Virus record (IMG/VR): IMGVR_UViG_3300032268_000124
Location: 1 to 35,417 of that record
Strand: one strand, 5' to 3'
DNA: 35,417 bases
DNA from: a virus
The position numbers and the translations under genes were made by a program. The notes below the pieces were generated by a model. The model worked only from the letters and a program-made list of their open reading frames with translations, did no database searches and was not told the origin of the DNA. Positions 1-35,417 of the stretch are shown in pieces; within the stretch, counting starts at the first letter, position 1, and each line of letters begins with the position of its first letter.

Positions 1-408
1 GATCATCGAGCAGCACCAGCTGCAAGAGCCAAAGCCTGCACCACCCTCACAATCATTTGACTTCACGGCTATGTTGTCCAAAGGCGCGCCAGATGAAATG
101 GCCAAGGCTGCGCAGGCTTTGCAGCACATTAGCCCAGACTGTGACTATGACCAGTGGATTGAGATCGGTCAGGCTTTGCACTCAGAATTTGGAGAGCAAG
201 GCTTAAATATGTGGGACTCATGGTCCCAAGGCGGTAGCAAGTACCAAGGCACAAAAGACATTGAAGTCCACTGGAAGAGCTTTCACCAGGGCAAAGGTGT
301 TGGCATTGGCACACTCTTTAAACACGCCAAAGATTGTGGCTGGGAGCCGCCAACCAAGCAGGCCGAAAGAAAAAGCGCGGTGGAAGACTTTGCCGCGGTG
401 ATCAATGC
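1..408 (+). repeat. Left copy of diverged terminal direct repeat
   Basis: This segment aligns end to end with 35007-35417. I count about 43 mismatches in 408 aligned positions plus one 3-base in-frame indel, so about 89% identity. Both copies stay open in the same frame of the PrimPol-helicase gene, and many differences are at third codon positions. It is most simply the overlap of a circularly permuted or terminally redundant phage genome in which the two ends derive from different strains. Confidence 0.85.
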
Positions 409-1528
409 GCCAGTCACAGAAGACGCGCCAGACCCATCATGGCCAGAGCTGACGCTAGACCTGACCCACCTAAACCCCATCGATTACCTGATCGAAGGTT
501 TCATGGCCCATAGCTTTTTCATCTTGGCCGGTCAGCCTGGAGTCGGAAAAACCACGGCAGTGCTGTCAATGTGCATGGTCATGGCAGGGTTTGCAGTGGA
601 TGGCTGCGAGATTCACGCTAAAAAGAAACGCAAGTCAATTATCGTGACCGAAGACAGTGACCAGATAATCCGAACTCTTTTTGCATATTCAAAGCATTAC
701 AAGATAAATAATCTAAACGACTGGTTTGTGGTTATTGATGCCAGAAGGTCCAATGTCAAAGATTTATTAAGGCTTGCCCATAATATTGAGCGCCACACTG
801 TTAATGGCATTAAGCCATTATTGGTTTTAGACACGGCCAATGCGACCATGGATATTGATAACGAGAATGACAACTCCGAAGTTGGAGCCTATATTGCCGC
901 CATCAAGCAGACCATTTTCATTCAGCAAAAAGCCCCAGTCTGCATCCTGACCCATACAAACAAAACAATCAGTCGCCAAGACTCCGATGCCATGGCCCGT
1001 GGTGCAAGTGCATTCACAGGCGATGCAACCCTGACTGGAGTGCTTTTCATGGATGAGGATAACCAACGCTACCTAAAACTCACAAAGACGCGCTACGAGC
1101 CACAATTTAGAGAGATCAAATTCGACTCCATCACATTCCCAGAAGTTGTCTTAACCCCAGCTGGTGATATGCAAGAGATTATTTGTCGGGTAGCCATTCC
1201 AGCCATGTCGTCAGAACAAGACCGAATGGCCGCCAAACAGTCCCAACAAGACAACGCCAAAGAGCAGCGCATCCAAGACAAGTGCGATGAGGTCTGCAAC
1301 CATGTCCAAGCCATCATCAATGACAAAGGCAGCGTCATTATGCGAAGAGGACCAGGCAGGCCAGTTGTGCCAAAAGAACTCCAAAACGCCTATCAACTCG
1401 ATTGGACTGAAATATTTAGCACTGTCAAAGGCAGTGACGCAGGCTATATCCGCAAGCACATTGGCACGGCCATCTTCACCAGATTCGCGCCAAATGAGCC
1501 GCTATCGGGCTGGGTCAGACTCTCATGA
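1..1528 (+). CDS. PrimPol-helicase replication protein, 3' part (5' end outside window start)
   Basis: The reading frame is open from base 2 with no start at the window edge, so the ATG at 71 is internal. The order is a PriCT_2-like primase C-terminal domain (about 15-92 counted from that Met, with the DYDQWIEIGQALH stretch) and then a RecA/RepA-like ATPase. Its Walker A is GQPGVGKT (154-161) and Walker B is PLLVLDTAN, with Asp at 254. ATPases of this class unwind DNA or act as replicative helicases next to a primase. The missing N-terminus, an archaeo-eukaryotic primase domain, is present in the gene that runs off the right end of the window; joined, they give about 719 residues. The stop at 1526-1528 is followed directly by iteron-like repeats, which suits an origin-acting replication protein. 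Family assignment is strong; the exact unwinding activity is inferred. Confidence 0.85.
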   Translation, partial: IIEQHQLQEPKPAPPSQSFDFTAMLSKGAPDEMAKAAQALQHISPDCDYDQWIEIGQALHSEFGEQGLNMWDSWSQGGSKYQGTKDIEVHWKSFHQGKGVGIGTLFKHAKDCGWEPPTKQAERKSAVEDFAAVINAPVTEDAPDPSWPELTLDLTHLNPIDYLIEGFMAHSFFILAGQPGVGKTTAVLSMCMVMAGFAVDGCEIHAKKKRKSIIVTEDSDQIIRTLFAYSKHYKINNLNDWFVVIDARRSNVKDLLRLAHNIERHTVNGIKPLLVLDTANATMDIDNENDNSEVGAYIAAIKQTIFIQQKAPVCILTHTNKTISRQDSDAMARGASAFTGDATLTGVLFMDEDNQRYLKLTKTRYEPQFREIKFDSITFPEVVLTPAGDMQEIICRVAIPAMSSEQDRMAAKQSQQDNAKEQRIQDKCDEVCNHVQAIINDKGSVIMRRGPGRPVVPKELQNAYQLDWTEIFSTVKGSDAGYIRKHIGTAIFTRFAPNEPLSGWVRLS

Positions 1529-1563
1529 TTGGTCTAATGCGGAAAGGCGGAACTAATACGGAA

Positions 1564-1585
1564 CTAATACGGAATTCCGTATTAG
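1564..1585. promoter_or_regulatory. Perfect 22-bp palindrome made of two inverted iterons
   Basis: CTAATACGGAA at 1564-1574 is followed without a gap by its exact reverse complement at 1575-1585, so the site is a perfect palindrome centred on GAATTC. It is the only head-to-head pair in the iteron cluster. A dimeric DNA-binding protein would fit; which one is unknown. The PrimPol-helicase or the HTH protein at 31189 are candidates. Confidence 0.75.
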
Positions 1586-1602
1586 ACAATGGCAGGGATT
1601 GT

Positions 1603-1635
1603 TGGATAAGTGGGGTCATTAGACCCACTTATCCA
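1603..1635. other. Long hairpin within the origin-like region
   Basis: TGGATAAGTGGG (1603-1614) pairs with CCCACTTATCCA (1624-1635). The inner GTC/GAC can extend this to a 14-bp stem with one bulged G and an ATTA loop. There is no T tract after either arm, so it is not an obvious terminator. The right arm overlaps a consensus DnaA box. It may be a single-strand initiation or binding structure. Confidence 0.6.
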
Positions 1636-1768
1636 CAGACCAGTCTCGGCTTAGAAGGTACTTCAATTTCTAATGCGGAAAGGCGGAAAATTCCTTAAGG
1701 GGTTTCCGTATTAGAAACGAGCATTAGATGGTCCAACAGAAAGGAAAGTTATGCACAGGTTATCCACA
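1629..1768 (+). promoter_or_regulatory. DnaA boxes near the iterons
   Basis: TTATCCACA, the consensus bacterial DnaA box, occurs at 1629-1637 and 1760-1768. A one-base variant TTATGCACA is at 1749-1757, eleven bases before the second box. The last two overlap the start of the following gene, so DnaA binding could also affect its expression. Binding is inferred from the motif only. Confidence 0.6.
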
Positions 1769-2071
1769 ATTGATGAAATGGTCGAAGATGAGCGCGTTTT
1801 CTGCCAAAACTGCGCTAATGCGGAAATGGTCGAACAACGCCAGTCCATGCCAGCAGAACAGATGGAAAGGCACAGGAAGGTCAACGCAAAACCATTGCAG
1901 TGGATGTTTGACCAGGCAAAGGTCAAAGGTGGATGGGCAACAGTCACATGGTCCGAACATCAGTGCGGCCGAACTGGCCTTGCCACATTCCCGACCGATG
2001 TCAAGCACCGATGTCACATGTTCCAGACCAAAGCCACGGCAGTAGAATCCGAGGCATGGTGGTTGACATAA
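1751..2071 (+). CDS. Small Cys-pair (possible zinc-binding) protein
   Basis: This 106-residue protein has no family I recognise. It has a CxxC pair at Cys18/Cys21 and further cysteines at 72 and 88, the last in a KHRCHMF context. Four cysteines in this order could hold a zinc ion. The start has a good upstream AGGAAAG and lies inside the DnaA-box pair. It precedes the nuclease gene, whose ATG at 2056 lies inside its last codons. Its place between the origin-like repeats and the nuclease suggests an early DNA-related role, but that is only inferred. An overlapping frame from 1728 also codes but has no comparable ribosome site. Confidence 0.65.
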   Translation: MHRLSTIDEMVEDERVFCQNCANAEMVEQRQSMPAEQMERHRKVNAKPLQWMFDQAKVKGGWATVTWSEHQCGRTGLATFPTDVKHRCHMFQTKATAVESEAWWLT

Positions 2072-2442
2072 AGCGCAAGCGCAAAAGCATTGAACACATT
2101 GACCAGGTCAAAGTGGTGCAACACGTTCGAGCGTTTTATCCGGACTGCATCATTGCAGCAATACCCAATGGAGGCGATAGAACGGCCTCAGAGCGCGTTA
2201 GATTGCATTCTGAAGGGGTTTTGGCAGGGATGCCTGATCTGTGCGTCTTAGAGCCTAAAAACGGCTTTCACGGGCTTTTCATCGAGATGAAGACCAAGGC
2301 CGGAGTGGTATCAGGCAAACAAAGCTCTGTGGGTTTGCAGTTAAACGCAAAAGGATATCTGTGCCTGGTCTCAAGATCAGCGCCAGATGCAATCAAAATC
2401 ATTGAGGATTACTTGAATGGCAAAAGCACAAACGCTAAGTGA
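2056..2442 (+). CDS. VRR-NUC domain nuclease
   Basis: The 128-residue product is a stand-alone VRR-NUC domain, a PD-(D/E)XK nuclease fold common in phages and in FAN1-type enzymes. Key features are IPNGGDR (36-42), GMPDL with Asp61, IEMKT giving Glu77 and Lys79, and Gln89. Related phage proteins cut branched or junction DNA, so resolution of replication or packaging intermediates is likely. I chose ATG 2056 because the homology begins there. The frame stays open upstream to 1933, but that part only overlaps the previous gene. It overlaps the small terminase by 26 bases, placing it beside the packaging genes. Confidence 0.85.
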   Translation: MVVDIKRKRKSIEHIDQVKVVQHVRAFYPDCIIAAIPNGGDRTASERVRLHSEGVLAGMPDLCVLEPKNGFHGLFIEMKTKAGVVSGKQSSVGLQLNAKGYLCLVSRSAPDAIKIIEDYLNGKSTNAK

Positions 2443-2923
2443 GCTGGCAGACAACATTGTTGCCAGGCAGATGAATCAGAAAGAGCTTGCCAACATCGAG
2501 CGCAAAGAGATGTCTGGGATCAATAAGAAAATTCACGCCTTTGGCGGTGAGGCTATGCTCTTTGACCATATCTCATCAGGTAAGACCATCGATTCAGTGA
2601 TTAAGTCTTTGGACATAAGCATCGGTGGTTTCTACAAATGGATCGAAAAAGATGCAAAGCGCGGAGCGCTCCTCGCACGCGCACGCACGCGAGGTGGGAG
2701 AAGTTTAGCAGAGCAGACGCTGGAAATAGCAGATAACGCAAGCCCTCAAGAGGCACAGGTGGCCAAGCTGAGAGTGGACACAAGGCGCTGGCTGGCCTCT
2801 AAGCAGGCTCCAGACGAGTATGGTGACAAGCAGCAACCACTGGTCAACATCGACCTGGGAAGCATGGCGCTCGATGCATTACGCAAGCGCAGCGTGACAA
2901 TTGAAGATATGAATACCAAATGA
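2417..2923 (+). CDS. Terminase small subunit (Sf6-like)
   Basis: This 168-residue protein resembles Sf6-type small terminases. A helix-turn-helix-like region (about 55-75, with SLDISIGGFYKWIEKD) would bind the packaging site. It is followed by a helical stretch with the characteristic AEQTLEIAD and AKLRVDTRRWLASK motifs and YGDKQ. Small terminases form rings that recognise phage DNA and stimulate the large subunit. The large subunit lies about 820 bases downstream, separated by an origin-like stretch and three tiny genes. The start overlaps the nuclease gene by 26 bases, with GAGG about eleven bases upstream. Confidence 0.85.
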   Translation: MAKAQTLSELADNIVARQMNQKELANIERKEMSGINKKIHAFGGEAMLFDHISSGKTIDSVIKSLDISIGGFYKWIEKDAKRGALLARARTRGGRSLAEQTLEIADNASPQEAQVAKLRVDTRRWLASKQAPDEYGDKQQPLVNIDLGSMALDALRKRSVTIEDMNTK

Positions 2924-2952
2924 TTCAGTCACTTTATACAACGACCATTATG

Positions 2953-3171
2953 TTAAGTGCATAAGCATTTATCCACAGAATTAAGTGCATTAAAGTATTA
3001 CAGACCTACTTATGCACAGGAATCTGTGGATAAAGTTGGCCAAAATCTGGGGACAAGTCGGTGGTGGCCAGCTGGCGGTCGGTGGCCGTGACCCCCCCCG
3101 TGGCCGGTTTGGCGGGGGCGACAGTGGCGGCACTAAACACCTACAAAAAAAATTTTTAAAAAAATAAAAAA
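2953..3171. other. Candidate replication origin or packaging-linked site
   Basis: The non-coding stretch 2924-3233 (310 bases) contains two TTAAGTGCAT repeats (2953, 2981), DnaA boxes TTATCCACA at 2969 and its reverse complement at 3025, and the variant TTATGCACA at 3010. A GC-rich block with three GTGGCC copies (about 3062-3118) follows, then an uninterrupted 27-base A/T run (3145-3171). DnaA boxes followed by an AT-rich unwinding tract is the layout of bacterial and plasmid origins. Its place between the terminase genes means a pac-site role is also possible. Confidence 0.55.
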
Positions 3172-3233
3172 CTAACTTAACAAACAAGTCAAATTGTGCA
3201 AAAATGTCAACTCCACAAACAACGGAGTAAACG

Positions 3234-3398
3234 ATGAAATCTAAACTAGCGACAGTGGTACTGAAAGGGCAAGAGTGGATCGTGATCGACACTGATGAGG
3301 AAAAAGACGGGAAGGTCTTCTGCACCTTAATGAGTCCAGATGGAACAACTGTTTTGCATGCATGGGTCAATATCAACGATATCGTGGGGATAATATGA
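3234..3398 (+). CDS. Small hypothetical protein (54 aa)
   Basis: A short, acidic and beta-rich-looking protein with no family I recognise. The ATG has a clear GGAG ribosome site (AACGGAGTAAACG) and begins the run of overlapping genes that ends at the large terminase. The stop overlaps the next start as ATGA, which implies translational coupling. The protein has a single cysteine and no membrane segment. Confidence 0.65.
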   Translation: MKSKLATVVLKGQEWIVIDTDEEKDGKVFCTLMSPDGTTVLHAWVNINDIVGII

Positions 3399-3556
3399 AC
3401 ACAACAATACTTATTAAGGTACGCCAGTTATTCAATGTTGATTATGTGCCGCGTAGCACTAATAGACATAATCAATTGCAATATGTCAAGGCGATGAGAA
3501 TGCTGGGTAATAAGTGGTTAACCCATAAAGATAATGAAGTCCAGAAAATACAGTGA
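3395..3556 (+). CDS. Small basic hypothetical protein (53 aa)
   Basis: The ATG at 3395 overlaps the previous stop (ATGA) and is preceded by GGGGA. The frame is open further upstream to 3362, but that part lies inside the previous gene and is not needed. The product is basic (many Arg, Lys and His) and may bind nucleic acid, although no domain is recognisable. Its end overlaps the next gene's GTG start. Confidence 0.6.
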   Translation: MNTTILIKVRQLFNVDYVPRSTNRHNQLQYVKAMRMLGNKWLTHKDNEVQKIQ

Positions 3557-3750
3557 AAAGTAATTTTGTAAATAACCCAGTCAGATTGAATGGGAACTGC
3601 CACGGGCATAAGTTACAGAAATGTAATGGTTGCTTGGCCGAGAAGCCACCGGAGGGTGGGGTTGAGATGAGTGCGACCAGGTGGTTGTGCGCATCATGCT
3701 GGACCAATAGGATCACAGGTCGGAACTTAAAGCAAGTGAGGGGTTTGTGA
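3553..3750 (+). CDS. Zinc-ribbon-like small protein
   Basis: This 65-residue protein starts at GTG in a GTGA overlap with the previous gene. Cys24-x2-Cys27 and Cys46-x2-Cys49 form a two-knuckle zinc ribbon pattern, with Cys16, His17 and His19 nearby. Such small zinc proteins are common before phage terminases and may bind DNA or protein. The stop overlaps the GTG start of the large terminase, so the two are probably co-translated. The fold is inferred from cysteine spacing only. Confidence 0.65.
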   Translation: MKSNFVNNPVRLNGNCHGHKLQKCNGCLAEKPPEGGVEMSATRWLCASCWTNRITGRNLKQVRGL

Positions 3751-5153
3751 AAGAAAATGTCTTTGCCCAGTGGGTGGACCGATATCAGCCGGACCCTGTG
3801 CTATTTGTGCGGGAGGTTTTGGGGGTTGACCCTGACCCATGGCAAGTGAAGTTTCTTGGTGCGATTGCCCGTGGGGATCGGAAGATAAGTGTTCGGTCTG
3901 GCCACGGGGTGGGCAAATCCACTGCAAGCAGCTGGGCCATGCTCTGGTACTTTATGACTAGATCGCCAGTGAAAGTGGTGGTGACTGCACCGACAAGCTC
4001 TCAGCTTTATGACGCGATGTTTGCCGAGCTGAAGAGGTGGATCAATGCGATGCCTTTGCCTTTGCAGGGATTGTTGACTGTCAAGCAAGAGAGGATTGAA
4101 TTCAATGCTGCACCGACTGAGATGTTTATCTCTGCCAGGACAAGCAGGGCCGAGCAGCCAGAGGCTTTGCAGGGAATTCACTCAGAGAATGTGATGCTGG
4201 TGGCCGATGAGGCCAGTGGTGTGCCAGAGCAAGTGTTCGAGGCCGCGGCTGGCTCGATGTCTGGCCACAACGCGGTGACACTGTTATTGGGGAATCCGGT
4301 GAGGTCGAGTGGGTTTTTCTACGACACGCATACGCGCCTGGCAGATGAGTGGACCACGTTTCAAGTGGCCTGCACTGATTCGCCAAGGGTGAGTGATGAG
4401 TATGTCAAAGAGATGGCCATGCGCTATGGCGAGGAAAGCAACGTCTACCGGATCAGGGTGATCGGTGAATTCCCCAAGGGGGATGACGACACTGTCATTG
4501 CCATGGACCTACTTGAGAGCGCGGTGAATCGGGATGTCGCGCCAAGTGACTACGCGCCCATGCTGTGGGGCTTGGATGTGGCGCGGTTTGGTAGTGACAG
4601 ATCAGCGCTGTGCAAGCGCCAAGGGAATGCGGTCACAGAGAATATCCGGACATGGAAAAATTTGGACTTGATGCAATTGACTGGTGCGGTGGTGGCCGAG
4701 TACCAGGCGCTGCCACCAAGCCAGCAACCCAAAGAAATACTGGTCGATTCAATCGGCCTTGGCGCTGGGGTGGTGGACCGGCTGCGCGAGCTGGGCCTAC
4801 CGGCCAGAGGGATCAATGTGAGTGAATCACCCGCAATGGGTGGGACTTACAGGAATCTGAAAGCAGAGCTTTGGTACAAAGCAAGGGCGTGGCTTGAGGC
4901 CAGAGATTGCAAGATGCCAAAGGATGAGGTCTTGATTGCTGAACTGGCCACAGTGCGGTACTCATTCACTTCAAACGGCAAGATCGCCATCGAGGGAAAA
5001 GACGAGATCAAGCGCAGAGGATTGCCAAGTCCTGACAAGGCCGATGCCTTTGTCCTGACATTTGCCAGTGACGCGGTGGCAGGGATGTACGGCTCAAGTG
5101 GATCAGGAAAGTGGTCTCAGCCCCTGCGCAGAAACCTTGTCAGGGTTGCATAA
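3747..5153 (+). CDS. Terminase large subunit
   Basis: This 468-residue protein is the ATP-driven DNA packaging motor. The N-terminal ATPase has Walker A GHGVGKS (52-58), Walker B VMLVADEA with Asp154/Glu155, and a coupling motif LGNP (181-184). The C-terminal RNase H-like nuclease has GLDVARFGSD with Asp277, ILVDSIG with Asp334, and SPDKADAF with Asp430/Asp433. It cuts the concatemer and docks on the portal encoded at 7492. Length and motif order are normal. It starts at GTG overlapping the zinc-ribbon gene. Paired with a Sf6-like small subunit, a headful strategy is plausible and would agree with redundant ends, but this is inference. Confidence 0.95.
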   Translation: MKENVFAQWVDRYQPDPVLFVREVLGVDPDPWQVKFLGAIARGDRKISVRSGHGVGKSTASSWAMLWYFMTRSPVKVVVTAPTSSQLYDAMFAELKRWINAMPLPLQGLLTVKQERIEFNAAPTEMFISARTSRAEQPEALQGIHSENVMLVADEASGVPEQVFEAAAGSMSGHNAVTLLLGNPVRSSGFFYDTHTRLADEWTTFQVACTDSPRVSDEYVKEMAMRYGEESNVYRIRVIGEFPKGDDDTVIAMDLLESAVNRDVAPSDYAPMLWGLDVARFGSDRSALCKRQGNAVTENIRTWKNLDLMQLTGAVVAEYQALPPSQQPKEILVDSIGLGAGVVDRLRELGLPARGINVSESPAMGGTYRNLKAELWYKARAWLEARDCKMPKDEVLIAELATVRYSFTSNGKIAIEGKDEIKRRGLPSPDKADAFVLTFASDAVAGMYGSSGSGKWSQPLRRNLVRVA

Positions 5154-5185
5154 TTCGGGTATTGACAAACCAATGGGGGAAACCT

Positions 5186-5374
5186 ATGAAGATGATGACC
5201 AAAGCACAAAAGAAGGTCGGCAAGGTGATGGGCGAGTACAAAGCTGGCAAGCTCCACAGCGGTGGCACTGGCAAAATTGTTAAGAATCCTAAACAGGCCA
5301 TTGCCATTGCAATGTCTGAGGCAAAGATGCCAATGCGCGGTCAACGCACGGCAAAGAACAAAGGAAAGAAATAA
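5186..5374 (+). CDS. DUF6496-like small basic protein
   Basis: A 62-residue lysine-rich protein with the pattern KVMGEYKAGKLHSG followed by NPKQAIAIAMSEA, which I recognise as the DUF6496 type found in phages and some bacteria. Function is unknown. I chose ATG 5186 because GGGGGA lies just upstream; a GTG-type extension to 5111 would run back into the large terminase gene. It shares one base with the next gene (TAATG). Confidence 0.75.
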   Translation: MKMMTKAQKKVGKVMGEYKAGKLHSGGTGKIVKNPKQAIAIAMSEAKMPMRGQRTAKNKGKK

Positions 5375-5853
5375 TGGCTACCTTACAACGCACCATGGAC
5401 CAGGTCATGGACAGGGAAGAGGGCGAGGATATGAGCGCAGGCGAGAACTGCCCCATGCCCACGCTAGACATTACCCTCAACCTAAAAAACCGCGCAAAGG
5501 CAATCACCAGCGCGGCCTATGGTCCTGAGAATCCCAAACTGCCTAATGAGGCTTTTTGGCGTAAGAAGGCTGACCAGTGGGATGTGAGCATGGATGACGC
5601 AAAGCAAAGCCTATGCGGTAACTGCGCGGCATTCAATGTGTCTGACAAGATCAAGAATTGCATTGCAGAGGGTATTGGCATGGAAGCCGACCCATGGGGA
5701 ACAATCAAGTTGGCCGATCTGGGTTACTGCGAAATCTTTGACTTCAAGTGCGCAGCCAGCCGAACGTGCGATGCATGGGTGGTGGGTGGTCCCAATACGG
5801 GTGAGCAAGAGGGTGAAGAATCTGAAAACTATGAAGAAGGAGAAGAGGAATGA
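5374..5853 (+). CDS. Cysteine-rich protein resembling HiPIP (high-potential iron-sulfur) proteins
   Basis: This 159-residue protein has Cys81-x2-Cys84-x11-Cys96-x22-Cys119, close to the four-cysteine order of HiPIP domains that hold a 4Fe-4S cluster, plus Cys126 and Cys132. The CGNCAAFN and GYCEIFDFKC segments look like the cluster loops. The C-terminus is a strongly acidic tail. No export signal is seen, so it is cytoplasmic or virion-associated. Similar proteins sit beside terminase and portal genes in aquatic phages. Whether it carries an iron-sulfur cluster or zinc is unknown. It is joined by start/stop overlaps to the genes on both sides. Confidence 0.65.
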   Translation: MATLQRTMDQVMDREEGEDMSAGENCPMPTLDITLNLKNRAKAITSAAYGPENPKLPNEAFWRKKADQWDVSMDDAKQSLCGNCAAFNVSDKIKNCIAEGIGMEADPWGTIKLADLGYCEIFDFKCAASRTCDAWVVGGPNTGEQEGEESENYEEGEEE

Positions 5854-6002
5854 AAGCTGGACTTTATGCCAACATTAACGCAAAACAGGAACGGATAGCC
5901 AAAGGCAGCAAAGAGAAGATGCGCAAACCAGGCAGCAAAGGCGCGCCATCAGCTGCTGACTTCAAGGCCGCGGCCAAGACTGCAAAGAAGCCAAAGAAAT
6001 GA
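5850..6002 (+). CDS. Small lysine/alanine-rich protein (50 aa)
   Basis: The product starts MKAGLYANINAKQERI and continues with a KMRKPGSKGAPSA motif. This is a short basic protein type that recurs in phages between terminase and portal. The function is unknown; the charge suggests DNA or acidic protein binding. The start overlaps the previous stop (ATGA) behind a strong AGAAGAGG ribosome site, and its own stop overlaps the next start. Confidence 0.75.
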   Translation: MKAGLYANINAKQERIAKGSKEKMRKPGSKGAPSAADFKAAAKTAKKPKK

Positions 6003-6295
6003 AGACTCCGGCTTGGCAGCGTAAAGAGGGTAAGTCACCCTCTGGTGGTCTCAATGCCAAGGGCCGTGCCAGTGCGAAGGCCGAGGGTATGGACCTTAAA
6101 GCGCCAGTCAAGTCTGGCGATAACCCAAGGCGCGCATCATTCTTGGCGCGCATGGGCAATATGCCTGGTCCTGAGATGAAGGCCGGTGAGCCGACCAGAC
6201 TGCTGCTAAGTCTGAAGGCATGGGGTGCAAGCTCCAAGGCTGATGCCAAGGCAAAGGCGGCTGCAATATCTGCAAGAAACAAGGCGAAGAAATGA
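5999..6295 (+). CDS. DUF6321-like basic protein
   Basis: A 98-residue basic protein with the segments PAWQRKEGKSPSGGLNAKGR and RRASFLARMGNMPGP, then a C-terminal Lys/Ala-rich helix with KADAKAKAAAISARN. This matches a conserved phage family that I recall as DUF6321. Its function is unknown. Its fixed position next to packaging and portal genes suggests a head or packaging role, but nothing in the sequence proves it. Coupled to both neighbours by ATGA overlaps. Confidence 0.7.
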   Translation: MKTPAWQRKEGKSPSGGLNAKGRASAKAEGMDLKAPVKSGDNPRRASFLARMGNMPGPEMKAGEPTRLLLSLKAWGASSKADAKAKAAAISARNKAKK

Positions 6296-6987
6296 TTTGT
6301 CCAATTGTCATTGCCACTGTCAAAGGCCATGGTTTGGCCGTATTGCTCGAATCCATCAGGCAATACGCGCCAGAGTGTCCGGTCTATTTGCGCGGCCCAG
6401 AGTCTGTCATCGAACATTTTGATGCCGATTACAAAATTTATGGCCAGCCAAGGAACTTTGGCGATGACTACAACGAGGTGATTGAGGCAGCGCTCAAAGA
6501 CTGGTCATCATGCATTGTGGCCAATGACGACATAGTGCTGACACCTACCAGCGTGAAGGTGCTGATGGAAGATGTTCAGATCGTGAAAAGCATGAACAGT
6601 GTCAAGCCTGGCTGGGTGGCGGCAAGGTGCGATGCGGCACGGCCTATCCAGAATGTGCGAATTAGCAAAGAGGGTGAGAAGCTCAGTGGCTATAAATTCC
6701 CGTCTGAAAACTACATCAGAATGAGCCAAGTGGTCAGCCCAATATTTGCATGGATATCAAGTGATGCTTTTTCGGAGGAAAAGTTTCCCCCTCTGAATTG
6801 GTACTCAGATGATGTGCATTGTATGGATTTGATAAAAAAAGGCTATGCACATTTTGTGTCAGCCAGTTATGTCCACCACATTGGCAGCAATACCATTGGC
6901 ATGGAATTCCAAAAACTACATGAGGATGCAATGCCATGGCTTAGAGAAAACAGACCCGAATATGCGAGTGCCTGGTTTGATTCTTAA
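6292..6987 (+). CDS. Glycosyltransferase family 2-like protein
   Basis: This 231-residue protein looks like a compact GT-A fold. It opens with PIVIATVKGHGLAVLLESI, has an acidic metal/nucleotide motif ANDDI (77-81) in place of DxD, and a later NWYSDDVHCMDLIKKGY segment where the catalytic base would lie. A nucleotide-sugar donor is expected; the acceptor could be a virion protein or host surface glycan. It sits between terminase and portal, next to a methyltransferase, so virion decoration is a reasonable guess. No membrane segment or signal peptide is visible. Confidence 0.75.
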   Translation: MICPIVIATVKGHGLAVLLESIRQYAPECPVYLRGPESVIEHFDADYKIYGQPRNFGDDYNEVIEAALKDWSSCIVANDDIVLTPTSVKVLMEDVQIVKSMNSVKPGWVAARCDAARPIQNVRISKEGEKLSGYKFPSENYIRMSQVVSPIFAWISSDAFSEEKFPPLNWYSDDVHCMDLIKKGYAHFVSASYVHHIGSNTIGMEFQKLHEDAMPWLRENRPEYASAWFDS

Positions 6988-7495
6988 TCTTGGGTCTGGC
7001 AAAGACTGGAATCCTGAGTATCTCAATGCAGATATTCAAGCCAGCAAGAATCCTGACTGGCTGGTCGATATCAGCAAAGTCAAGTGGGGCGACACGCTAA
7101 AGACTAGGTTTGGGCAGCTGGAGATCGTGCCAGGAATGTTTGAGACCATTGTGGCCAATGATGTGCTGGAACACATCCCCAATCTGGTCGATGCCATGAC
7201 CAACTGCAAAGAACTTTTGAGGGTGGGCGGTGAGATGCGGATTCATGTGCCGTATGACTTGAGTCTTGGCGCTTGGCAGGATCCCACCCATGTCAGGGCA
7301 TTCAATGAGAATTCTTGGCGGTATTACACCGATTGGCACTGGTACTTGGGGTGGCCAGATCGGTTTGAGCTAACAACACTGGAAATGCGTCTCTCAAAGG
7401 TGGGAGAAGCACTAGAATTGCCACAAGACGAAATTATCCGCACCCCAAGGGCTGTGGACTCCATGTTTGTGGTTCTTACAAAGGTCAAGCCATGA
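6962..7495 (+). CDS. SAM-dependent methyltransferase (class I)
   Basis: The 177-residue product has motif I LILNLGSGKDW (7-17) for S-adenosylmethionine binding, a DIS acidic segment, and DVLEHIPN (67-74), typical of Methyltransf_11-type small-molecule or sugar methyltransferases. No DNA methyltransferase catalytic motif such as DPPY is seen. The frame is open back to 6845, but I chose ATG 6962 because the fold starts there and it overlaps the glycosyltransferase by only 26 bases. Pairing with that gene suggests it methylates the added sugar or its precursor. The ribosome site is weak, so translation is probably coupled. Confidence 0.75.
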   Translation: MRVPGLILNLGSGKDWNPEYLNADIQASKNPDWLVDISKVKWGDTLKTRFGQLEIVPGMFETIVANDVLEHIPNLVDAMTNCKELLRVGGEMRIHVPYDLSLGAWQDPTHVRAFNENSWRYYTDWHWYLGWPDRFELTTLEMRLSKVGEALELPQDEIIRTPRAVDSMFVVLTKVKP

Positions 7496-9705
7496 TTGAA
7501 AATATCACCGAAAATTTATCCACCGACATTGCAGCCACTGAGCCAATGGATGATGCAGAGCTGCAAGCCATTGTCACGCAAGACCTGACCGATGCCATTA
7601 GCTATGTGGACAGTGATCTGTCACCCACACGCGCCAAGGGGACTGAATACTATCGCGGTGATTTATTCGGCAATGAGGTCGAAGGCAACAGCAAGGTGGT
7701 GGCCATGGAAGTGCGCGACACTGTCTCGGCCATGCTGCCAAGCCTGATGCGTGTGTTTTTCAATTCTGAGAATGTGGTCGAGTTTGCACCCCGTGGCCCA
7801 GAAGATGTGAAGATGGCCCAGCAGGCGACAGACTACGCAAACTACGTATTCCAAAATGACAACAACGGGTTTCTGACCAGTTATGCCATCTTTAAAGATG
7901 CACTGGTGCGTAAATGCGGCATTGCCAAATTCTGGTGGGAAGACGAAGAGAAGGTCCGAATCGAAGAGTACACGGGCCTAGATGACCAGACCCTAGAGAT
8001 GCTGATGCAAGAGCCTGGTGCAGAAGTCAAGATTGTGGTGTCTTACCCAGACCCTGCCATTGACGAGGCACAGCTCACAACTGTAGACCCCACCACTGGC
8101 CAGCCCATGGTCATGCCTGCACCGATGATCCATGATGTGCAGATCAAGCGCATCACAAAGGATGGCCGGATCAAGATCATGGCCGTGCCACCCGAAGAGC
8201 TATTACTGGACAGACGCGCCAGATCGTTTGACGATTCAACCATCATTGCCCACCGGCAAATGGCCACCATGGCTGATTTGTTGGCCATGGGTTATGACCA
8301 GGATGAGATCGAAGAGAATATGTCATCGACTGACTTGGACAGCAATGACGAGTATTTAGCGCGCCAGCCATTGAGTACCACTTTTGGTACAAATGACGCT
8401 GCAAACCCGATGATGCGCAGAGTGCTTTACATCGAGGCTTATTCCCGCGTTGACTTTGATGGTGACGGCATTGCAGAGCTGCGCAAGGTCTGCTGCATGG
8501 GTGGTGGTTATAAGGTGGTGCGTAATCTGCCAGCCAGCTACATTCCATTTGCTGATTTTCCCTGTGACCCAGAGCCACACACAAGTCCACTTGAGGCAAT
8601 GTCAATTTTTGACATTACCCGCGACTTGCAAGAAATCAAGTCGGAAATACTCAGGAACACATTGGACAGTCTGGCCCAGAGCATTCACCCGCGCACCGCG
8701 GTGGTCGAAGGCCAAGTCAACATCGATGATGTCTTGAACAATGAGACTGGTGCAATTATCAGAATGCGAGCGCCTGGCATGGTTCAACCATTGACCACGC
8801 CATTTGTGGGTCAGGCCGCATTCCCAATGATGGAATACATGGACCAGATCAAAGAAGATCGCACCGGCATGAGCAAGGCGGCCATGGGTCTGAACGCTGA
8901 TGCATTGCAGTCAAGCACCAAAGCAGCTGTCAACGCAACGATCAATGCCAGCCAAGGCCGAATTGAGCTGACAGCCCGAATTCTGGCTGAAGGCATGAAA
9001 AAGCTATTCAAAGGCATTTTGTTCTTGGCCACAACGCACCAGGACAAAGCCCGAATGGTGCGAATGCGCAATGAGTGGGTGTCTATTGATCCAAGATTCT
9101 GGGACACCAGCATGGATGCCAACATCAATATTGCCTTGGGCAATGGCGACACCAACGAGAAACTGCAAGCGCTGATGATGATCATGTCCAAGCAAGAGCA
9201 AATTTTGCAACAACTTGGTCCAATGAATCCCCTGGTCACGCCCCAGCAGTTTAGTAATACCCTACGCAAAATCGTAGAGTTATCTGGCTTTAAAGATTCA
9301 ACCAGCTTTTTCCAGAATATCCCTGCCGACTATGTGCCACCCACACCACCACAAAAGCCAAGCCCCGAAGAGGTGCTGGCTCAAGTGCAGGCCGAGTCGA
9401 TCAAGGCAGATATCCAGAAGAAAGCGGCAGAGCTGGAGCTAAAGCGCCAGCAGATGATCATGGATGACGATCTGACCCGAGACAAGATGGCTCAGGATTT
9501 GTATCTCAAAAAGTATGAAATTGAGTTAAAGTACAAATCACAGATCAGTACAGCCGAAATTGATGCGGCTCAGAATATTGATCGTGAAGCAATGCGTCAG
9601 CAGGCATTGTTGGCCCAGCAGCAGGCGGCACAGTTTGTGTCCCAGCCGCAGCCACCAGTGCCTGAGATGATGCCCCCATCAACCTTTCAAGGAATGGCAC
9701 AGTAA
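7492..9705 (+). CDS. Portal protein (P22-like/podovirus type)
   Basis: At 737 residues this is the size of P22-type portals, which form the twelve-subunit ring at the head vertex for DNA entry and exit. The central region with the FADFPCDPEPHTSPLEAM and DITRDLQEIKSEILRNTLD segments, and the QSIHPRTAVVEG and EDRTGMSKAAMGL motifs, is characteristic of this family. The C-terminal third is helical and Gln-rich, like the P22 portal barrel. The start overlaps the methyltransferase stop. It lies downstream of terminase and upstream of scaffold and capsid, the usual head-gene order. Confidence 0.92.
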   Translation: MIENITENLSTDIAATEPMDDAELQAIVTQDLTDAISYVDSDLSPTRAKGTEYYRGDLFGNEVEGNSKVVAMEVRDTVSAMLPSLMRVFFNSENVVEFAPRGPEDVKMAQQATDYANYVFQNDNNGFLTSYAIFKDALVRKCGIAKFWWEDEEKVRIEEYTGLDDQTLEMLMQEPGAEVKIVVSYPDPAIDEAQLTTVDPTTGQPMVMPAPMIHDVQIKRITKDGRIKIMAVPPEELLLDRRARSFDDSTIIAHRQMATMADLLAMGYDQDEIEENMSSTDLDSNDEYLARQPLSTTFGTNDAANPMMRRVLYIEAYSRVDFDGDGIAELRKVCCMGGGYKVVRNLPASYIPFADFPCDPEPHTSPLEAMSIFDITRDLQEIKSEILRNTLDSLAQSIHPRTAVVEGQVNIDDVLNNETGAIIRMRAPGMVQPLTTPFVGQAAFPMMEYMDQIKEDRTGMSKAAMGLNADALQSSTKAAVNATINASQGRIELTARILAEGMKKLFKGILFLATTHQDKARMVRMRNEWVSIDPRFWDTSMDANINIALGNGDTNEKLQALMMIMSKQEQILQQLGPMNPLVTPQQFSNTLRKIVELSGFKDSTSFFQNIPADYVPPTPPQKPSPEEVLAQVQAESIKADIQKKAAELELKRQQMIMDDDLTRDKMAQDLYLKKYEIELKYKSQISTAEIDAAQNIDREAMRQQALLAQQQAAQFVSQPQPPVPEMMPPSTFQGMAQ

Positions 9706-9969
9706 GTGACAAACGAAGACCTAGTAAACAAAGGCCGAAAGGCCAAGCAGCTGCTAGAGGATGAAACCCTCAGTGCAGCGATTACAAAATTAGAGAGCGA
9801 CCAACTTTGGCTGTTTCGATCATCGAAACCCGAAGAGTCTGTGAAACGCGAAACGGCATGGTGCATGTTGCAGGCCATTGATGGCCTACGGCAAGAGCTG
9901 ATCAAGATCATGGACAACGGAAAAATTGCACAGAACGCTATCAGCAGATCACAGAAAAACCTAATTTAA
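9706..9969 (+). CDS. Small helical protein downstream of portal
   Basis: This 87-residue, charged and probably all-helical protein starts with GTG right after the portal stop. No family is recognised with certainty; short proteins of this kind follow the portal in related phages. The run of charged heptads is compatible with a coiled coil that helps head assembly. It precedes the scaffold by nine bases. Confidence 0.7.
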   Translation: MTNEDLVNKGRKAKQLLEDETLSAAITKLESDQLWLFRSSKPEESVKRETAWCMLQAIDGLRQELIKIMDNGKIAQNAISRSQKNLI

Positions 9970-9978
9970 GAAAATACT

Positions 9979-10959
9979 ATGGCAGAAATACAAGCAATGA
10001 ATATGGTCGATGCGACCAGTGCTATCTCGGCAATGTTGGCCCCCGAAAAGGGACAAGCAGAACTTGACGAGACGCAGCCAGCCGAAGAGTCTGAAGAGGA
10101 CTTAGAGGCAGCGGCTTCTGAAGACAATGACTCTGATGTGGAAGACGCGTCAGACGAAGAGTCATCAGAGGAACAGTCAGGGGAAGAGGAAGAGACCGAA
10201 GAGGGCGAACAGCCACAGACTTTCACTGTCAAAGTTGACGGCAAGGAAGTTTCTGTCACGCTAGACGAACTCCAGAAGGGCTACTCAAGGACTCAGGACT
10301 ACACTCGGAAAACGCAGCAGATTGCCGAAGTGCGAAAGCAAGTCGAGCAAGAGACGTATGCAGTCCGAGCCGAACGTGAGCAATATGCTCAATTGTTGGG
10401 AGCATTGCAAGCCCAACTTCAGTCTTCAGAGCCTCAAATCGATTTGGAACGTCTTTATCACGAAGACCCTATCGAGTGGGTGAGGCAAAAGGAAGTCATG
10501 CGGGAGAGACAAGAGAAATTAGGTGCTATTCAGTCTGAGCAGCAACGACTCTCTCAAGTGGCCCAGTATGAACAGCAGCGCGCCATGGAAGCCCAACTTG
10601 CCAGCCAGCAAGAAGCTCTCTTGGCAGCCTTACCTGATTGGAAAGACCCAAAGAAGGCAAAGGCCGAAAAGGCGCTGGTGATTGAGTCTGCAAAGGCAGC
10701 AGGCTTTACCGATGAAGACTTGAAGAGCGTTTACGACCACCGGCTGGTTTTACTGCTGCGCAAAGCGGCATTGTTTGACCAGATGGTAAGTAAGCGCCAA
10801 GGCATTAAGCCTGTGGTGAACAATGGCCCACGACCAGCCAAGCCTGGTGCAGCTGGTCGGGTTTCGACAACAACTGAGGGTGTGCGAGCAAAGCAGCGTC
10901 TTGCAAAAACTGGCCGTATCGATGATGCGGCTTCTGCAATTGAACTTTTATTGAAATGA
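9979..10959 (+). CDS. Capsid scaffolding protein
   Basis: This 326-residue protein has an extremely acidic Glu/Asp/Ser-rich region (about 28-75), a small segment TFTVKVDGKEVSVTLDELQKGYSRTQDYTRK in pieces typical of phage scaffolds, and then long Gln/Glu/Ala coiled-coil helices to about 225. The basic C-terminus (about 270-320) would contact the capsid protein. Scaffolds guide procapsid assembly and leave before or during packaging. Position directly before the major capsid gene supports this. No protease domain is visible. Confidence 0.85.
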   Translation: MAEIQAMNMVDATSAISAMLAPEKGQAELDETQPAEESEEDLEAAASEDNDSDVEDASDEESSEEQSGEEEETEEGEQPQTFTVKVDGKEVSVTLDELQKGYSRTQDYTRKTQQIAEVRKQVEQETYAVRAEREQYAQLLGALQAQLQSSEPQIDLERLYHEDPIEWVRQKEVMRERQEKLGAIQSEQQRLSQVAQYEQQRAMEAQLASQQEALLAALPDWKDPKKAKAEKALVIESAKAAGFTDEDLKSVYDHRLVLLLRKAALFDQMVSKRQGIKPVVNNGPRPAKPGAAGRVSTTTEGVRAKQRLAKTGRIDDAASAIELLLK

Positions 10960-10966
10960 GGAAATT

Positions 10967-11932
10967 ATGGCTATTGTTAGCAACACGTTCCTGACTTACT
11001 CTGCAAAGGGTATTCGGGAAGATTTGAGCAATGTGATTACAAACATTGCTCCCGAAGAAACACCTTTCATGTCCAACATTGGCCGTGAAAATGTTTCTAA
11101 CACTCTGTTTGAATTCCAAACAGATACGCTTGCCGCTGCTGCCGCAAATGCACAACTTGAGGGTGACGATGTTGCATCGTTTGACTCAGTGACTGCTACT
11201 GTGCGCGTGCAGAACTACTGCCAAATCAGCCGCAAGACAATCGTTTTGTCAGCGACTGAAGAGGTGGTTAACAAGGCAGGCCGTAGAAGCGAGCTGGCTT
11301 ATCAGATTGCAAAACGCGGTTCTGAGCTGAAGCGAGACCAAGAATTCATCATGTTGTCAAACACTGGTGCGGTTGCTGGTGACTCGACTACTGCGCGTAA
11401 GACGGGTTCTTTGACGGCCTTTTTGAAGACCAACATTGATTTTGACACTACCAATGGTGTAAGCCCAACTTACACGACCTTGCCAAGCACTGCCCGTACC
11501 GATGGCACTGTGCGCACATTTACTGAAACCATTCTCAAGAATGTGATTCAGAAAGTGTGGACTGCTGGTGGAACACCAAAAATCCTGATGGTTGGCCCTG
11601 TCAACAAGCAGCGCGTTTCTGGTTTCACCGGCATTGCTTCTAGCCGTTTCAACGTTGATGGAGGCGCAAAGCCAGCTACCTTAATTGGTGCGGTTGATAT
11701 CTACGTCAGTGATTTCGGCAATGTGTCTGTAATTGCAAACCGCTTCCAGCGTGAGCGTGATGCGTTTGTGCTTGACCCTGACTACGCTAAGATGGTTGTG
11801 CTGCGCCCTTACCAGCAAATCGAATTGGCTAAAACGGGCGATGCCGACAAGAGACTTTTGATCGTTGAATTTGGATTAAAAGTGTTGGCAGAAAATGCCC
11901 ATGGTCTGGCAGCAGACCTGGTTACTTCTTAA
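10967..11932 (+). CDS. Major capsid protein (SU10/DUF5309 type)
   Basis: This 321-residue protein begins MAIVSNTFLTYSAKGIREDL, and its PEETPFMSNIG segment and YCQISRKTIVLSATEEVV strand are typical of DUF5309/SU10-type HK97-fold capsid proteins. It would form the icosahedral shell with the scaffold encoded upstream. It has an excellent ribosome site (GAGGAAATT) only a few bases after the scaffold stop, as expected for the most abundant virion protein, and a strong terminator follows it. Length is normal; no delta-domain extension is seen. Confidence 0.92.
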   Translation: MAIVSNTFLTYSAKGIREDLSNVITNIAPEETPFMSNIGRENVSNTLFEFQTDTLAAAAANAQLEGDDVASFDSVTATVRVQNYCQISRKTIVLSATEEVVNKAGRRSELAYQIAKRGSELKRDQEFIMLSNTGAVAGDSTTARKTGSLTAFLKTNIDFDTTNGVSPTYTTLPSTARTDGTVRTFTETILKNVIQKVWTAGGTPKILMVGPVNKQRVSGFTGIASSRFNVDGGAKPATLIGAVDIYVSDFGNVSVIANRFQRERDAFVLDPDYAKMVVLRPYQQIELAKTGDADKRLLIVEFGLKVLAENAHGLAADLVTS

Positions 11933-11947
11933 TCGAAGGTAAACGGA

Positions 11948-11975
11948 AAGGGCCAGGGAAACTTGGCCCTTTTTT
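11948..11975 (+). terminator. Rho-independent terminator after the capsid gene
   Basis: AAGGGCCA (11948-11955) pairs with TGGCCCTT (11964-11971) over an eight-base loop, followed by more Ts to 11975. It separates the capsid from downstream genes on the same strand, so it likely ends part of the transcripts and raises capsid output relative to tail genes. Confidence 0.85.
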
Positions 11976-11978
11976 AAA

Positions 11979-12296
11979 ATGATTCACAAAAGATTATTGA
12001 GCGAAAACAAAGATCAAGGCATCAAACGCTATTGGCATGAGAATGCCGAAACTGGCGATGTGACGATCCAAACAGAACAAGATGTGACTGCGGTGGTGGA
12101 GGCCAACAAGGCCATCTATAACGCCACAGACGAGAAGTCCAACTGGAATGGTGAGTGGCACTTGGTGGCATCCATCCCCGAAGCGCTTTATTACAAGATG
12201 AAGGCCGAGGGCAAGATCGATGACCAGGAGTATATGAAGCGCTGGCTCAACGACTCCGACAACCAATTTTTTAGAACTAGACCTGGGAAAGTATGA
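11979..12296 (+). CDS. Conserved phage head/tail-region protein (105 aa)
   Basis: The product has segments IKRYWHENAETGDVTIQTEQD, in pieces, and a C-terminal RWLNDSDNQFFRTRPGKV ending, a pattern I have seen in short-tailed phages between capsid and adaptor genes. The function is not established. The ATG lies just after the T tract of the terminator and has no visible Shine-Dalgarno, which is odd; TTG at 11997 is an alternative. Its stop overlaps the next start, so it is part of the operon. Confidence 0.7.
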   Translation: MIHKRLLSENKDQGIKRYWHENAETGDVTIQTEQDVTAVVEANKAIYNATDEKSNWNGEWHLVASIPEALYYKMKAEGKIDDQEYMKRWLNDSDNQFFRTRPGKV

Positions 12297-12937
12297 ACTA
12301 CATTGCAGTCTGCACGCCAGCACGGGACATGGTCCACACCATGTACAGCTACGACTTGGTGAATATGGTCGCGTATCACACACTGAACACAAATGACGCT
12401 GTAAGCCTCAAGATCAGCCAAGGCACTCTGATTGCTAATCAGAGGGCAGAGCTGTCACTAGACGCAATGCGCGAGGATTGCAGCCACATCCTGTTTATTG
12501 ACTCCGATATGCGGTTTCCACAAGACATGATCGGGCGGCTTATCAAGCATGACCTAGATATTGTGGCTACCAACTGCGCCAGGCGCAGAATGCCAACTGG
12601 CCCGACAGCGCAGCTCTACAAAGAGAATGGCGAAAGGGAATTGGTCTGGACCATGCCAGAGTCCACCGGCCTGCAAGAGGTGGGGTCTGTGGGGATGGGT
12701 GTCATGCTTATCAAGGCCAATGTTTTTAAGGCATTGGCCGAGCCTTGGTTTGAAACACCTTGGCGACATGATAAAAGAGGCTACATTGGTGAGGATGTTT
12801 ATTTTTGCCAAAAAGCAGCGGCTGCTGGCTTTAAAATATGGATTGACCACGATGTCTCCAAAGAGATTGGACACATTGGGACTTTTGAATTCAAGCACGA
12901 CCACACCTGGGTGATGAAAGAAATAGAGGCAGTCTGA
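12293..12937 (+). CDS. Glycosyltransferase (GT-A, DSD motif)
   Basis: The 214-residue protein opens with MNYIAVCTPARDMVHTMYSY, carries a clear DxD motif FIDSDMRFP (Asp70-Ser-Asp72) for metal/UDP-sugar binding, and ends with GEDVYFCQKAAAAGFKIW, the usual catalytic-base helix region. This is a soluble phage glycosyltransferase type. It differs from the one at 6292 and lies inside the capsid-to-tail gene run, so its acceptor could be a structural protein. Alternatively, it could modify host glycans. Overlapping starts and stops tie it to both neighbours. Confidence 0.8.
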   Translation: MNYIAVCTPARDMVHTMYSYDLVNMVAYHTLNTNDAVSLKISQGTLIANQRAELSLDAMREDCSHILFIDSDMRFPQDMIGRLIKHDLDIVATNCARRRMPTGPTAQLYKENGERELVWTMPESTGLQEVGSVGMGVMLIKANVFKALAEPWFETPWRHDKRGYIGEDVYFCQKAAAAGFKIWIDHDVSKEIGHIGTFEFKHDHTWVMKEIEAV

Positions 12938-13560
12938 TGGCACTAACAACCTACGCGGAACTCAAGACATCCATTGGTGACTGGCTCAACCGAGCCGACC
13001 TGACCACTGTCATTCCTGACTTTATCTCTCTGGCCGAGGCACAAGTGGAACGTACACTGCGCACCAGGCAGATGATTGTCAGGGCCAATGCGTCTTTTGA
13101 TGCGCAATATGGTGCTGTGCCTGCTGACTTTTTAGAGACCAAATCCCTCAAGCTCACAAGCACAAACCCCCAGACCCCTTTGCAGTTTTTGAGCATTGAT
13201 GCCTTGGACAATGAGATGACCAAATACACGGCCAGCGGCAAGCCTAAATTTTTTGGCATTGTTGGTGGCCAATTTAGAATTGTCCCGACACCAGACGCAA
13301 ATTACACAACTGAGCTGACCTATTACGCGAAGTTGTCAAAGTTATCAAATAGCAACACGACCAACTGGCTTTTGACATCAAACCCCGACATTTATCTGTA
13401 TGGATCATTGCTCCAGGCTGCACCATACTTGCAAGATGATGCGAGAATCCAGACATGGGCAACACTCTATGAGCGCGCCTTGAATGATTCACAAACTGCC
13501 GATGATCGAAGTGCATCTTCTGGTGGTGCATTGCTGACCCGTGCAAAGACTTTTGGATAA
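12937..13560 (+). CDS. Head-tail adaptor protein (SU10 adaptor-like)
   Basis: This 207-residue protein starts MALTTYAELKTSIGDWLNR and has FISLAEAQVERTLRTRQM, then PADFLETKSLKL, a well-known order of phage adaptor/connector proteins that bind under the portal ring. The C-terminal helix DIYLYGSLLQAAPYLQDDAR is also typical. It would link the portal to the tail nozzle encoded at 22209. It shares one base with the previous gene. Length and domain order match the family. Confidence 0.85.
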   Translation: MALTTYAELKTSIGDWLNRADLTTVIPDFISLAEAQVERTLRTRQMIVRANASFDAQYGAVPADFLETKSLKLTSTNPQTPLQFLSIDALDNEMTKYTASGKPKFFGIVGGQFRIVPTPDANYTTELTYYAKLSKLSNSNTTNWLLTSNPDIYLYGSLLQAAPYLQDDARIQTWATLYERALNDSQTADDRSASSGGALLTRAKTFG

Positions 13561-13570
13561 GGACTAGACC

Positions 13571-13969
13571 ATGTCATCTTTTACCGACTACACCGAAAAC
13601 CTAGTTTTAACCTGGCTATTGACCAATGGCTCGGCCACACGCCCCACGGCTTGGTATATCGGCCTATTCACGGCTGCACCCAGTGACACTGGTGGCGGCA
13701 CTGAGGTGTCTGGCAGCGCCTATGCGCGAGTGGTGACTGGCACGATCACGATCTCTGGCACAAGCCCCACAAACGCAACCAATGCAGCGGCCATCGAGTT
13801 TGCAGCTGCTTCTGGTGGTAACTGGGGATCAATTGGCTGGGCAGGCATTTTTGATGCATCTACTGGCGGCAATCTATTAGCCTGGGCGGCACTCACAACT
13901 GCACGCACCATCAATGATGGCGATGTGCTGCGCATCCCAGCTGGCGACCTTGACGTTACCCTGACATGA
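13571..13969 (+). CDS. Gp80-like phage tail/fibre protein
   Basis: This 132-residue protein has the pattern LTNGSATRPTAWYIGLFTAAPSD (in pieces), GGGTEVSGSAYAR and WAGIFDASTGGNLLAWAAL, which marks a small beta-sandwich phage protein often called gp80 or tail fibre protein. Its partner in the virion is unknown; it may cap the fibres. It has AGGA upstream of its start and precedes two further fibre-type genes. Confidence 0.8.
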   Translation: MSSFTDYTENLVLTWLLTNGSATRPTAWYIGLFTAAPSDTGGGTEVSGSAYARVVTGTITISGTSPTNATNAAAIEFAAASGGNWGSIGWAGIFDASTGGNLLAWAALTTARTINDGDVLRIPAGDLDVTLT

Positions 13970-13970
13970 C

Positions 13971-14732
13971 ATGGCAGCCTATGGTCTTGGCCCGTATGGA
14001 CAAGGGAACTATTCCTATGGCGTAAGCCTTGGGGCAGCAACCTTTGCCGCATCTAGCACTGCGGCAGTTGACGCAAAACGCATCTGCATAGGTGCGTTTT
14101 CTGTTTCTGCCTCTAGCACAGAGACAGTCAGCGCCAATGTCGTTAAGACGGCCTCATTTTCGGTTTCAGCGTCTAGCAGTGCATCAGCTGCTGCACAACG
14201 CATTGCCATTGCATCGGCCACGGCCTCTAGCACCAGCTCCATGGCCACAAGCGCCTTGCGCTATGCCATAGGTGCATCGACATTCGCGGCAAGCTCTAGC
14301 GCCAGCTTTGCGGCCAGACGGGTGGCCATTGGTGCATTCACATCCACTGACACAAGCACCATGTCTGTCAATGGTGTCAGAGTCCCACTCATTCAAATCC
14401 TGATTGAAGACTTTGCCACGATGACTGTGGCCACCAGCGTGATCGTTAACCAGGCGGTGCTGATACAGGCTCAGTCTGGCATGAGCATCAGCGCGACTAG
14501 AAGACAAAGCGCTGCCATCAATTTCACTTGCCAGTCATCCATGACGATTGCCGGCAATCTAAAATGGGTGGTAGAGAGTGATACGGCAGAAACATGGAAT
14601 GCGATCTCTGACAATGCAGAGACTTGGACACCGATCACAGACACATCAGAAACATGGGATGCAATTGCTGACAGCAGTGAAACTTGGACTGCAATTGCGG
14701 ATAATAGCGAAACTTGGCAAATAGCCGCATAG
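13971..14732 (+). CDS. Repetitive Ala/Ser-rich virion protein with ETW tandem repeats
   Basis: This 253-residue protein has no recognised family. After a short [14 protein letters not shown] start, the first half repeats a roughly 24-residue unit resembling xFxASSxxxxxxAxRxxIGA about five times. The last 48 residues repeat a ten-residue ETWxxIxDxx unit. Low-complexity beta-repeat architecture and the position between gp80-like and S74 tail fibre genes suggest a fibre, decoration or adhesion role. There is no signal peptide or membrane segment. The similar N-terminal GLG.YG motif occurs in other phage fibre proteins. Confidence 0.7.
14589..14732 (+). repeat. Tandem 30-base coding repeat (ETW motif)
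   Basis: Four complete 30-base units (14589, 14619, 14649, 14679) and one partial unit (14709) encode ETW followed by a variable seven residues. The units differ at many positions, so it is an old or selected repeat rather than a recent slippage array. Confidence 0.85.
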
Positions 14733-14740
14733 GGGTAAAT

Positions 14741-16447
14741 ATGGCAGATACAACCACAACGAATCTATTACTGACGAAACCAGAGGTCGGTGCATCCACT
14801 GATACCTGGGGAACGAAAGTCAATACAGACTTAGACTTGATTGACGCATTGTTTGATGCAGGCCCAGTGCTAAAGGTCGCAAAGGGTGGCACGGGTGTCG
14901 GCACAAGCACAGGCTCTGGCAACAATGTATTGTCAACAAGCCCGACATTGGTGACACCGGCCCTTGGGACACCAAGCGCATTGGTGGGAACGAACATAAC
15001 AGGCACAGCAGCCAACTTCAACATCAATGGTACTGTGGGTGCTACAACGGCTTCTACTGGTGCGTTTACAACCCTAACAACATCTTCTACAGTTACACAC
15101 AATGGTGGAACAGCCAACGGAGTAACCTATCTCAATGGTTCAAAGGTTCTGACAAGTGGCTCTGCGCTAGTGTTTGATGGTACTAATTTGGGTGTGGGAG
15201 TTACTCCGAGTGCTTGGGCGACATTAACAGCATTGCAAATTAAAAATGGCTTTATAGCCGGTCTTAATAATCGTGTTTATGTTGGTGCAAACAATTATTA
15301 CGATGGTTCAAATGCCAGATACATAGCCACAGATTTTGCAACAAGATACTTTCAAAATGCAGGTCAGCATATTTGGGAAACAGCCCCATCAGGCACAGCA
15401 GGGGGTGCTGTCACCTTTACTCAGGCGATGACTCTGGATGCAAGTGGGAATTTAGGTATTGGTACAACTTCGCCTAGTAGTAAACTATCTGTAAATAGTG
15501 GCTCAACACAAACTGCTGTTAATTTTACTAGCACATCAACTGCCGTATTTTTTGCTCTTGTAAATTCTGGGTCACAAACTTTTATTGGTAACGACTCAAC
15601 AAGTGGTTCGTTTGTTGTTCAAACACCATCTGGCGGTTACAGCACAAAACTTATTGTTGATAACTCGGGCAATGTAGGTATTGGTAATAGTTCGCCATCT
15701 GCAAAACTTGATATAACTTCTTCAGGACAATTGCTTGCTAACTTTAATAGCACAAACGCATCTGCTGGATATATTCAATTTCAATCAAGCACTACAAATT
15801 ACGGCTATGCAGGTTCAGCAGCAACACTAAGTAGTGGAAGTTCAACTGACTTTGCAATTAGGTCACAAAACAACTTAGTTTTTACAAGTGGTGGTGGCTC
15901 AGAACGAGCCAGAATAGACTCTAGCGGTAACTTTCTGGTGGGGACTACGAGTGCTTTTGTAAGTTCAAAAGTATCAGTTTCTACTGATGGGGCAAATGGT
16001 GTTGCAAGCACACAAGCAACTGCTGGTGGTTATTGTTTTAGAGCAAATGCATTAACCAATGGTGGTGTTTATTATTTATTTGCATTCACTGCAAACACAA
16101 GTGACGTAGGTTCAATTACATCAAACGGAACTACCACAACTTACGCTGTCACATCTGATTACAGATTAAAAACTGTTACTGGTGCTGTAACTGGACATGG
16201 CGCAAGAATTGATGCGCTTGAGCCTGTTGAGTACACATGGAACTCTGACGGCTCACGCACTCGTGGTTTCTTGGCTCACAAGTTTCAAGAAGTCTATGCT
16301 AATAGCGTTACGGGAACAAAAGACGCAGTAGATGCGGATGGAAAACCAAAATATCAACAAATGCAAGCAAGCACTTCAGAAGTCATTGCAGACCTTGTTG
16401 CTGAAATTCAATCACTACGTCAGCGTCTTTCTGCCGCTAATCTTTAA
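14741..16447 (+). CDS. Tail fibre/spike with C-terminal S74 intramolecular chaperone domain
   Basis: ATG 14741 with AGGGG upstream is chosen; the frame is open back to 14714. This 568-residue protein starts with [21 protein letters not shown], in pieces, a virion-attachment module. It continues with GGTG and repeated [28 protein letters not shown] beta-helix-like units. The end is a peptidase S74 domain with [18 protein letters not shown] and [11 protein letters not shown], which trimerises the fibre and then cuts itself off in related proteins. This is the likely receptor-binding protein. The stretch from about 15.2 kb to the stop is visibly richer in A and T than its neighbours, consistent with exchange of the host-range module. 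Confidence 0.88.
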
Positions 16448-16459
16448 AAGGAAAATATC

Positions 16460-16756
16460 ATGACAAACTGGACTATCTCAACACTTGAGCGTGAAACCTC
16501 AAACGGCTTTGTAACGACTGCTCATTGGCAAGCCACAGCAGTAGATGGAGAGTATTCAGCCTCTATTTACTCAACTTGCTCATGGTCAGAAGGAACACCA
16601 ACGATTCCCTATGCAGACCTGACACAAGAAACAGTCCTTGGTTGGGTATGGGCTAATGGCGTTGATAAACAAGCCACAGAAGATGCTCTGGCTGCTAACA
16701 TTGCTTTGCAGAAAGCACCAGTAACGGCTTCTGGCACACCTTGGGGTCAAGCATGA
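16460..16756 (+). CDS. Fibre-associated conserved protein (98 aa)
   Basis: The protein begins MTNWTISTLERETSNGFVTT and ends APVTASGTPWGQA. This pattern follows S74 tail fibre genes in many aquatic phages (a DUF7936-like type, number from memory). Function is unknown; a fibre assembly or tip role is likely from context. A strong AAGGAAA ribosome site precedes the start. The stop overlaps the next ATG. Confidence 0.7.
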   Translation: MTNWTISTLERETSNGFVTTAHWQATAVDGEYSASIYSTCSWSEGTPTIPYADLTQETVLGWVWANGVDKQATEDALAANIALQKAPVTASGTPWGQA

Positions 16757-16899
16757 AGCTAGAGTTAGACATTAACGAAATCAACTTTGTTTTGCAGACA
16801 TTGGGAAACCTCCCATCGTCTAGTGGCGTATGGCCTCTGATTCTTAAAATCAAAGAGCAAGCAGAAACTCAGTTACCTAAAGACGCACCAACGGAGTGA
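16753..16899 (+). CDS. Small helical protein (48 aa)
   Basis: The product MKLELDINEINFVLQTLGNL plus a LILKIKEQAETQL helix is a short protein that I have seen after fibre genes in phages. Function is unknown. It overlaps the previous stop as ATGA and has a CAACGGAG ribosome site for the next gene at its own end. Confidence 0.7.
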   Translation: MKLELDINEINFVLQTLGNLPSSSGVWPLILKIKEQAETQLPKDAPTE

Positions 16900-16902
16900 G
16901 TT

Positions 16903-17130
16903 ATGGAAAACGAAGTCACCCACAAGCAAATCTACGACAGGCTGGTTGAAGTTGAAGCCAAGGTGGATAGCATAGACCAGAACACTAAGGGTCTGGTAGA
17001 GGCTATAAAGGCTCTTGATGGGGCTTTTAAGGTCTTGGGATGGATTGCTTCTGCTGCCAAGCCTATTCTGTGGGTGGGCGGTTTAATCATGGCTGCTGGT
17101 GCTGTTTGGCAGACTTGGATTAAAAAATGA
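16903..17130 (+). CDS. Coiled-coil plus membrane-anchor protein, holin-like
   Basis: This 75-residue protein has a charged N-terminal helix (about 1-40, YDRLVEVEAKVDSIDQNTKG) and a C-terminal hydrophobic segment (about 46-71, PILWVGGLIMAAGAVWQTW). The arrangement resembles XhlA-like and other holin or holin-accessory proteins that sit in the inner membrane. It opens the run of small membrane genes before the lysis genes. A holin role is inferred from architecture and position; there are other candidates at 17127 and 18156. Confidence 0.65.
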   Translation: MENEVTHKQIYDRLVEVEAKVDSIDQNTKGLVEAIKALDGAFKVLGWIASAAKPILWVGGLIMAAGAVWQTWIKK

Positions 17131-17219
17131 AAGATTGGGCCGTGGCATTCATTGCTGCGGCCTGCATTACTGTATTTGTAATTTGGTGCAGTTTTGTCAT
17201 TGTTTTGATGTGGCCATGA
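17127..17219 (+). CDS. Tiny single-span membrane protein (30 aa)
   Basis: The product MKDWAVAFIAAACITVFVIW continues as a single hydrophobic helix to the stop. It overlaps the previous gene and the next one through ATGA junctions. Size and composition suit a small holin, antiholin or membrane effector. No family is recognised, and expression is assumed from the coupled layout. Confidence 0.55.
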   Translation: MKDWAVAFIAAACITVFVIWCSFVIVLMWP

Positions 17220-17341
17220 TCTATGCTTTGGTCCTATTAGCAGCAACCACAGAATATCGATGCACCAGGTGGACATGGACTGGTGATGTCTACAATCGAA
17301 GGGTTGTTTGCCTTGAGTGGAAAAAGGTAGAAAAGAAATGA
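17216..17341 (+). CDS. Tiny protein with N-terminal hydrophobic stretch (41 aa)
   Basis: The product starts MIYALVLLAATTEYRCTRW and ends in a basic segment. The first ten residues are hydrophobic and may insert in the membrane. Two cysteines are present. It is coupled on both sides by ATGA overlaps. Function is unknown; it belongs to the cluster of small membrane-type genes. Confidence 0.55.
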   Translation: MIYALVLLAATTEYRCTRWTWTGDVYNRRVVCLEWKKVEKK

Positions 17342-17841
17342 TTCCCATCGATCCAATGACAGCCCTGGCAGGGATACAAAGCGCCATCAGCATGGTCAAG
17401 AAGGCAGCTAATGTTGCCCAAGACCTTTCTTCTTTAGCACCCGTAATTGGCAAACTTTTCGATGCCAAGTCAACTGCTACCAAGGCCATGCTGCAAGCCA
17501 AGCAGTCTGGCAAGGGTTCCAACATGGGAACGGCCTTGCAGATCGAGATGGCACTGGAGCAAGCCAGGGCATTTGAGGAAGAGCTAAAAATGCTTTTCAT
17601 GCAGACCGGCAAGATTGACGTTTGGCAGAAGATTAAAGCCCGACAAGCAGAGATGGACTTGGCAGACGCTAAAGAGATAAGTGCTTTGAAGAAGGCAGAG
17701 AAAGAAGCCAAACAGAAAGAGCAAGAGCAGCTGGAGATTGGTTTGGCCATTGGCGGCATATTCTTTGTCTTATTTCTGGTGTTTGTTGGCGTGAATGAAT
17801 TGATGACATTCTGCGAGACAACAAGAAGGTGTGGTCGGTGA
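17338..17841 (+). CDS. Coiled-coil protein with C-terminal membrane segment (167 aa)
   Basis: ATG 17338 follows AGGTAG and overlaps the previous stop. A GTG at 17317 would only add residues from the preceding gene. The N-terminal 60 residues are amphipathic, residues about 85-140 form a Lys/Glu/Gln coiled coil, and about 142-160 (GLAIGGIFFVLFLVFVGV) are a transmembrane segment. This type recurs near lysis genes in aquatic phages. A role in lysis control or membrane association is likely but unproved. Confidence 0.7.
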   Translation: MIPIDPMTALAGIQSAISMVKKAANVAQDLSSLAPVIGKLFDAKSTATKAMLQAKQSGKGSNMGTALQIEMALEQARAFEEELKMLFMQTGKIDVWQKIKARQAEMDLADAKEISALKKAEKEAKQKEQEQLEIGLAIGGIFFVLFLVFVGVNELMTFCETTRRCGR

Positions 17842-17993
17842 ATGAGTATCAGAAGACCTTTGACCTATGCCTCAAGATATTCGTTTATGGGTGTGTGGCT
17901 TTATATGCCCTTGGATTTCTCAAATTTTTGCCGGATGACTTGTCGGACCGGATCGTTAACTTGCTGCTGGGCAGAATAGGATTAGGCAAATGA
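17838..17993 (+). CDS. Small membrane protein (51 aa)
   Basis: It starts with GTG in a GTGA overlap with the previous gene. One hydrophobic segment (about 10-30, LCLKIFVYGCVALYALGFL) is followed by PDDLSDRIVNLLLGRIG, probably a second amphipathic helix. No family is recognised. Its stop overlaps the next ATG, so it is part of the coupled lysis-region run. Confidence 0.6.
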   Translation: MNEYQKTFDLCLKIFVYGCVALYALGFLKFLPDDLSDRIVNLLLGRIGLGK

Positions 17994-18181
17994 GATATTT
18001 ATTGCTTCTTTTGCTGCTAACTGGCTGTGACGAAAAATATCGCTACAAGTGCCAGAATCCTGACAATTTTCATGCTTTAGAGTGCCAGAAACCTAGATGC
18101 CAATTTACTCAGACTTGCCCAGAGTATTTGGTCGCACCAATTTTGGAGAAAAAGATTGAAGAAGTTAAACCTAACAACTGA
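17990..18181 (+). CDS. Cys-rich small lipoprotein
   Basis: This 63-residue protein starts MRYLLLLLLLTGCDEKYRYK, a lipoprotein signal with lipobox LLTG-Cys (Cys13). The mature part has five to six more cysteines, in CQKPRCQFTQTCPEY. It should be attached to a membrane after lipid modification. Such short lipoproteins occur near phage holins. An outer-membrane or superinfection role is possible, but it is distinct from the Rz1 gene at 18867. Confidence 0.7.
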   Translation: MRYLLLLLLLTGCDEKYRYKCQNPDNFHALECQKPRCQFTQTCPEYLVAPILEKKIEEVKPNN

Positions 18182-18659
18182 AGAGATCGAGGTAAGAATT
18201 TGGGCATTTGTTGTGATTGCAGTCACACTTATCCTCACATTTATCGTCATTTCTCTTTTGTACTCAGTGACCTTTGTCACCCAGCCCATCAAATCAATGG
18301 CCCCCATTGACCAGGCTTACACAAAGATGCTGAACGATATCGTTCTATTGATTGTGGGCGGCATTGGCGGTGTTATCGGTAAACGGGCAATGACTTCTAG
18401 GCAGCAGCCACCACCCATGGGCCAGCCAATGTGCCAGCCCATGCAGGGTTACGGCCAATATGGCTACAGCAACAATCACGGGTTTAATGCCACCACCAAT
18501 GGCATACCAAACCAGCCATTTGGTGCAATGCCCAAGTGGACCAATCCAGAGCTAGATGAGTCTTGGACCCCTGGTCCACCACCAGACACGCCACCGGAAC
18601 ATCTTGAAGATGACCATGAGCGCGAGCAGCTGGCACAGGCAAGAAAAGAGGCTGAGTAA
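18156..18659 (+). CDS. Two-span membrane protein, putative holin
   Basis: The frame begins at TTG 18156, which has GGAG nine bases upstream, and overlaps the lipoprotein gene by 26 bases. Residues about 14-40 (WAFVVIAVTLILTFIVISLL) and 62-80 (DIVLLIVGGIGGVIG) are membrane segments. The C-terminal half is soluble, Pro/Gln/Met-rich and ends in a charged helix. Two spans directly before Rz fit a class II holin, although 167 residues is long for one. No ATG is available for the same domain start, so the TTG is well supported. Confidence 0.65.
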   Translation: MKKLNLTTEEIEVRIWAFVVIAVTLILTFIVISLLYSVTFVTQPIKSMAPIDQAYTKMLNDIVLLIVGGIGGVIGKRAMTSRQQPPPMGQPMCQPMQGYGQYGYSNNHGFNATTNGIPNQPFGAMPKWTNPELDESWTPGPPPDTPPEHLEDDHEREQLAQARKEAE

Positions 18660-19126
18660 TGTTTGGCATACCCATACCATATTTGATATTGGCAATCGGC
18701 ATTGCCTTGTTTGGTTCTTACCGAGGTGGCTATCACTTTGGCTGGGAAGACAGGGACAATGACATGAAGATTGCCATTGCCCAAAAGAATGATGAAGCCC
18801 GTGAACTTGAAAAAAACATGACATCTAAACTGTCAGACCAAGAAACCAAATTGAGAAAGGCCCAAGATGATATTAAAAAGAAACAGTCTGCTATGCATGA
18901 GCTTGCTCGCACTGGCCGGTTGCGCCTCCCAGCCCCAAGTTGTCCACAAGCCAGCACAAGTGCCACCATTGCCACAGGAAATAGCAACACCGATGCAAGC
19001 GAATCTGAGCGACAGACTATTGAAGCTCTTATCGATATCGCAGCCGATGGAGACAGAGCTATCACCAAGCTCAATGCCTGCATCAACGCCTATAACGAAG
19101 TGAGGGTTTTAGTCAATGGTCAATAG
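18659..19126 (+). CDS. Rz: i-spanin (Rz-like)
   Basis: This 155-residue protein has an N-terminal membrane anchor (about 6-20, PYLILAIGIALFGSY), then a long charged coiled coil (about 35-80, EARELEKNMTSKLSDQETK), a Cys/Pro-rich bend and another helix. This is the layout of inner-membrane spanins, which join the outer-membrane Rz1 lipoprotein and fuse the membranes in the last step of lysis. An Rz1 gene lies inside this gene in the +1 frame, which strongly supports the call. It shares one base with the putative holin gene. Confidence 0.85.
   Translation: MFGIPIPYLILAIGIALFGSYRGGYHFGWEDRDNDMKIAIAQKNDEARELEKNMTSKLSDQETKLRKAQDDIKKKQSAMHELARTGRLRLPAPSCPQASTSATIATGNSNTDASESERQTIEALIDIAADGDRAITKLNACINAYNEVRVLVNGQ
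18867..19103 (+). CDS. Rz1: o-spanin lipoprotein (Rz1-like), nested in the Rz gene
   Basis: This 78-residue frame lies wholly inside Rz in the +1 frame. It starts MILKRNSLLCMSLLALAGCA, a signal peptide with lipobox LALAG-Cys (Cys19), and the mature protein is Pro/Gln-rich (PAQVPPLPQEIATP), typical of Rz1. After lipid attachment it would sit in the outer membrane and pair with Rz across the periplasm. An internal ATG at 18897 is an alternative start but leaves only a short signal. Confidence 0.85.
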   Translation: MILKRNSLLCMSLLALAGCASQPQVVHKPAQVPPLPQEIATPMQANLSDRLLKLLSISQPMETELSPSSMPASTPITK

Positions 19127-19709
19127 TGAACAACTGGCCCAATTGCACATTGGCCCAGAGTGGGTGGATGCCCTTAATGAAACATTCCAGCGCTTTGACA
19201 TTTCAACGCCACTGCGCCAGGCTGCCTTTATCGGCCAGTGTGGCCATGAGTGTGCAAATTTCAAAATCTTGGAAGAGAACTTAAATTACAGGGCAGAGGC
19301 TTTGCAAAAGCTCTGGCCCAAGCGCTTTGACGCGGCCAAGGCCCAAGCCTGCGCAAGAAACCCCAAGCTCATTGCAAACACTGTCTACAGCAACCGAATG
19401 GGTAACAGGGATGAGGCCAGTGGGGATGGCTATCGTTTCCGAGGCCGTGGCTGCATTCAATTGACTGGGTCTGCCAACTATCACCATGCAGGCAAAGCGC
19501 TTGGCGTGGATTTGATCATGCAGCCCGAACTGGTGGCCACGCCCCAGTATGCTGCGCTCACTGCCGGATGGTTTTGGGACACCCACAAGCTCAACCAGTA
19601 TGCAGACAGCCAAGACTATAAAACCTTAACCAAGAAGATCAATGGCGGTTTTATTGGCTTAGAAGATAGAATTAAGCATATAAATGAAGCACTTTCAGTG
19701 CTTACTTAA
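19116..19709 (+). CDS. Endolysin, glycoside hydrolase family 19
   Basis: This 197-residue protein matches GH19 chitinase/lysozyme-type endolysins that cut peptidoglycan. FIGQCGHECANFKILEENL carries the HE pair (His44/Glu45, Glu45 the likely acid) and Glu53/54; GYRFRGRGCIQLTG is the second family signature, followed by the WFWDTHKLN segment. There is no signal peptide, so release depends on a holin. It overlaps the Rz stop by eleven bases, completing the lysis cassette. Length is normal for a single-domain endolysin without a cell wall binding domain. Confidence 0.92.
   Translation: MVNSEQLAQLHIGPEWVDALNETFQRFDISTPLRQAAFIGQCGHECANFKILEENLNYRAEALQKLWPKRFDAAKAQACARNPKLIANTVYSNRMGNRDEASGDGYRFRGRGCIQLTGSANYHHAGKALGVDLIMQPELVATPQYAALTAGWFWDTHKLNQYADSQDYKTLTKKINGGFIGLEDRIKHINEALSVLT
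19687..19703 (+). terminator. Possible weak terminator hairpin after the endolysin
   Basis: AAGCACT (19687-19693) and AGTGCTT (19697-19703) form a seven-bp stem with a three-base loop, overlapping the last codons of the endolysin. The downstream sequence is AT-rich but not a T tract. It could attenuate transcription before the metallopeptidase gene. Confidence 0.3.
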
Positions 19710-19744
19710 ATTAAATTGACATAAAAGTCATATAAGGTGCTGAT

Positions 19745-20119
19745 ATGTCTAACATTCCAACACCACAAGACTCCGCGCTTTTTGCACAAAGTGTGCGGAA
19801 GTGGCAGCAAGTGCTTAATCTTGGCGACTGGCGTATCGAGAAGGGTTTGAAGCCTGCAAAGAATGCCATGGCTTCAGTGGAATTCAATGAAGGGGCCAGA
19901 CTGGCCACATATCGTTTGGGTGACTTTGGTGCTGAAAAGATCACCCCAGAATCTTTAGACCAGACAGCCCTGCATGAATTGCTTCATGTCTTTTTGCATG
20001 ACCTTATGACAGTGGCCCAAGACCCTAAGTCATCTCAGGATGAGATTGAGGCTCAAGAGCATAGGGTGGTCAATCTGCTAGAAAAATTACTCTCTAAGGA
20101 TTCTCATGGGCGCTCATAA
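19745..20119 (+). CDS. Putative zinc metallopeptidase (HExxHxxxH)
   Basis: This 124-residue protein contains HELLHVFLHD, giving His77, Glu78, His81 and His85 in the HExxHxxxH zinc-binding order. Trp20 and the GDWRIEKGLK segment resemble the N-terminal part of small phage metallopeptidase-like proteins. Substrate is unknown; it may process a structural protein or act on a host target. There is no signal peptide. The gene begins 35 bases after the endolysin and overlaps the metallophosphoesterase start. Confidence 0.7.
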   Translation: MSNIPTPQDSALFAQSVRKWQQVLNLGDWRIEKGLKPAKNAMASVEFNEGARLATYRLGDFGAEKITPESLDQTALHELLHVFLHDLMTVAQDPKSSQDEIEAQEHRVVNLLEKLLSKDSHGRS

Positions 20120-21092
20120 CGAAACTTGCACGGACATGGAATTTATCCAACTGTGGGGTGAACTTCAGTCTGCAACAAAAATTGCCGAACATCTTGGCAT
20201 CAATACCAGAGCAGCGCATTTGCGCAGAAGGTGGATTGAAGAGCATTACAAAATGAAACTTAATGCCAAAGACCATCGAGGCGCTTTGTATGACAAAAAC
20301 AGACCCAAGTCATTTAGTCCACTAAAGCAAGTTGAGCTTGGAATGCTAGATGGCACTGTGATTGTTTTCTCTGATGCCCATTTCATACCTGGTCAAAGGT
20401 CCACGGCCTTTAAGGGCTTACTGTGGGCCATTCAAGAATTCAAGCCCCATGTCGTGATTTGTAATGGTGATGCGTTTGATGGGGCTTCAATAAGCCGTCA
20501 TAACGTAACTGAACAACCAGCGACTACTGTTATTCAAGAGCTTAAAGCTACGCAAGGTGCGTTGGGTGAGATCGAGGAAGTGGCCAAGGCAGCTAGGCAC
20601 AATGTAAAGCTATTGTGGACATGGGGCAATCATGACGTTAGATTTGGCAATCGACTGGCCCAGCACGCACCACAATTTAAAGAAGTATTGGGTTTTAAAC
20701 TGACAGATCACTTTTTAGATTGGGACTTCTGCTGGGCAGTATGGCCCACTGAGCAGTGCATCATCAAGCACCGATACAAAGGTGGAATTCATGCCACCCA
20801 CAACAACACTGTGAATGCTGGCGTATCGGTGGTGACTGGCCATTTGCATTCATTAAAAGTGACGCCATTTGCTGACTATAACGGCAATCGTTTTGGGGTA
20901 GATACCGGAACATTGGCAGAGACTGATGGGCCGCAATTTACCTATGCCGAGATCAATCCAAGCAATCACCGATCAGGCTTTGCAATTTTGAATTTCTTCA
21001 ATGGTCGATTGCTTTGGCCAGAGCTGGCCCACAAGTTTGATGAGGATTTGATCGAGCTTAGGGGGTGTGTCTATGATGTGAGCCAATTTTGA
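20106..21092 (+). CDS. Calcineurin-like metallophosphoesterase with N-terminal HTH-like region
   Basis: The 328-residue protein carries all metallophosphoesterase motifs: SDAHF (89-93), NGDAFDG (120-126), GNHD (174-177), HATHN near 229 and GHLH (245-248). These bind two metal ions and hydrolyse phosphoesters. The first 60 residues contain a predicted helix-turn-helix (TKIAEHLGINTRAAHLRRRW, about 24-43), so DNA may be its target. In phages such enzymes are placed in nucleotide or DNA metabolism, but the real substrate cannot be told from sequence. It overlaps the metallopeptidase gene by 14 bases. Confidence 0.85.
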   Translation: MGAHNETCTDMEFIQLWGELQSATKIAEHLGINTRAAHLRRRWIEEHYKMKLNAKDHRGALYDKNRPKSFSPLKQVELGMLDGTVIVFSDAHFIPGQRSTAFKGLLWAIQEFKPHVVICNGDAFDGASISRHNVTEQPATTVIQELKATQGALGEIEEVAKAARHNVKLLWTWGNHDVRFGNRLAQHAPQFKEVLGFKLTDHFLDWDFCWAVWPTEQCIIKHRYKGGIHATHNNTVNAGVSVVTGHLHSLKVTPFADYNGNRFGVDTGTLAETDGPQFTYAEINPSNHRSGFAILNFFNGRLLWPELAHKFDEDLIELRGCVYDVSQF

Positions 21093-21232
21093 GTGCCTGG
21101 CTGATTATTCTGACTGGCGCGATCTATGCCTACATTGCTGCTGAACAACTCTACAGAGGCAATCCATCTATGGCAATGGTCTATGCAGGCTACGCATTTT
21201 CAAATGTGGGGCTGTACTTGATGGCCAAGTAA
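21089..21232 (+). CDS. Small two-span membrane protein (47 aa)
   Basis: TTG 21089 overlaps the previous stop (TTGA), giving a 47-residue hydrophobic protein with segments LIILTGAIYAYIAAEQLY and AMVYAGYAFSNVGLYLM. I recall similar short proteins in other phages, without known role. The 13 bases to the convergent minus-strand gene end contain nothing further visible. Confidence 0.6.
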   Translation: MSAWLIILTGAIYAYIAAEQLYRGNPSMAMVYAGYAFSNVGLYLMAK

Positions 21233-21245
21233 GCCCCATCAGGAA

Positions 21246-21443
21246 TCAAACTTCTGTGGTTTCTTCTTCTTCAGTGTCTTCAAAGTCTTCTTCATCAAGG
21301 TCAATTGCTTCATATTCAACTGCCCAGCCGTGTTCTTCTTGAAAAGCAATGAAATCTTTGATGATCTCAATTTTGTCGAAATCCCACGTTTCAATCGTAA
21401 TTTTCTCACTTTCGTGAAAACCTAATTCCATTTCAAATTTCAT
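21246..21443 (-). CDS. Very acidic small protein on the minus strand
   Basis: This 65-residue protein carries about 25 Asp/Glu and only four Lys, concentrated in the C-terminal 25 residues (LDEEDFEDTEEEE). It has a good ribosome site (GGGGAA five bases before ATG 21443). It is the only minus-strand gene within 28 kb of plus-strand genes, so it is probably separately transcribed. Strong negative charge suggests a DNA mimic that blocks a host DNA-binding protein or nuclease. An alternative is a passive shadow of composition, but the ribosome site and intergenic placement argue for a real gene. No family is recognised. Confidence 0.6.
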   Translation of the reverse strand: MKFEMELGFHESEKITIETWDFDKIEIIKDFIAFQEEHGWAVEYEAIDLDEEDFEDTEEEETTEV

Positions 21444-21476
21444 GACATTCCCCAGTTAAAGCAGCCGATTGCTGCA

Positions 21477-21504
21477 AAATTATCGTAGTCCGATTTTGTG
21501 TCAA
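21477..21504 (-). promoter_or_regulatory. Candidate promoter for the acidic minus-strand gene
   Basis: On the minus strand, perfect TTGACA (21499-21504) is followed by GATAAT at spacing 14 (21479-21484) or TAATTT at spacing 16. Spacing is short for the better -10, so strength is uncertain. GCAGC/GCTGC (21461-21475) forms a small hairpin in the leader. Confidence 0.35.
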
Positions 21505-21549
21505 TGAAAAGACTTATCCATTGGGGGCTGTTTAGGGCAAAATCAAGCC

Positions 21550-22206
21550 ATGGCCAATGTCAAGCAACAATTAGAGTCCCCATCTATACCGAGTCTGGGT
21601 TTCCCGCCAGAGGCGTATGAGCGCAGGCACTTGAATGAAAACTATGGCGCTTTAAACAATTACTTCAGAAAACTGACGACAGTGCTGGGGTCTCTGTTTG
21701 GACCCAAGGGTGGCAAGTTTATGAACAACCCCCATGGGGCATTTCAAGACTCAACCGACCAAACAGCTGCCAACACCACCACGGCCTATGCGGTCACATT
21801 CAACACGACAGACTTTTCCAATGGCGTGACAATAGCCAGCAACTCTCGGATCACTGTGGCCGATGCCGGAATCTGGAACTTGCAGTTTTCCATTCAGTTT
21901 AAGAACACCACAAACGATGGTCAAGATGTGGATATTTGGTTTCGTAAAAATGGAACAAATATCGCAAACTCAAACAGCAGATTTCACTTGTCACAAAGAA
22001 AATCGGCAGGCGACCCAAGCCATTTGATTGCAGCCATGAATTTTTTTGTAAGCCTGGCAGCCAACGATTATGTTGAAATTATGTGGCGCACCACCAGCAC
22101 TGATGTAAGTATTGAACATTTCAACGCTAGCACCAGCCCCACACGGCCAGCAGTACCATCAGCCATTGTCACAATGAGCTTTGTGTCCAACTTACCAACA
22201 ATATAG
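21550..22206 (+). CDS. Virion protein with C1q/jelly-roll-like domain
   Basis: The 218-residue protein has an N-terminal helical part (about 1-50) and a beta-rich C-terminal domain with YAVTFNTTDFSNGVTIASNS, in pieces, and WNLQFSIQFKNT and DIWFRKNGTNI. This pattern marks a C1q/TNF-like phage structural domain, often used for trimerisation or receptor contact. It begins the tail/ejection gene block after the acidic minus gene. There is no strong ribosome site, only GGGC upstream of the ATG. Confidence 0.7.
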   Translation: MANVKQQLESPSIPSLGFPPEAYERRHLNENYGALNNYFRKLTTVLGSLFGPKGGKFMNNPHGAFQDSTDQTAANTTTAYAVTFNTTDFSNGVTIASNSRITVADAGIWNLQFSIQFKNTTNDGQDVDIWFRKNGTNIANSNSRFHLSQRKSAGDPSHLIAAMNFFVSLAANDYVEIMWRTTSTDVSIEHFNASTSPTRPAVPSAIVTMSFVSNLPTI

Positions 22207-22208
22207 CC

Positions 22209-23687
22209 ATGTACTTACCACTCAAATTACCCCCAGGCATTTATAGAAACGGCACTGAGTACCAGGCAGCAGGCCGGTGGTATGACGCAAATCTTGTGCG
22301 CTGGTATGAGAACACTTTGCGGCCCATGGGTGGCTGGAGAAAACGTGCTTCTGGCCAGATGTCTGGTCTTTGCCGAGGCTTTATTACTTGGCGCGATAAC
22401 AGTGCCAACCGATGGATTGCTGCTGGAACGCACACAAAGCTCTATGCCATGAATGAGGCTGGAACACTCAAAGAAATCACGCCCACTGGCTTCACAGCTG
22501 GCATTGCGGATTCATTGTCAAAGACCGGCTATGGCTACAGCACCTATGGCACTCTGGCCTATGGCACGGCACGACCAGACACTGGCTTGATCACCCCAGC
22601 CACCACATGGTCCATGGACACATGGGGCGAGTATTTGATTGCTTGCTCCAATGCCGATGGCAAAATATATGAGTGGCAATTAGGCTTCACAACCCCCACA
22701 TTGGCAGCGGCAATCACCAATGCCCCAACGAGTAACAAGGCTATTTTGGTGACTGCCGAGCGAATTCTGTTTGCCCTTGGCGCTGGTGGAAACCCACGCA
22801 AAGTGCAGTGGTGCGACCAAGAAAACAATACCCTTTGGACACCAGCTGGCGACAATCAGGCAGGCGACTATGAGCTGGCCACGCCTGGCACACTTTTGGC
22901 CGGTAAGCGCGTTAAGGGTGTAAACCTACTGTTTACAGATGTCGATGTCCACACGGCCCAGTATGTTGGCGCTCCATTTGTCTATGGCTTTGAGAAGGCT
23001 GGCTCTGGCTGCGGTCTCATTTCAGCCCAAGCGGTGGCGGCCATTGACACTGCTGCCATTTGGATGAGCAAGTCTGGCTTTTGGATTTATGACGGCTATG
23101 TCAAGCCACTGCCAAGCGATGTGTCGGACTATGTCTTTGGCAATATCAACTTTAACCAGGCATCCAAAGTCTATGCGGTCCATAACAGTAAGTTTGGTGA
23201 AATCTGGTGGTATTACCCAAGCAGTGGAAGTAATGAGAATGACAGTTATGTCACCTATAACTACAGAGAAAACCACTGGAACATAGGCACATTGGCCAGA
23301 ACTGCCGGCACTGATGCTGGCGTGTTTGCCAACCCCTTGGCCGTTTCAACTGACGGGTTTATCTACGAGCATGAGGTCGGTTTTGCTTATGACAGCGCCA
23401 GTCTTTATGCCGAGTCTGGCCCAGTGCAATTGGGCAATGGCGACAACATCATGTCTGTCAGGCAAGTGGTCCCAGATGAGCAGACCTTGGGTGAGGCGGT
23501 GGTTTCATTCAAAACCCGTAATTACCCCACAGGCACACAATCCACATTTGGACCCTATACGGCAGCCAACCCGACTGATGTCCGGTTTGCAGCGCGCCAG
23601 GTCAACATGAAGGTGACTGGCAACACTTTGGCCGACTGGCGAATTGGGGTGATGCGGCTTGATGCAGTCCCAAGTGGTAAGCGATGA
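22209..23687 (+). CDS. Tail nozzle/DNA stabilisation-like beta-propeller protein
   Basis: This 492-residue protein begins with a LPPGIYRNGTEYQAAGRWYDANLV stretch (in pieces), typical of phage tail nozzle or packaged-DNA stabilisation proteins (P22 gp10-like). It then shows repeated Trp/Tyr-rich blade motifs such as WIAAGTHTKLYAMN and YLIACSNADGKIYEW that fit a beta-propeller. It should join the adaptor ring and close the head. Sequence identity to P22 gp10 is not something I can measure here. It directly follows the jelly-roll protein and shares four bases with the next gene. Confidence 0.75.
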   Translation: MYLPLKLPPGIYRNGTEYQAAGRWYDANLVRWYENTLRPMGGWRKRASGQMSGLCRGFITWRDNSANRWIAAGTHTKLYAMNEAGTLKEITPTGFTAGIADSLSKTGYGYSTYGTLAYGTARPDTGLITPATTWSMDTWGEYLIACSNADGKIYEWQLGFTTPTLAAAITNAPTSNKAILVTAERILFALGAGGNPRKVQWCDQENNTLWTPAGDNQAGDYELATPGTLLAGKRVKGVNLLFTDVDVHTAQYVGAPFVYGFEKAGSGCGLISAQAVAAIDTAAIWMSKSGFWIYDGYVKPLPSDVSDYVFGNINFNQASKVYAVHNSKFGEIWWYYPSSGSNENDSYVTYNYRENHWNIGTLARTAGTDAGVFANPLAVSTDGFIYEHEVGFAYDSASLYAESGPVQLGNGDNIMSVRQVVPDEQTLGEAVVSFKTRNYPTGTQSTFGPYTAANPTDVRFAARQVNMKVTGNTLADWRIGVMRLDAVPSGKR

Positions 23688-24052
23688 GTGACCAAGAACA
23701 TTTGGATAGGCTACGCCACCATGTGGAGGCTGCCTTAGAATACAGTGGAGGCACACATAATTTTGACGATGTCGCTGAGATGGTCGGAGATCACAGATTA
23801 CAGCTGTGGCCAGCCAAAGACTCGGTGGTATTGACAGAGATCATTGTCTACCCACAGTTAAAGAATTTGCACTATTTTCTGGCTGGTGGCGACCTAGATG
23901 AACTCTCAAGGATGCGACCATTGATCGAATCCTGGGGCAAGTCAATTGGTTGCACCAGGGTGACTTTGGCAGGCCGAAGAGGCTGGGCAAAGACATTTTT
24001 AAAAGATGAAGGTTACAGCCCACAATGGACTGTAATGGCAAAGGATTTATAG
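23684..24052 (+). CDS. GNAT-like acetyltransferase-type small protein
   Basis: This 122-residue protein has a shortened GNAT-like pattern: EIIVYPQLKNLHYFLAGGDL, then PLIESWGKSIGCTRVTLAGR followed by GWAKTFLKDEGY. The acetyl-CoA loop is not clearly complete, so it may be a non-catalytic virion-region homologue. Similar proteins occur between tail genes of aquatic phages. The start overlaps the previous stop (ATGA). Confidence 0.65.
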   Translation: MSDQEHLDRLRHHVEAALEYSGGTHNFDDVAEMVGDHRLQLWPAKDSVVLTEIIVYPQLKNLHYFLAGGDLDELSRMRPLIESWGKSIGCTRVTLAGRRGWAKTFLKDEGYSPQWTVMAKDL

Positions 24053-24061
24053 GGGAAAAAC

Positions 24062-25381
24062 ATGGCTACTGTGCAAGAGTTATATCAACAAATTCTAGGC
24101 CGCGAACCAGAGCCAGCTGGCTTGCTTTATTGGGAAAACCAATTTGGTGGTCAAGTTGATCCAGCAGAAGTGGAAAGATTTCAAGCGGCTGCGGCCTCTG
24201 AATTAGCGCAACGACAAGCGGAATCTGCTGCTGCTTCAAATGCGGCTGCTCCTGTCTCTAGCGGTGGCGCTGCTGCAAATGTTGAGGCTTTGTACGAGTC
24301 ACAACTTGGAAGGGCTCCTGACCCTGGTGGCCTTGCTTATTGGACCAATAAATTTGGGAATGAAATTGATGCCAATGAGGCAGCCCAATTTCAAGCAGCT
24401 GCTGCAAGAGAATTAGCTCAAAGATCAAGCCAACAAGCTGTCGAGGCTTTATATGCGTCACAACTTGGAAGGGCTTCTGATCCAAGCGGTCTTGCCTACT
24501 GGACCAATAGATTTGGCAGTGATATTGATGCCAATGAATTGGCAGAATTTCAAGCGGCTGCTGCAAGAGAAGTAGCAGCCAGAACAGCCAGTGCTGTTGT
24601 GCAGCCTCCGCGAGTAACAACGCCACCACCAAGACCAGTAACACCAACACCAACACCAACACCAACACCAACACCGCGAGTGACAGCACCACCACCAGGA
24701 ACACCACCACCAGGAACACTACCACCACCAACGCGAGTGACGCAACCACCAGTATATTCGGGTGGTACTGGCGGCACATTTATTGGCGGTGGAAGCCCAG
24801 GCTATACAAGTTTTATGCCGTTTTCAAATGCAGGCCAAGGTCTTGCTGAAAATTTTGCAAACTACCAGTCAATTCCAATTGGCTCGCAATACAACCCAGG
24901 AGTGACTGCTGGCGGTTTTTCCCCATACGAGCAAGTCATGGGCCAGATGAGACCACTTGGCAACCCATACGCAAATGTCATGGCAGGCCAAGCAATGGGT
25001 GGCTATGACCCTGCTTTGTATGACCAAATTCTTGCGAATAATGCGGCAAGAGCTGTGGCTGCAAATGCCAACATGACTTTGGCCGACTACTATGCCGGTG
25101 GCGGTGGTGGCGACAGTGGCGATGGTGGTGGTGGTGGTGATGGCAATACTGGCGGTGGACCAGGCACTGGCGCTGCTGGTGATGCGGCATTTGCCAAAGG
25201 TGGCATAGTGCGCAATTTGCTTGGTCCTAATCCCCCTGGCCCTGATGATGGTGCTGGATATTTACAAAATGGAGAATATGTGATCAAGAAGTCTTCAGTC
25301 AACAAGTATGGCCGTGGACTTCTGGACATGATCAACGAAGGCAAAGTGCCTGCCAAGAAAATGAAATCTTTACTCGGATAA
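24062..25381 (+). CDS. Virion protein with three DUF4214-like repeats and a Pro/Thr linker
   Basis: The 439-residue protein has three DUF4214-like units (about 3-52, 73-122, 126-174), each with an LGRxPDPxGLxYWxxxFG core followed by an Ala-rich helix. A Pro/Thr low-complexity linker follows (about 183-225), then a Gly-rich region (about 340-370). The C-terminus is GEYVIKKSSVNKYGRGLLDMI, similar to ends seen in phage ejection or internal virion proteins. It has a strong AGGGGAAAAAC ribosome site. Placement at the head of the ejection-type genes suggests a structural or ejected role. DUF4214 is more often in surface or secreted bacterial proteins, so its use here may aid binding to cell surface or sugars. 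Confidence 0.7.
   Translation: MATVQELYQQILGREPEPAGLLYWENQFGGQVDPAEVERFQAAAASELAQRQAESAAASNAAAPVSSGGAAANVEALYESQLGRAPDPGGLAYWTNKFGNEIDANEAAQFQAAAARELAQRSSQQAVEALYASQLGRASDPSGLAYWTNRFGSDIDANELAEFQAAAAREVAARTASAVVQPPRVTTPPPRPVTPTPTPTPTPTPRVTAPPPGTPPPGTLPPPTRVTQPPVYSGGTGGTFIGGGSPGYTSFMPFSNAGQGLAENFANYQSIPIGSQYNPGVTAGGFSPYEQVMGQMRPLGNPYANVMAGQAMGGYDPALYDQILANNAARAVAANANMTLADYYAGGGGGDSGDGGGGGDGNTGGGPGTGAAGDAAFAKGGIVRNLLGPNPPGPDDGAGYLQNGEYVIKKSSVNKYGRGLLDMINEGKVPAKKMKSLLG
24281..24583 (+). repeat. Two near-identical DUF4214 coding repeats
   Basis: Units at about 24281-24424 and 24440-24583 share most bases, with the conserved LGRAxDPxGLAYWTN core; the earlier unit near 24068 is more diverged. Recent duplication of one 48-codon module is likely. 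Confidence 0.75.
24641..24676 (+). repeat. ACACCA hexamer tandem repeat
   Basis: Five copies of ACACCA and a sixth ending in G encode the TPTP linker of the DUF4214 protein. A multiple of six bases keeps the frame, so slippage would change linker length only. Confidence 0.85.
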
Positions 25382-25390
25382 GGTGGCGAT

Positions 25391-26341
25391 ATGTCAAAAG
25401 GTGGAACAACAACCTCAACAAGCTCCATTGATCCACAGATCAAAGAAGCATTCTTGGCCAACTTTCAGCAAGCACAAAATGTTGCTGGCGCATTGCCGGT
25501 GCAGCAGTTTGCTGGATATAACCCAATATATCAGGCAGGCGAGGAAGCTCTGGTCAACACGGCCCTCGCTGGCCCAGGTATTACTGGCACAGACTTGGCC
25601 GCACAAATGGCGGCTTATGGCGGTATTTATCAGCCTGCACAGCTTACAGCGCAGCAGACCAATTTGGGCATGACTGGACCAGGGTCAATTGGCTCTTACA
25701 TGAATCCATATACAAGCATGGTGCGTGAAAACGCACTGGCTGATTTGGAGTCTGCAAGACGCGCTGCCATTCAGCAGACTGGTGAACGCGCCACACAAGC
25801 CCGTGCTTTTGGTGGATCACGCCAAGGTGTGGCCGAGGCTCTGACTAACCAAGGGTTTGCCAAGCAGGCTGCCAACCTTGGGACAACTTTGAATGAGCAG
25901 GCATTTAACCAGGCCATGGCCATGCAGCAGGCCGACATTGGCCGCAGATCAGCAGCCGACATTGCCAATCAGCAAGCAGGCTTGCAAGGTGCGCAATTGC
26001 GATTAGGTGGTGCAAGCCAGCTAGGAAGTCTTGCTGCACAGCAACAAGCATTGCGTCTTGGTGGCGCTCAAGCGGTCATGGGTGCTGGCGGTGCGCGTCA
26101 GGCTTTGGACCAGCAACAAATGGATGCAATCCGAAACATTGGCTTGCAGCGTTTGGGTGTGGTCCAGTCATCTCTTGGTGCGCAGCCTGCCAACCTTGGC
26201 ATGGTGGCACAAACTCCATACAGCCAGAATGTGGGCGCTGGCGCTCTTGGTGGTGCATTGGCCGGTTCTCAATTGGCTGGCACTCTTGGTCTTACAGCTG
26301 GCACTGGTGCTGGCCTTGGCGCATTGCTTGGTCTGATCTAA
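25391..26341 (+). CDS. Ejection-type internal virion protein (Ala/Gln-rich)
   Basis: This 316-residue protein is rich in Ala, Gln and Gly, with the segments GSIGSYMNPYTSMVRENALAD, in pieces, and ERATQARAFGGSRQGVAEAL, which recur in phage proteins ejected with the DNA. The C-terminus is a Gly/Ala/Leu hydrophobic stretch (about 280-316) that may insert in or cross a membrane. It is the first of a run of four such genes, as in podovirus internal core operons. A clear AGGTGG ribosome site precedes it. Confidence 0.7.
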   Translation: MSKGGTTTSTSSIDPQIKEAFLANFQQAQNVAGALPVQQFAGYNPIYQAGEEALVNTALAGPGITGTDLAAQMAAYGGIYQPAQLTAQQTNLGMTGPGSIGSYMNPYTSMVRENALADLESARRAAIQQTGERATQARAFGGSRQGVAEALTNQGFAKQAANLGTTLNEQAFNQAMAMQQADIGRRSAADIANQQAGLQGAQLRLGGASQLGSLAAQQQALRLGGAQAVMGAGGARQALDQQQMDAIRNIGLQRLGVVQSSLGAQPANLGMVAQTPYSQNVGAGALGGALAGSQLAGTLGLTAGTGAGLGALLGLI

Positions 26342-26342
26342 T

Positions 26343-26792
26343 ATGCCCAACAACCCAACACCAGAGCCACAACGCTACGCTAACGCGCAGCTCATGGCTT
26401 TGCTTGATCCCTCAAGCAAGCGTGACACCATCCTGATCACGCCTGGATCACCGATGCCGTCTCGCATCCCTGATGGGCTGACAGTGGCTGAGACAAGCCG
26501 AGGCATTGTGATCACCAGTGACCCAGCAAAGGTCAAGATCATTGACCAAGGGTCTGAGAAAGATGTGGGCATGGCGCTGTTTGGCTATGCATACGATCAG
26601 GCCAAAGGCTTTGACAATGTGGCGGTGGCCATGGATAAAAACAGAACACCGGTGGCAGAACTGGCCATCAAGCCTGGTCAAGAAAGACGGGCCATGAGGG
26701 CTGCGTCTTTGCTTGCACCAGATACAGGATCAACTAACATGATGAGCAGAGGCGATGTGGTCAACACCCGTCTCAAAGGTTTATTGGATTAA
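26343..26792 (+). CDS. Hypothetical virion-cluster protein (149 aa)
   Basis: No family is recognised. The protein starts with a short Pro/Asn segment, then an alpha/beta-looking region with TPGSPMPSRIPDGLTVAETS and a helical C-terminus. It is flanked by ejection-type genes and begins one base after the previous stop, so it is co-transcribed with them and may be a chaperone or a component of that complex. Confidence 0.65.
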   Translation: MPNNPTPEPQRYANAQLMALLDPSSKRDTILITPGSPMPSRIPDGLTVAETSRGIVITSDPAKVKIIDQGSEKDVGMALFGYAYDQAKGFDNVAVAMDKNRTPVAELAIKPGQERRAMRAASLLAPDTGSTNMMSRGDVVNTRLKGLLD

Positions 26793-26801
26793 GGTGGAAA
26801 T

Positions 26802-28340
26802 ATGGCTACTCAATTTGATTTTGCAAGTTTAGGCAATATATTTGGTGGGATGCCTGGTGCAACACCAACGGGTCTTGACGCATTGCTGACAGAAGATCAG
26901 CGTAAGCTCTTGGGCCGTAATGCTGCACTGTCAGCAGCCGGTGCATTGCTCCAAGCCAGTGGCCGAAGTGCAGTCCCTATCAGCATGGGCCAAGCGCTTG
27001 GATCAGCTTTGCAGGCTGGCCAGCAAGGTTATCAGCAGGCTAGAGCTGGCTCTTTGCAAGATTTGCTTTTGGGTGCAAAACTTAAAGAGATGCAAACAGC
27101 CCAAGATTTGCAAAAGCAAGTCGCTGGGGTATTGACTGGTCCTGCACCAACTGTATTGAGTCCAGAGATGCAAGCCTTGGCTGCGCCTGGTATGCAAGCT
27201 GGCCCAACTATGGCCCGTGCAGAACTGGCCTCAAATATTCCACAGCCAAGTGCCAATGAAATTAAGGCTGCCCAATACCAGAGGATTGCAGACATTTATG
27301 CAGCAGCTGGCAAAGGTGAAGACGCAAAGCGCTATCAAGACATTGCCAGAGATTTAAACCCAAGGGCTGAAGTTGTTGGCCAGCCATTTGAGGTGACTGA
27401 CCCCAAAGGCAATCCCATCTTGGTCCAGCAATATAAGTCTGGTGACATCAAGACAATGCAAGGCTTTGGTCCAAAGCGCGATGTCGTCTTGCAGAATCTT
27501 GGTGGTCAGACTGTGGCTGTTAACAAGTCATCATTAAAAGGTGGCGAAACATTTGCCCAGACAATGACACCAAGCGAGATTGCAAATCTTGGTATTGCCA
27601 GAGCCAATTTAGGCGTGGCCCAGGCTGGCCTTGGCTTGCGTCAACAAGAATTTTTGCGTGGTGCTTATCAACTCAAAGAAACACCAGAAGGTCTGGCGTA
27701 TGTGCCAACTGCACCAGGTGGTGCGGCTATGCCAGTTATGACGGCAGCCGGAACACAACTTGAAGGTGCTGGCTCTAAGCCGACTGAAGATCAAAGCAAG
27801 TCAGCAGGCTTTGCATTCCGAATGAAACAGTCAACAAACATCTTCAATCAGCCTGCTGTGGATAAGTCTGGTGAGCCAATCATTGACCCCAAAACTGGCA
27901 AACCAGTTACGCTTGAGCAGGCTTATGGTCAGCCAGGGAAGTATCAGGCCATCATGCGCGCTATCCCAAGTGCTGGATTGACCACTGGCATTGCCAATAT
28001 TTCAGAAGATGTTGGTCGGCAGCAGTATCGTCAGGCCCAAGAAAATTGGGTCACTGCCAACTTGCGACCAGAGTCTGGTGCGGTGATTGGTGTGGAAGAG
28101 ATGGAGAAAGAGATCACTAAATATTTCCCACAAACTAGTGACAGTCAAAAAACTATTGAGCAAAAAGCCCGTGCTAGACGCGACACTGAACTGGCCATGA
28201 CTGTGCGCGCTGGTCCAGCCTATAAACAAATTGAAAAAGCAGTGGCTGCACGGAATGCCCCAATGGCCGCACCAACTGCTGGTGTGCCTAGACTTGTCAA
28301 AGACCCTGCGACCGGCATCTTTCGCTATGTAACGGAGTAA
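26802..28340 (+). CDS. Internal virion/ejection-type protein (512 aa)
   Basis: This protein has an Ala/Gln-rich N-terminal helical half (about 30-330) and a conserved C-terminal block with QYRQAQENWVTANLRPESGA and EMEKEITKYFPQTSDS, which recurs in phage internal virion proteins. It is probably ejected with the genome. No catalytic motif such as a transglycosylase Glu signature is clear. An AGGTGGAAAT ribosome site supports the start. Confidence 0.7.
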   Translation: MATQFDFASLGNIFGGMPGATPTGLDALLTEDQRKLLGRNAALSAAGALLQASGRSAVPISMGQALGSALQAGQQGYQQARAGSLQDLLLGAKLKEMQTAQDLQKQVAGVLTGPAPTVLSPEMQALAAPGMQAGPTMARAELASNIPQPSANEIKAAQYQRIADIYAAAGKGEDAKRYQDIARDLNPRAEVVGQPFEVTDPKGNPILVQQYKSGDIKTMQGFGPKRDVVLQNLGGQTVAVNKSSLKGGETFAQTMTPSEIANLGIARANLGVAQAGLGLRQQEFLRGAYQLKETPEGLAYVPTAPGGAAMPVMTAAGTQLEGAGSKPTEDQSKSAGFAFRMKQSTNIFNQPAVDKSGEPIIDPKTGKPVTLEQAYGQPGKYQAIMRAIPSAGLTTGIANISEDVGRQQYRQAQENWVTANLRPESGAVIGVEEMEKEITKYFPQTSDSQKTIEQKARARRDTELAMTVRAGPAYKQIEKAVAARNAPMAAPTAGVPRLVKDPATGIFRYVTE

Positions 28341-28343
28341 AAA

Positions 28344-30161
28344 ATGGCAGACAAAATTGTTCAAATCCCAAATATTGGGCCAGTGTCTTTCCCAGAAAGC
28401 ATGACTGATGAGCAGATCATCAAGGCTATTCAATCATTGCAAGTGCCAGCTGCTGCACCAATTACTGCCCCAGCGCCAACTGGCAAAGCCCCAGAGTATT
28501 TTGGAGCCAAAATTCTAAATTCACCAGTGGGTGGTGTCATTCGCGGTTTGCGTGATATTCCAGACGCTGGCGCTCAACTGCTGACTCGCGGCCTAGAAGC
28601 TATTTCCCCAGCAGGCTCAAGTCTTGAGCAATTTGCCCAAGCAGAGCGCAAAAGGGTTGAAGATATCAATCGTCAGGCTGAACTGGATTACCAGAGAAAC
28701 ATTCGACAAGGTCAAATGCGTCAAGGTGAAATTGATGTAGGCCGAGTCATAGGCAACATTGCAGGCACATTGATCCCATCAACCGCTGCTGTGCGCGTAC
28801 TTGGTGCAACCACTGCCCCAGTACGGGCCGGAGCAATTACTGGTGCAGTTGGTGGCGCTTTGCAACCCGTGGCCACAACGCCTGGCACAACAACGCCAGA
28901 ATTCTTTGCGCAAAAAGTTGAGCAAACTGGAGCAGGCACAGCATTTGGTGCAGGCGCTGGATATCTTGGCGGTAAGTTATCCGACATTCTGTTTGGCGCT
29001 AAACCACCAGCCATGCCAATGCCTGGACAACCAGGTATTGGTGGCGCTCAAGTCAATGTGACCACAACGCCCACAGCTACAGTCACTGGTGGTGGCATGA
29101 CTCCTGGTGTTGTTGGGCCAGATGTATCAGCTGGATTGACCTCGGCCCAGCAAGCCATTCTTGGCCGTGGCAAGGAAATGGGATTCAGAACAACGCCTGG
29201 TCAAGAAACTGGCTCTAGGTCTTTGCAGCAGATGGAAGCTCGAATGGAATCAAGCCCATTTACTTCTGGACCATTTAACGCAATTAAAGATGCAAACCAA
29301 AAGATTCTTAATCGATCTACAGCGCAAGCCATTGGTGTCAATTCTGATGAATTAAGCAATCCAGTCTTAGCCCAGGCACAAAGACAGATCAGCAATGTTT
29401 ACAAACAAGTGGCCAGCCCAGAAGTCAAAAAGCTAGATGGCAACACTATCCAGACTGGTATTGAGCTGGTCGATAACGCATTTGAAGGTCTGACAACTCA
29501 GCCCCTCAAATCAAATATCTTTGTTAAGCAACTGCAAGACTTGGCGGCCAAGGGTGAAGCTAGTGGCAATCAATTGCAGACCTTGTCATCAAAGATCGGT
29601 AAACGTGCCAAAAACGAAATGACCACAGCAATGGGTGATCGTGAGCTTGGCAGCGCTTTATTCCAATTGAAAGAAATGGTAGATGATGCCTTGGCCCAAG
29701 GTTTGTCTAAAGAGCAGCAGGCGGCATTTCAGCTGGCCCGCGCCAACTATCGCAACTTGATGACCATCAGGTCCAATCAAGGTGTGGTCAATCCATCGAC
29801 CGGCAATGTGTCAGGCTTGAATTTGGCCAGTGCATTGACTCGCAAAGACCCACAAGGCTTTGTGTTTGGCTCTAACCAGACACCAATGTATGAGGCCGCT
29901 AGATTTGCCCAAGCATTTAAGCCAATTGTTGGCGACTCTGGAACGGCCACAAGGTCCATGGAAGTCAGCCCATTAAGCATGATGTTGGCCGCGCCAACTA
30001 ATATTGCAGCCCGTGCCTATACGGCCCAGCCAACTGCCAACTTAGCAGCGAGAATGCAGACTGGTGTTGCACCAGGCACTGATGCGGCCACACAAGAACT
30101 CTTGAAAAAGATGTTTCCGACAACTGGTGCAGCCGGTTTGATCAGTCTATTGAGCCAATAA
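28344..30161 (+). CDS. Large ejection-type virion protein (605 aa)
   Basis: The 605-residue product has a short N-terminal domain resembling a small phage module (PVSFPESMTDEQIIKAIQSL), then a Gly/Ala-rich hydrophobic region (about 130-220, with GNIAGTLIPSTAAVRVLGA and GAGYLGGKLSDILFG) that could span membranes, then long helices. Such layouts are found in proteins ejected to carry DNA through the host envelope. It is the last plus-strand structural gene, ending at a shared hairpin. A strong AACGGAG ribosome site precedes it. Confidence 0.7.
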   Translation: MADKIVQIPNIGPVSFPESMTDEQIIKAIQSLQVPAAAPITAPAPTGKAPEYFGAKILNSPVGGVIRGLRDIPDAGAQLLTRGLEAISPAGSSLEQFAQAERKRVEDINRQAELDYQRNIRQGQMRQGEIDVGRVIGNIAGTLIPSTAAVRVLGATTAPVRAGAITGAVGGALQPVATTPGTTTPEFFAQKVEQTGAGTAFGAGAGYLGGKLSDILFGAKPPAMPMPGQPGIGGAQVNVTTTPTATVTGGGMTPGVVGPDVSAGLTSAQQAILGRGKEMGFRTTPGQETGSRSLQQMEARMESSPFTSGPFNAIKDANQKILNRSTAQAIGVNSDELSNPVLAQAQRQISNVYKQVASPEVKKLDGNTIQTGIELVDNAFEGLTTQPLKSNIFVKQLQDLAAKGEASGNQLQTLSSKIGKRAKNEMTTAMGDRELGSALFQLKEMVDDALAQGLSKEQQAAFQLARANYRNLMTIRSNQGVVNPSTGNVSGLNLASALTRKDPQGFVFGSNQTPMYEAARFAQAFKPIVGDSGTATRSMEVSPLSMMLAAPTNIAARAYTAQPTANLAARMQTGVAPGTDAATQELLKKMFPTTGAAGLISLLSQ

Positions 30162-30548
30162 CTAAGACCCAAAAAACGCGGCCACAAGTGGGTCGCGTTT
30201 AACTACCCGTCTTTGCTGCCTGCGTCTGGCCGCGTCAAAGTCTTTGTCGTCTGCACTCTTTTTGTCGCGGTATTTCCGAATTCGATCAGCGCCTGGCACG
30301 GGACCAGGGGCAATGGCATCTTCTTCATCACCCCATGACCACAGAGGCCGCCACTGGCCATTGTTGCTGACTCTGGTATATCCACTGATATATACCAATT
30401 CATTGCAGTGAAGGTCAAACAGCTCTCTGGCTGCACTGCGTCTGGCACAAAAACAAATCTTGGCCAGATCAAGGTCTGACAGATTGCCTTTCTTTTGTAG
30501 CGCTGCCTCAATGGCTGGGCCTACACGGGGTTTCAAACCTCTGGTCAT
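30162..30548 (-). CDS. Minus-strand basic hypothetical protein (128 aa)
   Basis: The 128-residue protein starts MTRGLKPRVGPAIEAALQKK and has a helical segment with SDLDLAKICFCARRSAAREL that may form a winged-helix or HTH, then YISGYTRV and a basic C-terminus. I recall similar basic proteins in other phages without known role. DNA binding is inferred. It is the last gene of a minus-strand operon and ends one base after the ejection protein, so the two convergent genes share a hairpin. Confidence 0.65.
   Translation of the reverse strand: MTRGLKPRVGPAIEAALQKKGNLSDLDLAKICFCARRSAARELFDLHCNELVYISGYTRVSNNGQWRPLWSWGDEEDAIAPGPVPGADRIRKYRDKKSADDKDFDAARRRQQRRVVKRDPLVAAFFGS
30174..30200. terminator. 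Hairpin shared by convergent genes
   Basis: AAACGCG (30174-30180) pairs with CGCGTTT (30194-30200), with further CC/GG pairs inside. On the minus strand the stem is followed by six Ts, which fall inside the last codons of the minus gene. On the plus strand the T tail is short. Likely a bidirectional terminator, stronger for minus transcripts. Confidence 0.6.
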
Positions 30549-30712
30549 GTCTGCTTATCCATTCTTGCTTTTAAGCGCTCCAGCATTGTTTTGACAACGA
30601 ATGCGCGGGTTTTAACTTCATTGGGGATTGCATGGCCAAAGACTTCTGGGTGCAGCAAGTCATTGACCAGGTCAAGGCAGGCATCGATGGCTGGGGGTAG
30701 TTCATTTGTCAA
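30545..30712 (-). CDS. Small minus-strand helical protein (55 aa)
   Basis: The TTG at 30712 has GGAGAAG upstream and gives a 55-residue helical protein with LTNELPPAIDACLDLVND and ending LKARMDKQT. A second TTG at 30739 gives nine more residues but no better ribosome site. The end overlaps the next minus gene by four bases. Function is unknown; it belongs to the early-type minus operon. Confidence 0.55.
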   Translation of the reverse strand: MTNELPPAIDACLDLVNDLLHPEVFGHAIPNEVKTRAFVVKTMLERLKARMDKQT

Positions 30713-30977
30713 GGAACTTCTCCAGCGCAGAGACTTCAATATGGTCCACCATGGATTGCAAGATCATGTGGGCAATGTCCACATCAGTGCCAGCAATGTA
30801 TGCATTGTTGAGGGTCATGCACTCTTCAATATCAGGCTCATAAGGTGAGCCATGGGAGTCTGTCGAGCCTTTCTCTTCTGGGCTGTATTCAAGAAAGCAT
30901 ATAAGGTCAACATCTTCAACTGAGCAGTCGAACTGAAACAAGCCTCTGGGGCAATTGGGTGTGGGGCCGTAGTTCAT
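30702..30977 (-). CDS. Acidic minus-strand hypothetical protein (91 aa)
   Basis: The product starts MNYGPTPNCPRGLFQFDC and is rich in Asp, Glu and Cys. ATG 30977 has a very good GGAGGGG ribosome site inside the preceding gene. No family is recognised. Small acidic proteins in early operons may inhibit host enzymes. It overlaps the following TTG-started gene by eleven bases. Confidence 0.6.
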   Translation of the reverse strand: MNYGPTPNCPRGLFQFDCSVEDVDLICFLEYSPEEKGSTDSHGSPYEPDIEECMTLNNAYIAGTDVDIAHMILQSMVDHIEVSALEKFLDK

Positions 30978-30978
30978 G

Positions 30979-31071
30979 TCAACCCCTCCAAGCTAGCATC
31001 ACGCCAATGCCGCCAAAAATAATGATGGCCAAGGTCCATTCGATCAGGGTGGTAATGATTTTCTGTTTCAT
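30979..31071 (-). CDS. Tiny minus-strand membrane protein (30 aa)
   Basis: The product MKQKIITTLIEWTLAIIIFG continues hydrophobic to GVMLAWRG, a single membrane span. It is the first gene of the minus operon and its stop lies one base before the next ATG (TGACATG), a coupled arrangement. Its ribosome site is weak (AAAGAAA). Function is unknown. Confidence 0.5.
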   Translation of the reverse strand: MKQKIITTLIEWTLAIIIFGGIGVMLAWRG

Positions 31072-31105
31072 CGGTTTCTTTCGTTTAAGTTGAATCGGTG
31101 TAACA

Positions 31106-31134
31106 ATGGTAGACACAATTAAATTATCTTGCAA
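31106..31134 (-). promoter_or_regulatory. Candidate promoter for the minus-strand operon
   Basis: On the minus strand, TTGCAA (31129-31134) and TACCAT (31106-31111) are separated by 17 bases, about 35 bases upstream of the first ATG. Matches to sigma70 are partial, four of six at each box. The divergent HTH promoter lies just beyond it. Confidence 0.35.
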
Positions 31135-31152
31135 GAAGTAATTCTGTCCATG

Positions 31153-31182
31153 TTGTTTTTTTACATATACCGCAATTAGAAT
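31153..31182 (+). promoter_or_regulatory. Candidate promoter giving a leaderless HTH transcript
   Basis: TAGAAT (31177-31182) is a good -10, with a weak TTGTTT -35 (31153-31158) at spacing 18. Transcription would start near 31189, at the ATG itself. No ribosome site lies upstream of that ATG, which supports a leaderless message. Confidence 0.4.
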
Positions 31183-31188
31183 GCGCTC

Positions 31189-31389
31189 ATGGAATCAATT
31201 CACACAATACGCGCAAGGGCCAAGGCTCACAAGATAACCATGTCTGCGGTGTGCGATGAGGCTGGCATCCAGCAGTCCCAGGTAAGCCGGTGGCTGTCTG
31301 GGACTGTGGAGCCTCTGTGGACATCAGTCAATCAATTGCACTTGGCGCTTAATAAACTGATCGACAAATCACCAGTCGTTATCGACTGA
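31189..31389 (+). CDS. Cro/CI-type HTH regulator
   Basis: This 66-residue protein is a helix-turn-helix domain with TMSAVCDEAGIQQSQVSRWL, in pieces, as the recognition unit (about 17-36) and little else, like Cro or a small repressor. It should bind operators in the flanking divergent region and perhaps the palindrome at 1564. It lacks a dimerisation or cleavage domain. Its 3' end overlaps the convergent SSB gene by 21 bases. No integrase or other lysogeny gene is seen, so it may regulate early genes rather than maintain lysogeny. Confidence 0.75.
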   Translation: MESIHTIRARAKAHKITMSAVCDEAGIQQSQVSRWLSGTVEPLWTSVNQLHLALNKLIDKSPVVID

Positions 31390-31935
31390 CTCGGCAGCAG
31401 CTGGCGCGCTCTTACCGGCCACCACGCCAAAGTCACTGGCAGCCGATGGCTTTGCACCACCCAGCGAGTCACCCTTAGACAAAAGCATGATGTTGTTCAA
31501 ACCATACGACACGCCCTTGTTGCCTGCCTGGTCATAAGCATAGGCATTCAAAGAAACACGGCCATAGTCGCCAGAGACTATGTCTTGGCTGCCCAAGATG
31601 TCATGGCCATGGGCATCTACTGCACCAGGCTTATTGGTTGACTTGGTGTTGAAAAAGTAATGCCCTGCATACTCTGGACCCAGTGGGCCTCCATCAGATT
31701 TGACTTCTGTATCGCCATCACGCAAGGGATTGCGCACAGTTTTGGGAATCTTGTCCCCGAACTTGGCGGTCAATGCGGCCTTGGCTGCCGCTTTCAATTG
31801 GTTCACAGTCTCGGTGTCTGTCTTAGGGACAAGCACTTGCGTTGAGAACTCTTCTTTGCCGTTCATCTCATTCTTACGAGCAGTCAATGCTGAAAAGTAT
31901 GAGAAACGAACTTTGCCGGTTACGACTCTGGTCAT
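31369..31935 (-). CDS. Single-stranded DNA-binding protein (Enc34/DUF2815 family)
   Basis: This 188-residue protein has the family marks: STQVLVPKTDTETVNQLKAA, in pieces, NPLRDGD, YAGHYFFNTKS, GDYGRVSLNAYAYDQAGNKG and GLNNIMLLSKGDSLGG. Enc34-type proteins bind ssDNA with an OB fold during phage replication. The acidic aromatic C-terminal tip (VDNDW) is the usual partner-binding tail of SSBs. A strong AGGAAAA ribosome site precedes ATG 31935. It lies divergent to the SNF2 helicase and upstream of the nuclease and PrimPol genes, so it is part of the replication block. Confidence 0.88.
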   Translation of the reverse strand: MTRVVTGKVRFSYFSALTARKNEMNGKEEFSTQVLVPKTDTETVNQLKAAAKAALTAKFGDKIPKTVRNPLRDGDTEVKSDGGPLGPEYAGHYFFNTKSTNKPGAVDAHGHDILGSQDIVSGDYGRVSLNAYAYDQAGNKGVSYGLNNIMLLSKGDSLGGAKPSAASDFGVVAGKSAPAAAESVDNDW

Positions 31936-31968
31936 GGTTTTTTCCTTTTAAGGGTTTAGGTTTTTACG

Positions 31969-31988
31969 TTTCTGTCGTCAAACAGAAA
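31969..31988. promoter_or_regulatory. Operator-like inverted repeat between SSB and helicase
   Basis: TTTCTGT (31969-31975) and ACAGAAA (31982-31988) are exact inverted repeats around a six-base spacer. The spacer is CGTCAA, the reverse complement of a near-consensus -35 (TTGACG) for the SSB gene, and the right arm abuts the -35 of the rightward promoter. A regulator here could control both directions. Confidence 0.5.
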
Positions 31989-32016
31989 TTGCACTTTAGC
32001 ACAAATCGTATATGAT
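31989..32016 (+). promoter_or_regulatory. Candidate rightward promoter for replication genes
   Basis: TTGCAC (31989-31994) and TATGAT (32011-32016) are separated by 16 bases. The -10 matches five of six sigma70 positions. The helicase ATG follows at 32045 after GAGGAAA. Confidence 0.5.
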
Positions 32017-32044
32017 GCAAACAACTTAAAACGAGGAAACGATC

Positions 32045-33271
32045 ATGCAGTTATTCCCCCATCAGCAAGAGGCCAAGCTCTTCTTACTGTCTAGGCGCAG
32101 GGCCATACTGGCCGACCAGCCACGGGTTGGTAAGACGCTACCCACAGCAGCTGCTGCACTTGAAAACCTACCCGCCCTGATCGTTTGCCCAGCCATTGCC
32201 AAGACAGTCTGGGAGTCTGCCTTTGCTCGGCTGGCCCCCAACGTCTCGGTCCATGTGGTCAATGGAAAACGTGAGGCTTCAGAGGTAAATTCAGCAGATA
32301 TCACCATCATCAACTACGATGTCTTGCAGTATGGTGTAACACACGTTGACAGATATAACACACTGGTTTTGGATGAGTGCCATAGGATCAAGAATCCAAA
32401 GGCCCAAAGAACGAAGGCTGCAATGCTGGCTATGAAAAAGATTGGCCATGTTTATGCACTCAGTGGCACACCCATCCCAAACAGGCCGATTGAGCTGTGG
32501 CCCATTCTGCATGGCCTTGGCATCTACAGAGGCGGCTGGTATGACTTTGCAGGCCGATACGCAAAGATGTGGGTCGCGCCATGGGGCCTAGATACCAGTG
32601 GCGCGTCTAACCTGGTCGAACTCAAAGAGCTGATGAAGCCCCATGTCCTGAGACGCAAAAAAGAAAACATCTTTAAAGACTACAAAGACCCACAAGTCTC
32701 ACTGATCACCTTTGATCTGGCCAATGACAAGCGAGAGCAAGCCTTTGATGCCGATGCCTTGATGGCCAACCCCAATGCCTTGATGGCGTTTGAAGGCTTG
32801 GCCGAGATCATGCGCGAGGCCGGTATGCGCAAGGTCAAGGCCGCCAGTGAATTCATCGATGACTTGCTCCAGGCCGAAGAGCCGGTGGTGGTCTTTGCGC
32901 ACCACAAGGATGTGGTGGCCGAGCTGGAGAAATTGCTCATGGTCCACAAACCCGTAGTTATTACGGGTGAAACGCCACGGGCCAAGCGCGACAAGGCGAT
33001 TGCAGATTTTCAGTCTGGCCAGACCAAATGCATCATCGGCAACATTGCCGCCATGTCTGAAGGTGTGGACCTATCCGCTGCCGACACGATTGTCTTTGTC
33101 GAATGCACTTGGTCCACATCAGCACTGGAGCAGGCCAGCAGCAGGGTCGAGAACATCAACAAGTCAGGCATACCACCCGTCATCTACATTCTGACCATCA
33201 AAGCAAGCCTAGACCACAATGTGCTGGCCAAGGTCCTAAAGAAGCTCAATGTTGTCAATCAAATCATTTAA
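32045..33271 (+). CDS. SNF2/SMARCAL1-like superfamily 2 helicase
   Basis: This 408-residue protein has motif I ADQPRVGKT (23-31, where SNF2 proteins usually have ADEMGLGKT), motif II DECH (110-113), motif III SGTPIPNRP (140-148), motif V MSEGVDLSAAD and motif VI EQASSRVENI. It is a compact two-lobe SF2 ATPase that likely anneals or remodels forked DNA, like SMARCAL1, rather than a processive helicase. It starts the rightward replication operon with a clear GAGGAAA site and is followed within 12 bases by the nuclease gene. Confidence 0.85.
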   Translation: MQLFPHQQEAKLFLLSRRRAILADQPRVGKTLPTAAAALENLPALIVCPAIAKTVWESAFARLAPNVSVHVVNGKREASEVNSADITIINYDVLQYGVTHVDRYNTLVLDECHRIKNPKAQRTKAAMLAMKKIGHVYALSGTPIPNRPIELWPILHGLGIYRGGWYDFAGRYAKMWVAPWGLDTSGASNLVELKELMKPHVLRRKKENIFKDYKDPQVSLITFDLANDKREQAFDADALMANPNALMAFEGLAEIMREAGMRKVKAASEFIDDLLQAEEPVVVFAHHKDVVAELEKLLMVHKPVVITGETPRAKRDKAIADFQSGQTKCIIGNIAAMSEGVDLSAADTIVFVECTWSTSALEQASSRVENINKSGIPPVIYILTIKASLDHNVLAKVLKKLNVVNQII

Positions 33272-33283
33272 CCAGGAGAAACC

Positions 33284-34297
33284 ATGCAACACGAAACCAG
33301 AAAACACGCCCGACTGTCAGCATCCCGCACAGACAGATTCATGCAATGCCCAGGCTCATACCGCCTCGAATCCCTCATGCCATGGGAGCCAGCAGGCGAG
33401 GCCGCTGCCATTGGCACAGCCATCCATGAGCTGTCAGAAATCATTCTGTCTGGCAAAGAAATCCCCACCGGCACTGATCCAGACCATGTGGCCATGGCCC
33501 AAAGCTATGCAGACTTTGTCAACAACTTGGTCGAGAATCCGCGCAAAAAGCTGATCGAGGTCAACTTAGATGAAGGCTTAAAGTCTCTGCACCCAGCTCT
33601 TGGCGGCACGGCTGATGCAGTCCTGGTCGATGGAGACCATCTTCATGTCGTGGACCTAAAGACTGGCCGAGTCGCTGTGGATGCGACCGACAACAAGCAG
33701 CTGCTGACCTATGCCCTGGGAGCCATGAGGCAATTTAAAGCGCCCAGCCACATCACTTGCACCATGCATATATTCCAGCCCCGTGTCGGCCACAGCAAGT
33801 GGACAGTGTCTGGCGCTTATTTGGAACTGCATGGCAAACGTCTCAAAGAAGCTGCCGAGCTGGCGCTCACAGGCGATGCACCCACAAGTCCCAGTCCAGA
33901 TGCGTGCCGGTACTGTAAGGCCAAGACCATCTGCCCATCCATGCGTGAGAAGGTCCAAGAGGTCGCTAGAAGCGATTTCAAGCCTGACACCACTGTTACC
34001 CCAGAGATGCTAGAAAACGCGGTCCTGATGGCCGCATGGGCCGATTCTGTGCAGGCTGCTGCGAAGGATCAACTGGCCGATGGCAAGACCATCCAAGGCT
34101 GGACCATGCGCGCAGGCCGTAAGACAAAGTTTTGGAAAGACGAAGCCCTGGTCATGGAGGCATTCAAAGACAACTTGAGTGCATGGGAACTTAAAAGCCC
34201 CAGTGCCGTCTTGAAACTTGGGGTCGAAGTTTCCGAAGACCTAGTCGGTGAGAAGCAGGCTGCATCTTCTCTAGTCAAAGAAAAGGCGAAGGAATAG
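33284..34297 (+). CDS. DUF2800 Cas4/AddB-like PD-(D/E)XK nuclease
   Basis: This 337-residue protein has the DUF2800 nuclease order: GTAIHE (44-49), GGTADAVLVDGD with Asp111, VVDLKTGR with Asp124 and Lys126, and QLLTYALGA with Gln139. Cys22 and Cys208-x2-Cys211-x5-Cys217 match the four-cysteine iron-sulfur staple of Cas4 and AddB nucleases. Such enzymes resect DNA ends in recombination or replication. It follows the SNF2 helicase and precedes the PrimPol gene, an early DNA-processing unit. A strong AGGAGAA ribosome site is present. Confidence 0.88.
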   Translation: MQHETRKHARLSASRTDRFMQCPGSYRLESLMPWEPAGEAAAIGTAIHELSEIILSGKEIPTGTDPDHVAMAQSYADFVNNLVENPRKKLIEVNLDEGLKSLHPALGGTADAVLVDGDHLHVVDLKTGRVAVDATDNKQLLTYALGAMRQFKAPSHITCTMHIFQPRVGHSKWTVSGAYLELHGKRLKEAAELALTGDAPTSPSPDACRYCKAKTICPSMREKVQEVARSDFKPDTTVTPEMLENAVLMAAWADSVQAAAKDQLADGKTIQGWTMRAGRKTKFWKDEALVMEAFKDNLSAWELKSPSAVLKLGVEVSEDLVGEKQAASSLVKEKAKE

Positions 34298-34322
34298 AAT
34301 TCACAACCTTGCCAAAAGAAAA

Positions 34323-34352
34323 GACCTGGCAGCGCGTTAACACTACCAGGTC
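34323..34352. other. Inverted repeat before the PrimPol gene
   Basis: GACCTGG (34323-34329) and CCAGGTC (34346-34352) pair, extendable by one G-T and one further pair. There is no T tract, so an operator or mRNA structure is more likely than a terminator. Nothing else stands out in 34298-34377. Confidence 0.4.
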
Positions 34353-34377
34353 AAAGTTCAACTCAGGGCAACTAACA

Positions 34378-35417
34378 ATGAAACCCCCAACTAAAGGAAT
34401 TTCAGTGGCAATCATAACTGAAACACCCCAAAACGACACGTTTTCTCAGTCCCAGTCTGTCGCCTGCAAAATAGGCGCTGTAGCACCCGATGCTGTCTTT
34501 TGTACCTTTGCCCTGCAAGGCTCAAAGAAAATCCCCTACAAGCGCTCTGGCCAAGGTGTGGCACGGGATACAGACCCAAGCGATCTCTACAATGCTGAAG
34601 ATGTCTGGACCATGGAAGAGGCCCCACATGGCCAATATCTTGGCCTAGTCCAGCAGCGCCCCATCATCAGCGCATCAGGGAACTATTTGGTTTGCCTTGA
34701 TGTGGATATGAAACACGCATCAGGCCCGACCAACGTAGCCATTCAGCGCATGGCCAAGTATGTGAAACAAAAGCAGATGCTGACCGAGGTCTCTGTCTCA
34801 GGCCGTGGCCGCCATGTCTTCTTATGGGTCCAACCACCCAAAGAATCTGACCAGGTGCTGCCGAAGTACAAGCTGGGCGGTGGCCAAGAGCTTGAAGTAT
34901 TTGGTCTGCCAAACAGTGCAGGCAAGTCAGTGCTACTTAGTGGCAATGCGGTGGTCGGTGAATTCCAAGAAGCCGTCAATTTGCATGAATTATTAATGGA
35001 CTGGGGGATCATTGAGCAGCACCAGCTGCAAGAGCCAAAGCCAGTCGCACCACCTACACAATCCTTTGACTTTACTCAGATGTTGTCCAAAGGCGCGCCA
35101 GATGAAATGGCCAAGGCTGTGCAGGCTTTGCAGCACATTAGCCCAGACTGTGACTACGACCAGTGGATTGAGATCGGTCAGGCTTTGCACTCAGAATTTG
35201 GAGAGCAAGGCTGTAGCTTATGGGATACATGGTCCCAAGGTGGGACTAAATACCAAGGTGCAAAAGACATTGAAGTCCATTGGAAGAGCTTTCACCAGGG
35301 CAAAGGTGTTGGCATTGGCACTCTCTTCAAACACGCCAAGGACTGTGGGTGGGAAGCTCCAACCAAGCAGGCCGAGCGCAAATCAGCGGTTGAAGACTTT
35401 GCCGCGGTGATCAATGC
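34378..35417 (+). CDS. PrimPol-helicase replication protein, 5' part (runs off window end)
   Basis: From ATG 34378 the frame stays open to the window end, 346 codons. The N-terminal domain has archaeo-eukaryotic primase/PrimPol motifs: VCLDVDMKH with Asp108 and Asp110, SVSGRGRHVF (139-148), and QELEVFG near 170-176. It makes primers and can extend DNA. From residue 235 (35080) it continues into the PriCT_2 domain that is also seen at the left end. The ATPase half is missing here but present at 1-1528, so the two are parts of one gene of about 719 residues in a joined genome. AGGG lies about twelve bases before the ATG. Confidence 0.85.
   Translation, partial: MKPPTKGISVAIITETPQNDTFSQSQSVACKIGAVAPDAVFCTFALQGSKKIPYKRSGQGVARDTDPSDLYNAEDVWTMEEAPHGQYLGLVQQRPIISASGNYLVCLDVDMKHASGPTNVAIQRMAKYVKQKQMLTEVSVSGRGRHVFLWVQPPKESDQVLPKYKLGGGQELEVFGLPNSAGKSVLLSGNAVVGEFQEAVNLHELLMDWGIIEQHQLQEPKPVAPPTQSFDFTQMLSKGAPDEMAKAVQALQHISPDCDYDQWIEIGQALHSEFGEQGCSLWDTWSQGGTKYQGAKDIEVHWKSFHQGKGVGIGTLFKHAKDCGWEAPTKQAERKSAVEDFAAVIN
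35007..35417 (+). repeat. Right copy of diverged terminal direct repeat
   Basis: This aligns with 1-408 at about 89% identity with one in-frame 3-base insertion. Amino acid changes are few and conservative, for example LNMWDS against CSLWDT, so both copies are under protein-level selection. It marks the junction of the phage genome. Confidence 0.85.

Follow-up and report, generated by a model that had tools for sequence, protein, structure and literature searches.

The gene studied here (hereafter the slot gene; Table 1) lies in the window, by which we mean the whole virus record of 35,417 bases. It encodes a protein in which a C-terminal domain kept among relatives is joined to an N-terminus that is exchanged between them as entire modules. 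The anatomy of this protein and the exchange of its N-terminal modules are well supported, and its function is only moderately supported. Altogether, the data suggest an exchangeable attachment part that is used in DNA delivery by a freshwater-type phage.

Table 1. Features of the slot gene and its neighbourhood in the window
Feature	Position	Strand	Residues	Remark
gp10-like tail stabilization protein gene (phrog_3287)	22209..23687	+		upstream landmark
Acetyltransferase-like gene (phrog_22172)	23684..24052	+		name from annotated homologues
Slot gene	24062..25381	+	439 aa	three DUF4214 units, Pro/Thr linker, conserved C-terminal domain
DUF4214 unit 1	24068..24217	+	3-52	Pfam; three helices in low-confidence model
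DUF4214 unit 2	24278..24427	+	73-122	Pfam
DUF4214 unit 3	24437..24586	+	126-175	Pfam; 38/50 identical to unit 2
(AACACC)6, in-frame microsatellite	24640..24675	+		codes Thr-Pro repeats; 3 exact copies in L004
Conserved C-terminal domain	24818..25378	+	from 253	common to relatives with other N-terminal modules
Gly-rich spacer	~25097..25180	+		within C-terminal domain; length varies in relatives
Near-invariant C-terminal motif GG..GPDDG..L..GEYVIKKSSVNKYG..LLDMINEGK	25190..25378	+		tape-measure-like
DNA-ejection-type gene (AFGGSR protein)	25391..26341	+	316 aa	homologue of phiM5_27
Downstream gene of ejection block	26802..28340	+		variable among relatives
Last gene of ejection block	28344..30161	+		one of at least 8 alternative versions in relatives

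The open reading frame of the slot gene is real, starting with ATG at 24062, immediately 3' of GGGGA, and ending with a stop codon at 25379-25381. In a Pfam scan, the whole protein scored 70.8 bits for DUF4214 (PF13946) in three stretches, and the single units scored 26.3-27.2 bits each, all above the curated cut-off of 23.2 bits. Thus, the three copies of this domain recognized in the first-pass annotation are genuine. The units align at most to positions 17-57 of the 72-position model, which is about half of it, and both the N-terminal and the C-terminal parts of the model are unmatched. The identities between the units are 28/50 (1-2), 25/50 (1-3), and 38/50 (2-3). To call two of the copies nearly identical, as was done before, was overstated, because units 2 and 3 share only 76% of the amino acids and 79% of the nucleotides (119/150).

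The predicted structure of the slot protein is of low confidence (mean pLDDT 47.5), with the DUF4214 units, modelled as three helices each, at ~58-70 and most of the remainder below 50. Neither the sequence (best E 0.17) nor the model (Foldseek; best E 1.6, no match at E 0.001) found a counterpart in the PDB. The Foldseek list consisted mostly of calmodulin-like EF hands with probabilities of 0.33 or less, and we do not take the protein for an EF hand. The best Z of the model in VIA-align was 4.8, the best E against a virus library in Foldseek was 0.0099, and the whole protein had no match at 1e-3 among phage records. The slot protein of the window has no predicted membrane segment (maximum 19-residue hydropathy of 0.71), and membrane-like segments were seen in 3 of the 8 distant slot proteins measured, namely those of DSL-LC04, Pag-Yong1, and RW (1.76-1.87).

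The Thr-Pro linker that follows the repeats had been regarded as prone to slippage, and the number of its hexamers does vary, with 6 exact copies in the window and 3 in the 95%-identical L004. In 28 of the 92 slot genes among the relatives listed (see below), a unit of 6-18 nt is repeated in tandem in at least 3 exact copies, and no such array was found in the flanks (167,136 nt upstream and 76,758 nt downstream). The slot gene of L044 (from base 537 of that locus), which is of the C-C type, encodes a Gly-Thr dipeptide linker of more than 60 residues built of 12-nt units, and shorter versions of this linker are found in other relatives.

The Gly-rich region named previously is present in the C-terminal domain, and the description of this C-terminus as virion-type holds at the level of a motif. 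Residues 375-435 match a tape measure PHROG with an E of 3.9e-5, ~30 residues weakly match phage tape measure proteins (best E 2e-3), and the profile of the domain matches the Douge tape measure protein twice with 31.6 bits in total. In the alignment, the region contains the tape measure motif G.GTG.SD.IPA.L..GEYVI. This motif is internal in some tape measure proteins; in the Douge protein it occupies residues 962-1013 and 1412-1462, outside the modelled residues 1658-1699 (PMC13033339), so that the motif gives no proof of docking. By length and tail type, the slot protein is not a tape measure protein, being of 439 aa and neighboured by gp10-like and short-tail genes. The PHROGs listed for it were phrog_3547, 12558, and 13338 only, with no match to the phrog_4287 profile. 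Among bacterial genome contigs, 164 pattern matches to the C-terminal domain and 132 to the DUF4214 N-terminus were obtained, none of which was confirmed.

The gp10-like protein of the window matches phrog_3287 at 289.8 bits and is 67% identical to that of phage ctjtQ328 and 35% to that of Sinorhizobium phage phiM5. The AFGGSR protein encoded next to the slot gene is homologous to phiM5_27 (34% over 149 residues, E 3e-12), which in turn matches phrog_4287, 'DNA ejection protein', at 306 bits; the AFGGSR protein itself gave no direct phrog_4287 match in the PHROG scan. By this homology, the assignment of the locus to an ejection-type gene block stands. In phiM5, MJing1, OH, and ctyzp037, there is no open frame between the acetyltransferase-like and ejection genes, and the slot gene is thus regarded as accessory. 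In ctjtQ328 (L086:11017-11673, MW202879), the same place is taken by an unannotated Gly-rich frame of up to 218 codons in which no tape measure motif was found.

Downstream of the ejection gene, the window carries an accessory 149-aa gene (26343-26792) that was matched in 30 of the 91 relatives listed, some of whose loci end too early, and that is 93-99% identical where present. The gene that follows it was matched at 38-90% over segments of at least 100 aa in 61 of the 91 relatives listed, and the version of the last gene found in the window in 7 of 91 loci. The types of the last gene in near relatives measure 605, 618, 620, 639, 667, 679, 700, and 757 aa. As most of the downstream ejection genes vary as well, variation is not unique to the slot gene. 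The last gene is exchanged with no clear link to the class of the N-terminal module, and diversifying exchange therefore seems to act on the delivery block as a whole.

A scan of viral contigs with the slot protein gave 242 relatives, of which the best 80 were used, and most of these align over residues 249-439 only. With the C-terminal alignment as query, 386 relatives were obtained, and again the best 80 were used. Of the 138 loci from both scans, 10 were excluded for lack of a match to the C-terminal regular expression; collapsing identical proteins then yielded 91 distinct proteins and, with that of the window, 92 slot proteins. Because the best 80 of 242 and the best 80 of 386 were used, the counts of architectures below are not population frequencies. 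Among these relatives listed, the C-terminal domain is kept in the 92 proteins and the N-termini display 12 architectures made of six module types, designated by letters (A, DUF4214; B and C, mutually related and HTH-like; D, NPDVAAAY type). The architectures are C (41 proteins), B-B-B (19), C-E (10), C-C-E (5), F-E-E (4), A-A-A (3), F-E (3), A-A (2), and D-D-D (2), with one protein each for D-D, C-C, and C-B. In BLASTP, residues 1-180 of the window protein match only L004, L005, L013, and L014 of the 91 relatives listed. The flanking genes are kept in the same relatives, the acetyltransferase-like gene being 89-98% and gp10 77-99% identical in 91/91, and the ejection gene 86-99% identical in the 78 relatives whose segments measure at least 200 aa.

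The first-pass annotation had proposed that the repeat may vary in number and tune a putative binding to the cell surface or peptidoglycan. Its account of the anatomy, the setting, and the existence of such variation proved right, as the DUF4214 relatives carry 3 units (window, L004, and L005) or 2 (L013 and L014), but the main variation is the replacement of the entire N-terminus by other modules. In view of the 12 architectures, mere differences in copy number were rejected as the chief explanation. A diversity-generating retroelement was set aside only because whole modules are replaced.

In a tree of the upstream DNA (1,853 nt, 82 of the 92 rows, quick method), the class of module changes at least 20 times, the minimum being 6. 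Shuffled labels need 39.9 changes against the 20 in the real data, implying that the module class is partly inherited. DUF4214 appears at three places on this tree, each forced by starred branches. The rows nearest to the window, L021 and L046, both carry B-B-B. Compared with L021 by sliding identity, the window is 92-100% identical through gp10 and the acetyltransferase gene, collapses at the start codon of the slot gene to 28-34% in the modules, and returns to 84-90% in most of the ejection gene. Compared with L004, a block of 93-100% identity from ~23800 to 27500, with 84% in the linker, lies within surroundings of 69-89%, gp10 among them. The tree of the upstream DNA may also have been shaped by recombination; with or without it, the modules are not linked to the flanks.

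The slot is older than the group of close relatives of the window. A scan of viral contigs with the DUF4214 units only recovered 25 loci, and a gp10-like gene stands just upstream in 24 of them, at a distance of 1,120 nt or less: in L004, L013, and L014, plus 21 of those numbered L163-L184 (22 loci). The remaining locus, L183, has DUF4214 outside the slot, with 1,591 nt upstream that contain no gp10-like gene. Among the L163-L184 loci, 15 extend for 500 nt or more downstream, and 11 of these have an ejection-type gene no more than 300 nt away; when L004, L013, and L014 are included, it is 14 of 18. In L181 it lies 998 nt downstream, and none was found within the available downstream DNA of L166, L173, and L183. 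These counts contain matches by construction, since the window, L084 (the L170 contig), and L085 (the L178 contig) supplied sequences for the gp10 and ejection profiles, and apparently also near-copies (L168/L169, L173/L174, L175/L176, and L179-L181). For scale, the gp10 of the window matches 45 of 50,697 phage records in tblastn, which is not a profile search. The gp10 proteins of L084 and L085 are only 25-31% identical to that of the window, and both contigs carry at the same gene place a DUF4214 slot protein (51.6 and 36.3 bits, respectively) ending in the DGEFV or GEYIM variant of the C-terminal motif.

Several distant slot proteins mix modules, with B-A-D in L168 and L169 and A-D in L173, L174, and L179-L181. 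Slot proteins with the motif and other N-termini were identified in DSL-LC04, Pag-Yong1, 023Pt_psg01, HTVC023P, RW, and ctpbd312, and the arrangement of a gp10-like gene upstream and an ejection-type gene downstream recurs in named phages such as DSL-LC04, Pag-Yong1, and Caulobacter phage RW. The slot gene of HTVC023P stands one gene before the ejection gene, and a search with its product returned only itself. No close bacterial source of the modules was found in the bacterial contigs and plasmids searched: plasmid matches to the modules reached 34% only, and the D-module region had no match in plasmids. The B-A-D region had no match in phages. A DUF4214-rich frame with at least 5 units is found at L165:5759-8392, interrupted by a stop that lies between 6661 and 6665.

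As to function, our preferred reading, to which we give slightly less than an even chance, is that the slot protein is an accessory and probably virion-borne protein of the ejection block of a P22/LUZ24-type podovirus, whose C-terminus docks and whose modules grip the host envelope. Its presence in the virion, its docking, and its ligand are inferred. The constant C-terminal domain would dock the protein to the tail or the ejection apparatus. As the phage adsorbs or delivers its genome, the N-terminal modules, tethered by flexible linkers, would hold on to a host envelope partner. The N-terminus, a tandem set of small and mostly acidic modules, is exchanged via recombination between the conserved flanking genes, and this exchange, together with the repeat number, would retune the fit to changing hosts. 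The link to the virion is that the phiM5 homologues of both flanking genes, phiM5_25 (gp10-like) and phiM5_27, are annotated as found in the particle proteome; phiM5, the source of that proteome, has no slot gene, a point against this reading. The link to the envelope is that DUF4214 of segmented filamentous bacteria has been described as a domain that probably anchors to the surface (PMC12780176); a study of Halomonas cites DUF4214 surface proteins thought to join the S-layer (PMC11970703). Against the envelope counts that 77 of the 92 slot proteins among the relatives listed bear HTH-like rather than surface-type modules.

Those HTH-like modules lead to the very unlikely alternative that the slot protein is a DNA pilot, in which the N-terminal modules bind the end of the phage genome and the protein enters the cell with it, DUF4214 being a functional stand-in for the HTH-like modules that would bind DNA. 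Module B, modelled from the B-B-B protein of L062, consists of four-helix HTH-like units (pLDDT ~80) that superpose on ParB-family DNA-binding domains in VIA-align with a best Z of 6.4 (rmsd 2.0-2.4 over 54-56 residues), although a Z below 8 may, according to the guidance for the tool, reflect only a common arrangement. HTH proteins dominate the VIA-align list for this module, and 2 of the 7 B/C-type proteins scanned exceed the Pfam cut-off of HTH_26 (22), at 23.4 (L102) and 25.4 (L049). On the other hand, the DUF4214, D, and F modules had no Pfam HTH match above cut-off, and the N-termini are net acidic in every architecture (medians of -2 to -12), which speaks against DNA binding; tandem-HTH DNA binding was rejected as the first choice for this reason. 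The last 45 residues of the slot proteins are basic (medians of +1 to +4).

The slot protein could instead be an assembly factor absent from the mature particle, which builds or loads the ejection proteins and binds the variable downstream proteins through its modules. We consider this unlikely: the neighbouring genes are morphogenesis genes and the downstream proteins are variable too, but the C-terminal motif is that of virion (tape measure) proteins, and module class and the type of the last gene are not clearly associated (p 0.066; mutual information with permutation, 46 of the 92 loci). A strict pairing of modules with the last ejection gene was rejected on the same value. The place among ejection genes, the rapid turnover of modules, as in arms races, and the small acidic domains would suit a protein injected with the DNA to counter host defences or regulate the host. 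We consider this role quite unlikely; the proteins scanned with Pfam and PHROGs matched no domain of an effector or enzyme already known. We put least credence in neutral drift, by which the N-terminus is a tolerated spacer whose modules are exchanged without selection. Low-complexity linkers, microsatellites, and the low-confidence structure are in its favour; identical module types nevertheless recur at the same slot in deeply diverged phages and as intact tandem units above the Pfam cut-off. The lengths of the tandem repeat units, among 4-21 nt, are multiples of three only, which also tells against drift, though any coding gene demands as much.

The slot protein resembles several known systems in part. 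The DUF4214 family is represented by three units above its curated cut-off, each covering about half of the model and lying in a phage ejection block, not in a bacterial surface protein. With the tape measure proteins of long-tailed phages, it shares the C-terminal motif of ~35-55 residues, and slot homologues are annotated as tail tape measure proteins in DSL-LC04 and Caulobacter phage GB2A; it differs in its short-tailed context, small size, lack of a predicted membrane segment, and variable N-terminus. With the ejection (internal virion) proteins of podoviruses, in which domain swapping is a known theme (PMC8954989) and whose genes are hard to place owing to divergence and mosaicism (PMC10386132), it shares the gene block, but the scans made gave no homology to phrog_4287, T7, or P22 ejection proteins. 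Tail fibres, which belong to the variable part of phage genomes in metaviromic islands (PMC3909814), likewise combine a constant end with an exchanged one, whereas the anchor of the slot protein is C-terminal and its variable part is N-terminal and made of small helical repeats. The 'DUF4214 domain-containing protein' A0A6J5QPN3 of an uncultured Caudovirales is a weak Foldseek match (E 0.012, probability 0.90) and has 997 aa against 439. DUF4214 phage proteins are thus already named in public databases; neither the slot protein nor any DUF4214 phage protein was described in the literature searched. Phage proteins with a constant and a variable part, and ejection proteins of mosaic build, are already known (PMC8954989, PMC10386132, PMC3909814); among them, the slot protein family with its set of modules appears to represent a new variant.

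A broader proposal, which we regard as doubtful, is that several deep podovirus lineages possess a dedicated, previously unnamed ejection-block adaptor with a tape-measure-type C-terminus and an exchangeable N-terminus of helical modules, acting as a determinant of host range. If this were true, module exchange and microsatellite linkers would retune genome delivery to the host envelope, the determinant would be distinct from the tail fibre, and there would be a concrete cause for the hitherto unexplained variation that internal virion genes show in viromes. In environmental phages, the search for variable genes of host recognition usually turns to tail fibres, and a second exchangeable protein in the ejection block would mean that host range could be set at DNA delivery too. 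A metavirome study placed tape measure (3) and internal virion (3) genes in under-recruiting islands for reasons termed 'obscure', for which module exchange offers a testable explanation (PMC3909814). DUF4214, a domain with no known function, has a defined and nearly exclusive place in the phages recovered here (24/25 loci). Caulobacter phages are possible laboratory models of the slot gene, their own N-terminus not being DUF4214.

Separate from the slot gene, the window carries an S74-type tail fibre gene at 14714-16447, the product of which has the usual constant anchor and variable tip, its first ~55 residues being 85% identical to ctjtQ328 and the remainder unaligned. A 30-nt tandem repeat (2.3 copies, 79%) at 14649-14717 lies at the end of the preceding gene and overlaps the listed start of the tail fibre gene.
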